In this document: positions 1 through 47,405 of the stretch, piece by piece | Position numbering within the stretch: position 1 is the stretch's first letter | Layout: each line of letters opens with the position of its first letter | Source: Gammaproteobacteria bacterium | GTDB taxonomy: Bacteria; Pseudomonadota; Gammaproteobacteria; Steroidobacterales; Steroidobacteraceae | Assembly: GCA_021323735.1 (NCBI GenBank) | Contig: JAJPKM010000012.1 | Span: forward strand, 1 to 47,405 | Length of the DNA stretch: 47,405 nt | Direction: 5' to 3' | The notes under the pieces: model-generated | Databases searched by the model: none | Seen by the model: the letters and a program-made list of their open reading frames with translations, nothing else | Told to the model about the DNA's origin: nothing | Position numbers and translations under genes: made by a program

Positions 1-1028
1 ATGGCGTTCAACAAGCGCGTGGTGCGCTCCTTGTGATCATCCTTCAAGATCCCGGAACTCTGCAGCTTCTCCAGCACCAACTGCGCCTCGCCGGGCAACG
101 CCGCGTCCCCGAGCAGCTGCGCCATTTCGATATAGTCCGTGTCCGCCTGCATCGCATTGACGTCGTACATCACCCGATAAATCATCAAGGTGTTGCGATC
201 CTCGCGCTCATCCTGGCGCTCCAGGCGAATCAGATTGTTCCAATACGAGGTCTTGTTGGTAAGACGCACCAGATCGTACAGCGCCGAGGCCACCGCCGCC
301 GTCTCGTTGGCATCGCTGGCGCATTGCAGTTTCAGCTGATACAGCACTTCTTTCGGCGCCTCGCCAGCCTTTTTGAAGGCTGCTATCGCCTTGTCGCCCC
401 ATACGCCTGAGTTCTTGCAGTCCTTCTGCTGGTAGTAGAGCTGACTCATGATCAGCAGGTCGTTGGGGGCTGGGTTGCTCTCAGTGGCCTGCTTGCCGTA
501 CTCAATCGCCTTCGCAGACTGTTGATTGCTTGCCGCTAATAGAAACAACGTGCGGAAAAGTCTTACCAGCTCTTCGTCTCGATAAGCTCCGGTCGCAAGA
601 ACAACCTCGTAAGCGGCTTGCGCGGCGCTGGGGTTGTTCAGTCGAACATACACAGTGGCTTTGAATGCATTGATCTTCACCTGATCGTCCGGAGTCAGCG
701 GGGATTTTGCCTCCGCAGCATCCAAGTACCGCAGGGCTTCAGACCATTGCTGGGCGTGCATGGCCTTCTGCGCCTCCGCCACTTCCGCGGCAATCGTGCC
801 GCTGACGGCCGATTCGTTTGACCCATTCGCATCGGTGCTTCCGACTAACGGCGGCGCCGGTGGATGACCCGCTCCAGGTTGGGCGTCGGGCGCCGTACTG
901 AATGCGGCGCGGTCATGCGTTCGATATACGGAGAGCATTTTGTAGCTCACGGATACCAACGACACGGAGATGCCGATGGCGATCAAGCCCCACATCCATA
1001 AGCCCATGGCCTTCAGCAAATGGCTCAT
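1..1028 (-). CDS. TPR-like repeat protein with N-terminal membrane anchor (C-terminus cut by window edge)
   Basis: The reading frame is open from the ATG at 1028 to the left edge, about 342 visible codons, and the C-terminus lies outside. A GAGG ribosome site sits 9 nt before the ATG. Residues about 5-28 form one hydrophobic segment (LWMWGLIAIGISVSLVSV), a signal anchor or uncleaved signal. A Pro/Ala/Gly-rich linker follows, and from about residue 60 there are helical pairs typical of tetratricopeptide repeats (AQKAMHAQQWSEALRYLDAAE, then AYEVVLATGAYRDEELVRLF). This suggests a periplasmic scaffold with one membrane anchor. Its partner cannot be read from the sequence: the next gene on the 3' side is outside, and the HTH gene upstream is separated by 67 bp. 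TPR assignment is by pattern only; no enzymatic motif is seen. Confidence 0.72.
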   Translation of the reverse strand, partial: MSHLLKAMGLWMWGLIAIGISVSLVSVSYKMLSVYRTHDRAAFSTAPDAQPGAGHPPAPPLVGSTDANGSNESAVSGTIAAEVAEAQKAMHAQQWSEALRYLDAAEAKSPLTPDDQVKINAFKATVYVRLNNPSAAQAAYEVVLATGAYRDEELVRLFRTLFLLAASNQQSAKAIEYGKQATESNPAPNDLLIMSQLYYQQKDCKNSGVWGDKAIAAFKKAGEAPKEVLYQLKLQCASDANETAAVASALYDLVRLTNKTSYWNNLIRLERQDEREDRNTLMIYRVMYDVNAMQADTDYIEMAQLLGDAALPGEAQLVLEKLQSSGILKDDHKERTTRLLNA

Positions 1029-1095
1029 CCGGAGCGACCTCACAATGCTGGTTCGCGGAGTATATGCCTACCAGTAGAGTAATAAACCTGCCGCT

Positions 1096-1392
1096 TCACC
1101 GGTTCCAAGGCCGCAAGACCCGCCGCGCCGGGTCGCTGGTCGTCGCTACGACCGAGGGGTCCAGCAACCGGCGGCGTCGGAGGTGGCGGATGGCCGCTTG
1201 AATGGTGGACTTTGACAACCCCGTCTTGGTAGCGATGGTCTGCAGGCTGACCGAGAAGGTGTCCCGCTTGTAAGTTGCGGCAATGCGCAATAAGTACAAA
1301 TAGACAATGAACGTGGCTGGACGCCGGTCATGGCCGACCAAGTCGGGCATGAGAACATCGACGACATAGGGATCCAAATTAAAATACTGCAT
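1096..1392 (-). CDS. small winged-helix/HTH DNA-binding protein
   Basis: A 98-residue protein. Residues about 28-85 carry a classical helix-turn-helix of the helix_turn_helix_36/GntR-like type: TIATKTGLSKSTIQAAIRHL, followed by a basic RRRRLLD turn into a wing. It has no effector domain, so it may be a simple repressor or a replication-type DNA-binding protein. It is transcribed away from the VOC gene. A TATAGT -10-like box ends 8 nt before the ATG, and an 11-bp dyad (CCGATTATCGG) touches that box, which would fit autoregulation. The target genes are not known. Confidence 0.7.
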   Translation of the reverse strand: MQYFNLDPYVVDVLMPDLVGHDRRPATFIVYLYLLRIAATYKRDTFSVSLQTIATKTGLSKSTIQAAIRHLRRRRLLDPSVVATTSDPARRVLRPWNR

Positions 1393-1400
1393 GGTTAATT

Positions 1401-1417
1401 ACTATACCGATTATCGG
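1401..1417 (-). promoter_or_regulatory. -10 box and overlapping dyad upstream of the HTH gene
   Basis: On the minus strand TATAGT (1401-1406) lies 8 nt before the ATG at 1392, so the transcript would be leaderless or nearly so. Directly abutting it at 1407-1417 is the dyad CCGAT-T-ATCGG, a plausible operator for the HTH protein itself. No convincing -35 is seen. Confidence 0.4.
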
Positions 1418-1485
1418 CACCGTGCACGTGCGGGAGGCCCGATAATCTCCATTCGCTCCCATGGCGTTTGAACGGAGAGCCCTTC

Positions 1486-1851
1486 GTGATTACACAAGTC
1501 AAATTTGTCGGCATACCGACCCGCGATCAGGATCGCGCGCTGAAGTTCTATACCGAGAAACTCGGATTTGAAGTGTCGACGGATCAAGTGTTCGATGCAA
1601 ACCAGCGTTGGATCGAGCTGCGCATCGTCAATTCGGCGACGCGGGTTGTGTTGTTCACGCCGGACGGTCATGAGAGTCGCATCGGCACATTCTTCAACGG
1701 TGCGTTCGCCTGCGACGATGTCGGCTCGACTTATCGGCAACTCACCGCTCGCGGTGTCGAGTTCACATCTCCCCCGCAAAAGCAGCCCTGGGGCGAATTT
1801 GCGACATTCAACGATCCCGACGGCAATCAATTCGTGCTGTCATCGGCATAG
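1486..1851 (+). CDS. VOC (glyoxalase/bleomycin-resistance fold) family protein
   Basis: A 121-residue single-module VOC protein starting ITQVKFVGIPTRDQDRALKFYTEKLGF, which is the typical N-terminal beta-alpha-beta strand of this superfamily; it ends NDPDGNQFVLSSA, the typical last metal-face strand. I chose the GTG at 1486 because GGAGAG lies 8 nt upstream and family members begin about there; a TTG at 1468 is also in frame. VOC proteins act as metal-dependent lyases, dioxygenases or resistance proteins, usually as dimers. The substrate cannot be read here. It diverges from the HTH gene and converges on the OPT transporter. Confidence 0.85.
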   Translation: MITQVKFVGIPTRDQDRALKFYTEKLGFEVSTDQVFDANQRWIELRIVNSATRVVLFTPDGHESRIGTFFNGAFACDDVGSTYRQLTARGVEFTSPPQKQPWGEFATFNDPDGNQFVLSSA

Positions 1852-1866
1852 CTCCCGATTCATCGG

Positions 1867-1890
1867 GCCTAAGTCGAATTCGACTTAGGC
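1867..1890. terminator. 24-bp perfect palindrome between convergent genes
   Basis: A perfect 12+12 palindrome with arms GCCTAAGTCGAA and TTCGACTTAGGC lies in the 44-bp gap between the convergent VOC and OPT genes. It could form a hairpin in either transcript and act as a bidirectional terminator. There is no T-run on either side, so Rho-independent termination is not certain. A further CCTAAG copy follows at 1894-1900. Confidence 0.5.
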
Positions 1891-1895
1891 GCAGC

Positions 1896-3893
1896 CTAAG
1901 GCCGCATCCGCGCCGCCCAGCGATACAAGAGAAATATGGTCAGCGCAAACACGCCGCTGCCGATCCAAACAGCGGCGTTGTCGGCAAACTCATCGCCAAC
2001 CAGGGCCAGTGGGAAGTCCTTACCTGAGAAGGCGACGAAGGCGGCGATGATCACGCCCACCAGACCCTCGCCGACTATCATCCCGGAGGCCAGCAGCACG
2101 CCGAGCTGCTTCGTGGCTTCGGGCTTCGAGGCACGTTCCGCGCGACGATCGAAGTACCAGCCCACGATCGCTCCCACCACCACCATCAGCGTGCTCTGCG
2201 TTGGCAGATAGATACCCAAGCCTACGGCGAGCGGCGAGAGATGTGCCTTGGTGGTAAAGCGGCGCAGTGCTTCGTCGACGGCGATCACCAGCACGCCGAC
2301 CAGCGCCCCGATCCTAATCAGGCTCCAGTCGACATTATGCTGAATCACACCCTGCGCCAGCGCCGAGATCAGGCCGGCCTGAGGCGCCGGCAATGGGTGT
2401 TCATGGTGGGGTCCGGGGGCACCGGCGAAACCATAGGCATGGTTGAGCAGGTCGAGAATGGGTGGAATGATCGCGGCGCCGGCGACGACTCCAATGACCA
2501 GCGCCACCTGCTGCTTCCACGGCGTCGCATCGACGAGCTGGCCGGTTTTGAGATCCTGCAGGTTGTTGTTGGCGATGGCAGCCACGGTGAACACCACCGC
2601 GGTGACGAACAGCGCATAGGCCACCAGCGCGGTACCGCTGCTCGCGGGCAGGCCGGAGCGGACACCCGGCACCAGAAGCAATGCCGCCCCGATCACCACC
2701 AAAATGCCGATGCCCGACAGCGGACTGTTCGAGGAACCGATGAGCCCGGCCATGTAGCCGCACACCGCGGATACGAAGAAGCTCATCAGGGCGATGTAGA
2801 CCAGGGCGCTGACCACCATGAAAAACAGGTGGTCGCCGAGGCCGCTGCCGGCGGAAAAGTTTGCGATCAGAGCGCCGATCGGCACCATGCAGACCAATGA
2901 AACCAGGGCGACGTAGCCGATCGGGATGTCCTGCTCGGTACGCGGCAGCAGGGAGGCATTCCCGGCGGCGCGCGCCCGCGATGCCGCCATGGCGGAACGC
3001 AGCCCGGCGATCACCGGTTTGATGAGCTTCGCCAGCGTCCACACCGCCGCCACCCCGATCGTGCCCGCGCCCACGAAACGTACCTGATGGCTCCAGGTGT
3101 GCTGGGCCAACTGTGCCATGGGCTCCGCGCCGGCCGCGAGCGCCGAGAAGTGCGGCACGCCCCAGGCCCAGCCGATCAGTGCACCGACGAACATCGCGAT
3201 GCCGACCCACAGGCCCACCAAGTGACCGACGGCGAACAGCGCGAAGGACAGCAGGAAATCGAAGCCCGTTACGCCGCCCCGATCACCGACGCGAAAATAC
3301 CGCACCACATCGCTGGTGAAGATGCGCGTCGCCACGATGCAGGCAAAGGCCGCCGAAACGATTGCTCCCCAGACCACGGCCGCAAGTCCCGCACGGCTAT
3401 CCTCGACCGCAGCGGCATTGGCGTTTTCGCCACCACCTACTTTCAGCACCTCTGCGCAGGCAACGCCCTCCGGGTAGGGCAGGTCCGACTGTGTCACCAG
3501 CGCGCGCCGCAGCGGGATGGAATACATCACGCCCAAGATTCCGCCCAGAGCGCAGATCGCGCAGGAAACCCAGTACGGAAAGCCGGTCCACCAGCCGATG
3601 ATCACCATGCCGGGCAGGACGAAGATCACCGAGGACAGCGTGCCGGCCGCCGAGGCGACGGTCTGTACGATGTTGTTCTCCTGCACGGTCATGCCCTTGA
3701 GGCCGCGCAGCAGCGCCATGGAAATCACCGCGGCCGGGATGGAGGTGGCAAAGGTCAGGCCTGCCTTGAGCCCGAAGTAAACATTGGCCGCCGTGAACAC
3801 CACGGTGATGACCACGCCGAGAACCAGGCCGCGCAGCGTCAGTTCGGCGCGCGGTGCGGTGGCGAGCGGTACGGAATTGGCAGTGCTGCTCAT
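1896..3893 (-). CDS. OPT family oligopeptide transporter
   Basis: A 665-residue polytopic inner-membrane protein of the OPT superfamily, which takes up small peptides (or in some members metal chelates) with protons. The N-terminus holds the family signature: ELTLRGLVLGVVITVVFTAANVYFGLKAG, then TIPAAVISM-like and the NNIVQTVASAAGTLSS segment. About 14 hydrophobic segments follow. I chose the ATG at 3893 because AAGGGG lies 5 nt upstream; an in-frame ATG at 3989 would add 32 residues that look non-coding. Length is normal for bacterial OPT proteins. It is followed on the minus strand by no further gene. With the POT transporter (19686-21179) and several peptidases it fits peptide uptake. Confidence 0.93.
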   Translation of the reverse strand: MSSTANSVPLATAPRAELTLRGLVLGVVITVVFTAANVYFGLKAGLTFATSIPAAVISMALLRGLKGMTVQENNIVQTVASAAGTLSSVIFVLPGMVIIGWWTGFPYWVSCAICALGGILGVMYSIPLRRALVTQSDLPYPEGVACAEVLKVGGGENANAAAVEDSRAGLAAVVWGAIVSAAFACIVATRIFTSDVVRYFRVGDRGGVTGFDFLLSFALFAVGHLVGLWVGIAMFVGALIGWAWGVPHFSALAAGAEPMAQLAQHTWSHQVRFVGAGTIGVAAVWTLAKLIKPVIAGLRSAMAASRARAAGNASLLPRTEQDIPIGYVALVSLVCMVPIGALIANFSAGSGLGDHLFFMVVSALVYIALMSFFVSAVCGYMAGLIGSSNSPLSGIGILVVIGAALLLVPGVRSGLPASSGTALVAYALFVTAVVFTVAAIANNNLQDLKTGQLVDATPWKQQVALVIGVVAGAAIIPPILDLLNHAYGFAGAPGPHHEHPLPAPQAGLISALAQGVIQHNVDWSLIRIGALVGVLVIAVDEALRRFTTKAHLSPLAVGLGIYLPTQSTLMVVVGAIVGWYFDRRAERASKPEATKQLGVLLASGMIVGEGLVGVIIAAFVAFSGKDFPLALVGDEFADNAAVWIGSGVFALTIFLLYRWAARMRP

Positions 3894-4036
3894 ATCGTCC
3901 CCTTGCGATTCTTGTCGTTGAGTCATGGCTGCCCGCCATACGGGAGGCAACAGCTCCCCTTCATACCGCAGAAACTTCGATTCCGCCACAGCGATCTCGC
4001 GCGGCAGGGCTCAGAGGCCCTGCCGCCGAAAGCGCC

Positions 4037-5821
4037 TCAGTTCGCCGCGGTCTTGACGCCGGCCTTTCCCCCGGCCTTCTGCTCCCGGATCCAGGCATTC
4101 GTGCGGGCATCCAGCAAGTCGAGCGGCAGCACGCCGCCGTTCAGCATTTCGTCATGGAAGCTGCGGATGTCGAACTTCGCACCCAGCTGCTTTTGTGCAC
4201 GATCGCGCAGTTCGCGAAACTTCAGTTGCCCGAGCTTGTACGACAGCGCCTGCGCCGGCCAGCCGATGTAGCGGTCCGTCTCCGATTGGATGGTGGGCTC
4301 ATCGACCGGTTGGTATTTGCGGAAGAATTCGACCACCTGATCGCGGCTCCAGCCCTCTGAGTGAAGACCCGTGTCCACGACCAGGCGCACGGCGCGGAAC
4401 AGCTCGCTGCTGAGCCTGCCGTAGTCGCTTACGGGATCCCGGTAGAACCCGACATCCTTGCCGAGTTGTTCGGAGTACAGCGCCCAACCTTCTACGTAGC
4501 CGGAATTGCCGGAGTGCTGGCGGAATTTCGGCAAGCTGGTCATTTGCTGCTGCACGGACAGCTGCATGTGATGCCCCGGGATGCCTTCATGATAGGCGGT
4601 GGCCTCGTCATCGATGAGCCAGCGATGCTCGAAATTCGAGGTCGCGACGCTCACGCGGCCGGGACGCTTGCCGTCCGGAGTGCCCGTTTGGTAGTGGGTT
4701 GCCGACGCGGCCTGAAACGGCGGAATGGCCTCGACGGTGACCGGCGAACCAGGAATGTAGCCGAACAATTCGGTGAGCTTCGGTTGCATCTGCGCGATGT
4801 ACTTGCGGAAATCCTCGAGAATCTGTTCGGCCGAGGTCGGTATGTACTTCGGATTGGTCTTCAGCGACTCGCGAAACGAGGCCACATCCGCAAAGCCCTG
4901 GGCGCGTGCAATGGTGAGCATCTCACCCTGAATGCGCTCGATCTCGCGCAGGCCGATGGCGTGAATCTGGGCGGGGCTCAAGGTGCTGATGGTAGTCCGG
5001 CTGCGGATGTCGTTCAGATAGCGCTCCTTGCCGCCGGGCAGCGACGTGACGCTCAAGGTCGTGCGGCCTTGGGGCGCGTATTCGCCCGCGATGAACGCCG
5101 CAAAGCTCTTGTAAGCCGGGATGACTTCATTGTTGGCCGCATCCGTAATCAATTGGGTCAAGCGCTGCTGATCCGCCGCGGAGATGGCCGAGGGAAACTT
5201 CTTGGTCGGCAACAGAAACGGGTTTGCCGCAATGATCCCCTCGCATTGCGCCGGGACTTTCTCGATCAGAAAGCGCACCGGCATGAGCCCGTCCTTCATG
5301 CCCGCACGCAGCACATCCTCGGCCTGCTTGAGTACGCGGGGGATCTGGTGCAGGCGCGAGATGTAATCCTCGTAGTGCTTCACGGAATCCAACGGCACCG
5401 ACAGCGGCAGGTCCGCGAGGCGCGATTGCGGCCCCTCCATCTGATTCACCGGCATCTCGTATTCCTTGAATTGGAAGTTCGTGATGCGCTGCGCCAACAT
5501 ACGCTGCATGACCTCGTGCGACAGCTTATCCTGCTCCGGAAAGCCCGCCGTCGAGATGGTCTTCAAACGGGCCAGGAAATCCTCGTCGAGCGCGTGCTGG
5601 AGTGCGAAGGCGGCCGGGGAGTAATCCTCGAGCTGGTCGTTATATCGATAGTCGCCCACCGCAGTCGCGCGTTCCGGATGCCTTTTCAGATCGGATTGGT
5701 ATTGTTCTTCGAACAGCGCGTTCTGTGCGGCAATTCTCGGGGCGACGGCATCCGCTGCCTTTGCCGCGGCGCCCAAAGAGCAGAGGACCAGAGCGGTGCT
5801 GCGCAAGTGTTGGAACGCCAT
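4037..5821 (-). CDS. secreted DUF885-family peptidase-like protein
   Basis: A 594-residue protein with a signal peptide (MAFQHLRSTALVLCSLGAAAKA) and full-length DUF885 domain. The family hallmark TAYHEGIPGHHMQ is present; it contains the HExxxHH-like zinc-binding pattern, and a downstream EGWALYSEQL segment supplies the further acidic ligand seen in gluzincin-type peptidases. DUF885 proteins are presumed periplasmic metallopeptidases but few are characterised. The ATG at 5821 lies 4 nt after the stop of the metallo-beta-lactamase-fold gene, so the two are one operon. A reading frame continuing upstream of 5821 is antisense or overlapping read-through and not used. Confidence 0.9.
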   Translation of the reverse strand: MAFQHLRSTALVLCSLGAAAKAADAVAPRIAAQNALFEEQYQSDLKRHPERATAVGDYRYNDQLEDYSPAAFALQHALDEDFLARLKTISTAGFPEQDKLSHEVMQRMLAQRITNFQFKEYEMPVNQMEGPQSRLADLPLSVPLDSVKHYEDYISRLHQIPRVLKQAEDVLRAGMKDGLMPVRFLIEKVPAQCEGIIAANPFLLPTKKFPSAISAADQQRLTQLITDAANNEVIPAYKSFAAFIAGEYAPQGRTTLSVTSLPGGKERYLNDIRSRTTISTLSPAQIHAIGLREIERIQGEMLTIARAQGFADVASFRESLKTNPKYIPTSAEQILEDFRKYIAQMQPKLTELFGYIPGSPVTVEAIPPFQAASATHYQTGTPDGKRPGRVSVATSNFEHRWLIDDEATAYHEGIPGHHMQLSVQQQMTSLPKFRQHSGNSGYVEGWALYSEQLGKDVGFYRDPVSDYGRLSSELFRAVRLVVDTGLHSEGWSRDQVVEFFRKYQPVDEPTIQSETDRYIGWPAQALSYKLGQLKFRELRDRAQKQLGAKFDIRSFHDEMLNGGVLPLDLLDARTNAWIREQKAGGKAGVKTAAN

Positions 5822-5825
5822 GTGA

Positions 5826-6671
5826 TTACTTCGCGGCCGCGGGGAACGGCGGCAATTTGCCGATGTCACGCGCGTCGTGCTGGATGATGACCGTGGCGTG
5901 CAGGTTCGTGGCGAGCTGTTTGAACCGGTCCAATGAAGCCAGAGTGTCGGCGCGGTTGGTGTTGAAAGTCGGCACGCCGTTGCTGTCGTAGTTTTCCTGG
6001 AAGTGCGACAAATCGCCGGTGATGAGCACATTGCCCTTCTCCTTCAGCTTCACCAACAGGCTGTGATGTCCGGGCGTATGCCCCGGTGTGTTCAGCATGA
6101 TGACGCTGCCGTCGCCGAAAACATCCTTGTCGCCGGATACCGGGTCGACTTTGCCGCCGCCGCTGATCCAATGCTCGAAATTCGCCGGCTTGATCATCGG
6201 ATTGGGTTTGGGGTCGTTGAGCGCATCCCAATCACCCTTGCCGATCAACAGCGTCGCTTCAGGAAAGGAGGCGACCTGGCCGATGTGATCCCCGTGGTAA
6301 TGGCTGATGGCGACGAAGCCGATCTGCTCGGGTTTCAAATGCAGCAGCGCCAGCTGTTCCACCAGACTGCTTTTTGGCGCAGTGGGCGCCGGCGTGCTGC
6401 CCGCGGCTGCGGCCGGATTGCCGGTGTCCCACACCAAGTAGTCCTTACCGTGTTTCACGAGGTAGCAGCTGAAGGTCAGTTGAACGCTCAATCCCTTGAA
6501 CGCCGCAACGTCCGTGAAACCACTGACGTCGTTGAGCGTGGTGGTCTTGCCGCAATCCAAACGCGTCAAGGTCAATTCAGGCGGCGCCCCGGTCTGCGCC
6601 GACGCCGCGGCGGCCGCCATGATCGAACTTGCCAGCAATGCGGCGCCAATCTTTGATCCCATACGATGCAT
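5826..6671 (-). CDS. secreted metallo-beta-lactamase-fold hydrolase, AHL-lactonase-like
   Basis: A 281-residue protein with a signal peptide ending near residue 26. The zinc motif is SHYHGDHIG (H124, H126, D128, H129), followed by the second-half ligands NTPGHTPGHHS and TGDLSHF, and a late HDARD. The gap of this layout and the SCYLV...DTG segment resemble N-acyl homoserine lactonase-type MBL proteins, but export to the periplasm is unusual for quorum quenchers and other ester or lactone substrates are possible. ATG at 6671 with GGGAG 5 nt upstream. It heads a two-gene operon with the DUF885 protein. Confidence 0.87.
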   Translation of the reverse strand: MHRMGSKIGAALLASSIMAAAAASAQTGAPPELTLTRLDCGKTTTLNDVSGFTDVAAFKGLSVQLTFSCYLVKHGKDYLVWDTGNPAAAAGSTPAPTAPKSSLVEQLALLHLKPEQIGFVAISHYHGDHIGQVASFPEATLLIGKGDWDALNDPKPNPMIKPANFEHWISGGGKVDPVSGDKDVFGDGSVIMLNTPGHTPGHHSLLVKLKEKGNVLITGDLSHFQENYDSNGVPTFNTNRADTLASLDRFKQLATNLHATVIIQHDARDIGKLPPFPAAAK

Positions 6672-6710
6672 GTGTGCTCCCGATTCTCGATGAATGACTG
6701 GTGAAATTCG

Positions 6711-6781
6711 GAAAAAAGTTAAAAGGCAAAAGATAAAAAGATCAAGAAAAAGAAAAAAGCGAAAACGATCCGCCCCGATCG
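6711..6781 (-). terminator. T-rich tract and short hairpin 3' of gpsA
   Basis: On the minus strand, just after the gpsA stop, CGATC...GATCG (about 6764-6780) can form a 5-bp stem followed by TTTTCGCTTTTTTC and a long pyrimidine-only run to about 6711. This is a plausible Rho-independent or pyrimidine-assisted terminator for the rhodanese-grxC-secB-gpsA operon. The stem is short, so confidence is modest. Confidence 0.45.
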
Positions 6782-6785
6782 ACGG

Positions 6786-7796
6786 TCATTCAGTCTCGGA
6801 ACGCACTTCGCGTCCCATGAGCGCCTGAACGGCGGCTGCTACCGGTTTGTCCTCGTACATGATGCCGTAGATCTCGCGGCAGATCGGCATGTCGACGTCC
6901 AGTCGCAGTGCCACATCGTACACGGCGCGCGCCGCCAGGACGCCCTCGACCACCTGTTGAATGGCGCCTTGCGCCTGCGCCGCAGACTCCCCGCGCCCGA
7001 GCGCCATGCCGAAACGGCGGTTGCGCGATTGGTCATCGGTGCAAGTAAGAACCAAGTCTCCAAGGCCGGCGAGTCCCATGAAGGTTTCTCGCGCCGCGCC
7101 GAGCTTGACGCCGAGGCGCATCATTTCGGCAAGGCCGCGCGTGATCAAGGCAACGCGCGTATTGGCACCGTAGCCCATCCCGTCGGCGATACCTGAACCG
7201 ATGGCAATGACATTCTTCACTGCGCCGCCGACCTCAACGCCCATGATGTCGGTCTGAGTGTACGCACGGAAACGGGGTCCCGAGAGGCTCAGGGCCAGCT
7301 CTTTGGCGAATTGCTCGTCCAGGGAGGCGACCGTCATCGCGGTTGGCAAACCGACGCCCACTTCCTTGGCGAATGTCGGCCCCGACAACACGGCCCCCGG
7401 CGTCGTACCCAGGACTGCCCTAACCACCTGGTGGGGCAGCAACCCGGTGGAGATTTCGAATCCCTTGGTCGCCCAGGCGATCCGGGTGTGCGGCGCCAGA
7501 TGCGGCCTAACGCGTTCGAGTGTTGCGCGAAACGCCTGCGAAGGCACGGCGATCAGGGCGTCCCGGGCACCCTGCAGCGCCGACTTCAAGTCGGACATCA
7601 CCTCGAGCGTCTCGGGAAAGAGGGCGTCCGGCAGGTAGCGCAAGTTGCGCCGCGCGCGTCGCATCTCGTCCAGATGAGCGGCGTCCCGGCCCCACAGATG
7701 GGTCGGGTGGCCTTCGCGCGCCAACAGAATGGCCAGGGCCGTGCCCCAGGAGCCGGCGCCGATGACGGTCATCGGTTCCGTACGCCGGGACTGCAT
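6786..7796 (-). CDS. gpsA: glycerol-3-phosphate dehydrogenase [NAD(P)+]
   Basis: Cytoplasmic enzyme that reduces dihydroxyacetone phosphate to sn-glycerol 3-phosphate for phospholipid synthesis. The 336-residue protein starts with the Rossmann fingerprint VIGAGSWGTALA (residues about 11-22). It has SGPTFAKEV, the catalytic-lysine segment GGAVKNVIAIGSGIADGMGYGAN, and MRLG...GLAGLGDLVLTCT with RN..FG, all diagnostic of GpsA. Length is normal. It is last in the operon, 7 nt after secB, a gene pairing (grxC-secB-gpsA) common in gammaproteobacteria. Confidence 0.97.
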   Translation of the reverse strand: MQSRRTEPMTVIGAGSWGTALAILLAREGHPTHLWGRDAAHLDEMRRARRNLRYLPDALFPETLEVMSDLKSALQGARDALIAVPSQAFRATLERVRPHLAPHTRIAWATKGFEISTGLLPHQVVRAVLGTTPGAVLSGPTFAKEVGVGLPTAMTVASLDEQFAKELALSLSGPRFRAYTQTDIMGVEVGGAVKNVIAIGSGIADGMGYGANTRVALITRGLAEMMRLGVKLGAARETFMGLAGLGDLVLTCTDDQSRNRRFGMALGRGESAAQAQGAIQQVVEGVLAARAVYDVALRLDVDMPICREIYGIMYEDKPVAAAVQALMGREVRSETE

Positions 7797-7803
7797 GGCT
7801 GCT

Positions 7804-8277
7804 CTAGTTCACCAGGTTCGGCTGAGGAGCTTGCTGCGCCTGGGCGAACAACGCATCGAAATTGACCAGGGGCAGGAGGAAATTCGGGAATCCTCCTTTG
7901 ACGATGAGATCGGAAATCACTTCCCGCGCATACGGAAACAGCACGCTGGGACAGAAGCTGCCGATCAACCGCTTCAAGTCCTCGGTGCTCGTACCCGTGA
8001 TGATGAATACGCCTGCCTGCTTCACCTCGACCAGGTACAGCGTCGCATCGCCCTGCTTGGCTTCCACCGTGATGGTCAACAAGATCTCCCGAGTTTCGGG
8101 CGAGAGTTCCTCCGCCGAGGTATTCATATTCAGCTGAAACTTCGGTTCCCACGTCTGGTTGGTGGGCAGGCGGGGACCGTTCGGGGACTCGTAGGAGCAA
8201 TCCTTCAAGTAAACAGTCTGCAGACTCACCTGCGGGCCTGTATTGGTCTCTGTTCCCGCCGCTCTAGCTTCGCTCAT
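7804..8277 (-). CDS. secB: protein-export chaperone SecB
   Basis: Tetrameric cytosolic chaperone that keeps preproteins unfolded and passes them to SecA. The 157-residue sequence has the family landmarks: QTVYLKDCSYESPN, WEPKFQLNMNT, DATLYLVEVKQAGVF, and CPSVLFPYAREVISDLIVKGGFPNFLLPLVNFDALFAQ. The start ATG overlaps the grxC stop as ATGA, indicating translational coupling. Full length. Confidence 0.98.
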   Translation of the reverse strand: MSEARAAGTETNTGPQVSLQTVYLKDCSYESPNGPRLPTNQTWEPKFQLNMNTSAEELSPETREILLTITVEAKQGDATLYLVEVKQAGVFIITGTSTEDLKRLIGSFCPSVLFPYAREVISDLIVKGGFPNFLLPLVNFDALFAQAQQAPQPNLVN

Positions 8278-8540
8278 CCTGCCCCCTGAATTAGACGATC
8301 CAGCTCCCCGCTGCGATCCAGTGCGAAAAGGTCGTCACACCCACCGACATGTTTGTCACCGATAAATATCTGCGGAACGGTGCGCCGATTGCTGCGCGCG
8401 ACCATTTCCTCGCGAAATTTCTCATCGTCCTCGACGTTGATCTCGGTGAAGGTCACCTGTTTGTCCGTGAGCAGGCCCTTCGCCCGCTGGCAATAGGGAC
8501 ACCAATCCGATACGTATACCGTGACGAGCGGCTGCGTCAT
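8274..8540 (-). CDS. grxC: glutaredoxin 3
   Basis: An 88-residue glutathione-dependent thiol-disulfide oxidoreductase. The active site CPYC is at residues 14-17 (SDWCPYCQRA), followed by TVPQIFIGDKHVGGCDDLFALDRSGELD, the cis-proline and glutathione-binding GG segments. Class I dithiol glutaredoxin of normal length. Both ends overlap neighbours by 4 nt (ATGA with the rhodanese gene upstream and secB downstream). Confidence 0.96.
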   Translation of the reverse strand: MTQPLVTVYVSDWCPYCQRAKGLLTDKQVTFTEINVEDDEKFREEMVARSNRRTVPQIFIGDKHVGGCDDLFALDRSGELDRLIQGAG

Positions 8541-8983
8541 TTCGAACCGCTCTTGCCGCCGGTCGTTTTGGTCAGCGGCAAGTTATCCTTCACCCAGGCA
8601 TTGAGTCCACCATGAAGATTGAACACCTTCGTAAACCCCAGCTTGGTGAGCGTGCGCGCGGCGCCGGCGCCGTTGGCTCCGGTGTCGCAATAGGTAATGA
8701 CGCTTTTGTCACGCCATTTCTTCAGTGCGTCGGCCTGCGATTCGAGCGTGGCCGCCGGCACGTTGCGCGCATCGACGATGTGCCCTGCATCGAAGGAGTC
8801 CTTGCTGCGCAGATCGATCACCAAAGCGCCTTGATTCATGAGCCTCACCGCCTGCGCGGCACTCAATGCCGCAAATGCCTGCACGCGCGCGCGCAGCTCG
8901 TACACCAGCACCACGAGAGCGGCCAGCGCCGCCGCGGCGACGAGAAACGGATGGTGGCCAATGAACTCTAACAGTCGCTGCAT
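8537..8983 (-). CDS. membrane-anchored rhodanese-like protein
   Basis: A 148-residue protein: one N-terminal membrane helix (about residues 8-27, FLVAAAALAALVVLVYEL), then a rhodanese domain with SAAQAVRLMNQGALVIDLRSKDSFDAGHI and the active-site loop CDTGANGAGAA, whose cysteine is present. This is YibN-like and commonly precedes grxC-secB. Rhodaneses transfer sulfane sulfur; for this group the role is unproven. I chose ATG 8983 rather than an in-frame start at 9034, because a TATACT -10 box lies between the two. First gene of the operon. Confidence 0.88.
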   Translation of the reverse strand: MQRLLEFIGHHPFLVAAAALAALVVLVYELRARVQAFAALSAAQAVRLMNQGALVIDLRSKDSFDAGHIVDARNVPAATLESQADALKKWRDKSVITYCDTGANGAGAARTLTKLGFTKVFNLHGGLNAWVKDNLPLTKTTGGKSGSK

Positions 8984-9017
8984 GCGGCTCGCCCGGTTTG
9001 GGGTTTTTGGGCGCGCA

Positions 9018-9026
9018 AGTATAGCA
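9018..9026 (-). promoter_or_regulatory. extended -10 promoter of the rhodanese-grxC-secB-gpsA operon
   Basis: On the minus strand TGC-TATACT forms an extended -10 element 34 nt before the ATG at 8983. No clear -35 is visible, as usual for extended -10 promoters. The same 74-bp gap serves the divergent envC-type gene, where TATGCT (9043-9048) sits only 9 nt before the envC ATG. Confidence 0.5.
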
Positions 9027-9057
9027 GCGGGCACAAGGCTTGTATGCTTAAGCCCGC

Positions 9058-10248
9058 ATGAACGCCCCCACTAGCCAACGCCGCAAACGCCCGTACCTGA
9101 GTGCGATACTGGCCTGCGTGCTATGTGCGGGCAGCGCGGGCGGTGCCGGGACCGCCGCCGAGCCCCAGGATTCGGCGCAGGCGAAAGCCAAGCTGGCCGC
9201 GGTGCGCGCCCGAATCGCGGAACTCACCCATCGGATGAACTCGCAGCTGGCGCAGCGGGATTCCTTGAGCGCGCGCGTGCGTGAAACCGAACTCGTCATT
9301 GCCGCCAAGCGTCAGCGTGTCGAGGAGCTGCATGTGGAGGAGGCCGTCGCGGAACGGCACCGCGCGGAGCTGCGCGCCGAACAAACGCGCAATCAAAACG
9401 CTCTGCAATCGGAGCGGGAATCGCTCGCAAGTCAGGCGCGAGCGGCCTACATGATCGGCCGCCAGGAGGAACTCAAGCTGCTGTTGAATCAAAGCAGCCC
9501 GGCCGCGCTGGGGCGCACGTTGGCGTACCACGGTTATTTCGCCGAGCAGCGCAACCGCAAGATTAAGGTCATCGAGGATGAGGAAACGCGGCTACAGCAA
9601 TTGGTCGTGCAGATCGAGCAGCAAACCCTCGACCTTAAGACACTGGAGAACGCGGCCGGCTTGGAAATTGCCGGACTGCAGCACGCGCGTGCCGAGCGCA
9701 CTGTGGCAGTGGCGGCGCTGACCAATAAATTGGCCAACGCCAATCAGGAACTCGGGAATCTGAAGCGGGAAGAACAGGCGGTCGAGACACTGGTCGCAGA
9801 CCTCTCGCGCATGATGCAGGATTTTCCGGCCGACCCCTCGCAGAGCTTCGATCAAATGCGCGGTAAGTTGCCATGGCCGGTGCTGGGGCATTTGAGCACG
9901 CGGTACCAGGCTCCGCGCGACAACGGCGCCGGCGGCGTGCGCTGGAATGGCGTGATGATCGATACGGCGCGCGGAGCGAAGGTGCGGGCAACCTTTTATG
10001 GTCGCGTGGTCTATGCGGATTGGCTCCAGGGATTGGGGCTGTTGATGATCATCGGCCACAACGGCGGCTACATGACTCTGTACGGTCACGCTGAGATACT
10101 CTACAAGTCCGTGGGAGACCGGGTCGCCCCCGGAGACGTGATTGCCGCCTTGAGCGATACGGAAGGGGTTACCCCGCAGCTCTACTTCGAAATACGGGAG
10201 GGACGAAAAACCGTCGATCCCAAGGTGTGGCTGAAGACGGTCCCGTAA
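9058..10248 (+). CDS. envC: EnvC-type murein hydrolase activator (degenerate LytM/M23 domain)
   Basis: A 396-residue exported protein: signal peptide (to about residue 33), a long charged coiled coil (about 35-260), and a C-terminal LytM domain (about 280-390). The zinc-ligand positions are altered: the HxxxD region reads NGVMID and the final HxH reads LYFEIREG, while a GHNGGYMTLYGHAE segment is retained. This loss of ligands is characteristic of EnvC, which does not cut peptidoglycan but activates periplasmic amidases at the division septum. The gene order envC then ctpA-type protease is common in gammaproteobacteria. Start ATG at 9058. Confidence 0.92.
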   Translation: MNAPTSQRRKRPYLSAILACVLCAGSAGGAGTAAEPQDSAQAKAKLAAVRARIAELTHRMNSQLAQRDSLSARVRETELVIAAKRQRVEELHVEEAVAERHRAELRAEQTRNQNALQSERESLASQARAAYMIGRQEELKLLLNQSSPAALGRTLAYHGYFAEQRNRKIKVIEDEETRLQQLVVQIEQQTLDLKTLENAAGLEIAGLQHARAERTVAVAALTNKLANANQELGNLKREEQAVETLVADLSRMMQDFPADPSQSFDQMRGKLPWPVLGHLSTRYQAPRDNGAGGVRWNGVMIDTARGAKVRATFYGRVVYADWLQGLGLLMIIGHNGGYMTLYGHAEILYKSVGDRVAPGDVIAALSDTEGVTPQLYFEIREGRKTVDPKVWLKTVP

Positions 10249-10437
10249 CCCGAAATATTCACGAACAATCGGTGCAATCAAGCATTCGAGGTATAGCCCC
10301 GGGTTTTCTTTCGTCTTCTTTCCGCGCTGCATGACGGCCGGATTGGCTATTGTTCGGGCGGAAGGGGCTTAGGTCGTGGGCGCCATGTTTAATTTAACAC
10401 TGCACATCATGGCTGGCGGCGAATCACCTCGGCACGT

Positions 10438-11694
10438 ATGCTCCCGTTCCTAATGATCAAGAAATCTTCAAATGCCTTGCTCCTGGCCTTGGGGCTTGCC
10501 ATCGGCCTGTCGCTGGGGTTGGCGCACGGTGTCCTGGCGGACAAGGCGGCTCTCGGCGCCGACCTGCCGTGGCAGGATGCACACATGCTGGCCGCGGTGC
10601 TGGAACGGGTCAAACACGATTATGTGAATCCCGTGGACGATCATCAGCTGTTGCAGGCGGCGATCCGCGGCATGGTCGCCTCGCTCGACCCCTATTCGGC
10701 CTATTTGGACAGCGATGAATACGACGAGGTGAAGATCAGCAGCTCGGGACGCTATTCGGGCGTGGGGTTGGAACTCTCGATCGAGGACGAGCAGGTCGTC
10801 GTCATCGCGCCATTCGACGGCTCATCGGCGGCCTTGGCCGGGATTCTGGCGGGCGATGTCATCGTGACGATAGACGGTGTCCCCGTGAATACCAGCACCT
10901 TGGCCGACACGATCGGCCGCATGCGCGGCGAGGAAGGGACTACGGTCAAGATCGGGATCATGCGTGGCGATAATCCTGAACCCATGTTGTTCACGCTGAA
11001 GCGAGCGCGCGTCGAGCTGCACAGCGTCAGGGCGCAGATGCTGGAGCCGGGCTACGGGTACGCAAGAATCTCGCAGTTCAGCGAGACCACCGGCGATGAC
11101 CTGACGGCGGCGCTGAAGGATTTGCGCAAACACAATGGTACGCCGCTCAAGGGGCTGGTGCTCGACTTGCGCGACAACCCGGGCGGGGTCCTGGAAGCGG
11201 CGGTCGCGGTCGCCGATACCTTTCTGGAACGCGGTGTGATCGTTACCGCGAAGGGGCGAACGCCGGACTCCAAATTTGAAATGGATGCGACGCCGGGCGA
11301 TGCGCTCAACGGTGCGCCCATCATCGTACTGGTCAATGGCGGTTCGGCCTCGGCGGCGGAGATCGTCGCCGGCGCGTTGAAGGATCAGCATCGCGCAAAA
11401 CTCATGGGACGCACGACCTTCGGCAAGGGTTCGGTGCAGACCATCATTCCCCTGTCCGACGATCGCGCGGTCAAGCTGACCACGTCGCTGTATTACACCC
11501 CGTCCGGCGTTTCCATCAATCACCGTGGTATTGCCCCCGACATCGAGCTTGCGCGCGATCCGAACGCTGCGCCTGCGCTGCCCACGAACGCGCCGTTGCT
11601 CGAGCGTGATGCAGAGGTTCGACGCGCGCTCGAGGAACTGAAGATCTCGCCCATGACGCGCCCGCATGCGGCGACGACCGCGGCAAAGCTCTAG
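10438..11694 (+). CDS. S41 family C-terminal processing protease with PDZ domain
   Basis: A 418-residue CtpA-like serine protease: N-terminal signal/anchor (about 10-34), N-terminal helical cap, PDZ domain (about 105-190; GVGLELS...GDVIVTIDGVPV), and the S41 catalytic core. The Ser-Lys dyad is visible as S305 in NGGSASAAEI and K330 in TFGKGSVQT. It degrades or trims periplasmic proteins, often peptidoglycan hydrolases, which fits its place after envC. An in-frame ATG at 10453 is an alternative start; neither has a strong ribosome site. The 189-bp gap before it shows no gene. Confidence 0.95.
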   Translation: MLPFLMIKKSSNALLLALGLAIGLSLGLAHGVLADKAALGADLPWQDAHMLAAVLERVKHDYVNPVDDHQLLQAAIRGMVASLDPYSAYLDSDEYDEVKISSSGRYSGVGLELSIEDEQVVVIAPFDGSSAALAGILAGDVIVTIDGVPVNTSTLADTIGRMRGEEGTTVKIGIMRGDNPEPMLFTLKRARVELHSVRAQMLEPGYGYARISQFSETTGDDLTAALKDLRKHNGTPLKGLVLDLRDNPGGVLEAAVAVADTFLERGVIVTAKGRTPDSKFEMDATPGDALNGAPIIVLVNGGSASAAEIVAGALKDQHRAKLMGRTTFGKGSVQTIIPLSDDRAVKLTTSLYYTPSGVSINHRGIAPDIELARDPNAAPALPTNAPLLERDAEVRRALEELKISPMTRPHAATTAAKL

Positions 11695-11774
11695 CGGAAC
11701 TAGTCATGAATGATCCATGCGTTCAAGCACCAGGGCCGTCCAACCCGCCCTTCTTAATATCTCCGGGCTAGCTG

Positions 11775-12773
11775 ATGCGCAGCACCCGTTCCATCGAGAT
11801 CCTGTGCTTGGTGCTGGCGGCCTTGGTGCTCATTTGGTCCGGGGCGTTGGCCGCAGAGATGTGGCCGGTGATCGGCCTGCTCGCCGCCTTCGCGCTGGCC
11901 ATCGTGGGTTTTCGCGTTCGCGGCTTCCTGCCGAACCGCAGCCGCGTCCGGCTGCTGATCGAGTCGTGGTCGATGGTGCTATTCATCACCTGCGTGCTGT
12001 GGTTCACGGGCAAGAGCGGCAGCCCGCTGTTCAATCTGTACTTGCTACCCATCATTTTGAGTGCGCTCACGCTGGGCCGTCTCGTGACGCTGCTGCAGGT
12101 GGCCGCCATCGCGGCCTGCCATGTTCTCTTGGCCATGACCACGCCGGGTGTGGACGTGATCTCGCTGTTCTACGCCAGCCAGGTCGTGGGACAGCTGGCG
12201 CCGTTCTTGCTGGTCGCGTATCTGACCACCACGTTATCGGCGGACATCACGGAGGCGCGCGAGCGCATCGAGAATCTGGCGCAGAACGATTCTCTGACCG
12301 GCCTCTACAACGTTCGCATGTTCAACGAGATGTGGCAACGCGAGCACGAAGCCTGTGAGCACAACGGCGGCACCTATGCGCTGCTGATGATCGACATGGA
12401 CAAGCTCAAGGAGATCAACGATGTGTTCGGCCATGAGGCTGGGAACAGCGCGCTCCTGCTGGTCGCGGAATGCGTGCAAAGAAGCATTCGCCAATCGGAC
12501 CATGCTGCCCGCTTCGGCGGCGACGAGTTCGCGGTGCTGCTGCCGGGCGCCTCCCACGAAGTTGCCCAGGCCGTGACCAAGCGCCTGCGCCACAATGTTT
12601 ACAAGACCACGCTGGATTTGCGGTCGCGCATGATTCGATGCAGCGTCAGCGTCGGCGTCGTCTGCTACCCCAAGGATTCGAGGGACATGCGTCAGCTGCG
12701 CAGCTTAGTGGACGACAACATGTACCGCGACAAGGAACTGCGCGGTCATCCCGGTGCCGAAGCAAACGCTTGA
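11775..12773 (+). CDS. membrane-bound diguanylate cyclase (GGDEF)
   Basis: A 332-residue protein: about five or six hydrophobic segments (residues about 8-155) form a membrane sensor region I cannot assign to a named MASE type. A GGDEF domain follows (about 170-325). The active-site motif RFGGDEF is intact and preceded by the inhibitory I-site RQSD at the correct five-residue spacing, so the enzyme should make cyclic di-GMP and be product-inhibited. The substrate-phosphate segment NDSLTGLYN and DMDKLKEINDVFGHEAGN are intact. It stands alone, 80 bp after ctpA. Confidence 0.93.
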   Translation: MRSTRSIEILCLVLAALVLIWSGALAAEMWPVIGLLAAFALAIVGFRVRGFLPNRSRVRLLIESWSMVLFITCVLWFTGKSGSPLFNLYLLPIILSALTLGRLVTLLQVAAIAACHVLLAMTTPGVDVISLFYASQVVGQLAPFLLVAYLTTTLSADITEARERIENLAQNDSLTGLYNVRMFNEMWQREHEACEHNGGTYALLMIDMDKLKEINDVFGHEAGNSALLLVAECVQRSIRQSDHAARFGGDEFAVLLPGASHEVAQAVTKRLRHNVYKTTLDLRSRMIRCSVSVGVVCYPKDSRDMRQLRSLVDDNMYRDKELRGHPGAEANA

Positions 12774-12838
12774 ATGTCTTACAGCAAATCCCTGAATGTG
12801 CTGGACTTTCTCAAGAATAATGTCAAAGTTAGCGCTGC

Positions 12839-12856
12839 ATCACGCCCGGGCGTGAT
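12839..12856. promoter_or_regulatory. 18-bp perfect palindrome upstream of the PBP7-type gene
   Basis: ATCACGCCCGGGCGTGAT is a perfect 9+9 dyad 45 bp before the PBP gene start and 65 bp after the cyclase stop, followed by a second small dyad AACATATGTT (12858-12867). It could be an operator or the terminator stem of the cyclase gene; there is no T-run, favouring an operator. Confidence 0.4.
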
Positions 12857-12901
12857 TAACATATGTTCAAGTCTTCGTTCCTGATCTAGGAGAGCGGGTT
12901 A

Positions 12902-13792
12902 ATGCGGTCGATCAATCGAGCATCGCCACTCGGACGGGCTCCCGCGCTTCCAAGTGCGTTGGCCGGCATTTTTCTCTGTGTTCTGGCCTGCCACGCCTCC
13001 GCGAAAAACCTCACCAAGAACCCCAATGAGCCGAAGCTGAAGTCCAGCTCCGTGCTCATCGTCGATGAGAGCGACTCTTCGGTGCTGTATTCCCGAAATT
13101 CGGATATCGCCGCACCCATCGCCTCGATCACCAAGCTGATGACGGCGCTGGTGGTCTTGGACGCCCAGCAGCCTTTGGATGAACCCATCCGGATTACCGA
13201 GGCCGACCGCGACTTCCCGAAAGCGTCATTTTCGCGTCTGACCGTGGGCACCACCTTGACCCGTGGCGACCTAATGCATCTGGCGCTCATGTCCTCCGAG
13301 AATCGTGCCGCGCACGCCCTTGGGAACAACTATCCCGGCGGCATGCCGGCGATGGTGGTCGCGATGAATGCCAAGGCCAAGGCCTTAGGGATGAGCAGCG
13401 CCCATTTCGTCGATCCCACCGGGCTGTCGAGCCAGAACGTGGCCAGTCCCGAGGACCTGTCGAAGCTGGTGATTGCGGCCTCGAAGAATCGCACGATTCG
13501 CGAGTATTCCACCGATCGGAACTACGCCGTGCGGGTGCAGAAGCACTTGGTCGAGTTTCGCAACACCGATAGGTTGGTGGCGAACCCGGCCTGGAACATC
13601 ATCGTGCAAAAGACCGGATACATCGCCGAGGCGGGCAAGTGCCTGGTCATGGCTGCAGTCATCGAGGGTCGCTCAGTGGTTATTGTGCTGCTGGACTCCT
13701 TCGGTAAGTACACTCGGGTAGCCGATGCGCAGCGCGTCAAGACCTGGATGGAGAGCGCATCCAACCGCCACTTCCAAGCGGAGATCCGCTAG
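12902..13792 (+). CDS. pbpG: D-alanyl-D-alanine endopeptidase (PBP7-type, S11)
   Basis: A 296-residue exported penicillin-binding protein that hydrolyses D-Ala-meso-DAP cross-links in the periplasm. The signal peptide runs to about residue 34. All three penicilloyl-serine motifs are intact: SITK (75-78), SEN (132-134) and KTG (237-239). It has no C-terminal beta-sheet or membrane-anchoring domain, which separates PBP7-type proteins from DacA. ATG with AGGAG about 10 nt upstream. Confidence 0.92.
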   Translation: MRSINRASPLGRAPALPSALAGIFLCVLACHASAKNLTKNPNEPKLKSSSVLIVDESDSSVLYSRNSDIAAPIASITKLMTALVVLDAQQPLDEPIRITEADRDFPKASFSRLTVGTTLTRGDLMHLALMSSENRAAHALGNNYPGGMPAMVVAMNAKAKALGMSSAHFVDPTGLSSQNVASPEDLSKLVIAASKNRTIREYSTDRNYAVRVQKHLVEFRNTDRLVANPAWNIIVQKTGYIAEAGKCLVMAAVIEGRSVVIVLLDSFGKYTRVADAQRVKTWMESASNRHFQAEIR

Positions 13793-13839
13793 CCGGCGCG
13801 CAGCCTGTGCAGGCATGACCCTAGGTGTCCGATGATCGG

Positions 13840-13861
13840 CTGCGGACTCATCAATCCGCAG
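13840..13861. terminator. hairpin between convergent pbpG and dprA-like genes
   Basis: CTGCGGA and TCCGCAG form a perfect 7-bp stem with an 8-nt loop. It covers the last codons and stop of the dprA-like gene and lies 48 bp after the pbpG stop. No T-run follows on either strand, so it is only a candidate bidirectional terminator. Confidence 0.35.
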
Positions 13862-14783
13862 TAGCTTCTGAGGTATGGGTGGCGGCAAGGTGCCTCTTGA
13901 TGTCTCCGTAGTCAGCCACCCGTATGGCGCCCTGCTTGGCGAAAGTTTCAGGCCAGGTCAGGGCCGGATTCCGAAAGCAACTCTCGAGGATGAAGAGCTT
14001 GCGCTTCTGCTTCAGTGCGTGGCGGGCTTGTACCAGGGTGCCTGAGGTTTCCCCCGCTTCGACGATGATCGTTGCCTCGGTGAGGGCCGACATGGTCGCG
14101 TTTCGCTCCGGGAAGAAGTAGCGGTTCACCCTCACGTGTTGTTGAGAATACCGAACGATGGGCACCTGACTGATCACCAGGTGAGTGTCGGCGATGAACC
14201 GCTGCAACTCCCGATTCTCGCTCGGATAACATTCCGTGATCGGGGTGCCCAGTACCGCGATCGTGAATCCCCCGGCGTCGATGGCGGCTTTGTGGGCGAC
14301 CGTGTCGATCCCTCGCGCCAGGCCTGACACGATTGTATAGCCGTCGCCGGCGAGCAGACGTGCGAGCCTTGCGGCCCGCTGCTTCCCCTCATCGCTGGGT
14401 TCTCGCGTGCCGACGATCGCAACACAGGGCGCGTCGACCAGGCCCCAAAGCCCCTGAAAGTAGAGTAGTTCGATCGGGTGATCGGCATCGCGCAGCTTCT
14501 GCGGATACTCGCCTGTGCCGTGAATCCGCACGCCGAAATGTCGAATACCGGCGTCGCGAATTGCGCCAAGCGCGAGGCGGGCGTACTTCTCGATGTCCGC
14601 TTGCGACACGAAGTCGGACGGGATTGCGCCTGGATGAGTGCGAAAATCCTCGGCCATGGACTTGAACCACGTGCCTTCTCGTGCCCATAGGGCCTCGTAG
14701 GCCCCGAGTTCGCGTCGAGGAGAGATGGCGCGGTCGGCGAAGTCCGCAGCTGCCGCCGACGGTGAAAATAGATCTTCACTCAT
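13851..14783 (-). CDS. DprA/Smf-like DNA-processing protein (short variant)
   Basis: A 310-residue protein with the DprA Rossmann-like core: VAIVGTREPS, IVSGLARGIDTVAHKAAI, AVLGTPITECYPSENREL, FPERNATMSALTEATIIVEAGETSGTLVQARHAL. DprA binds single-stranded DNA and loads RecA during transformation. The C-terminal winged helix of canonical DprA is missing and the N-terminal 100 residues do not look like its SAM domain, so this is a divergent paralogue. I chose ATG 14783, since a TATAAT box lies between it and an in-frame start at 14834. A perfect LexA-type box precedes it, so it is probably SOS-induced. No com or topA neighbour is present. Confidence 0.85.
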   Translation of the reverse strand: MSEDLFSPSAAAADFADRAISPRRELGAYEALWAREGTWFKSMAEDFRTHPGAIPSDFVSQADIEKYARLALGAIRDAGIRHFGVRIHGTGEYPQKLRDADHPIELLYFQGLWGLVDAPCVAIVGTREPSDEGKQRAARLARLLAGDGYTIVSGLARGIDTVAHKAAIDAGGFTIAVLGTPITECYPSENRELQRFIADTHLVISQVPIVRYSQQHVRVNRYFFPERNATMSALTEATIIVEAGETSGTLVQARHALKQKRKLFILESCFRNPALTWPETFAKQGAIRVADYGDIKRHLAATHTSEATAD

Positions 14784-14789
14784 CGCGCT

Positions 14790-14820
14790 ATTATAGACGA
14801 TGACTGTATGCGCATACAGT
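14790..14820 (-). promoter_or_regulatory. LexA-type SOS box and -10 of the dprA-like gene
   Basis: ACTGTATGCGCATACAGT (14803-14820) is a perfect 18-bp dyad of the CTG-N10-CAG form known for gammaproteobacterial LexA boxes. A consensus -10 (TATAAT, 14790-14795) lies 7 nt downstream of it, and the box covers the place where the -35 would be, the usual position for LexA repression. The ATG is 6 nt after the -10 box, so the leader is very short or absent. Confidence 0.75.
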
Positions 14821-14880
14821 TGAGCCGCTGCCACCGATCGCCTGAGACACCGGCTGACCCGGGCAAGCCACCGGCGTCAC

Positions 14881-17040
14881 TCAGAAGCGCACGGTGAAAT
14901 GCACGCCCCAGTTTCGCGGCTCGCCCAGTTGCACGTAAAGCTTATTGGGGAAGTCGGGCGGCTCGTCGCCGAAGAAGAAACCACGCACGGTGTAGTTCTT
15001 GTCCAATAAATTCCGGCCCCATAGATACGCTTCCCATCGCGGCGTGTCCCAGCCCAACTTGCCGTTGACCAGGCCATAGGCATTCGATCGGGTATTGTTC
15101 GGCGGCAGGTCGTATAAGAAGGAGCCCATGCCGGTCACGTCGAGGCGCGCATAGGGCCCGCGCGGATCGCGCCAGGTGGCATTGATCGAGGCTTGCCAGG
15201 GAGGCGCATGCGGCAACGCGCGATCGGGCAGCGTCACGCCGTTTTGCACGAACCCGTGGTACTGCGTCTGCAGCAGGCCGAGCGAGCCGCCGAATTCCAG
15301 GCTTTTCGTCGCGGCCCAGGCGGCGGTACTTTCCAAGCCGTAGTTGAATCCCGACTTGGCGTTGCCGGTAAAGAAAATAAAGGTATTGGGATTGTTCGGA
15401 TCCAATTGCTCGGAAGTCAGCAGCTGTTCGTTGTGGCGTAGCATGTAGAACAGCGAGGTGTCGATTCGAAGGCGGCCGTCGTCGATTTGCGCCTTGTGGC
15501 CGACTTCAAAGTTCAAATCGGATTCAGGCGTGAACAGCAGCTGGTTGGTGGGCAGCCCGGGACTTAAATTGAAACCGCTCGCCTTGTAGCCGCGGGCGAT
15601 GAGGGCGTAAACATGCTGGCCCTCGGCCAGTGCATAGTCGAGCGAGGCCTGTCCTCCCCACAGATTGTCGGCCGGCCCAAAGTTGTTCGCCGTGGTCGGC
15701 GCATCGAGATTGGTCGTCATGTCGCTGTAGCGGCTGGTGTGTCGCTCGCCGCGCAGCCCTAAGGACCAGCGTGCCCGGTCAGTGAGGTTGCCGTCCATCT
15801 GTCCATACACGGCGCCGTTGCGCGAGCGATACTCGCTCGATGTCACGCTCAAGCTGTCGCTGTTCTGGGTGGCATCGAAGGGATCTACATAGATTCCGGC
15901 CATGGTGTCCGTCAAGGACTCGCGCAGCTCGAAGGCGTAAACGCCGAAAAGCCAGGAGATCCCGGGCGAGATCTCCGATGAACCCCCCGACCCCGACGCC
16001 GGCGTATCGCCGAGGCGGAACTCGAGACTGCGAGTCGAGCGATGGCGCACCTGGTACTCGGTGAAGTCATAGGCATACGGCGCCCAGAGCTGTGGATTTC
16101 CCCAATCCCCGTCGAAACCGTAGTTGACCTTGGTGTCGGCGTAGGTGGCGATGGTGGTGAGGGTTGCCGATCCTAAACCGCTGTAAGTGGAACGTGCGGA
16201 CACCCCGGTGGAAAATTGCCGATCGACGCCGGGATGATCCGATTCCGTGGTACGGCTGTTATCGATGGCGAATGCATCGTAGCCGTTGTCGATTTGCGCG
16301 CGCAGCAGGGTGACATCGACCCGCCACACATCGCTGGGTTCGAAGCGCCATTTCCCGCGGACGGTGAGCTCATCGCGGCTGTCGGTGTTGCTGCGGCCCA
16401 GATAGGCATTGTGGTAGAAGCCGTCGCTGGTGTATTGCTGCACGGCGAGCCGGAACTCGGAATCCAGCGAACTTACCGGACCTGTGAGCACCGCTCCGTA
16501 GGAACGTTCATTGTAGTCCCCCACATCGACTTCCGCCCGACCGCCGAAGGTATCGGAGGGTTCGGCGCTCTTCACATAGATCAGGCCGGCCAGCGCGTTG
16601 GCCCCGTAAAGCGTGCCTTGCGGGCCATGGAGCACTTCGATGTGATCGACATCGAACAGTGTTGCCGCGGAGCCTAGGCCGCTGAAATCGATGTCGTCGA
16701 TCAGAAATCCAACCGAAGGATTCGGCGCCCCTTGGTATTGCTGCAGCTCGCCGATGCCGCGTATCTGAAAATACCGCGGCCGGGAGGTGTCTCCCGCCCA
16801 ATTCAAGTTCGGCACCAGTGCCAGCACGTCCTCGAAATGTTGCTGCCCCGCATCTTGCAGGGTCTGTCCACTAAGAACCGACACGCTGCCCGGTGTCTCC
16901 TCCAGGGGGACCGAGCGCAGCGTCGCGGTAACGATGATCTCGTCCAAGGACTGGCGGTCGGCTTCATCGGCGGCATTCGACCCGGACGAGAAGGTGAATG
17001 CGGCGAACAATAAAATCAGCGCGGAAAATTGACTACCCAT
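14881..17040 (-). CDS. TonB-dependent outer-membrane receptor, probably for thiamin or a precursor
   Basis: A 719-residue outer-membrane receptor: signal peptide (to about residue 23), TonB box DEIIVTA (about 33-39), plug domain (about 45-160; LYGANALAGLIYVKS) and a 22-strand-type barrel ending in the aromatic C-terminus VHFTVRF. It imports a substrate across the outer membrane using TonB energy. The TPP riboswitch directly before the ATG indicates that the substrate is thiamin, TPP or a thiamin precursor; thiamin-regulated TonB receptors are known from comparative genomics in gammaproteobacteria. The gene is monocistronic. No thi genes are in the window. Confidence 0.93.
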   Translation of the reverse strand: MGSQFSALILLFAAFTFSSGSNAADEADRQSLDEIIVTATLRSVPLEETPGSVSVLSGQTLQDAGQQHFEDVLALVPNLNWAGDTSRPRYFQIRGIGELQQYQGAPNPSVGFLIDDIDFSGLGSAATLFDVDHIEVLHGPQGTLYGANALAGLIYVKSAEPSDTFGGRAEVDVGDYNERSYGAVLTGPVSSLDSEFRLAVQQYTSDGFYHNAYLGRSNTDSRDELTVRGKWRFEPSDVWRVDVTLLRAQIDNGYDAFAIDNSRTTESDHPGVDRQFSTGVSARSTYSGLGSATLTTIATYADTKVNYGFDGDWGNPQLWAPYAYDFTEYQVRHRSTRSLEFRLGDTPASGSGGSSEISPGISWLFGVYAFELRESLTDTMAGIYVDPFDATQNSDSLSVTSSEYRSRNGAVYGQMDGNLTDRARWSLGLRGERHTSRYSDMTTNLDAPTTANNFGPADNLWGGQASLDYALAEGQHVYALIARGYKASGFNLSPGLPTNQLLFTPESDLNFEVGHKAQIDDGRLRIDTSLFYMLRHNEQLLTSEQLDPNNPNTFIFFTGNAKSGFNYGLESTAAWAATKSLEFGGSLGLLQTQYHGFVQNGVTLPDRALPHAPPWQASINATWRDPRGPYARLDVTGMGSFLYDLPPNNTRSNAYGLVNGKLGWDTPRWEAYLWGRNLLDKNYTVRGFFFGDEPPDFPNKLYVQLGEPRNWGVHFTVRF

Positions 17041-17135
17041 GCTCCCTCCGCCGGTATTAACCGGATCAGGTTCAATGGGTTTGCTGGTGGGCCTTAGGCT
17101 GCCAGCATCTCAGGCCCTAAAGGCCACCCCAGCGT
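17041..17135 (-). promoter_or_regulatory. TPP riboswitch (THI element)
   Basis: Minus-strand sequence shows the conserved THI-box blocks in order: GCTGGGGTGGCC, GGGCCTGAGATGCTGGC, then CCCATTGAACCTGATCCGGTTAATACCGGCGGAGGG. The outer P1 helix can pair GCU (17131-17133) with AGC (17041-17043), directly next to the ATG. The ribosome site GGAGGG is inside the 3' part of the aptamer, so ligand binding should block translation without a separate expression platform. Ligand is thiamin pyrophosphate by homology. Confidence 0.95.
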
Positions 17136-17171
17136 TGTATCGAAGACCGAGATCTAAGACCGATATCGTAA

Positions 17172-17227
17172 GTGAAAAAACTCTGGTGAAAAAGTTTTCA
17201 GGCGAAAAAAAATTTCAAGCAAAAAAG
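17172..17227 (-). terminator. T-tract cluster 3' of the MAPEG gene
   Basis: On the minus strand the stop of the MAPEG gene is followed by four T-runs of 5 to 8 bases separated by short GC-containing spacers. No stable hairpin is visible. It may help termination before the TPP riboswitch of the next gene; the promoter of the receptor gene must lie in or beyond this tract, next to two AGACCGA copies at about 17145-17163. Confidence 0.35.
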
Positions 17228-17604
17228 AGTGCGCGCACCGCGCCGATCAGCCCGCCCACCACCAGAATCACCATGGGCAGAAAAGTCATGCCATATCCCA
17301 CTTCACGCTTGCTGGGGTCCTTGACGTAGGTGTAGGCATAAACTTCCCGGCCGACCAGATAAACCACGCCCAGGGCGGCTGCGACCAGGGGGCTGAAGTA
17401 GTGGGAGAACAAATATATTCCCGGCAAAAAAGCAATCAACTGTTCCAAGGTATTCTGCTGGACGCGAAACAGGCGCTCGAATATCTCGTTGCCGGAGATC
17501 GCCGGGGCCTTGATGCCGTACCGGCCACGGGCCGACCCGACTTTGAAGCCAAACACGATGAACTGCAGAACTGCGAGCGCAGTCACGATATCGACATAAG
17601 CCAT
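17215..17604 (-). CDS. MAPEG family membrane protein
   Basis: A 129-residue, four-helix inner-membrane protein of the MAPEG (microsomal glutathione transferase-like) family. The signature NEIFERLFRVQQNTLEQLIAFLPGIYLFSHY is present, and the later REVYAYTYVKDPSKREVGYGMTF matches the family's third-to-fourth helix. Bacterial members may conjugate or reduce hydrophobic electrophiles with glutathione; the substrate is unknown. ATG 17604 was chosen for GGAGGAAG 4-5 nt upstream; an in-frame start at 17652 adds 16 residues. The 3' side is a T-rich tract. Confidence 0.87.
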   Translation of the reverse strand: MAYVDIVTALAVLQFIVFGFKVGSARGRYGIKAPAISGNEIFERLFRVQQNTLEQLIAFLPGIYLFSHYFSPLVAAALGVVYLVGREVYAYTYVKDPSKREVGYGMTFLPMVILVVGGLIGAVRALFFA

Positions 17605-17700
17605 GGATCTTCCTCCGTTCTTATTGGATTCTAGCACTCCGTCGCCGGGCATTTTTGCTTAAGGTTGGCAATTCGTCACGTAAGAGGTTCTCAGTCTGCA

Positions 17701-18225
17701 ATGAGTTCACCGCGAAAATCCGCTCGAACCCGAAACGGCACCCGGGGCTATGCCCATCTGGTCGAGATCGATGTGCCTGTGGCGCGGGTCTGGCGAGCGC
17801 TGACGGAGCCGGGGCTGATTCGCATCTGGTCGGGCCACGAGGCTGACATCGATCCGCGGCAAGGCGGCCGGTACCGAATCGGCAAGCGCAGCGGCAGCGC
17901 GCGGGAGGCGCACATCGACGTGTTCGAGGTGAACCGGCGGCTCAGGCTCATCTATCTCAACGGCAAGGACTCGCCCCCGAGCGACACCGCCGCGGTGGAC
18001 GACTTCATCCTGGACACTCGCCGAGGCGGAGGCAAAACATCGCTGCGGCTGCTGGGGTCCGGGATACCCGAAACCAGCGACTGGGACCGAAGTTACGCGA
18101 GCATCCGCATGGGCTGGGAGCGGTTCCTGGGACGCATCAAGGTCACTCTGGAAAGTCCGCCGATTCCTAGGCAGCCCGTCAAGGTAGTACCCAAAGACCC
18201 GCCCCTGCCCGGACTTGATTATTGA
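17701..18225 (+). CDS. SRPBCC/AHSA1-domain protein
   Basis: A 174-residue protein with the START-like fold of the AHSA1 family: VEIDVPVARVWRALTEPGLIRIWSG, then GGRYRIG and the C-terminal RMGWERFLGRIKVTLE helix. Such proteins bind hydrophobic ligands or act with ArsR regulators; no ArsR gene is adjacent. The N-terminal 15 residues are basic and the C-terminal tail Pro-rich. I chose ATG 17701; an in-frame TTG at 17665 is possible. It diverges from the MAPEG gene by 96 bp. Confidence 0.8.
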   Translation: MSSPRKSARTRNGTRGYAHLVEIDVPVARVWRALTEPGLIRIWSGHEADIDPRQGGRYRIGKRSGSAREAHIDVFEVNRRLRLIYLNGKDSPPSDTAAVDDFILDTRRGGGKTSLRLLGSGIPETSDWDRSYASIRMGWERFLGRIKVTLESPPIPRQPVKVVPKDPPLPGLDY

Positions 18226-18289
18226 GGTAGCTCGCAACCCGACTTGATATGCTTACCTTCCTCGGAGGACTTAAGAGTAGGGAGGGGAA

Positions 18290-18667
18290 ATGCTTGGGTT
18301 CCTCATTCGCGCAGCGCTGGTCGCGCTGGGGCTTTGGCTGGCGACCGCGTGGGTCGATGGTGTCTCGATCGACACCCCCTCCACCCTGGTTCTCGCCGGC
18401 ATCCTGCTCGGGGTCGTGAATTCCGTCATTCGGCCCATCGCCATTTTGCTGACACTGCCGATGACCATACTCACTCTCGGATTGTTCCTGCTGGTGATCA
18501 ATGCCGGCATGGTTGCCTTGGTCGCGTGGATGTTGCCGGGCATGCACGTCACGAGTTTCGGAGCGGCTTTCTGGACCTCCATCCTGGTGAGCTTGGTGAG
18601 CTTCGTCGGTTCCTGGTTCGTCGGCGGCAAGGGCCGGGTCGAAGTGATTCGAAAAAAGAACTATTGA
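18290..18667 (+). CDS. phage holin family (PF04020-like) membrane protein
   Basis: A 125-residue protein with four hydrophobic segments and the family features WVDGVSIDTPSTLVLAGILLGVVNSVIRPI and LLVINAGMVALVAWMLPGMHV. Despite the family name these are chromosomal inner-membrane proteins of unknown role, not lysis holins, and nothing phage-like is nearby. Strong ribosome site GGGAGGGGAA directly before the ATG. Its last 7 bp overlap the end of the convergent DMT transporter. Confidence 0.85.
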   Translation: MLGFLIRAALVALGLWLATAWVDGVSIDTPSTLVLAGILLGVVNSVIRPIAILLTLPMTILTLGLFLLVINAGMVALVAWMLPGMHVTSFGAAFWTSILVSLVSFVGSWFVGGKGRVEVIRKKNY

Positions 18668-19590
18668 GTCTTGGGCTCCGCCAAGGTCTTAGGATCGGTG
18701 AGGCTTCCGCCGGGCAGCGTCAAGATGCACACGCCGATGATGATGATGGCCATGCCGGTGAGCTGCAAGCCCGACAGAGGTTCATGCAGAACCAACCACC
18801 CCAGCACGGCCGCGATCGCCGGATTGACATAGCTGTAGGTGCTGATGAGCGCGGGTGTGGTATTCATGGTCAGCCATCCGTAGGCGGTGTAGGCAAGACC
18901 GGAACTGAGAAAGGTCAGATAGCACAGCGCGATGAGGCCCGGACCATTTGGCGGCCAGTGCATCGAGTCGCCGCGCACCACGCTCAAAGCCAACAGCATC
19001 AGTCCGCCCATGAGCATTTGCAGTGCCATGAACATCATCGAACCCAATTGGCTGTTGATGCTGCGGTAGTACAGCGTGCCCAGCGACCAAGAGGCGCAGG
19101 CAGTCAGTACGCCGAGCTGTGCCAGCGAGCCTTTGGAGAACACGGGACCCTTCGGGATGAGCATCAACACGGCACCGATGAATCCCACCACCAACCCCAA
19201 GATGGCCCACCGAGTCAGGGGATGTCCGCGCCTGCCGAAGACCCCCAGTCCCGCGATCCAGAATGCCGAGGTGCCGTTGAGCAGCGCCGATTCGTTGCTG
19301 GGCAGGAATTGGATGGCCCAGGTGTTCAAACCATTGCTGATGAACACCATGAAGAAACCGGCCACGGTGACATGGCGCCACTCGATCAGCCGGGTCGGCA
19401 GGTGGCTGCCGCCAAGGGTGCGCGCAAAGGCCGCCAACAGCACGCCGGCCGTGACGAAACGCACGCCCGCGAACAGCGCCGGCGGCAGGTTTTGAACGGC
19501 AATTTTGGTGAAAATAAACGAAGATCCCCACACCAGGTACACGGTGCCGAGGCAAAGGATCAGCTTCGTGGAATGACGTGAATCGCGCAA
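18661..19590 (-). CDS. EamA-family (DMT) transporter
   Basis: A 309-residue inner-membrane protein of ten hydrophobic helices made of two EamA repeats: the first includes VWGSSFIFTKIAVQNLPPALFAGVRF, the second SGLAYTAYGWLTMNTTPALISTYSYVNPAIAAVLGWLVLHEPLSG. The latter HEP segment is typical of the drug/metabolite exporter (YedA/RhaT-like) group. The substrate is unknown. The first possible codon is TTG at 19590 with no clear ribosome site, so the start is uncertain. The 95-bp gap upstream to the POT gene shows no promoter I can name. Confidence 0.88.
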   Translation of the reverse strand: MRDSRHSTKLILCLGTVYLVWGSSFIFTKIAVQNLPPALFAGVRFVTAGVLLAAFARTLGGSHLPTRLIEWRHVTVAGFFMVFISNGLNTWAIQFLPSNESALLNGTSAFWIAGLGVFGRRGHPLTRWAILGLVVGFIGAVLMLIPKGPVFSKGSLAQLGVLTACASWSLGTLYYRSINSQLGSMMFMALQMLMGGLMLLALSVVRGDSMHWPPNGPGLIALCYLTFLSSGLAYTAYGWLTMNTTPALISTYSYVNPAIAAVLGWLVLHEPLSGLQLTGMAIIIIGVCILTLPGGSLTDPKTLAEPKTQ

Positions 19591-19685
19591 AACTTAAAGG
19601 CGCGGCGCGCCGGCGCGGTAAACCCATGGCAAATGCCGGACAGCAGCGCCGCCGCAATCCATCGCGCGCCGGGTTGCCGGGGTGA

Positions 19686-21179
19686 TCATTCGACGTTGCC
19701 CATGAGCTTCTTCACCGGTCGACTGAGTACCAAGAGGATGGCGCCCAAACCGACGGAGAAATAAACGATGTGCATGAACTGCCCCGGCATGGCGGCGACA
19801 TTGTTCGCATCGAACTCCCCGGCGATCAGGCCGGCGACGAGATTGCCCAGCGAGAGCGCGAGAAACCACATGCCCATCATCTGGCCGACGAATCGCTTGG
19901 GGGCCAATTTGGTGTAATAACTCAGGCCCACGGGGCTCAAACACAGCTCGCCGAAGGTGTGCAGCAAGTAGGTCATCAGCAGCCAATACGGCAGCACTTT
20001 CGAGCCGTGGGCCACTATTGCCGCGGCCGCAGCCATGACCAGAAATCCGGAGCCCATCAGCATGACGCCCACCGCGAACTTTGCCGGCGCGGAAGGGTTG
20101 AGCTTACGGCGGGCCAACGCGATCCACACCCAGGCAAAAAATGGCGCGAACAGGATGATGAAAATGGAATTGAGCGATTGAAACCAGCCGGTGGGAATCT
20201 CAAAATGCAGCCACCCCATCATGCGGTCGGTATAGCGCTCGGCGAATAGAGTCAAACTGGAACCGGCCTGTTCGAAACCCGAGAAAAACAACGCGCACCC
20301 GATGAACAGCACCACCAGTACCACGCCGCGCTTGCGCTCCTCCGTGGTGAGATCCGCGAAGATGAAGTAATAGGCAAAATACAGAATGGCCATGCCTGCG
20401 ATGACGTAGGCGGCGGCTTGGCCCAATCGCAAAGCATCCATGGGAATCCACCCTGCGCTTGACATAAGAACCACCAACGCCAATGAAGCCGTTCCAATCC
20501 AGAACCGCGTCCACTCCTTGGAGCGAGGCACCAACGTAGTGTCGCTGCCGAGGGCGTGAATGGGTGCGGCGCGCACCCCGGCCTCTCCCAGATACTTTCG
20601 CGTGAAATAAAACTGCAGCACGCCCAAGAGCATGAACACCGCGCCGGCGCCGAAACCCGCCCGCAGGCCGAAGAATTTCTGCGCCAGCGGAATGACGATG
20701 GGACCCAGGGCGCCGCCGATGTTGATGCCGATGTAGAAAATGGTGAATGCCGAGTCCAAGCGCGCACCGCCCTCCGGATACAAGCCGGCCACGATGGCGC
20801 TGACGTTGGGCTTGAGCAGGCCGACACCCAGAACGATGACCAGAAGGCCGATATAGAAACCCTTCGGACTGGCGGAAATCGCCAACAGGAAGTTTCCGGT
20901 GGTGATCAGCGTGCCGCCGAGCATGACGGCGCGCTGCGCGCCGATGAGGCGGTCGGCGACCCACCCGCCGGGCAGCCCTGCCAGGTATGTCCCGGCGGTG
21001 TACAGGCCGTAAATCGCGGTGGCGGTCTTGTCGTCGAGGCCTAAACCTCCCGTCGATACGGAGGCGACCAGGAACAAGATGAGAACGGCGCGCATGCCGT
21101 AGAAGGTGAAGCGTTCCCACATTTCAGTGAGAAATAGCGTGGCCAGTCCGCGCGGGTGCCCGAAAAAGGTTGCGCTCAA
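19686..21179 (-). CDS. POT-family proton-dependent oligopeptide transporter
   Basis: A 497-residue, 14-helix MFS protein that imports di- and tripeptides with protons. The family signature TEMWERFTFYGMRAVLILFL (the ExxERFxYY-type motif) is at residues about 18-37, and the second signature GINIGGALGPI is near residue 160. It starts with TTG at 21179, 1 nt after the tatC stop, with GGAG 6 nt before; so it is translationally coupled to tatABC. The coupling to Tat is unusual and probably only positional. Confidence 0.94.
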   Translation of the reverse strand: MSATFFGHPRGLATLFLTEMWERFTFYGMRAVLILFLVASVSTGGLGLDDKTATAIYGLYTAGTYLAGLPGGWVADRLIGAQRAVMLGGTLITTGNFLLAISASPKGFYIGLLVIVLGVGLLKPNVSAIVAGLYPEGGARLDSAFTIFYIGINIGGALGPIVIPLAQKFFGLRAGFGAGAVFMLLGVLQFYFTRKYLGEAGVRAAPIHALGSDTTLVPRSKEWTRFWIGTASLALVVLMSSAGWIPMDALRLGQAAAYVIAGMAILYFAYYFIFADLTTEERKRGVVLVVLFIGCALFFSGFEQAGSSLTLFAERYTDRMMGWLHFEIPTGWFQSLNSIFIILFAPFFAWVWIALARRKLNPSAPAKFAVGVMLMGSGFLVMAAAAAIVAHGSKVLPYWLLMTYLLHTFGELCLSPVGLSYYTKLAPKRFVGQMMGMWFLALSLGNLVAGLIAGEFDANNVAAMPGQFMHIVYFSVGLGAILLVLSRPVKKLMGNVE

Positions 21180-21180
21180 G

Positions 21181-21975
21181 TCAGACTCCGCGTTCGCGTT
21201 CGGCCTGCTCGGCTTCCTCTTTTTCCCGCGCCGCTATTTTGTCCTTGAGTAAAAGTCCGGCCATGATGATCCCTATTTCATAGAGCAAGTACATCGGTAC
21301 CGCCATTGCACTCTGCGACACCGCGTCGGGCGGCGTGACAAAGGCGGCGAAGATGAATATCCCCAACAGCACGAAACCGCGATTCTTCTTGAGCGTCTTG
21401 ATCTTGACGAAGCCCGTCCACACCAATAGTACCGTAGCCACGGGCACTTCGAAGGCCAGACCGAATGCCAGCAACAGCACCATGACGAAATCCAGGTAGC
21501 TGCTCATGTCGGTCATCATCTGCACCCCGTGAGGGGTGGTGGCGACGAAGAAGCTCAGCATCACCGGGAAAACCGCGTAATAGGCAAATGCAGCGCCCAG
21601 GTAGAACAGGATGATGCTCGAGATGAGCAGCGGCACCGCCAGCTTTTTCTCGTGTTTGTACAGGCCCGGCGCCACGAATGCCCATGCCTGGTAGAGCACG
21701 AAGGGCATGGCCACGCCGATGCTGAGCAGCAGCGCCAACTTGAACGGCACGGTAAAGGGAGCCACCACGCTGGTGGCGATGATGGTGGCGCCGCTGGGCA
21801 GCTTGGCGATCAAGGGCTTCGCGACGAAGCTGAACAGCTGGTTCATGTAGAAGGCACAGGGCACGAAGCAGATGCCCACCGCCAACATGGCTTTCAAGAG
21901 CCGATCGCGCAGCTCCAGCAAGTGCGAGATGAGGGTGCCTTCGGCGAGACCACCCGGTTCACCGGGATCAGTCAT
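21181..21975 (-). CDS. tatC: Sec-independent protein translocase TatC
   Basis: A 264-residue six-helix inner-membrane protein that binds twin-arginine signal peptides and, with TatA and TatB, moves folded proteins to the periplasm. It has LISHLLELRDRLLKA, VMPFVLYQAWAFVAPGLYKHEKK, FGLAFEVPV and FVTPPDAVSQ, all TatC hallmarks. ATG at 21975 overlaps the tatB stop by 8 nt. Confidence 0.97.
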   Translation of the reverse strand: MTDPGEPGGLAEGTLISHLLELRDRLLKAMLAVGICFVPCAFYMNQLFSFVAKPLIAKLPSGATIIATSVVAPFTVPFKLALLLSIGVAMPFVLYQAWAFVAPGLYKHEKKLAVPLLISSIILFYLGAAFAYYAVFPVMLSFFVATTPHGVQMMTDMSSYLDFVMVLLLAFGLAFEVPVATVLLVWTGFVKIKTLKKNRGFVLLGIFIFAAFVTPPDAVSQSAMAVPMYLLYEIGIIMAGLLLKDKIAAREKEEAEQAERERGV

Positions 21976-22390
21976 TGGCGATTTTATTCTCTGTGTTTTC
22001 GGAGGGGCTGGCGTGCCAATCCGCGCCATGTACCGTCAATGCGCCTTCCGGTGAATACGCACCGGGCGGTGTGGAGGCAGGCGGCGGGAATGAGGTTGTG
22101 TTCGACGTTGACGTCGAGGTTGACCCTGAGGCTGCTAAGGCCGACGGCGAGGCGAAGGTCGACCCTGAGTTTGAGGAAGCTGAGGTCGAATTGCTCGACT
22201 TGGTCTGCCTCATCAGCTCCTCGGCGCTGACTTCGCGCTCCAATTGCTCGCTCAACTGACGCGCCATCGCGCGCGCGCGCCCCACCCAGTTGCCGACTTG
22301 CCGAGCAACCTTGGGGAGCCTCTCCGGCCCCAACACGATGAGTGCTATGGCTGAGGTAAGCAGTATCTCCGAGAACCCAACATCAAGCAT
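21968..22390 (-). CDS. tatB: Sec-independent protein translocase TatB
   Basis: A 140-residue protein with one N-terminal membrane helix (MLDVGFSEILLTSAIALIVLGPERLP), the GPERLP hinge and an amphipathic helix, then a Ser/Thr/Pro-rich, likely disordered tail longer than in E. coli-like minimal forms. It links TatC to TatA. It lies 6 nt after tatA and overlaps tatC. Confidence 0.95.
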   Translation of the reverse strand: MLDVGFSEILLTSAIALIVLGPERLPKVARQVGNWVGRARAMARQLSEQLEREVSAEELMRQTKSSNSTSASSNSGSTFASPSALAASGSTSTSTSNTTSFPPPASTPPGAYSPEGALTVHGADWHASPSENTENKIAND

Positions 22391-22396
22391 GAGGCA

Positions 22397-22654
22397 TCAA
22401 GCTTGGGTCTTGGGAGGTACCTTGGCATCGCTCTCCCGCGCGGCAGCACTCGGCGCGGACGTGCTCGGGCTGAAATCCGCATCCTTGTCCTGCTTGAGCT
22501 GCTTGGCCTTTTCGTCGGTTTCGCCCTCGTTCATGGCCGATTTGAAACCCTTCACGGCGGCGCCCAGGTCCGAACCGATGGTGCGTAGGCGCTTGGTCCC
22601 GAAAATGACCAAGGCAATGGCCAAAATGACCAATAGCATTTTTGAATCGAACAT
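22397..22654 (-). CDS. tatA: Sec-independent protein translocase TatA
   Basis: An 85-residue protein: short membrane helix ([17 protein letters not shown]), the [14 protein letters not shown] hinge and amphipathic helix, then a charged tail. TatA oligomers form the transport path. GGAG lies 7 nt before the ATG. In the 112-bp upstream gap a 13-bp dyad ATTGGC-C-GCCAAT (22683-22695) is seen. The order tatA-tatB-tatC is canonical. Confidence 0.96.
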
Positions 22655-22766
22655 CTCGCTTCTCCGAATCCAGACTTAACCGATTGGCCGCCAATGATAC
22701 GCCAAACATATTATGACGTTGGACCGCGATATGCCGCTGCGCGTTCGGTCGCATTTGGCGGGTTGG

Positions 22767-23204
22767 TCAACTTTCCAGCCAAAAAGTGACGGGGCCGTCG
22801 TTGGTCAGTGACACCTGCATGTGAGCCCCGAAAACGCCGGTTTGCACCTTGCCGTGCTGTTCGCGTGCCGCCTGCACTAGAAATTCGAACAAACGCCGCC
22901 CCTGCTCCGGGGCCGCCGCGGTGGAAAAGCTGGGCCGTAAGCCCTTGGCCGTGTCGGCGGCCAGGGTGAACTGGGGTACCAGCAGCAGTTCTCCCTGCAC
23001 CTGAAGCAGATTCAGGTTCATCTTCCCGGCGTCATCCGCGAATATCCGGTACTGCAGCAATCGGGTCAGCAGCCCGAGCGCCGCCGCTTCATCATCCGCC
23101 GGCTGGACACCGAGCAGCACTAGAAGCCCGGCGCCGATGGATCCCACGGTACTGCCGTCGACCCTGACCTCCGCATCAGAAACGCGCTGCAACAAGGCAA
23201 TCAT
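22767..23204 (-). CDS. dtd: D-aminoacyl-tRNA deacylase
   Basis: A 145-residue cytosolic enzyme that removes D-amino acids wrongly attached to tRNA. The two family motifs are visible: [17 protein letters not shown] and the C-terminal [11 protein letters not shown] (Gly-cisPro element). A Ser is more frequent where Pro stands before QFTL, but this form occurs in the family. ATG at 23204. Confidence 0.95.
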
Positions 23205-23334
23205 GAGCTAGTAAAAACCACTCTCAAGGAAAATTCGCCCAAAAATTAGACTGCAAAACCCACAACATTAGGATATTAGGCTCATGTAGCGATATGAATA
23301 ACGGATCTCGTGGATCCTTCATAAAATTTGCCAC

Positions 23335-23378
23335 CAGTGGCAAGACATACACCGTCAGTGGCAAGATAGATACGCCGT
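23335..23378 (+). repeat. two tandem imperfect repeats
   Basis: Two adjacent units, 21 bp and 23 bp, share CAGTGGCAAGA, an ATACNCC-type middle and a final CCGT. They lie in the 243-bp gap between dtd and the GGDEF-EAL gene, where I see no gene. They could be binding sites or leftover repeat sequence; two copies are too few to call a mobile or CRISPR array. Confidence 0.5.
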
Positions 23379-23447
23379 GACACTCCTAAGAGGTCGATTA
23401 AACGTCTTTTCGGGAAAATTGTGGAGGTGCATTGAAGAACGGCCTCG

Positions 23448-24803
23448 CTATTTGTCGGCGCGTACCGCGGGAGATGACGATTGCCAAACCCAGTGCCGCT
23501 CTGCGACCGAGATCAATGCTTGGCACGCACTTGGATGTAAGGGCTTGCTGAAATAATATCCCTGTCCCTCAGCGCAGTTGTACGCTCGCAGGAACTTCAA
23601 CTGTTCCACATTTTCCACCCCCTCTGCAACAACCTGTAAGTGCAGACTTTGTCCCATGTGAATAACCGAGCGGACAATGGTTGCGATATCCGCGTTCCCA
23701 GGAACATCGTGCACGAACGACTTGTCCAATTTCAGTGTGTTGATGGGAAAACGCTTTAGATAGCTTAAGTTGGAATAACCTGTGCCGAAGTCATCGACCG
23801 CAATCCGTATTCCCATGGCGCTTAAGGACTGTAAAACGTTCCTGGTCGCGTCGAAGTTGCGCATGACCGCCGTCTCGGTCAATTCGAGTTCTAAATAGCG
23901 CGGCTCGAGCCCCGTGTATTCTAAAATTTCGCAGACGTTCTCGAAAAATCTGACATTGCTGAATTCTACGGCGGATATATTAACGGCCATGGTTCCGAAT
24001 CGAATGCCAATTGCTCGCCACGTCTGTGCCTGCAGGCACGCTGCTCGCAATACCCACTGACCAATCTGCACGATGAGACCGCAATCCTCGGCGATCTGGA
24101 TGAACTCTAGGGGAGGCAGAACGCCGCGGCTCGGATGCCGCCAGCGAATGAGCGCCTCAACACCAGTGATGGCACCGCTCACCAGATTGACCTTGGGCTG
24201 GTACTCGAGCGCAAACTCACCTCGATCCAGGGCATCGCGCAGATCACCTCTAATGAGCTGACGCTCCGCCGTGTGACAATTCATCTCGTCCGTGAAGAAG
24301 TGACTCCTGTTTCGGCCGTTCTCCTTTGCGTAATGCATAGCGGTATCCGCGCACTGGATCAAACTCTCAGGATCGGCGCCATCTTCTGGATAGACGCTGA
24401 TCCCGATACTGGCGGTCAAATGCAAAAGGTGACTTGCAATGGTGTAGGGCTCGAGCACCGCCAACCGTATCTTGTCGGCGATCAGTGCGGCATCCTCCGC
24501 ATGCGAGATCTCAGACAGCAGCACGATGAACTCATCACTTCCTTGGCGGCTCACGGTGTCGGAGCTGCGGACGCAGGGCGTGATGCGTAGCGCCACCGCT
24601 CGAAGCAGCTGATCGCCGATCAAGTGTCCGATGGAATCGTTGATGTCTTTGAAATGATCCAAATCGATAAATAAGACCGCCAGTTTTCGGCTAAACCGCT
24701 GCGCCAAGGCAATTCCCTGCTCGAGCCGATCGTCCAACAGGCCCCGATTCGGGAGTGAGGCGAGAATATCGTGCTCGGCGAGGTGAGTCATCCTCTGTGC
24801 CAT
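23448..24803 (-). CDS. GGDEF-EAL protein, likely c-di-GMP phosphodiesterase
   Basis: A 451-residue protein with a GGDEF domain (about 1-170) and an EAL domain (about 185-435). The cyclase site reads RQGSDEF instead of GGDEF and is probably inactive or weak. The EAL domain keeps all catalytic groups: EALIRW, NIS, ELTET, VDDFGTGYS, KLDKSFV and AEGVE, so it should hydrolyse c-di-GMP, perhaps stimulated by GTP at the degenerate GGDEF. The protein begins immediately at the GGDEF boundary, where relatives have a PAS or receiver domain; receiver-like sequence is found upstream in another frame. So this is probably an N-terminally truncated gene. Confidence 0.9.
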   Translation of the reverse strand: MAQRMTHLAEHDILASLPNRGLLDDRLEQGIALAQRFSRKLAVLFIDLDHFKDINDSIGHLIGDQLLRAVALRITPCVRSSDTVSRQGSDEFIVLLSEISHAEDAALIADKIRLAVLEPYTIASHLLHLTASIGISVYPEDGADPESLIQCADTAMHYAKENGRNRSHFFTDEMNCHTAERQLIRGDLRDALDRGEFALEYQPKVNLVSGAITGVEALIRWRHPSRGVLPPLEFIQIAEDCGLIVQIGQWVLRAACLQAQTWRAIGIRFGTMAVNISAVEFSNVRFFENVCEILEYTGLEPRYLELELTETAVMRNFDATRNVLQSLSAMGIRIAVDDFGTGYSNLSYLKRFPINTLKLDKSFVHDVPGNADIATIVRSVIHMGQSLHLQVVAEGVENVEQLKFLRAYNCAEGQGYYFSKPLHPSACQALISVAERHWVWQSSSPAVRADK

Positions 24804-24892
24804 TGGGATTTTCTCGCGATCGCGCTATGCACCATATTGATCAGCGTATCGGCATCCAAGCGGCGTTTGAGCAAGTAGTCCTGAGCTCTCAT
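24788..24892 (-). pseudogene. receiver-domain remnant upstream of the GGDEF-EAL gene
   Basis: In a different frame from the GGDEF-EAL gene, the codons before its start read MRAQDYLLKRRLDADTLINM, then VHSAIARKSQWHRG and stop. The motif QDYLLK with the following helix ending in AIARK is the last part of a response-regulator receiver (REC) domain. The frame overlaps the GGDEF start by 16 bp. I read this as the end of a former REC-GGDEF-EAL gene, broken by a frameshift or deletion. The upstream sequence is poorly conserved. Inference from pattern, not proven. Confidence 0.5.
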
Positions 24893-25214
24893 GCGGACGT
24901 AACACGCAGAACGCGCTGACGGATGATTCGTCGAGCCGGCAAGGGTGCCTGCTCCCTTTGACGGGTTCGCTGTAAGCGATGCATTAAGTTCCTTTATATG
25001 CGCTTGGGAATGCTACGCGTTGGAGCAACGACTCACCGTTCGGTACCACACTCAGGGATTACCCGATCAATGGCAGATAGAAACAGGGTAGCAATAAGAA
25101 ATCGATAAGCGGAGTATGCTAAGGATCTAGCTTTGGATTGTGCAATTTTCCAAGAGCTGAGTTTCACCGTCCATCTATCGTAGCGGCTAAAGATGGATCG
25201 CAGGAAAATGGACT
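24893..25214. other. intergenic stretch without a recognisable gene
   Basis: Between the receiver remnant and the nucleotide cyclase I see no gene, tRNA or repeat. A minus-strand frame continues upstream of 24892 for some 35 codons but does not resemble a receiver domain. A TATGCT box at about 25114-25119 could belong to a promoter of the cyclase gene. Confidence 0.4.
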
Positions 25215-25964
25215 TTGCCTAGACGGTCACGACTGCACTTGCGGGGCATCCCCTTGGTTGAACGAAGCCCTCCCGTTATCGCACCCTCGACACGCCCGCT
25301 CGGGGTTCCTGGGGAGCGGGCGATAGTTACGTCAAAGGCGGCAGTGCACGCACCTGGAATTGCTGCGGAGATGACCCATGCCACGGTGTTGTTCGCCGAT
25401 ATGCGGGGATACACCGGTCTCGCCGAGCGATTGCACCCCGTACAAGTGGTGTCTCTGCTCGATGAAGTCTTCACCGTTCTTGCGCGCGTCACTGCGGCGT
25501 TCGGCGGTGAAGTGTTCCACATGGCCGGTGACAGAATGATGGCAGGATTTGGAGTCCGAGATCCGACCCGGTCGGGCGCCTGCGCCGCTCTCGCCGCCGG
25601 TTGCGCGATGCTTCGGAGTTTTGCGCCGATGGCGGCTCGATGGCGGCACGAGTTCGCAGTCATCACCGGCATCGGCATCGGCGTTCATTCGGGCGAAGTC
25701 GCAATGGGATCTCTCGGGCCGCCAGGTAGACAGGCCATCACCATGATCGGCGACACGGTGAACGTTGCCGCCCGCCTTTGTGACCGCGCACGCGCCGGCG
25801 AGGTGCTGTTCTCCGGCGTAATTGCAACTGCTCTTAGCACTCACGACGACGGTTCGGACATGGGAGCGAGGCCATTCCTTCAACTGCCACAATTTGAACT
25901 ACACGGACGTAGCGAATTGCTGGATATCTGGTGCGTACCGGCGCCTGAGAGGCTCGCGCACTGA
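25215..25964 (+). CDS. class III adenylate/guanylate cyclase domain protein
   Basis: A 249-residue soluble protein whose catalytic domain spans about residues 53-245. Both metal aspartates are present (D62 in FADMRGYTG, D106 in MAGDRMMAGFG), as are the transition-state residues in IGDTVNVAARL (N183, R187). The base-recognition residues cannot be assigned confidently, so cAMP or cGMP is open. The first ~50 residues are low in structure and the TTG start at 25215 is uncertain; ATG at 25371 (MTHATVLFADM) is a plausible alternative. It lacks a sensor domain, so regulation is not visible. Confidence 0.85.
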   Translation: MPRRSRLHLRGIPLVERSPPVIAPSTRPLGVPGERAIVTSKAAVHAPGIAAEMTHATVLFADMRGYTGLAERLHPVQVVSLLDEVFTVLARVTAAFGGEVFHMAGDRMMAGFGVRDPTRSGACAALAAGCAMLRSFAPMAARWRHEFAVITGIGIGVHSGEVAMGSLGPPGRQAITMIGDTVNVAARLCDRARAGEVLFSGVIATALSTHDDGSDMGARPFLQLPQFELHGRSELLDIWCVPAPERLAH

Positions 25965-26106
25965 AATTAACAGAGGTGTTCCACGGTTGGATGGGACCGA
26001 CACCAGCGAATACTATGTAAATCAATCATGGTCCACCGCAATGTCGATCCGCTCACGCGCTGCGTTGCACTACATGGCCGGATGCCAGAGTATCAAAACT
26101 ATCCTT

Positions 26107-27324
26107 ATGTCACATCACCCTCGATCGCGTGCGCCCACACTGCGCTTCATCTTATTGTTAGGAGCGCGCGCATATGAACATTTCGAACGAAGTGAAGCTC
26201 TGGCACAAGGCGGCCCCCTGGCTTATCGCGGCGGCGACGACCCTCAGCCTGATCGTTATCCTCCACCACTAAGCTCCTCTGCTTTTATCACCACACCTTC
26301 TGAACTGCTGCCGCCCCTCGATCCCGGTGTCGCAACGGAAGTATCCATAGCTAACGTGAAGCGATTCCAAACTCCATCGACCTGGCGGGGCCGCTGGCAG
26401 CTGGTCAACAGCTTCATTCCCTATCTGCTTTTGTGGGTAGCGATGGTGTACGCGCTCGCGGTGTCGTATTGGATCATGCTGCCGGTTGCGATTCTCGCTG
26501 CCGGCTTTCTCGCGAGGATTTTCATTATCTTCCACGACTGCGGCCACGGCTCGTTCTTTCAGTCAAGACGCGCCAATCAAGTGGTCGGCAGCGTGGCCGG
26601 GCTCCTGAATTTAACCCCGTATCGCCACTGGCGCTGGCAGCACGCGGTGCATCATGGGACCTCCGGGGATCTCGACCGGCGCGGATCGGGGGATATCTGG
26701 ACGCTGACGGTGCAGGAATATCTCGAGAGCAATCGCTGGAGGCGTGTGGCGTATCGCCTGGCGCGCAATCCCTTCGTATTGTTCGTGATCGCGCCGCTGT
26801 ATATCTTTGTCGTACATCATCGATTTGCGTCGGCGAACGCGCCGCCGCGCGAACGTCTGTCGGTGCGACGCACGAACCTGGCATTGCTCGCAGTTACCGC
26901 CCTGATGAGTATCGTCATGGGGCTAAGAACCTTCTTATTGATCCAGTTGACCGTGTCGGCGTTTGCCGGAGCGTTGGGCGTGTGGCTCTTCTACGTGCAA
27001 CACCAATTTGAGGGAGCGCACTGGGCTCGAGGTAAGGAGTGGGACCACACCAGCGCGGCGCTGCGGGGCAGTTCCTTCTATAAGCTCCCCATAATCCTGC
27101 AGTGGTTTACCGGCAATATTGGCTTTCATCATATTCATCACTTGAGTCCGCGCATTGCGAATTACCATCTCGAGCGCTGTCATGACGCAGACCCGTACTT
27201 CGAGAAAATCAAACCTGTCACGCTGCTGGCGAGCTTCAAATCGCTAACCTATCGACTCTGGGACGAGCAGCGGCGGCGATTCGTGGGATTTCGCCATTTG
27301 AGGGCGGAAGCGATGTCGACTTAG
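26107..27324 (+). CDS. membrane fatty acid desaturase (delta-12/omega-6 type); start uncertain
   Basis: An integral-membrane diiron desaturase. The histidine boxes are visible in order: HDCGHGS, HHGTSGD (in HAVHHGTSGDLDRRGSGDIW), and HHIHHLSP, together with QHQFEGAHW. This set is typical of bacterial desaturases that place a second double bond in acyl chains, used to adjust membrane fluidity. Coding character is clear from about 26280 onward. The frame upstream is open to 25822 but an unrelated small ORF (26174-26272) overlaps it. The given ATG is only the nearest; GTG 26356 is an alternative (322 residues), but sequence homologous in look begins before it. A non-canonical start or a frameshift is possible. 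Confidence 0.8.
   Translation: MSHHPRSRAPTLRFILLLGARAYEHFERSEALAQGGPLAYRGGDDPQPDRYPPPLSSSAFITTPSELLPPLDPGVATEVSIANVKRFQTPSTWRGRWQLVNSFIPYLLLWVAMVYALAVSYWIMLPVAILAAGFLARIFIIFHDCGHGSFFQSRRANQVVGSVAGLLNLTPYRHWRWQHAVHHGTSGDLDRRGSGDIWTLTVQEYLESNRWRRVAYRLARNPFVLFVIAPLYIFVVHHRFASANAPPRERLSVRRTNLALLAVTALMSIVMGLRTFLLIQLTVSAFAGALGVWLFYVQHQFEGAHWARGKEWDHTSAALRGSSFYKLPIILQWFTGNIGFHHIHHLSPRIANYHLERCHDADPYFEKIKPVTLLASFKSLTYRLWDEQRRRFVGFRHLRAEAMST
26174..26272 (+). CDS. candidate 32-residue single-span membrane peptide
   Basis: ATG preceded by TTAGGAG about 9 nt upstream, coding a 32-residue peptide: MNISNEVKLWHKAAPW, then a hydrophobic span LIAAATTLSLIVILHH and TAA. The arrangement (polar N-terminus, one membrane helix) fits a small membrane protein. 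It ends just before the recognisable desaturase sequence and is in a different frame from it, so it may be coupled to the desaturase. No family is recognised. Confidence 0.5.
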   Translation: MNISNEVKLWHKAAPWLIAAATTLSLIVILHH

Positions 27325-27419
27325 CGATTGACGATGGGATTCACGCCAGTGCGCCGGTGGCGGTCCATCTTGTGCTGGAAACGCTGTTCATCGTCGCGTG
27401 GATTACGGATGGCACTCAT
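27321..27419 (-). CDS. candidate 32-residue hydrophilic ORF
   Basis: A minus-strand ATG to TAA frame giving a highly polar, basic peptide (MSAIRNPRDDEQRFQHKMDR and a tail ending PIVNR). The stop overlaps the desaturase stop. The ribosome site is weak (GAAGCG). No other gene occupies 27325-27481. In GC-rich DNA such a frame can occur by chance, so this is a weak call. Confidence 0.25.
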   Translation of the reverse strand: MSAIRNPRDDEQRFQHKMDRHRRTGVNPIVNR

Positions 27420-27481
27420 TCGCTTCGGGTTTTCCCGCAATGGATTTTGAGGTACCCCGCACTTAAGAGCGACATATCCCT

Positions 27482-27796
27482 ATGGCTGAGTGCTCTGATG
27501 GATCGAGTTTCGTCTTGAGTGCGCCACCGAACCGACAGCGTGCCAAAGCATCAGGCAGCATCGACAATGCAATGCAGGACCTCTTGCAACAGCTTGACCT
27601 CGATGGCTATCGCACAGCGCTATTGCTTGTTGCGCGCACCGAGCTCGAGCGCTTACGGCAACAGCGTTCGGCAGGTACTGACGTGGAAAGACGCAAAACC
27701 CCATTCGTCGCGTCCCCCGCAGATGGAGCGACCTCACCAGAAGTGGCATCTGCAGGTCCCCCTTACAGCGGCCCGCGTGCGGTGTGTCGCGAATGA
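27482..27796 (+). CDS. hypothetical protein
   Basis: A 104-residue frame with no family I recognise. The middle (MQDLLQQLDLDGYRTALLLVARTELERLRQQ, given here as two parts of one helical stretch around residues 31-60) looks like a real amphipathic helix, while both ends are Ser/Pro-rich. The start is unclear; ATG 27482 has no good ribosome site and the in-frame ATG at 27572 is an alternative. Its stop overlaps the next gene as ATGA, which favours a true two-gene unit. Confidence 0.45.
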   Translation: MAECSDGSSFVLSAPPNRQRAKASGSIDNAMQDLLQQLDLDGYRTALLLVARTELERLRQQRSAGTDVERRKTPFVASPADGATSPEVASAGPPYSGPRAVCRE

Positions 27797-28143
27797 ATGC
27801 CGACAAGTCCGCGCCGGTCGAGTACAAAGGGATGCTCGAGCACGTCGATCAAGACTTGGAGCTAGACTTTATCAGGGAGTTTTCTACGGCCGGGGAGTTG
27901 CTGAACCTGAGCGTCGACAACCGCCGTGAGCGCATCCGGGTGGCTATCTATACCCAAAAGTTGCCACACATGCTATTTCGCGACGGTCCGATGACCTATG
28001 CGGAAGCCTACGCAGAATGCTTTGGACGGCCGCTCGAGATGCGCCGCACTGTCAGGCATCAACCGCAACCAGAGGCGACGGAGTCACCAGCAAGCGAAAT
28101 TGTATCGGCGCCGGAGATATCGCTTTCACGGGTCGGCTACTGA
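27793..28143 (+). CDS. hypothetical protein
   Basis: A 116-residue, soluble, mostly acidic protein of unknown function. The core (VDQDLELDFIREFSTAGELL, NRRERIRVAIYTQKLPHMLF, MTYAEAYAECFGRPLEMRR) has mixed helix and strand character and looks like a conserved domain; the last 35 residues are Pro/Glu-rich. The ATG overlaps the stop of the preceding gene. It converges on the RsbRD-N-type gene at 46 bp. Confidence 0.55.
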   Translation: MNADKSAPVEYKGMLEHVDQDLELDFIREFSTAGELLNLSVDNRRERIRVAIYTQKLPHMLFRDGPMTYAEAYAECFGRPLEMRRTVRHQPQPEATESPASEIVSAPEISLSRVGY

Positions 28144-28189
28144 AGCGCACAGCCCGCGCACGGGGCACCAAGACGTGCTCCCGACAAAC

Positions 28190-28858
28190 CTAGGCAGACA
28201 CTGTCTTGGCGCTTGGCGATGCGAGACGAATCTCCGGCAGCCTACGGTTAGTAAGGGAGCGTAGTTCCTCTAGAGCATGAGCAAGCAGTGTGCCGGTCGC
28301 CCCGCTTATTCCTATATTGCCAGTCTTGAGTGCAGCGAGTGACTGGATGGAGATATCGATCAGCCGCTCGTGTTCGGCGGCATAAACAACTAGGCGTTGT
28401 TGCAAGGTCTCCGCTTGGCGATCCATCGAGGTCTGGCGGATAGACCCAAACGATGTGACTGCGTCCGCAATCGCGTTATCGAGACAACGGTTCAGGGTGC
28501 GAAACTCGTCGGTGGAAATGGGCACGTCCTGTTCGACCGCCAACGCCGTAACGCATTGGCATACATCCCCGTAGTCGTGCACCACTTGGTCGACGCTAAA
28601 GCCTCGACGCAGCAATTCCGCGCCGTGTAAGGCTGCGGCGCGACCGATCTCCGTAGGCGCCGGTGCCGGCTCTGATTCGACACCCCGGGCGTCGGTGTTT
28701 TGCTCGACTCGAAGGGTTTCGACAAGCTGCTGCAGGAATAGCGGCACGCCATGATCTATCGTTGCCGGGGTTGCAGTGGGCTCGAACCTTTGGGCGACCT
28801 TTTCCCGGCAACGACTGATTAGTAGCTGACGATTAGATGTCAAAAATTCGTGGAGCAT
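28190..28858 (-). CDS. RsbRD N-terminal-like sensor domain protein without kinase
   Basis: A 222-residue protein. Residues about 1-150 resemble the RsbRD_N sensor-type helical domain that often precedes histidine kinase modules: MLHEFLTSNRQLLISRCREK, HGVPLFLQQLVETLR, HGAELLRRGFSVDQVVHDYG. The rest is helical and ends SLTNRRLPEIRL; the HisKA/HATPase module found in many relatives is absent. It may be a partner that senses a signal for another protein, or a truncated kinase. I chose ATG 28858 because family members start MLxEFL; ATG 28909 is in frame. It follows the GGDEF gene by 66 bp and may be cotranscribed. Confidence 0.65.
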   Translation of the reverse strand: MLHEFLTSNRQLLISRCREKVAQRFEPTATPATIDHGVPLFLQQLVETLRVEQNTDARGVESEPAPAPTEIGRAAALHGAELLRRGFSVDQVVHDYGDVCQCVTALAVEQDVPISTDEFRTLNRCLDNAIADAVTSFGSIRQTSMDRQAETLQQRLVVYAAEHERLIDISIQSLAALKTGNIGISGATGTLLAHALEELRSLTNRRLPEIRLASPSAKTVSA

Positions 28859-28892
28859 CTTGCAAGGGTATTCCGCTTGAGACGGACCTGTC

Positions 28893-28908
28893 TGTACGAA
28901 ACCGTACA
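28893..28908. promoter_or_regulatory. inverted repeat upstream of the RsbRD-N-type gene
   Basis: TGTACG-AAAC-CGTACA has perfect 6-bp arms, between the GGDEF stop and the chosen start of the RsbRD-N-type gene. It could be an operator or small hairpin; no promoter is evident. Confidence 0.35.
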
Positions 28909-28924
28909 TGAACCATGCTGAATT

Positions 28925-29731
28925 CTATTGTGCAAATGCAAACCCGGATTTGCTCGCTTTGGCGCCATACATGGCTTCGTCCGCGCGGTTGATCAAAGCA
29001 GCCGCACTGGCGCCGTCTTTCGGGAACACCGAGATTCCAATGCTGGCCTCAAGACATGGACTGATCGTGACATCACCTACACGCAGGCAACATGGCGCTT
29101 GAATTGCCTTGAGAATCTTCGCCGCAATCATCGCAATTTCGTCGTGCTCATGAAGCTGAGTCAGCACGCATAGAAATTCGTCGCCCCCAAAACGGCTGAT
29201 CGTATCGTCGTCGCGCGTAACGTGCTTGAGCCGCATTGCAACCGTCTGCAGTACAGCGTCGCCTGTCTGATGGCCATACGTATCGTTGATGCTCTTGAAT
29301 TTGTCCAGATCCACGAACATGACAGCAAGATTCCACCGATGCCGTCTCGCCTGCGCAATTCCATGTTCGAGCCGATCGCCGAATAGCACGCGATTCGGCA
29401 GGGCCGTCAACTTGTCATGCAAGGCGGCATTGCGAGAACCTGACTCTTGTTCGAACGCTGCGGCCAATCGATGATCGACCATGGTCCGATCTCTGATTGC
29501 AATTTGCAGCGCCTGATTCACCGCCGTGAGCTCTTCCGACGCATCCTGCATTTGCTTTACCACGGCCGAACTATTGTCGGCAGCGCTTTTCACCCCCGGC
29601 AGTGGGTCGCTGCTGGCAAGTGCGTGCGCAATATCGGCATTGACCGAAGATAGCTCTTCGGTTGATTGCTTTATGCGCATATTTATTTGCTCGCTCTTCA
29701 CAAGCACTTCGGTGAGGAGTTCACCCGACAC
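28925..29731 (-). CDS. diguanylate cyclase (GGDEF) with N-terminal coiled coil
   Basis: A 268-residue protein: residues 1-100 are a heptad-like helical region, and a GGDEF domain covers about 105-265. The active site RFGGDEF is intact, with an I-site RDDD five residues before, so it should make c-di-GMP under product inhibition. The GTP-handling segments DKLTALPNR and DLDKFKSINDTYGHQTGD are present. The start is GTG at 29731; the frame stays open for a few codons upstream in the same coiled-coil style, so an N-terminal part could be missing. No membrane segment is seen. Confidence 0.88.
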   Translation of the reverse strand: MSGELLTEVLVKSEQINMRIKQSTEELSSVNADIAHALASSDPLPGVKSAADNSSAVVKQMQDASEELTAVNQALQIAIRDRTMVDHRLAAAFEQESGSRNAALHDKLTALPNRVLFGDRLEHGIAQARRHRWNLAVMFVDLDKFKSINDTYGHQTGDAVLQTVAMRLKHVTRDDDTISRFGGDEFLCVLTQLHEHDEIAMIAAKILKAIQAPCCLRVGDVTISPCLEASIGISVFPKDGASAAALINRADEAMYGAKASKSGFAFAQ

Positions 29732-29974
29732 GGTTTGGAGTTCCGCGTTCAGATTTGATCGTCATTTAATGTCCAGGTGCCGGTGACGCCATAGCCCAGA
29801 AACTTCAAGGTCCGAGATCTCGCCAGCAGGTCACCAAGCTATCTACCCCGCATTATCCGCTTGCCCGGCATTCCGTTCCGTGCCTTAACGTACATAAGCA
29901 GCTAAATACAGGAGGAGCAATCCAGGTTCTTTCGCTTACGGCTGACGGAAGACGGTCATCCCGACTGTATCGTT

Positions 29975-30394
29975 TTATTCGCTTTCAGCAAACGGATCAA
30001 AAACCTTGATTCCCGGCCTCTGGAAATCTTTCACGTTCCCGGTGGCGATCGTAAGATTATGGCGGCGCGCGATCGCAGCGATGTAGCTGTCTTCGACCGG
30101 CATGGGCTTGCCTGCGGTCTGTAGTTCGTATTGCTGGTCCGCCCACACATGCGCAACCGATACGTTGAATCCAAGAATCCGTCCGTGCATCGCTTCGACC
30201 AATTCCGTCAACCATTTCTGCAACAGCACTCGCTGTTTTCCCCGCTTGGTGCGCACCCAAAACGCCAGTTGAGCGATGACGATTGAGCTGGTGTAGCACT
30301 GCTGTTGATGCCTTTCGAGCCACGTGATGACACGCGCATTGCCTGCTTTTTTCGCGGGTTGGCTTAAAACGTCCGAATCGAGTAGCCAGCTCAC
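29975..30394 (-). CDS. vapC: VapC-like PIN-domain toxin
   Basis: A 139-residue PIN-domain protein, presumably an RNase toxin. The first aspartate (D6 in LLDSDVL), the late ED102SYIAAIA and TGNVKDF (N120, D123) are present. The glutamate that usually follows in the second helix is replaced by Q42 (IVIAQLAFW). GTG at 30394 overlaps the antitoxin stop as GTGA, so the pair is translationally coupled. Function of the Gln variant is uncertain. Confidence 0.85.
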   Translation of the reverse strand: MSWLLDSDVLSQPAKKAGNARVITWLERHQQQCYTSSIVIAQLAFWVRTKRGKQRVLLQKWLTELVEAMHGRILGFNVSVAHVWADQQYELQTAGKPMPVEDSYIAAIARRHNLTIATGNVKDFQRPGIKVFDPFAESE

Positions 30395-30618
30395 AGCTCG
30401 AGTCGTTTGGGCATCTCGCTGCGCCGCGGTGGGAGATCGTCCATTTTCACAGGGCAGGCCTTGAGCACATTCAACCAATCCGCATTCTTGGCGATGCGGC
30501 GGAAAACCACTGTGTCCTCCTCAGGGTCAAACTCCGCTTGGAAGTGGTCGCCCGGTTGAGCGGGTATGAGACTCGCCGGGAGCGTCAGGCGTCGTTTGGC
30601 ATCGAGGGTTAGGATCAT
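30391..30618 (-). CDS. vapB: AbrB/SpoVT-type antitoxin of the VapBC-like pair
   Basis: A 75-residue protein. The N-terminal MILTLDAKRRLTLPASLIPA is a swapped-hairpin AbrB DNA-binding half, and the C-terminal helix and tail would wrap the toxin. Antitoxins of this kind bind the toxin and autorepress the operon. The operator-like dyad at 30621-30635 lies directly before the ATG. Confidence 0.85.
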   Translation of the reverse strand: MILTLDAKRRLTLPASLIPAQPGDHFQAEFDPEEDTVVFRRIAKNADWLNVLKACPVKMDDLPPRRSEMPKRLEL

Positions 30619-30620
30619 CT

Positions 30621-30653
30621 GTGGGATTATCCCACTAGGGCTGAGATTGTCAA
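30621..30653 (-). promoter_or_regulatory. vapBC promoter with overlapping operator
   Basis: On the minus strand TTGACA (30648-30653) and GATAAT (30626-30631) are separated by 16 bp. A dyad GTGGGA-TAA-TCCCAC (30621-30635) covers the -10 and the likely start site. Only 7 nt separate the -10 from the ATG at 30618, so the message should be leaderless. The dyad is a natural binding site for the VapBC complex. Confidence 0.65.
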
Positions 30654-30694
30654 TGCGCGAGCCCTCGGGACGCAGGCGCGGGCGCTTTTCTTCG

Positions 30695-32152
30695 CTATTT
30701 ACGCCACAAAGTCGGCGTAAATAGCACCAGGATGGTGAATACCTCGAGCCGGCCGAGCAGCATCGCGGCCGAACAAACCCAGGTCTGGAAATCGTTCAAC
30801 ACGCCGTAGTTGCTACCCGGGCCCACCAAGCCCAAACCGGGGCCGGCGTTGTTGATGCAGGCGATGACCGCGGAGAACGAGGTCATGAAATCCAGGCCGC
30901 TCGCCAGCTGCAGGAAGATCAGCATGACGATGCTCATGAAGTATAGGAATACGAACGCCAACACGGCGAATACCACGCGGTTGGCAATGACCGTTCCGCC
31001 GACCTTGAGCGGTCGCACCATGTTCGGATGTACCAGCTGGTTGAGTTCGCGATTCGCCTGCTTGGCGAGTACCAGCGTGCGTATCATCTTGATGCCGCCG
31101 CCGGTGGATCCGGAACTCGCCACGATGCAGCTCAAGAACATCATCCACATGGGCGCAAAGATCGGCCAGCGTGAATAGTCCTGAGTGTGAAGCCCGCTGT
31201 CGACGGCAATGGAGACCAGGTTGAACGTGGTGTCGCGCAGCGCGGTGGGGAGACTCGTGTAGGTTCCCTTGAAGTACAGGAACAGCGATACGCCGATACA
31301 GCTTCCGGCCAGCACTCCTAGGATCGCCTTGGCCTCGGCGTCGCGAAAGTATGCCGTCACGCCGCGCTGGCTCCAGGCGAGAAAATGCGTCGCGAAATTC
31401 AACGCCGCCAGTATCGAGAACGCGGTCAGCACCAGCTCGATCGGCAGCGAATTGAAATGGCCGATGCTGGCGTCGTAAGTCGAGAATCCGCCCAAGGAAA
31501 GCGCCGAGAACCCGTGACACACCGCGTCGAACCAGTTCATCCCCGCGAAGCGCAGCGAAACGATGCAGGCCGCCGTCAGTCCCGTATACACAGCCCAGAG
31601 AAGTTTCGCGGTTTGGCCGATGCGCGGCGTGAGCTTGCTGTCCTTCATGGGGCCGGGCATCTCGGCACGGTAAATCTGCATGCCGCCGACGCCGAGCATG
31701 GGCAGGATCGCCACGGCCAGCACGATGATGCCCATGCCGCCGAGCCAGCTCAGGAGATGCCGCCACAGATTGATCGATCGCGGCAGGAACTCGAGCCCCG
31801 AGATAACCGTGCCGCCCGTGGTAGTGAGGCCCGATGCTGCCTCGAAGTAGGCCTGCGTGAAATTGATAGGCAGGTAGTGCCACAGCGGGAACCCCGCCAC
31901 CGCGGGCAAGGCCACCCAGGTCAAGGCCACCAGCATCAAGCCGTCGCGGGTCTTGAGTTCTCGCTTGAAGCGGCGTGTACCGAGCCACAGCAGCGCGCCG
32001 AGCACGAATGTCGCCAGCGCGGAGATGACGAAAGACCAGAGCGCGGGATCCAGCTCCCACAGCGCCATGACCAGCGGCGCGAACATGGTCACGGAAAACA
32101 CCATCATGACGAGGGCGAATATATTCGCGACCGGCAGTAATATGTCTTTCAC
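30695..32152 (-). CDS. trkH: Trk potassium uptake protein TrkH
   Basis: A 485-residue inner-membrane channel-like subunit for K+ uptake, with four P-loop repeats. The selectivity-filter glycines are visible in ASGLTTTGGT, ALSLGGFST, SSGSTGGGIK and NNAGPGLGLVGP. Length and order are canonical. It overlaps trkA by 4 nt (ATGA) and is the second gene of the operon. Confidence 0.96.
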   Translation of the reverse strand: MKDILLPVANIFALVMMVFSVTMFAPLVMALWELDPALWSFVISALATFVLGALLWLGTRRFKRELKTRDGLMLVALTWVALPAVAGFPLWHYLPINFTQAYFEAASGLTTTGGTVISGLEFLPRSINLWRHLLSWLGGMGIIVLAVAILPMLGVGGMQIYRAEMPGPMKDSKLTPRIGQTAKLLWAVYTGLTAACIVSLRFAGMNWFDAVCHGFSALSLGGFSTYDASIGHFNSLPIELVLTAFSILAALNFATHFLAWSQRGVTAYFRDAEAKAILGVLAGSCIGVSLFLYFKGTYTSLPTALRDTTFNLVSIAVDSGLHTQDYSRWPIFAPMWMMFLSCIVASSGSTGGGIKMIRTLVLAKQANRELNQLVHPNMVRPLKVGGTVIANRVVFAVLAFVFLYFMSIVMLIFLQLASGLDFMTSFSAVIACINNAGPGLGLVGPGSNYGVLNDFQTWVCSAAMLLGRLEVFTILVLFTPTLWRK

Positions 32153-33525
32153 AAGAAAGAGGCGGAGCCTTGGAACAGCTTTTCGACCGCCTCGATGTGG
32201 CGGCGATCGGTCAGGAACAGGATCAAGTGATCGTCCGGCTGAACCGTGGTGTCGTGGTGCGCGATGATGACATCCTCGCCCCGCACCACCGCGCCCAAGG
32301 TCGTGCCCTCGGGAAGCGAAATGTCCTCGATGCGCCGGCCGATGACCTTGGAGCTGTCGGCATCGCCGTGCACCACCACCTCGAGCGCCTCGGCGGCGCC
32401 CCGGCGCAGCGAATGTACGCGCACCACATCGCCGCGGCGCACATGGGCGAGCAGCGAACCGATGGTGACGGTCTGCGGCGATATCGCTACATCGATCGAG
32501 CCGCTTTCGATGAGTTCGGCATAGGAGGGCTTGTTGATCAGTGCCATGACCTTGTGCGCGCCCAGGCGCTTGGCCAGCATGGCCGATAGGATATTCGCCT
32601 CCTCGGAATTGGTCAGCGCGGCAAAAACATCAGCGCTGTCGATGTTCTCCTCTAGCAGCAGTTCCTCATCGGCGGCATCGCCGTGCAGCACCGTGGTGCT
32701 TGTCAGCTGTTCGGAAACGCGCCGCGCGCGTTTGCCGTCGCGCTCGATGAGCTTGACCTGGTTCTTGCTTTCCAGCTCGCCGGCGAGCCGCAGCCCGATG
32801 TTGCCGCCGCCGGCGATGACCACGCGGCGCGCCGGCGCCTCTTCGCGGCGCAACTCTTTCATGACGACGCGGATGTCGTCGCGCGCCGCCAGGAAGAAAA
32901 CTTCATCGCCGTCCTCAATCACCGTGGTGCCCTCGGGCTTGACGCTCTTGCCTGCGCGATAGATGGCGGCGACCCGCGCATCCGCGGAAGGGATGTGCTT
33001 GCGCAGCGTGCTCAAGGCCTGCCCCACCAGGGGGCCACCCTGCAATGCGCGGATGCCCACCAAGCGCACCCGGCCGTCGGCGAAATCCAGCACCTGCAGC
33101 GCGCCCGGATAGCGGATCAGGCGCGCCACGTACTCCGTGACCAATTGTTCGGGGCTGATCCAGAGGTCCACCGCGATCCCGTTCTCGCCGAACAGCTTGT
33201 CTCTTTCGGTATAGTCGGCGGAGCGCACCCGCGCAATCTTCTTGGGTGTCCGATACAGCGTCCAGGCCACCTGGCAGGCCAGCATGTTGACTTCGTCGCT
33301 GTTGGTGAGCGCCACCAGAATATCGGCGCTGGCGATCCCGGCGGCTTCGAGAATGCGCGGACTGGACGCGTTGCCGTTCACCGTGCGAATGTCCAGGCGA
33401 TCCTGCAGGTCCCGCAGAATATCCTCATCCTGGTCGATGACGGTCACGTCGTTCGCCTCCTCGCGAGAGAGGTGATACGCCGCCGTGCGGCCCACTTGTC
33501 CGGCACCTAAAATAATGATTTTCAC
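32149..33525 (-). CDS. trkA: Trk system regulatory subunit TrkA
   Basis: A 458-residue cytosolic NAD-binding subunit that gates TrkH. It has two RCK halves, each TrkA-N plus TrkA-C: the first begins MKIIILGAGQVGRTAAYHL and the second VVIAGGGNIGLRLAGEL at about residue 233, each with the Rossmann GxGxxG. It precedes and overlaps trkH; start ATG 33525. Confidence 0.96.
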   Translation of the reverse strand: MKIIILGAGQVGRTAAYHLSREEANDVTVIDQDEDILRDLQDRLDIRTVNGNASSPRILEAAGIASADILVALTNSDEVNMLACQVAWTLYRTPKKIARVRSADYTERDKLFGENGIAVDLWISPEQLVTEYVARLIRYPGALQVLDFADGRVRLVGIRALQGGPLVGQALSTLRKHIPSADARVAAIYRAGKSVKPEGTTVIEDGDEVFFLAARDDIRVVMKELRREEAPARRVVIAGGGNIGLRLAGELESKNQVKLIERDGKRARRVSEQLTSTTVLHGDAADEELLLEENIDSADVFAALTNSEEANILSAMLAKRLGAHKVMALINKPSYAELIESGSIDVAISPQTVTIGSLLAHVRRGDVVRVHSLRRGAAEALEVVVHGDADSSKVIGRRIEDISLPEGTTLGAVVRGEDVIIAHHDTTVQPDDHLILFLTDRRHIEAVEKLFQGSASFL

Positions 33526-33552
33526 GGTCAGGAGCCCGTCAAAGTATTCCCA

Positions 33553-36500
33553 TTACTCTACACGAACGAGATTGGCATAAGACAGCATCAGCCACTTCGT
33601 GCCCTGCCGCTCGAAATTGACTTGAATGCGGGCATGCGGGCCGTTGCCCTCGAAGTTCAAGACCACGCCGTCGCCGAATTTGGAATGCCGCACCCGGCTA
33701 CCCATGCGCATCGACGAGGACGGGGATTCATCCAAGGTGCTGCTGCGCTTCACGAAAACCGGGCGTGATACGGCCAGCCGCGGCCGCACCTCCTCGATGA
33801 GTTCCGGCGGCAGCTCGGCGATGAAGCGCGAGGGCTGACCGTAGGTGTCCACGCCGTACAGCCGCCGCTGTTCGGCATAGGTGATGTACAGATGCCGCAT
33901 GGCGCGTGTCGCACCCACGTAGCACAGCCGTCGCTCCTCCTCGAGCCCGGCCAGATCCGCCACCGAGCGCTGATGCGGGAACAGGCCGTCCTCCATGCCG
34001 GCGAGGAACACCACCGGGAATTCCAGCCCCTTGGCGGAATGCAGCGTCATCATCTGCACGCAATCGTCGTAGGCGTCGGCCTGACCTTCGCCCGACTCGA
34101 GCACCGCGTGGGCGAGGAAGGATTCCAGCGGCGACAGCTCGGTTTCAGCCTCCGTCTCCGGCGAAAATCCCCGCGCCGCACTGACCAGCTCCAACAGGTT
34201 CTCGATCCTGCCCTCGCCGCGCTCGCCTTTCTCCTTCTTGTAGTGTTCGATCAGGCCGCTCATCTGGATCACGTGATCGACCTGTTCATGCAGTTCCAGC
34301 CCCTGAACCTCGTGCCCCAGCTTGTCGATGAGCTGCATGAAGGATTGCAGCGCCTGCGCCGCGCGTTGCGGGAGCGCTCCCTGCACGCTGGCGGCAGCGC
34401 TGTTCCACAGCGAAATCGAGTTCGCGCGCGCGTAGTCGCGCACCAGATCCACGGTCCTCGCGCCGATGCCGCGCACCGGCAGGTTGACGACGCGCTCGAA
34501 CGACGTGTCATCCGCGCGACTCGCGATGAGGCGTAGATACGCCAGGGCATCCTTGATCTCCGCGCGCTCGAAGAAACGCAGGCCGCCATACACCCGGTAG
34601 GGCATGCGGGCATTCAAGAAGGCTTCCTCAAACACCCGCGATTGCGCATTCGAGCGGTACAGCACCGCCACCTCGCGCCGCGCACCGCCGCGCGAAACCC
34701 ATTCGCGGATGCGATTGACCACGAAGTCCGCTTCGTCGCGCTCATTGAAAGCGGCATACAGCCTGACGCGCTCGCCGTCTTCGCCGCTGGTCCACAGGGT
34801 CTTGCCGAGACGGCCGGCGTTGTTGGCGATCAGGGCGTTGGCGGCCTTCAGGATCGTGCCCGTGGATCGATAATTCTGTTCCAGCTTGTACAGCACGGCT
34901 TTCGGAAAATCGCGCCGGAACTGATTGAGGTTCTCCACCCGGGCTCCGCGCCATCGATATATCGAATTGTGCGTGACGACGCCGCCTGCGATGAAATTAT
35001 GGGTGCGCTCGACGTTGATGTCGTAGACCTCGGCGTCGTAGGTCTCGTACTCGATGCGCTCGACCACGTCGAATCGGCCGGAATCGACCACCATGACCAT
35101 CCCGCTGCGGATGCTGGCCGCCGTAATAAAGGGTAATGATTTCTCGAGCATATGCCCCTGAAGGACATAGTGGCCGTCGAGCCGTTCGCGAATGGCGCGA
35201 GCGATCGACATCAGTTCGTCGAAGTCGGCGCGCACGGTCTCGAAGCGCCAACTCAAGGACTGCGGCTTGGCGGCTCGGACCTTGAGACCCATGGCTTCAA
35301 GGACGGCGCGATCCTTGGACGAAACGCCCACCACGGAAATACGATGCATCGGCGTGCCGCCGCGCTTATCGCCGCACAGCGTGATGACGATGTTGCGGCG
35401 GCTGGAATTGCGGCTCTGCGGCTGATGGTGCGGCCGGTCGATATCCAGCGCCACTTCTTCGAGCAAGCGTTCGGCAGATACCAGCGTGTCCAGCGAGCTG
35501 AATATCCGCCGCAAATGGCCGGCGTCGTGTACGAAACCGTTGCGGGCTTTGCCTTTGCGTGAAACGAAGGGACAGGTCGGCAGGCCGAAGCGCAGCGAAG
35601 TCACCACCTCGTCAATGCGTGCTTCATGCTCGCTTGAGTGGGTGCGGATGACCCACAGCGCGTCGGCATGCTCCTGGAGTGAGCGTTGCTTGAAGCCCAC
35701 CATGGGCCTCGCCTGACCCTCCGTGTATACCTGCGAGGTGCCGAGCCGGAAGCCCACGCCTTCCTTGTGCATGAGGTACAAGAAATAAGTCTGGGGCGTC
35801 TCGCCGAGTACGTAGCCGGCGAAGTGGACGTGCTCGGGCGTGCTTTTGACGACGGCGCCGGAGCGCAGATGCAGGCACACCAGCTGTCCCCGGCGTCGCT
35901 TCGCGAAGCACTCGGTCACGCGGGCCGGACGTAGATCACCGCTGCCGTAGTTCGACAGTACAGAATCGCCGGGGACGATGGATTCGATGGCACGCTTCGC
36001 GCCGTCGCCCATCGTAACTTGTGTCCCTGCCGCCAGACATTGATCGTCATCACCGACGACAAACGGCATGCCGTCCGGATTGGCGAGCAGCATGAGCCAT
36101 TTATACTGAATGGCATTGGTGTCCTGAAATTCATCCACCAGCACGTGCTTGAAGCGCGTGCGGTAGTGCTGCAGCAACGCGGGGTTGTCGCGCCACAGTT
36201 CGAAGGCGCGCAGCAGCAGTTCGGCGAAATCCACCACGCCGGCCCGCTGACAGGCGTCTTCGTAGGCTTGGTAGATTTTGATCAATTGCCGCCGCGTCGG
36301 ATCGCCGTCGTCCTTGATGTGCTTGGGACGGTGGCCTTCATCCTTCTGGGCATTGATGAACCAAAGAATCTCCCGCGGTATCCAGCGGGTTTCGTCCAAA
36401 TCGAGGGCCTTCAGGACCTTGCGCAGCACCCGCGCCTGGTCTTCGGAATCCAATATCTGAAAGCTTTGCGGCAGACCCGCTTCACGCCAGTGGATGCGCA

Positions 36501-36792
36501 GCAATCGGTGCGCCAAACCGTGGAAGGTTCCCAGCCACATCGCACCGCCGGGCAATCCCAGCAGTGTTTCGATGCGGCTGCGCATTTCCGCGGCGGCCTT
36601 GTTGGTGAAGGTGACGGCTAGGATGCCATTGGGCGATGCACCCTCGACCTGGATCAGCCAAGCCACGCGGTGGACGAGTACCCGCGTTTTGCCGCTGCCC
36701 GCACCGGCCAATACCAGTGCGGGTCCCAAGGGCGAGGCGACCGCCTGGCGCTGATCGTCGTTCAGGCCGTCAAGAAGATGAGATACGTCCAT
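33553..36792 (-). CDS. uvrD: DNA helicase II (UvrD) with an in-frame intein
   Basis: A 1079-residue SF1A helicase precursor; without the 358-residue intein the protein is 721 residues, the normal UvrD length. Walker A is GAGSGKT (about 30-36), then TFTNKAAAEMRSRI, the DEFQDT Walker B (220-225), and the motif III GDDDQ-SIYRWRGA that the intein splits. C-terminal motifs (LEQNYRST, LHSAKGLEFPVVFLAG, VGATRA) and the UvrD-type C-terminal KFGDGVVLNFEGNG domain are present. UvrD unwinds DNA in nucleotide-excision and mismatch repair. The upstream region shows TACAAT (36803-36808) about 10 nt before the ATG and no LexA box. Confidence 0.95.
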   Translation of the reverse strand: MDVSHLLDGLNDDQRQAVASPLGPALVLAGAGSGKTRVLVHRVAWLIQVEGASPNGILAVTFTNKAAAEMRSRIETLLGLPGGAMWLGTFHGLAHRLLRIHWREAGLPQSFQILDSEDQARVLRKVLKALDLDETRWIPREILWFINAQKDEGHRPKHIKDDGDPTRRQLIKIYQAYEDACQRAGVVDFAELLLRAFELWRDNPALLQHYRTRFKHVLVDEFQDTNAIQYKWLMLLANPDGMPFVVGDDDQCLAAGTQVTMGDGAKRAIESIVPGDSVLSNYGSGDLRPARVTECFAKRRRGQLVCLHLRSGAVVKSTPEHVHFAGYVLGETPQTYFLYLMHKEGVGFRLGTSQVYTEGQARPMVGFKQRSLQEHADALWVIRTHSSEHEARIDEVVTSLRFGLPTCPFVSRKGKARNGFVHDAGHLRRIFSSLDTLVSAERLLEEVALDIDRPHHQPQSRNSSRRNIVITLCGDKRGGTPMHRISVVGVSSKDRAVLEAMGLKVRAAKPQSLSWRFETVRADFDELMSIARAIRERLDGHYVLQGHMLEKSLPFITAASIRSGMVMVVDSGRFDVVERIEYETYDAEVYDINVERTHNFIAGGVVTHNSIYRWRGARVENLNQFRRDFPKAVLYKLEQNYRSTGTILKAANALIANNAGRLGKTLWTSGEDGERVRLYAAFNERDEADFVVNRIREWVSRGGARREVAVLYRSNAQSRVFEEAFLNARMPYRVYGGLRFFERAEIKDALAYLRLIASRADDTSFERVVNLPVRGIGARTVDLVRDYARANSISLWNSAAASVQGALPQRAAQALQSFMQLIDKLGHEVQGLELHEQVDHVIQMSGLIEHYKKEKGERGEGRIENLLELVSAARGFSPETEAETELSPLESFLAHAVLESGEGQADAYDDCVQMMTLHSAKGLEFPVVFLAGMEDGLFPHQRSVADLAGLEEERRLCYVGATRAMRHLYITYAEQRRLYGVDTYGQPSRFIAELPPELIEEVRPRLAVSRPVFVKRSSTLDESPSSSMRMGSRVRHSKFGDGVVLNFEGNGPHARIQVNFERQGTKWLMLSYANLVRVE
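34966..36039 (-). mobile_element. intein inserted in the uvrD motif III
   Basis: A 358-residue intein lies between Q251 and the Ser that resumes the helicase. Residue 1 is Cys (CLAAGTQVTMGDGAKRAIES), block B is GAVVKSTPEHVHFAG with the TxxH histidine, and the end is YDINVERTHNFIAGGVVTHN with penultimate His and terminal Asn; +1 is Ser. All splicing residues are present. The central part (about residues 84-230) replaces a typical homing-endonuclease region; I see no LAGLIDADG motif. Confidence 0.93.
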
Positions 36793-36916
36793 AAGGGCGC
36801 GGATTGTACTGCACGTTCCGCCCGCGCTGCTTCTTGCATTTCAAGAGATTTTAGCCCGAACTATTCGCAAACGACCCATCCATGTGCAAAGGTTGATCCG
36901 CCCCTTCGGTGAACTC

Positions 36917-37993
36917 TTACGTTGCCTGTGAATTCTTCAGGTTAGGGCTGCTTTCCTCGGCAAATTCAATCAACGCGAGCGCCAGGGAAAGCACCACGGG
37001 CCCCGCGATCACGCCGATGGCGCCGAACGCCGGAATACCGCCCAAAACACCGACGAACACGGCCAGCGCGGAGATCCTGGCCCGGCCGGATATGAGGATG
37101 GGCCGCACGACATTGTCCAGACCGCTCAAGCCCGCTCCCCACACCAACAAAAATATGCCCCAGCCCCAGTGCTTTTCAAAGAATAGCCAGAGCACGGCCG
37201 GTATCCACACGAAAGCCGAGCCGCCCACCGGCAGCAAGGACAGCAGGGCCGCCAGCACGCCGAACACCACGGGCGAGGGCAGGCCGACGATCCAGAAGCC
37301 GATGGCGATGAACAGCCCTTGTAGCAATGCGGTCACCGTGGTGCCGTACACGATCGCGCGGGTGACTGCGCTCAATTGAGTGAACAGCCGTTGCTTGCGG
37401 TCTTCGGCCATCGGAATCAGCCGCCTGCCTCGCGCGATCATGGCGTCGCCGTCGCGCAGGAAAAAGAACAGCAGGAATAACATGATGGCAAAGGACAGCA
37501 GCGATCCGAGCGCACCCAAGAAAAACGAGCCGCCCCAGCTCGCGGCGCGCTGCATTACCTCGCGCGTCCCGGATACCAGCCAGGACTGCAGCTGTTCGGC
37601 GGAGATGGCGGCGTGTGCCTGCAGCCAGGTATTGATTCGGGCGATCCAGGGAAACTGCTGCAGATCCGAGAACGACTTAATATCCATGTCGGTCGCCGAT
37701 TGTTGCACCTGCTTGAGCAGGGCGGAAATCTGCGACACGAACTCGACCGAGAGCGCGCTCAAGGGCAAGAGAATGACGATGGGCGCCAGCGCGGTGAGCA
37801 CCGCGGCGCTCAAGCTCGTGCCTTTGAAGCGGTGCCGCCAGCGAATATTCACGGGAAACAGCAGGAAGGCGAGGAAGGCCGCCCAGGTCATCGGCAGGGC
37901 AAAGGGCTTGAAGATCAGCAGCAGCGAATAACCCAAGATCGCGGCCACGACAAGGGCGAATACCCGAGAATAAAAACCAGGTGTGGCGGGCAT
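36917..37993 (-). CDS. AI-2E family transporter (permease)
   Basis: A 358-residue inner-membrane protein of the AI-2E/PerM (UPF0118) family with about eight hydrophobic segments in the usual two blocks. The conserved core includes LLSLLPVGGSAFVWIPA, GLDNVVRPILISG and FGAIGVIAGPVVLSLALALIEF. Members include AI-2 exporters, Na+/H+ antiporters and uncharacterised permeases, so the substrate is open. It diverges from the S9 peptidase gene. Confidence 0.9.
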   Translation of the reverse strand: MPATPGFYSRVFALVVAAILGYSLLLIFKPFALPMTWAAFLAFLLFPVNIRWRHRFKGTSLSAAVLTALAPIVILLPLSALSVEFVSQISALLKQVQQSATDMDIKSFSDLQQFPWIARINTWLQAHAAISAEQLQSWLVSGTREVMQRAASWGGSFFLGALGSLLSFAIMLFLLFFFLRDGDAMIARGRRLIPMAEDRKQRLFTQLSAVTRAIVYGTTVTALLQGLFIAIGFWIVGLPSPVVFGVLAALLSLLPVGGSAFVWIPAVLWLFFEKHWGWGIFLLVWGAGLSGLDNVVRPILISGRARISALAVFVGVLGGIPAFGAIGVIAGPVVLSLALALIEFAEESSPNLKNSQAT

Positions 37994-38070
37994 GAGAACA
38001 TCCTAACATTCGGTGTGCATTCACGCGGAACAGTCAGACAATCTCCTGGGAGACACCCATTAGCAGCATC

Positions 38071-40098
38071 GTGCGATCGACAACCACTGCCGCGGCAGCC
38101 GTCGGCGGCCTTCTATTCGGGCTGGGGACCGCGATGACGGCGAACAGCGACGCGGCGCCTATCACGGCACCCTATGGGTCGTGGGCTTCGCCATTGAGTG
38201 CCGAGGCCCTTGCGGCCGGTGGAATTTACTTCGGCGATCTGCGCAATGCAGACGGGGAACTGTATTGGACCGAAAACGTCCCGGCGGCCGCAGGCGCGAT
38301 GGCGCTGTTCGGCCTGAAGAAGGGCGTGGCCGCACCCGTCACCCCGGCGGACGCCAACGTGCGAACGCGTGTGCACGAGTACGGCGGAGCGCCGTTCATC
38401 GTGGCCGGCGGCACCATTTACTACAGTCAATTCTCCGATCAGCGCCTGTACGCGCTGAAGCCGGGCGGCAGTGCGGTGCCCGTGACGCCGCCGAACTACC
38501 GCTACGCCGATTGCGTCGTGCAGCCCGGTGCCGGCGGCGCGGCCGCGGCGCTCATCTGCGTGCGCGAAGATCACACCGACCCCAAGAATGTGCGCAACAC
38601 CCTGGTGCGCCTGAGCCTGCCAGTGGCCGGAGCCGGCGAGGTGCTGTTCGAGGGCACCGACTTCGTGGCGTACCCGCGCCTCCGTCCCGACGGCCGAAGG
38701 CTCGCCTTCATTGCCTGGAATCATCCCAACATGCCATGGGATGGGACCGAACTGCGTGTGGCCGAACTCACGCCGCAGGGCTTGAAGGCGCCGAAGCTGG
38801 TCGCCGGCGGCGCGGCAGAATCCGTGCTGGAGCCGCAGTGGGATCGTGACGGAACGCTGTACTTTATTTCAGATCGAAGCGGCTTTTGGAACCTGTATGC
38901 GCAGCGCGATGAGGGAGTGCATGCCGTATGGCCGCGCGCCGCCGAATTCGCGGGCCCCTTGTGGACCTTCGGCCAGTCGAACTATGTGCTCCTCGGCGAT
39001 GGCCGCGCGGTGGTGCGCTTCGGTGAGCAAGGCATTGACCGGCTCGCCGTCGTCGACCTCAAAGCCGGTACGGCACGCGTGCTCGATCTGCCCTATGTGG
39101 AATTCTCGCACCTGACCGCGATCGATGCGGGGCACATCGCGGCAATCGCCGAGGCCTCGACCGCAACCTTGTCCATCATCCGTATCGACCTCGCCACGCC
39201 CACGCCTACGGCCACGACCCTGCGCAGCGCCGGTCAATCGCCGCTGGCACCTGAGGCCGTGTCGCTCGGCCAGCCCATCGATTTTCCGAGCGCCCAGGGA
39301 CGTACCGCGCATGCGTTTTATTATCCGCCGGCGAATCCACGCTACCGAGGTACGCCGGGTACTCTGCCGCCGTTGCTGGCATTCGTACACGGCGGCCCCA
39401 CCGGGCAGGCCTCGCCGGCGCTGCGCCAGGGCGTGCAGTTCTGGACCAGCCGCGGATTTGCGGTGGTGGATGTCAACTACGGCGGCAGTTCGGGCTACGG
39501 GCGCGCCTACCGGCAGGAATTGAACGGCAAGTGGGGCGTGGTCGACGCCGAGGATGTCATTGCCGCGGTTCATTTTCTGGTGGCGTCCAAGCGCGCCGAC
39601 CCTAAGCGCACCGCCATCAGCGGCGGCAGCGCCGGCGGCTACACCGTTCTTGTGGCTTTGAGCACCAGCGATGTGTTCCGCGCGGGGGCCGACCGTTTCG
39701 GCATATCCGACATGACCGCGCTGGCGCGCGACACGCATAAATTCGAGAGCCGCTACTTGGATTCACTGATCGGACCGCTGCCGCAGGCGCAGGCGATCTA
39801 CGACAGCCGGTCGCCGTTGAATCATCTGGATGGATTCAAGGTGCCGGTGATCGTGCTGCAGGGGGCCGATGATCCCATCGTGCCGCCGAATCAATCGGAG
39901 CGCATTGTCGAAGCGCTGCGCGCGCGGCACGTGCCGGTGGCCTATGTGCTGTATCCGGGCGAGGGCCATGGTTTTCGCAAACCCGAAAACATCGTCAATT
40001 CATTGCACGCCGAGTTATCGTTCTATGGGCAAGTTTTTGGTTTCAAGCCCGCGGATCAGCTGCCGCCTCTGAAGATAGAAGGTTTGCCGCGGACATGA
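38071..40098 (+). CDS. S9-family prolyl oligopeptidase-like peptidase
   Basis: A 675-residue protein: signal peptide (to about residue 28), N-terminal beta-propeller (about 40-410) and C-terminal alpha/beta-hydrolase. The catalytic triad is visible as S520 (GGSAGGY), D600/601 (ADDPIVPPNQS) and H633 (GEGHGFR). It probably cleaves peptides in the periplasm. GTG at 38071 is a possible start, but GGGAG lies 6 nt before an in-frame ATT at 38059, a rare start codon; the GTG is 20 nt from that site. It may partner with the peptide transporters in this window. Confidence 0.9.
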   Translation: MRSTTTAAAAVGGLLFGLGTAMTANSDAAPITAPYGSWASPLSAEALAAGGIYFGDLRNADGELYWTENVPAAAGAMALFGLKKGVAAPVTPADANVRTRVHEYGGAPFIVAGGTIYYSQFSDQRLYALKPGGSAVPVTPPNYRYADCVVQPGAGGAAAALICVREDHTDPKNVRNTLVRLSLPVAGAGEVLFEGTDFVAYPRLRPDGRRLAFIAWNHPNMPWDGTELRVAELTPQGLKAPKLVAGGAAESVLEPQWDRDGTLYFISDRSGFWNLYAQRDEGVHAVWPRAAEFAGPLWTFGQSNYVLLGDGRAVVRFGEQGIDRLAVVDLKAGTARVLDLPYVEFSHLTAIDAGHIAAIAEASTATLSIIRIDLATPTPTATTLRSAGQSPLAPEAVSLGQPIDFPSAQGRTAHAFYYPPANPRYRGTPGTLPPLLAFVHGGPTGQASPALRQGVQFWTSRGFAVVDVNYGGSSGYGRAYRQELNGKWGVVDAEDVIAAVHFLVASKRADPKRTAISGGSAGGYTVLVALSTSDVFRAGADRFGISDMTALARDTHKFESRYLDSLIGPLPQAQAIYDSRSPLNHLDGFKVPVIVLQGADDPIVPPNQSERIVEALRARHVPVAYVLYPGEGHGFRKPENIVNSLHAELSFYGQVFGFKPADQLPPLKIEGLPRT

Positions 40099-40258
40099 CC
40101 GGAGGCGGCGCCGGCAGACGGGTCGGCTGGGTGAGCGCTGCGGGCATGGTGTGCGGAGGCTCGATGGTCTCGAATGGCGAATATGCCGGAGCTGCAAATT
40201 CGGCGTTATCCGGCCACGCGTCGTGCTTAGCGCCTAGGGAATCGCCGCTGCCGACGCG

Positions 40259-41170
40259 TCAGCCGCGAAGAATGAAGTAGTGATCGACGATCAGCGCGGC
40301 GAACAGCAGCATCAAGTAGGTGATGGAAAACCGGAATGTCCGTATGGGCAGGTCCGCGCGTAGGCCTCGATTCAGCGCCACCACGAAGTACAGGAATCGC
40401 GCATTGAGGGCGAGCGCGGCGGCGAGATAAATCAGTCCGCTCATGCCGGTAAGATAGGGCAGCAGCGTGGTCAAGATCAGCAGGATGGTGTACAGCACGA
40501 TCTGCAGGCGGGTGTAGGGAATGCCGTGCGTGACGGGCAGCATCGGTATGCCCACCTTAGCGTAGTCGTCGCGTCTCGCGATCGCCAGGGCCCAAAAATG
40601 CGGCGGTGTCCAGGTGAAGACGATCAGGAACAGCACCAGGGCATTCGGGTCGATGGTATGGGTTACCGCGGCCCAGCCCAGGATGGGCGGCGCGGCCCCG
40701 GCGGCACCGCCGATCACGATGTTCTGCGGTGTCGCGCGCTTCAGCCACAGGGTGTACACCATGGCGTAGCCGATCAAGGAGCAGAAGGTCAATGCCGCAG
40801 TCAGCCCGTTGACCCGCACCGCGAGAATCAGCATGGAGGCGGCTCCGAGCAGGACGGCAAACACCAGTGCATGGCGCTCGCTCATATGCCCCGTGGGCAG
40901 AGGCCTGCGGCGCGTGCGATTCATCTGTCCATCGATGCGCCGATCGAGAATATGATTGAAGGCAGCCGCGGAGCCCGATGCCAGCGCAATGCCCAGCGAT
41001 CCGAAAATCAGCGCCGGCAGCGGAACCCAGCCGGGCGATGCCAGGACCATGCCGACGATGGCGGTAAAGACGATGAGCAGGCTCACCTTGGGCTTGGTCA
41101 GCTCCAAGTAGTCCCGCCAGCGGCCGTGGCCGACTTCGGCAAGGGGCGGATTATCGGGTACGGTGGCCAT
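40259..41170 (-). CDS. ctaB: protoheme IX farnesyltransferase (heme O synthase)
   Basis: A 303-residue UbiA-superfamily membrane enzyme with nine hydrophobic segments that attaches farnesyl to protoheme, the first step to heme A. Both aspartate-rich loops are visible: NHILDRRID and the DDYAKVG segment after TPPHFWALAIARR. Last gene of the SURF1-ctaA-ctaB operon, 12 nt after ctaA. The 160 bp between its stop and the S9 peptidase stop carries no gene. Confidence 0.96.
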   Translation of the reverse strand: MATVPDNPPLAEVGHGRWRDYLELTKPKVSLLIVFTAIVGMVLASPGWVPLPALIFGSLGIALASGSAAAFNHILDRRIDGQMNRTRRRPLPTGHMSERHALVFAVLLGAASMLILAVRVNGLTAALTFCSLIGYAMVYTLWLKRATPQNIVIGGAAGAAPPILGWAAVTHTIDPNALVLFLIVFTWTPPHFWALAIARRDDYAKVGIPMLPVTHGIPYTRLQIVLYTILLILTTLLPYLTGMSGLIYLAAALALNARFLYFVVALNRGLRADLPIRTFRFSITYLMLLFAALIVDHYFILRG

Positions 41171-41182
41171 GGTGCAAGGGTA

Positions 41183-42214
41183 TCACGCCGACCCTGCAAA
41201 TCCGGCCGCGGCCGGTGCCTGCGGAGCCGCCGCTTTCGGATGAACAGATTCCGGCTTGGCGAGATTCGGCCAGAGCAGGCGCAATAAAGTCACTGTACAA
41301 ATAACGAGCAGCGCGGCGCCTGCATTATGCAAGGTGGCCAGCGGCAGCGGCAGCGCAAAATGCACCATCGCCACACCAATGCCGATCTGCAGCAGTACCG
41401 CGCCTACGAGCAGGGCGCCGATTGCCCTGAGGCGGCGGCCGGCCGCGCGCGCGCAGGTCAAGACTCCCACCACCATCAATACCGAGCCTGCGAGCAGTGC
41501 CCCCAATCGATGGGTCACGTGAATGGCCATGCGTGCAGGATTGGGCAGCACTCCACCGGTGTAGTCGATATCCAGGCCTCGCCAGAGCACGAAGGCGTCC
41601 CGGAAGTCCATGCGCGGCCACCAAGACTGCTGGCAGGTCGGCAGATCCGGGCAGGCCACGGCGGCATAGTTGGTGCTGGTCCATCCGCCGAGAAAAATCT
41701 GGATGCCGAGCGCCGCCAGCGCGCCCAGCGCGAAGGGCCGCAAGCTCCTTTCGCGAGCCGACAAATCGCCGTGCGTTGGAGTGAGCGACAACCACCACAG
41801 CGTGCCGAGCGTGGTGAGGCCGCCCAGCAAGTGCGCCGTGACGATCAAAGGCTTCAGCAGCAGAGTGACCGTCAAGGCACCCAAGGCGCCTTGCAGGCAG
41901 ATGAGCACGAACAGAAGTACCACGATGGCCACGGGCTGCTTAAGGTCCTTGCGATGGTGCACCGCATATATCAAGAGACCGACGACGATGAGTCCCAAGG
42001 TGGAGGCAAAGTAGCGATGAATCATTTCATGCAAGGCTTTGCTGAAATTTTGCTCAGGGGGGTAGATGTGACCGTAGCATCCAGGCCAGTCCGGGCAGCC
42101 TAACCCGGCATCGGTGAGTCGAACCCACGCCCCAAGCACCACCACCACCGCGGCCAGCAGGGCACCTGCCAGCGCCAGCCGGCGAAACCACGGGAGTGCG
42201 CGTTGCGGATCCAC
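41183..42214 (-). CDS. ctaA: heme A synthase (COX15/CtaA)
   Basis: A 343-residue, eight-helix membrane enzyme that oxidises heme O to heme A. The four axial-ligand histidines are visible in HEMIHRY, AHLLGG, HVTHRLG and LHNAGA, and DAGLGCPDWPGC shows the cysteine pair used in the type of CtaA with two Cys loops (also ACPDLPTC). It lies 4 nt after the CxxxC gene and 12 nt before ctaB. Function follows from the adjacent cox genes. Confidence 0.96.
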   Translation of the reverse strand: MDPQRALPWFRRLALAGALLAAVVVVLGAWVRLTDAGLGCPDWPGCYGHIYPPEQNFSKALHEMIHRYFASTLGLIVVGLLIYAVHHRKDLKQPVAIVVLLFVLICLQGALGALTVTLLLKPLIVTAHLLGGLTTLGTLWWLSLTPTHGDLSARERSLRPFALGALAALGIQIFLGGWTSTNYAAVACPDLPTCQQSWWPRMDFRDAFVLWRGLDIDYTGGVLPNPARMAIHVTHRLGALLAGSVLMVVGVLTCARAAGRRLRAIGALLVGAVLLQIGIGVAMVHFALPLPLATLHNAGAALLVICTVTLLRLLWPNLAKPESVHPKAAAPQAPAAAGFAGSA

Positions 42215-42218
42215 AGGA

Positions 42219-42821
42219 TCAACCGATGGAAGAGAGGCGCAGCAGGCGCTTCATGTCGTCGAGCATGCCCTTAGGCTTGGCTTCGGGGGCATAGAACATC
42301 ATGAGATTGCCCAGGGGATCGATCAAATAAACCCGATGGGCATTCACTGCATCCGAAGGGTCAGGCAGCAGGGCCAGCAAAGGTTCATCCGCGGGACTCA
42401 AGCGAACGGTGATCAGGTCCGGGTGCGCGGCCTTGAGCTCTTGCAGGTCGCAGCAGTCGTCATCGCCGATGAACACCCGCTGCACGCGGCCCATTTCGCG
42501 ATCGAGCGCCAGGCGAACCTGGCGTGTGTCGTACAGATGCCGGCGGCATTCCTCGTCGCAGCGGCCGCGCTGCGCATACAAGAAGGTCCACTTGCCCTTG
42601 AGGAATTGCGGTGAAGTAGCTCCGGTGCCCAAGAGCGGCAATACCAAGGCAGGGAGCGGCCTGGCAGGAACGATTAATTCGCCTGCGTTCACGCGGCCGC
42701 CAGGGTGCCAATCCCTTGCATAGTACAAATAAAAAGACAGGCCTAAGGGGGCGAAGAACATCAGTGCCACGCCCACCAATAGGCGTCGCTGCCGGCGATT
42801 CTGTGCGCTGAGTTCACTCAT
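42219..42821 (-). CDS. membrane-anchored thioredoxin-fold protein with CxxxC (cytochrome oxidase assembly)
   Basis: A 200-residue protein with one N-terminal membrane helix (about 14-33) and a thioredoxin-like periplasmic domain. It carries CDEECRR, a CxxxC pair at the place of the SCO copper site, but the second metal histidine typical of SCO is not evident. A further CC pair is in DDDCCDLQELK. Its position between SURF1 and ctaA indicates a role in cytochrome oxidase biogenesis, such as thiol reduction or copper delivery. Start overlaps the SURF1 stop as ATGA. Functional role is inferred from context. Confidence 0.75.
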   Translation of the reverse strand: MSELSAQNRRQRRLLVGVALMFFAPLGLSFYLYYARDWHPGGRVNAGELIVPARPLPALVLPLLGTGATSPQFLKGKWTFLYAQRGRCDEECRRHLYDTRQVRLALDREMGRVQRVFIGDDDCCDLQELKAAHPDLITVRLSPADEPLLALLPDPSDAVNAHRVYLIDPLGNLMMFYAPEAKPKGMLDDMKRLLRLSSIG

Positions 42822-43558
42822 GCGGGGAGGTTAGCGCCCGTGCGGCGAAAATTGGTGACGACATAGATGACGGCTAAGGCAAGCGCGAGCCCGAACCATT
42901 GCACTGCATAGCCGACGTGACGCAGGGGTGGAAATCCGGGCGGTGCCCAGTGGCGTACGAAGCCGTCTGGTTCCGCAGCATCGAGCAGAATCAGATCCGC
43001 CGCCGCCGTCCAGCGCGTCTCGCCGAGCAGCTGCGCCACGGCGGCATGGGTGGGAAAATCGGCAACGACGGGAAAAGGCGCCGCCAGCGGGGGGGGATTC
43101 CCTAAGCGGATGCCGGGACTGGGCAGGTTGTCGGCGCGGCCGCGGATGCGGCGCGGGTCCGCGGCGACGGGGATTGCCGGCCGCTCCGCGCGGCTTTTGC
43201 CCAGGGGCACCCAGCCGCGATTGACCAGTACCCAACCGCCGGCCTGCAGCGCAAACGGCGTGATGACGAAGTAGCCTGCGCGTTCGGCGTTGACCATGTT
43301 GTCGATGAGGATCTGGCGGGAATCGTCGTAGTGTCCGTCGGCTTCGACTTGCGTATACCGCGGGACTTTGGCGCTGGCCAGGTCGATTCTTTGCGCGGCG
43401 CCGCCACCTGCGGTGAAGGCGTCGAACAGCAGCTGCTTCTCCGCGGCGCGATGCAGCTGCCAGCGGCCCAGCGACACCAGCAGGGCTAGCAGGGCCAGCG
43501 TCAGCAGCGTCGTGAACGGCCGCGGCGCGAAGGTGCGATCCTTAAATCTGATGGGCAC
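42818..43558 (-). CDS. SURF1 family protein
   Basis: A 246-residue protein with an N-terminal and a C-terminal membrane helix enclosing a periplasmic domain. Signature segments are LLVSLGRWQLHRAAEKQLL, ILIDNMVNAERAGYFVITPF and GWVLVNRGWVPLG, with HVGYAVQWFGLALALAVIYV at the end. SURF1 helps insert heme A into oxidase subunit I. It heads the operon SURF1-CxxxC-ctaA-ctaB and diverges from the DUF2909 gene. Confidence 0.95.
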   Translation of the reverse strand: MPIRFKDRTFAPRPFTTLLTLALLALLVSLGRWQLHRAAEKQLLFDAFTAGGGAAQRIDLASAKVPRYTQVEADGHYDDSRQILIDNMVNAERAGYFVITPFALQAGGWVLVNRGWVPLGKSRAERPAIPVAADPRRIRGRADNLPSPGIRLGNPPPLAAPFPVVADFPTHAAVAQLLGETRWTAAADLILLDAAEPDGFVRHWAPPGFPPLRHVGYAVQWFGLALALAVIYVVTNFRRTGANLPA

Positions 43559-43590
43559 GATATACTGCGAATCCTAAAGGTGGGCGCCAG

Positions 43591-43815
43591 ATGGTATTCA
43601 AATACATCATCCTCGGGATGCTGGTGCTGATCCTGATCAGCCTGGGCAAGGCGCTGTTTCACCTATCGAGCGCACGCGAGGACGATGGCAAGAAAATGGT
43701 CGCGGCCTTAGCCTGGCGCATCGGGCTGTCGGTGGCGCTGTTCGTGCTGCTAATCGTCGCCTATTACAACGGCTGGATCGATCCTCAGCACGTCTCGCCG
43801 GCTCACAGCCAATAA
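43591..43815 (+). CDS. DUF2909 twin-transmembrane protein
   Basis: A 74-residue protein with two hydrophobic helices (about 3-20 and 41-60). The family features VFKYIILGMLVLILISLGKAL and MVAALAWRIGLSVALFVLLIVAYYNGW, taken as two spans, are clear. It is commonly found inside cytochrome oxidase clusters; its role is unknown. AAAGGTGG lies 7 nt before the ATG, and TATACT (43561-43566) is a possible -10. Its 3' end overlaps the convergent coxC stop by 13 bp. Confidence 0.88.
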   Translation: MVFKYIILGMLVLILISLGKALFHLSSAREDDGKKMVAALAWRIGLSVALFVLLIVAYYNGWIDPQHVSPAHSQ

Positions 43816-44684
43816 ACGAACAGAAACAGTCCGAGCCACACCACATCGACGAAGTGCCAGTACCACGCGACGGCCTCGAAGCCGAAATGTCTTTTCGGCG
43901 TGAAGTGGCCCCTTAAGACCCGGAACCAGATCACCGTCAGCATGATGGCGCCGACGGTGACGTGCAGGCCGTGGAATCCGGTCAGCATGAAGAATGTCGA
44001 GCCGTAGATGCCCGTGCCCAGCGTGAGTCCGAGCTCCGTATAGGCCTCATGATATTCGCTCGCCTGCAAACCGACGAAGGTGAAGCCCAGCAAGAACGTC
44101 AGGGCCAGAAAAATCTTCAGCCGCGTGCGATGCCCGGTGATCAGCGCATGGTGCGCGATGGTGACCGTGACGCTGCTCGACAGCAGGATGGCGGTATTCA
44201 CCGCGGGAAGTCCCAGCGCCGGTACCGTCTCGAAGGTGCCATTGGCGCGCGGACCCAAGGCGGCAGGCCCGTTGGTCGGCCATACGCCGTCATAGCCGTT
44301 CCACAACAGCAGTTTGCTGAAGATCTTCACGCCGTCGCCGGACAGCCAGGGCACCGATAAGTTGCGCGCATAGAACAGGGCGCCGAAGAAGGCCGCGAAG
44401 AACATCACTTCCGAAAAGATGAACCACATCATCCCCATACGGAAGGATCGGTCCACCGCCATGTTGTACACGCCCTGCTGATTCTCGCCGATGACGGTGT
44501 GGAACCAGAAAATGAACAGCAGCGCCAGCATGGTGAATCCGGGCAGCAGGAACCAAGCGGGCAGCCAGCCGTTCAAGGTCACGATGGCGCCGGACATCAG
44601 AGTGAATAGCGTGATCGAGCCATAGATCGGCCACGGACTGCTGTGGGGAATGTAGTACTGCTCTGCCGAGTGCGCTTGCGCCAT
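43803..44684 (-). CDS. ctaE: cytochrome c oxidase subunit III
   Basis: A 293-residue, seven-helix inner-membrane subunit of the aa3 oxidase. Recognisable segments are YYIPHSSPWPIYGSITL, WFIFSEVMFFAAFFGALFY, EYHEAYTELGLTLGTGIYGS, FFMLTGFHGLHV and the C-terminal VAWYWHFVDVVWLGLFLFVYW. The N-terminal HSSPWP and GLHV are standard for subunit III. Last gene of the cox operon; separated from ctaG by 48 bp. Confidence 0.97.
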   Translation of the reverse strand: MAQAHSAEQYYIPHSSPWPIYGSITLFTLMSGAIVTLNGWLPAWFLLPGFTMLALLFIFWFHTVIGENQQGVYNMAVDRSFRMGMMWFIFSEVMFFAAFFGALFYARNLSVPWLSGDGVKIFSKLLLWNGYDGVWPTNGPAALGPRANGTFETVPALGLPAVNTAILLSSSVTVTIAHHALITGHRTRLKIFLALTFLLGFTFVGLQASEYHEAYTELGLTLGTGIYGSTFFMLTGFHGLHVTVGAIMLTVIWFRVLRGHFTPKRHFGFEAVAWYWHFVDVVWLGLFLFVYWL

Positions 44685-44732
44685 GGTTCAAATCTCTAAC
44701 GGGTAAGAACTGCCATAGTTTAACGAGGGAAC

Positions 44733-45272
44733 TTAAGGCCGTGTTGTGGATTGCGTCAGATCGTAAAACGTGTACGCCAACGTGAGCCGGTCGACGTTGG
44801 CCGGCAACTGCGGGTCGACGATGAAGCGCACCGGCATGTCACGGCCTTCTCCCACGCCGAATTTTTGCGACGTGAAGCAAAAACACTCGGTTTTATGAAA
44901 GTACTGCGCCGTGCCGCTCGGGGAGATGCTGGGCACGGCCTGCGCCACGGAAGCCACCGAGGTCAAATTCTTGGCATAGAACGCGGTGTCGTACAGCTTC
45001 CCCGGATGAACGCGCATCGAGGCGACGGTCGGCCTGAATTCATAGCTGCCCACCGATGCGGGAGCGGCCACGAACTCGATCGTGATCTCGCGGTTCGGAT
45101 CGATGGCCTCACGCGCCACGGCCGGCCCGGCCTTGGCCTCCGCATTACCGATGCCGACCGCGCGACAAAACACATCGTACAGCGGCACCAGCGCCCAGCC
45201 GAAGGCGAAGCTGCACGCCGTCATGATCAGCAGTCCCCGAATCAGCTTGCGATTGGCGCTCTTGCGATCCAT
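44733..45272 (-). CDS. ctaG: cytochrome c oxidase assembly protein CtaG/Cox11
   Basis: A 179-residue copper chaperone for the CuB site of subunit I: one membrane helix (about 10-30) and a periplasmic immunoglobulin-like domain with the copper motif CFCF (in [13 protein letters not shown]) and [13 protein letters not shown] 45272 was chosen with AGGA 7 nt upstream. It lies 44 bp after the 41-residue gene and 48 bp before coxC. Confidence 0.95.
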
Positions 45273-45316
45273 GTGCGGTCCTAGGAACCTGCCTTGAGTA
45301 CTTTCCGTGGCCGCCG

Positions 45317-45442
45317 CTAGTGATGGCCGCGAAAGACCAGCAGGGCAATGAACCCGAAATAGAACGCCAGCGCCACGGTCGCCAACCCCAGCGCGGCGTT
45401 TCTGATCTTGAGCTTGCGCGGATTCTCCGCCTTCACGTTCAT
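45317..45442 (-). CDS. 41-residue cytochrome oxidase small membrane protein
   Basis: The ATG overlaps the coxA stop as ATGA, then a 41-residue peptide: basic N-terminus [16 protein letters not shown] and one membrane span [20 protein letters not shown] ending RGHH. Small single-span proteins in this position between subunit I and CtaG occur in many proteobacterial cox operons (assembly or small-subunit proteins). Function is inferred from position. Confidence 0.75.
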
Positions 45443-47052
45443 TCGACTTCGGGGGCCGTGGTGAAGCTGTGGTAAGGCGCCGGCGAAGGCAGCGTCCACT
45501 CCAGGCCATGGGGCCGCGCACCGTCCCAAACCAAGGCACTGGCTTTTTGGCCGCCGCGCATGCACTGGACGACGATAACCGCGAACAGGATTTGCGACAG
45601 TCCGAAACCGAAGCCGCCGATCGAGGACACCATGTTCCAGTCGGTGAACTGCACGGCGTAGTCGGGTATGCGCCGCGGCATGCCGGCCAACCCCAGGAAG
45701 TGCTGCGGGAAGAACAGAACGTTCACGAAAATCGTCGACAGCCAGAAATGCCACTTGGCCAGGGTCTGGTTGTACATGTGGCCGGTCCACTTCGGGATCC
45801 AGTAGTACACCGCCGCCATAATGGCGAAGATCGCACCGGGCACCAGCACGTAGTGAAAGTGCGCCACCACGAAGTAGGTCTGGTTGTACTGGAAATCCAC
45901 CGGAACGATGGCGAGCATGACGCCTGAGAAACCGCCGATGGTGAACAGGAACAGAAAGGACAGTGCGAACAGCATCGGGGGCTCGAAGCTCAGCGAGCCG
46001 CGCCACAGGGTGGCAGTCCAGTTGAACACTTTCACGCCCGTGGGCACGGCGATCAGCATGGTGGACATCATGTAGAACAATTGCGCGGCGAGGGGCATGC
46101 CGTCGGCGAACATGTGATGACCCCAGACGATGAAGGACAGAAACGCGATCGAGGCGATGGCGTAGATCATCGAAGTGGCACCGAACAGCGGTTTGCGCGC
46201 GAAAGTCGGCAGAATCTCCGAGATGATGCCGAAGGCCGGCAGAATCATGATGTAGACCTCGGGATGGCCGAAGAACCAGAAAATGTGCTCGAACATCACC
46301 GGGTCGCCGCCGCCGGCCGCGTTGAAGAAGCTGGTCTTGAAGAAATGATCGGTCAGCAGCATGGTGACCGCGCCCGCCAGCACCGGCATCACGGCGATCA
46401 GCAAGTACGCGGTGATCAGCCAGGACCAGCAAAACAGCGGCATCTTGAGCAGGTTCATGCCCGGGGCGCGCATGTTCATGATGGTCACGATGACATTGAT
46501 GGCGCCCATGATGGACGAGGCACCCATCATGTGAATGGCGAAGATCAGCATCGGGAAGCTGTCGCCGGTCTGCAAGGACAGCGGCGGATACAAAGTCCAG
46601 CCGGCCGCCGCCATGCCGCCCGGCACGAAAATCGTCGACAGCAGCAGGGTGAAGGCGAAAGGCAGGATCCAGAAGCTGAAATTATTCATGCGCGGCAGCG
46701 CCATGTCGGGCGCGCCGATCTGCATGGGGATCATCCAATTCGCCAGTCCGACGAAGGCCGGCATCACGGCGCCGAAAATCATGATGAGCGCATGATTCGT
46801 GGTCATTTGATTGAAGAACACCGGGTCCATCAGCTGCAAGCCGGGCTTGAACAGCTCCGCGCGTATCAGCATGGCCATGGCGCCGCCGATGAAGAACATG
46901 ATCAGGCTGAACACCAGGTACATCGTGCCGATGTCTTTGTGGTTGGTCGCGAAAAGCCAGCGCTTGATCCCCGTCGCGGGCTGATCATGGTGATGATCAT
47001 CATGGGCTTGATCGGGGTGATGCGCGGCGGCGCCGGCGTGAACGTTGGCCAT
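45439..47052 (-). CDS. ctaD: cytochrome c oxidase subunit I
   Basis: A 537-residue, 12-helix catalytic subunit that reduces oxygen at the heme a3-CuB site and pumps protons. The CuB His/Tyr motif and E of the D-channel appear in [16 protein letters not shown] (GHPEVY), and HHMFADG and [13 protein letters not shown] give the other ligands. The conserved [20 protein letters not shown] points to the A-type family with a D-channel. ATG 47052 was chosen for family start and AAGAGA upstream; an in-frame upstream extension to 47220 is antisense-like. Overlaps the small gene at its end. Confidence 0.97.
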
Positions 47053-47081
47053 GGTCGATAGTTCTCTTAAAAGTGACTGCG

Positions 47082-47405
47082 TTAATGCGACAAAGCTTGC
47101 GCGGTGGGCGGCGGAGCGGCAGGCGTGCTCGGAGCATCTGCGGGCGCCGGTGCGGCCGGTGCGTTTGCGGGTAGCGGCAGGGCTGCCTGCTTGACGGCGG
47201 CCTTCTGCTCGCCGACCCATTTCTTGAACTCATCGGGTGTACGCACATCCACGACGATGGGCATGAAGCCATGGTCGCGGCCGCAGAGCGCGGCGCACTG
47301 CCCGCGGTAGATGCCTTCCTTGCCCGGATCCACCTTGAACCACAGTTCATTCACGAAGCCCGGAATCGCGGAGCGCTTGGCGCCGAAATCAGGTACCCAC
47401 CAGGC
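47082..47405 (-). CDS. ctaC: cytochrome c oxidase subunit II (C-terminal part, cut by window edge)
   Basis: The last ~107 codons of subunit II: AWWVPDFGAKRSAIPGFVNE is the region after the first CuA histidine (just outside the window), and the CuA ligands QCAALCGRDHGFM (C-x3-C-x3-H-x2-M) are complete. A Pro/Ala-rich tail follows, about 25 residues, longer than usual. No cytochrome c domain is fused. The stop is 29 bp before the subunit I start. Confidence 0.95.
   Translation of the reverse strand, partial: AWWVPDFGAKRSAIPGFVNELWFKVDPGKEGIYRGQCAALCGRDHGFMPIVVDVRTPDEFKKWVGEQKAAVKQAALPLPANAPAAPAPADAPSTPAAPPPTAQALSH

Follow-up and report, generated by a model that had tools for sequence, protein, structure and literature searches.

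A gene for a DprA-like protein, preceded by a perfect LexA-type dyad in this gammaproteobacterial genome, encodes, as judged by profile matches and by its relatives, a ShosA, that is, a relative of the antitoxins of the ShosTA family. We think it probable that an SOS-inducible ShosTA system is present here in a reduced form, in which a LexA-driven antitoxin acts in trans on a toxin encoded elsewhere in the genome. The window (the whole stretch of 47,405 nucleotides that was analyzed) contains no linked shosT, and we therefore speak of an orphan ShosA and not of a ShosTA system.

The shosA locus and its upstream region

Read on the minus strand, the dyad ACTGTATGCGCATACAGT (14820-14803) is followed after 7 nt by a TATAAT hexamer (14795-14790) and after another 6 nt by the ATG of the shosA-like gene (14783; Table 1). 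This start codon is backed by the starts of the nearest relatives, L060 and L061, which begin with MTEDLF where the window protein has MSEDLF. The preliminary description of this DNA had recognized the 18-bp CTG-N10-CAG dyad correctly, but it let the TATAAT start 6 nt before the ATG, whereas the hexamer in fact ends there. It had also placed the dyad over the expected -35 region; a 17-nt spacer would indeed put the -35 hexamer, TGTATG, at 14818-14813 and thus inside the dyad, but this is a poor -35, and a consensus promoter scan of 13700-15100 found none. Given the position of the TATAAT, transcription is predicted to start at or next to the ATG, with a short leader or none, and the shosA-like transcript may thus be leaderless or nearly so. 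No toxin gene lies between shosA and the convergent gene that bounds the locus.

Within the window, ACTGTATGCGCATACAGT is the sole perfect match to CTGTN8ACAG and one of three perfect 16-bp palindromes. Genome-wide, the pattern occurs at 21 sites in 4.19 Mb, the same number as for the reversed control pattern, and the chance of meeting it in a given 60-nt upstream stretch is about 3 in 10,000 (21/4.19 Mb x 60). Because the control is equally frequent, rarity alone proves little, and the argument is one of position and conservation.

Table 1. Features of the shosA locus in the window
Feature	Position	Strand	Remarks
LexA-type operator ACTGTATGCGCATACAGT	14803..14820	.	perfect 18-bp dyad; predicted
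-10-like TATAAT	14790..14795	minus	read from sequence
shosA-like gene, 310 aa	13851..14783	minus	profile matches and relatives
Out-of-frame shosT-start stub LPPPIPQKLLRIDES, about 15 codons	13844..13888	minus	overlaps the 3' end of shosA
TonB-dependent-receptor-like gene	14881..17040	minus	upstream, outside the system; ORF list, name read from sequence
D-Ala-D-Ala carboxypeptidase-like gene	12902..13792	plus	convergent, bounds the locus; ORF list, name read from sequence

Assignment of the protein to ShosA

The protein combines a ShosA N-terminal region (about residues 1-84) with a DprA Rossmann domain (PF02481, residues 84-289), which is overlapped by a weaker Pfam match to SLOG; the gene had rightly been called DprA-like. 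Its reported lack of the C-terminal winged helix also holds, as DprA_WH (PF17782) is absent even at an E value of 0.5, whereas the canonical DprA of the same genome (contig C48) contains this domain (E 3.2e-15). Two DprA-domain matches were found in the whole genome. On the DprA equivalog model TIGR00732 the window protein reaches 163.8 bits, below the cut-off of 191.15, and with the winged helix missing and a canonical copy elsewhere, a competence dprA is ruled out. The canonical gene on C48 was also considered as a LexA target and rejected, the sole CTG-N10-CAG in its 9-kb locus preceding the open frame by about 2.6 kb.

The PADLOC ShosA profile PDLC03961 matches the window protein with 318 bits (E 1.5e-95) over residues 27-302 of 310, and the other PADLOC ShosA branch fits far less (80.8 bits). 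The PsyrA profile yields 87.8 bits compared with 318 for ShosA, so that the protein is not assigned to PsyrA / RqlI. The canonical DprA reaches 194 bits on PDLC03961 as well; this score alone is therefore no proof, which comes instead from kinship. The best 80 of 186 relatives on genome contigs (found with an alignment query; a single-protein query found nothing) are 53-77% identical to the window protein, and a ShosT match is also present in the loci of 76 of them, with at least 100 bits in 68; among the four others, L087 stops at a contig end. A ShosT match is likewise present in 35 of 39 viral loci. Four of six plasmid relatives (L029-L032, 54-58% identical) directly precede a gene of 208-221 aa that is a ShosT by PADLOC, a fifth (L028, 58%) is accompanied by no more than a partial ShosT frame, and the cyanobacterial one (L033, 43%) is followed by a different gene.

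Some of these loci show further peculiarities. The Sinorhizobium plasmid locus (L030, 2929-6721) carries two ShosTA-type pairs tail to tail, and the second toxin is of a longer type (414 aa) which fits PDLC03012 best. The ShosT match of L094 (3045-4709) is part of a long open frame that extends over about 555 codons and may encode a fused toxin. DNA similar to the E. coli shosA-shosT pair of L029 was found in 683 of 5,426 E. coli genomes, with at least 80% of the query covered in only 37.

The AlphaFold2 model of the window protein (pLDDT 87.6, pTM 0.86) has pneumococcal DprA (3uqz) as its best match and E. coli ShosA (8zva) as its third when Foldseek hits are ranked by E value. For pneumococcal DprA, six basic positions that contact ssDNA are named in PMC4066776. 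Three of them stay basic in the window protein, namely R127 (equivalent to R115 and invariant in 37 aligned ShosA sequences), R157, and R221 at the position of K202, while the other three are lost (K119, K175 and K225 correspond to D131, S188 and G244). In the acidic RecA-binding triad of S. pneumoniae DprA (E235/D243/E265), E235 and D243 align with R254 and K262, each at least 90% conserved in the same 37 sequences, which are those of the 41 first listed that the structure alignment took in; the third position falls outside the alignment with the window protein. The role of RecA loader, for which the gene had been proposed, thus finds both placeable acidic positions replaced by basic residues, and direct RecA loading in the pneumococcal manner appears doubtful. 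By eye, the canonical DprA of the host also has an arginine at the first triad position, so that the triad may not define all DprA proteins.

LexA-type boxes in the host genome

A single match to the LexA DNA-binding domain was found in the genome (contig C5), and 26 nt before the ATG of this lexA lies the box CTGTATATAATAACAG, which is of the same kind as the dyad in the window and supports its reading as a LexA box. The ORF after lexA, which we take to be imuA, has a sub-threshold RecA match. In related genomes, lexA is preceded by two perfect boxes (G009), by one (G110), or by one with a single mismatch, as seen by eye on the sequence (G048). Another host box, CTGTGTATATATACAG, precedes a small ORF by 57 nt, and after this ORF comes a gene for an SOS-associated SRAP protein (PF02586). 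The possibility that the host LexA might recognize a different motif was checked: lexA carries the motif, but host recA (contig C38) has no CTG-N10-CAG within about 295 nt upstream, the nearest one being inside the preceding ORF. With respect to membership in the SOS regulon, the window gene has an operator of the host LexA type at its predicted promoter, whose -35 is poor, and the same operator is missing at host recA.

Upstream of host recA (C38:31570, L054) there is instead a CAGTAG...CTACTG dyad. A further box, CTGTATTTATATACAG (L021, 1501-1516; C44:109890), is situated inside or just before an ORF without a Pfam match, possibly an unknown SOS gene of this host.

LexA-type boxes across the ShosA family

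A search of other genomes for the same variant and box, suggested by the preliminary description, found that LexA-type boxes recur across the ShosA family. Among 93 loci, a perfect gammaproteobacterial box stands before shosA in the window, L045 (G009), L046 (G048), L060, L063 and L064, and a box with one mismatch in L062. All of these belong to the window clade, in which seven of eight rows have a perfect or one-mismatch box; the exception is L061, the second-nearest complete operon, which has none. The boxes of the six further clade members are found at -32 to -42 (five perfect, one with one mismatch), so that the operator is conserved before orthologues. As the six perfect boxes all fall into one clade, they may reflect one origin.

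The alphaproteobacterial LexA site, described for Caulobacter and its kin, is GTTC-N7-GTTC (PMC9578287, PMC12700426), and we compared both motifs by class for 88 of the 93 ShosA loci. L107 (short upstream region), L057 and L058 (repeats of L061 and L114) and the distant L033 and L047 were left out; class labels were taken from record titles, and the window, L045, L046 and L059 were counted as gammaproteobacterial by kinship. CTGTN8ACAG is present upstream of 6 of 24 gammaproteobacterial shosA genes, whereas it was met in 3 of 615 stretches elsewhere in these loci and, in shuffled sequences, with a mean of 0.04 and a maximum of 1. The count becomes 6/26 if L061 and L114 are included, which were entered as 'Proteobacteria unspecified' but seem to belong to G623 and G527, genomes of the window's class. 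GTTCN7GTTC, on either strand, is present upstream of 21 of 38 alphaproteobacterial shosA genes, as opposed to 5 of 647 other stretches of the same loci and a mean of 0.28 and a maximum of 3 in dinucleotide shuffles; the remaining 17 of 38 have no match to it. With the motifs swapped the counts are near background (gamma motif 0/38 in alphaproteobacteria, alpha motif 1/24 in gammaproteobacteria), and two control motifs gave 0 and 1 of 38 and 0 and 0 of 24, respectively. With no motif specified in advance, the same alphaproteobacterial site, in the form GAAC-N7-GAAC, also tops all 4-mer dyads with spacers of 2-12 (16 of 30 alphaproteobacterial representatives versus 3 of 508 stretches). On viral contigs the alpha motif was found in 9/38 and the gamma motif in 6/38 (other stretches 7/640 and 3/640), counts in which L184/L185 and L189/L190, with identical boxes, are probably repeats and some loci may repeat those on genome contigs.

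Neither motif occurs in the 18 loci of other phyla, and a perfect gammaproteobacterial box is absent from the enterobacterial relatives (E. coli, Enterobacter, Lelliottia, Pantoea, Photorhabdus, Hafnia and Xenorhabdus), of which L117 and L135 have a CTG-N10-CAG with one mismatch to the longer motif. The wiring to LexA is hence common, not universal. Perfect boxes are also missing in three genomes of the class sample (G323, L059; G527, L058; G623, L057) and in one of the phylum sample (G936, L160). A shorter, distant DprA-like/PRTase pair without a LexA box (L047, G110:C2) immediately precedes a gene that resembles those of restriction-type helicases.

Loss of the linked toxin and an unlinked ShosT

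There is no ShosT match in the window, and the frames of 13401-14000, searched with stops written as X, gave nothing above noise; a hidden toxin can thus be ruled out, and only a stub is left. This stub, LPPPIPQKLLRIDES, corresponds to LLPSIPQRLLQIDET in the N-terminus of the L060 ShosT, after which the similarity ends and the remaining toxin gene is absent. It was first seen by eye and scored afterwards, and its local score of 50 against the L060 ShosT N-terminus was reached by none of 2000 base shuffles (largest 37). In the complete operons L060 and L061, shosT begins within the 3' end of shosA, in a different frame. Because the coding of shosA itself preserves part of the stub, the stub is a sign of descent rather than of use.

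An intact ShosT of 221 aa is, however, encoded on contig C21 (C21:22862-23524; PDLC03962, E 1.2e-29), where its GTG start overlaps the stop of an aldo/keto-reductase-like gene (named from its sequence). Its 10-kb locus contains no ShosA-type match and no perfect CTGTN8ACAG, and there is none within one mismatch in L044:3501-5100. In quick trees of 33 hand-chosen rows (31 of 68 paired loci plus the unlinked genes), the window ShosA groups with L060 and L061 (SH-aLRT 95; larger clade 99), and the C21 toxin groups with the toxins of the same two loci (SH-aLRT 99; same larger clade, 97).

The same split is seen in G048, a one-contig genome of the same family, with an unlinked ShosA at 991 kb and ShosT at 647 kb. 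Among 296 genomes of the order, a close ShosA was found in 3 and ShosT in 5, and all three ShosA genomes have ShosT; leaving the linked case out, the probability that ShosA and ShosT coincide by chance in the two unlinked cases is about 1.4e-4 in a post hoc test. None of the seven listed genomes of the same genus has a close ShosA. The ShosA search of the order gave two more hits, one to a distant pair in G110 and one to an apparently canonical DprA in G238. ShosA may be dispensable for ShosT, since G287 (86% complete) and G075 (a partial match with a stop) have a ShosT and no close ShosA. The rank correlation of ShosA and ShosT distances (rho 0.27 and 0.21 for the split pairs, compared with a median of 0.555 and a 5-95% range of 0.201-0.729 for linked pairs, and a median of 0.214 and a 95th percentile of 0.66 for mismatched ones) does not single out the split pairs as cognate, and we therefore relied on clade membership. 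The solitary ShosT of G287 (L157, G287:C83) follows a relaxase-like ORF, a reading from the sequence that points to a mobile element.

Comparison with known systems

A DprA-PRTase pair was reported to protect E. coli from T7 and lambda by Rousset et al. (PMC9122126), who also recall DprA homologues as antitoxins in shosTA. According to the review PMC12593503, which reports work of Pu et al. 2025, ShosT upsets purine metabolism, leading to DNA duplications, filamentation and death, and ShosA binds DNA and likely promotes homologous recombination; the trigger given there is Gp0.7 of phage T7. The window protein resembles ShosTA systems (PADLOC PDLC03961/PDLC03962, PDLC02997/PDLC03012) in its match to the ShosA family, in lacking the winged helix and in having relatives that adjoin or overlap shosT. 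It departs from them in the missing linked toxin and in the LexA-type box upstream, and as the solved ShosA of E. coli APEC O1 (8zva) is just 25% identical to it, the reported ShosA mechanism is carried over by inference.

In PsyrTA / RqlHI (RecQ-PRTase toxin) a DprA-like antitoxin similarly faces a PRTase toxin, whose action raises SOS (PMC4670107), but the PsyrA match is the weaker one here, and four short ShosT proteins that were scanned (208-221 aa) contain no helicase domain. Canonical DprA/Smf shares the Rossmann domain PF02481 but differs in the winged helix, in the TIGR00732 score and in its N-terminal region. Toxin-antitoxin pairs under LexA control are as such already known, for example HigBA of Caulobacter and yafN-yafO with dinB (PMC9578287); here, in contrast, the antitoxin belongs to the DprA-like proteins, and control may be exerted on it alone. 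Among the matches listed in a literature search, no paper was found that links ShosTA to LexA control. The excerpts of a paper on AbpAB speak of LexA for AbpAB and not for ShosTA (PMC10732053), and what comes closest is a LexA site predicted in silico at a gene called simply 'dprA' in the roseobacter Dinoroseobacter shibae (PMC6473078). The genome-defence paralogue that the preliminary description had considered conceivable was right in direction, the gene being a paralogue beside a canonical DprA, but its identity as part of ShosTA had been missed; as a whole, the preliminary reading is partly supported. The HigBA and yafN-yafO proteins are presumably unrelated to those of ShosTA.

Proposed function and alternative explanations

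In the mechanism that we favor, LexA would repress shosA and, in the boxed complete operons of the subfamily, shosA together with the adjoining shosT. DNA damage, be it by a drug, by phage attack or by the disturbance of purines and nucleotides caused by ShosT, would lead to RecA filaments and LexA cleavage, and ShosA would rise, bind DNA and aid recombinational repair. If ShosA aids repair, the SOS switch would close a negative feedback on the toxin; with repair as the antidote, SOS control would be logical, because damage would then raise a repair factor. In this genome the operon has been cut: the window retains shosA and the LexA box, and C21 carries a full-length shosT belonging to the same clade, so that only the antitoxin would answer to damage and act in trans, whereas in complete operons both genes would be raised. 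LexA binding, induction by damage, repair activity and neutralization of the C21 toxin are thus what we would expect of this gene. A bolder version, which we put forward tentatively, is that in a split pair with only the antitoxin under SOS control, ShosA works as a release valve, opened by DNA damage, on a ShosT that is expressed separately, such that damage rescues the cell and does not kill it, and that ShosTA is an SOS-regulon module in many alpha- and some gammaproteobacteria, with operators that arose or were rebuilt separately in each class.

A horizontally acquired, LexA-controlled ShosTA operon might, on the other hand, have lost its toxin and be decaying, with shosA and its box persisting by inertia or as an anti-addiction device against re-invading ShosTA, and with the C21 ShosT as a separate acquisition. 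The toxin stub at the 3' end of shosA would fit such a remnant, as would the patchy occurrence of close ShosA in the order and genus and the distance correlation, which does not pair the window ShosA with the C21 ShosT. Against decay speak an intact, full-length shosA with a perfect box, the recurrence in G048 of a split that retains both genes, the matching clades to which the toxin and antitoxin of this genome belong, and the low probability in the post hoc test that the two unlinked cases coincide by chance; we consider a decaying remnant rather unlikely. It is less probable still that the gene is a damage-inducible RecA mediator, in which case a paralogue of DprA would have been co-opted for SOS repair and would load RecA with no need of a toxin partner: while the DprA Rossmann fold, the LexA-type box, the basic residues R127 and R221 and the likely promotion of homologous recombination by ShosA (PMC12593503) agree with it, the conserved exchange of both acidic RecA-binding positions, the loss of three of six basic ssDNA positions and the ShosT match in the loci of 76 of the 80 best relatives argue against it. 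That the dyad arose as a palindrome by chance or serves some other regulator that binds dyads seems very improbable to us, for although genome-wide the bare pattern is just as frequent as its control, the box recurs at a similar place in six further clade members, and alphaproteobacteria repeatedly have a LexA box of another type, specific to their class.

The SOS-inducible antitoxin acting in trans, which we regard as the best explanation, would bear on the biology of the whole family. ShosTA is reported to work via DNA damage and repair, and the occurrence of a LexA-type operator before ShosTA, in the dialect of the respective class, points to a wiring of this abortive-infection pair into the SOS response of many hosts. 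This would link DNA damage to anti-phage defense through induction by damage, through feedback of toxin-caused damage on the antitoxin and through repair by ShosA as the antidote. Two genomes of the same family, with their split loci, represent natural cases in which the antidote may act by DNA repair, in trans and without an operon, or by contact with the toxin.
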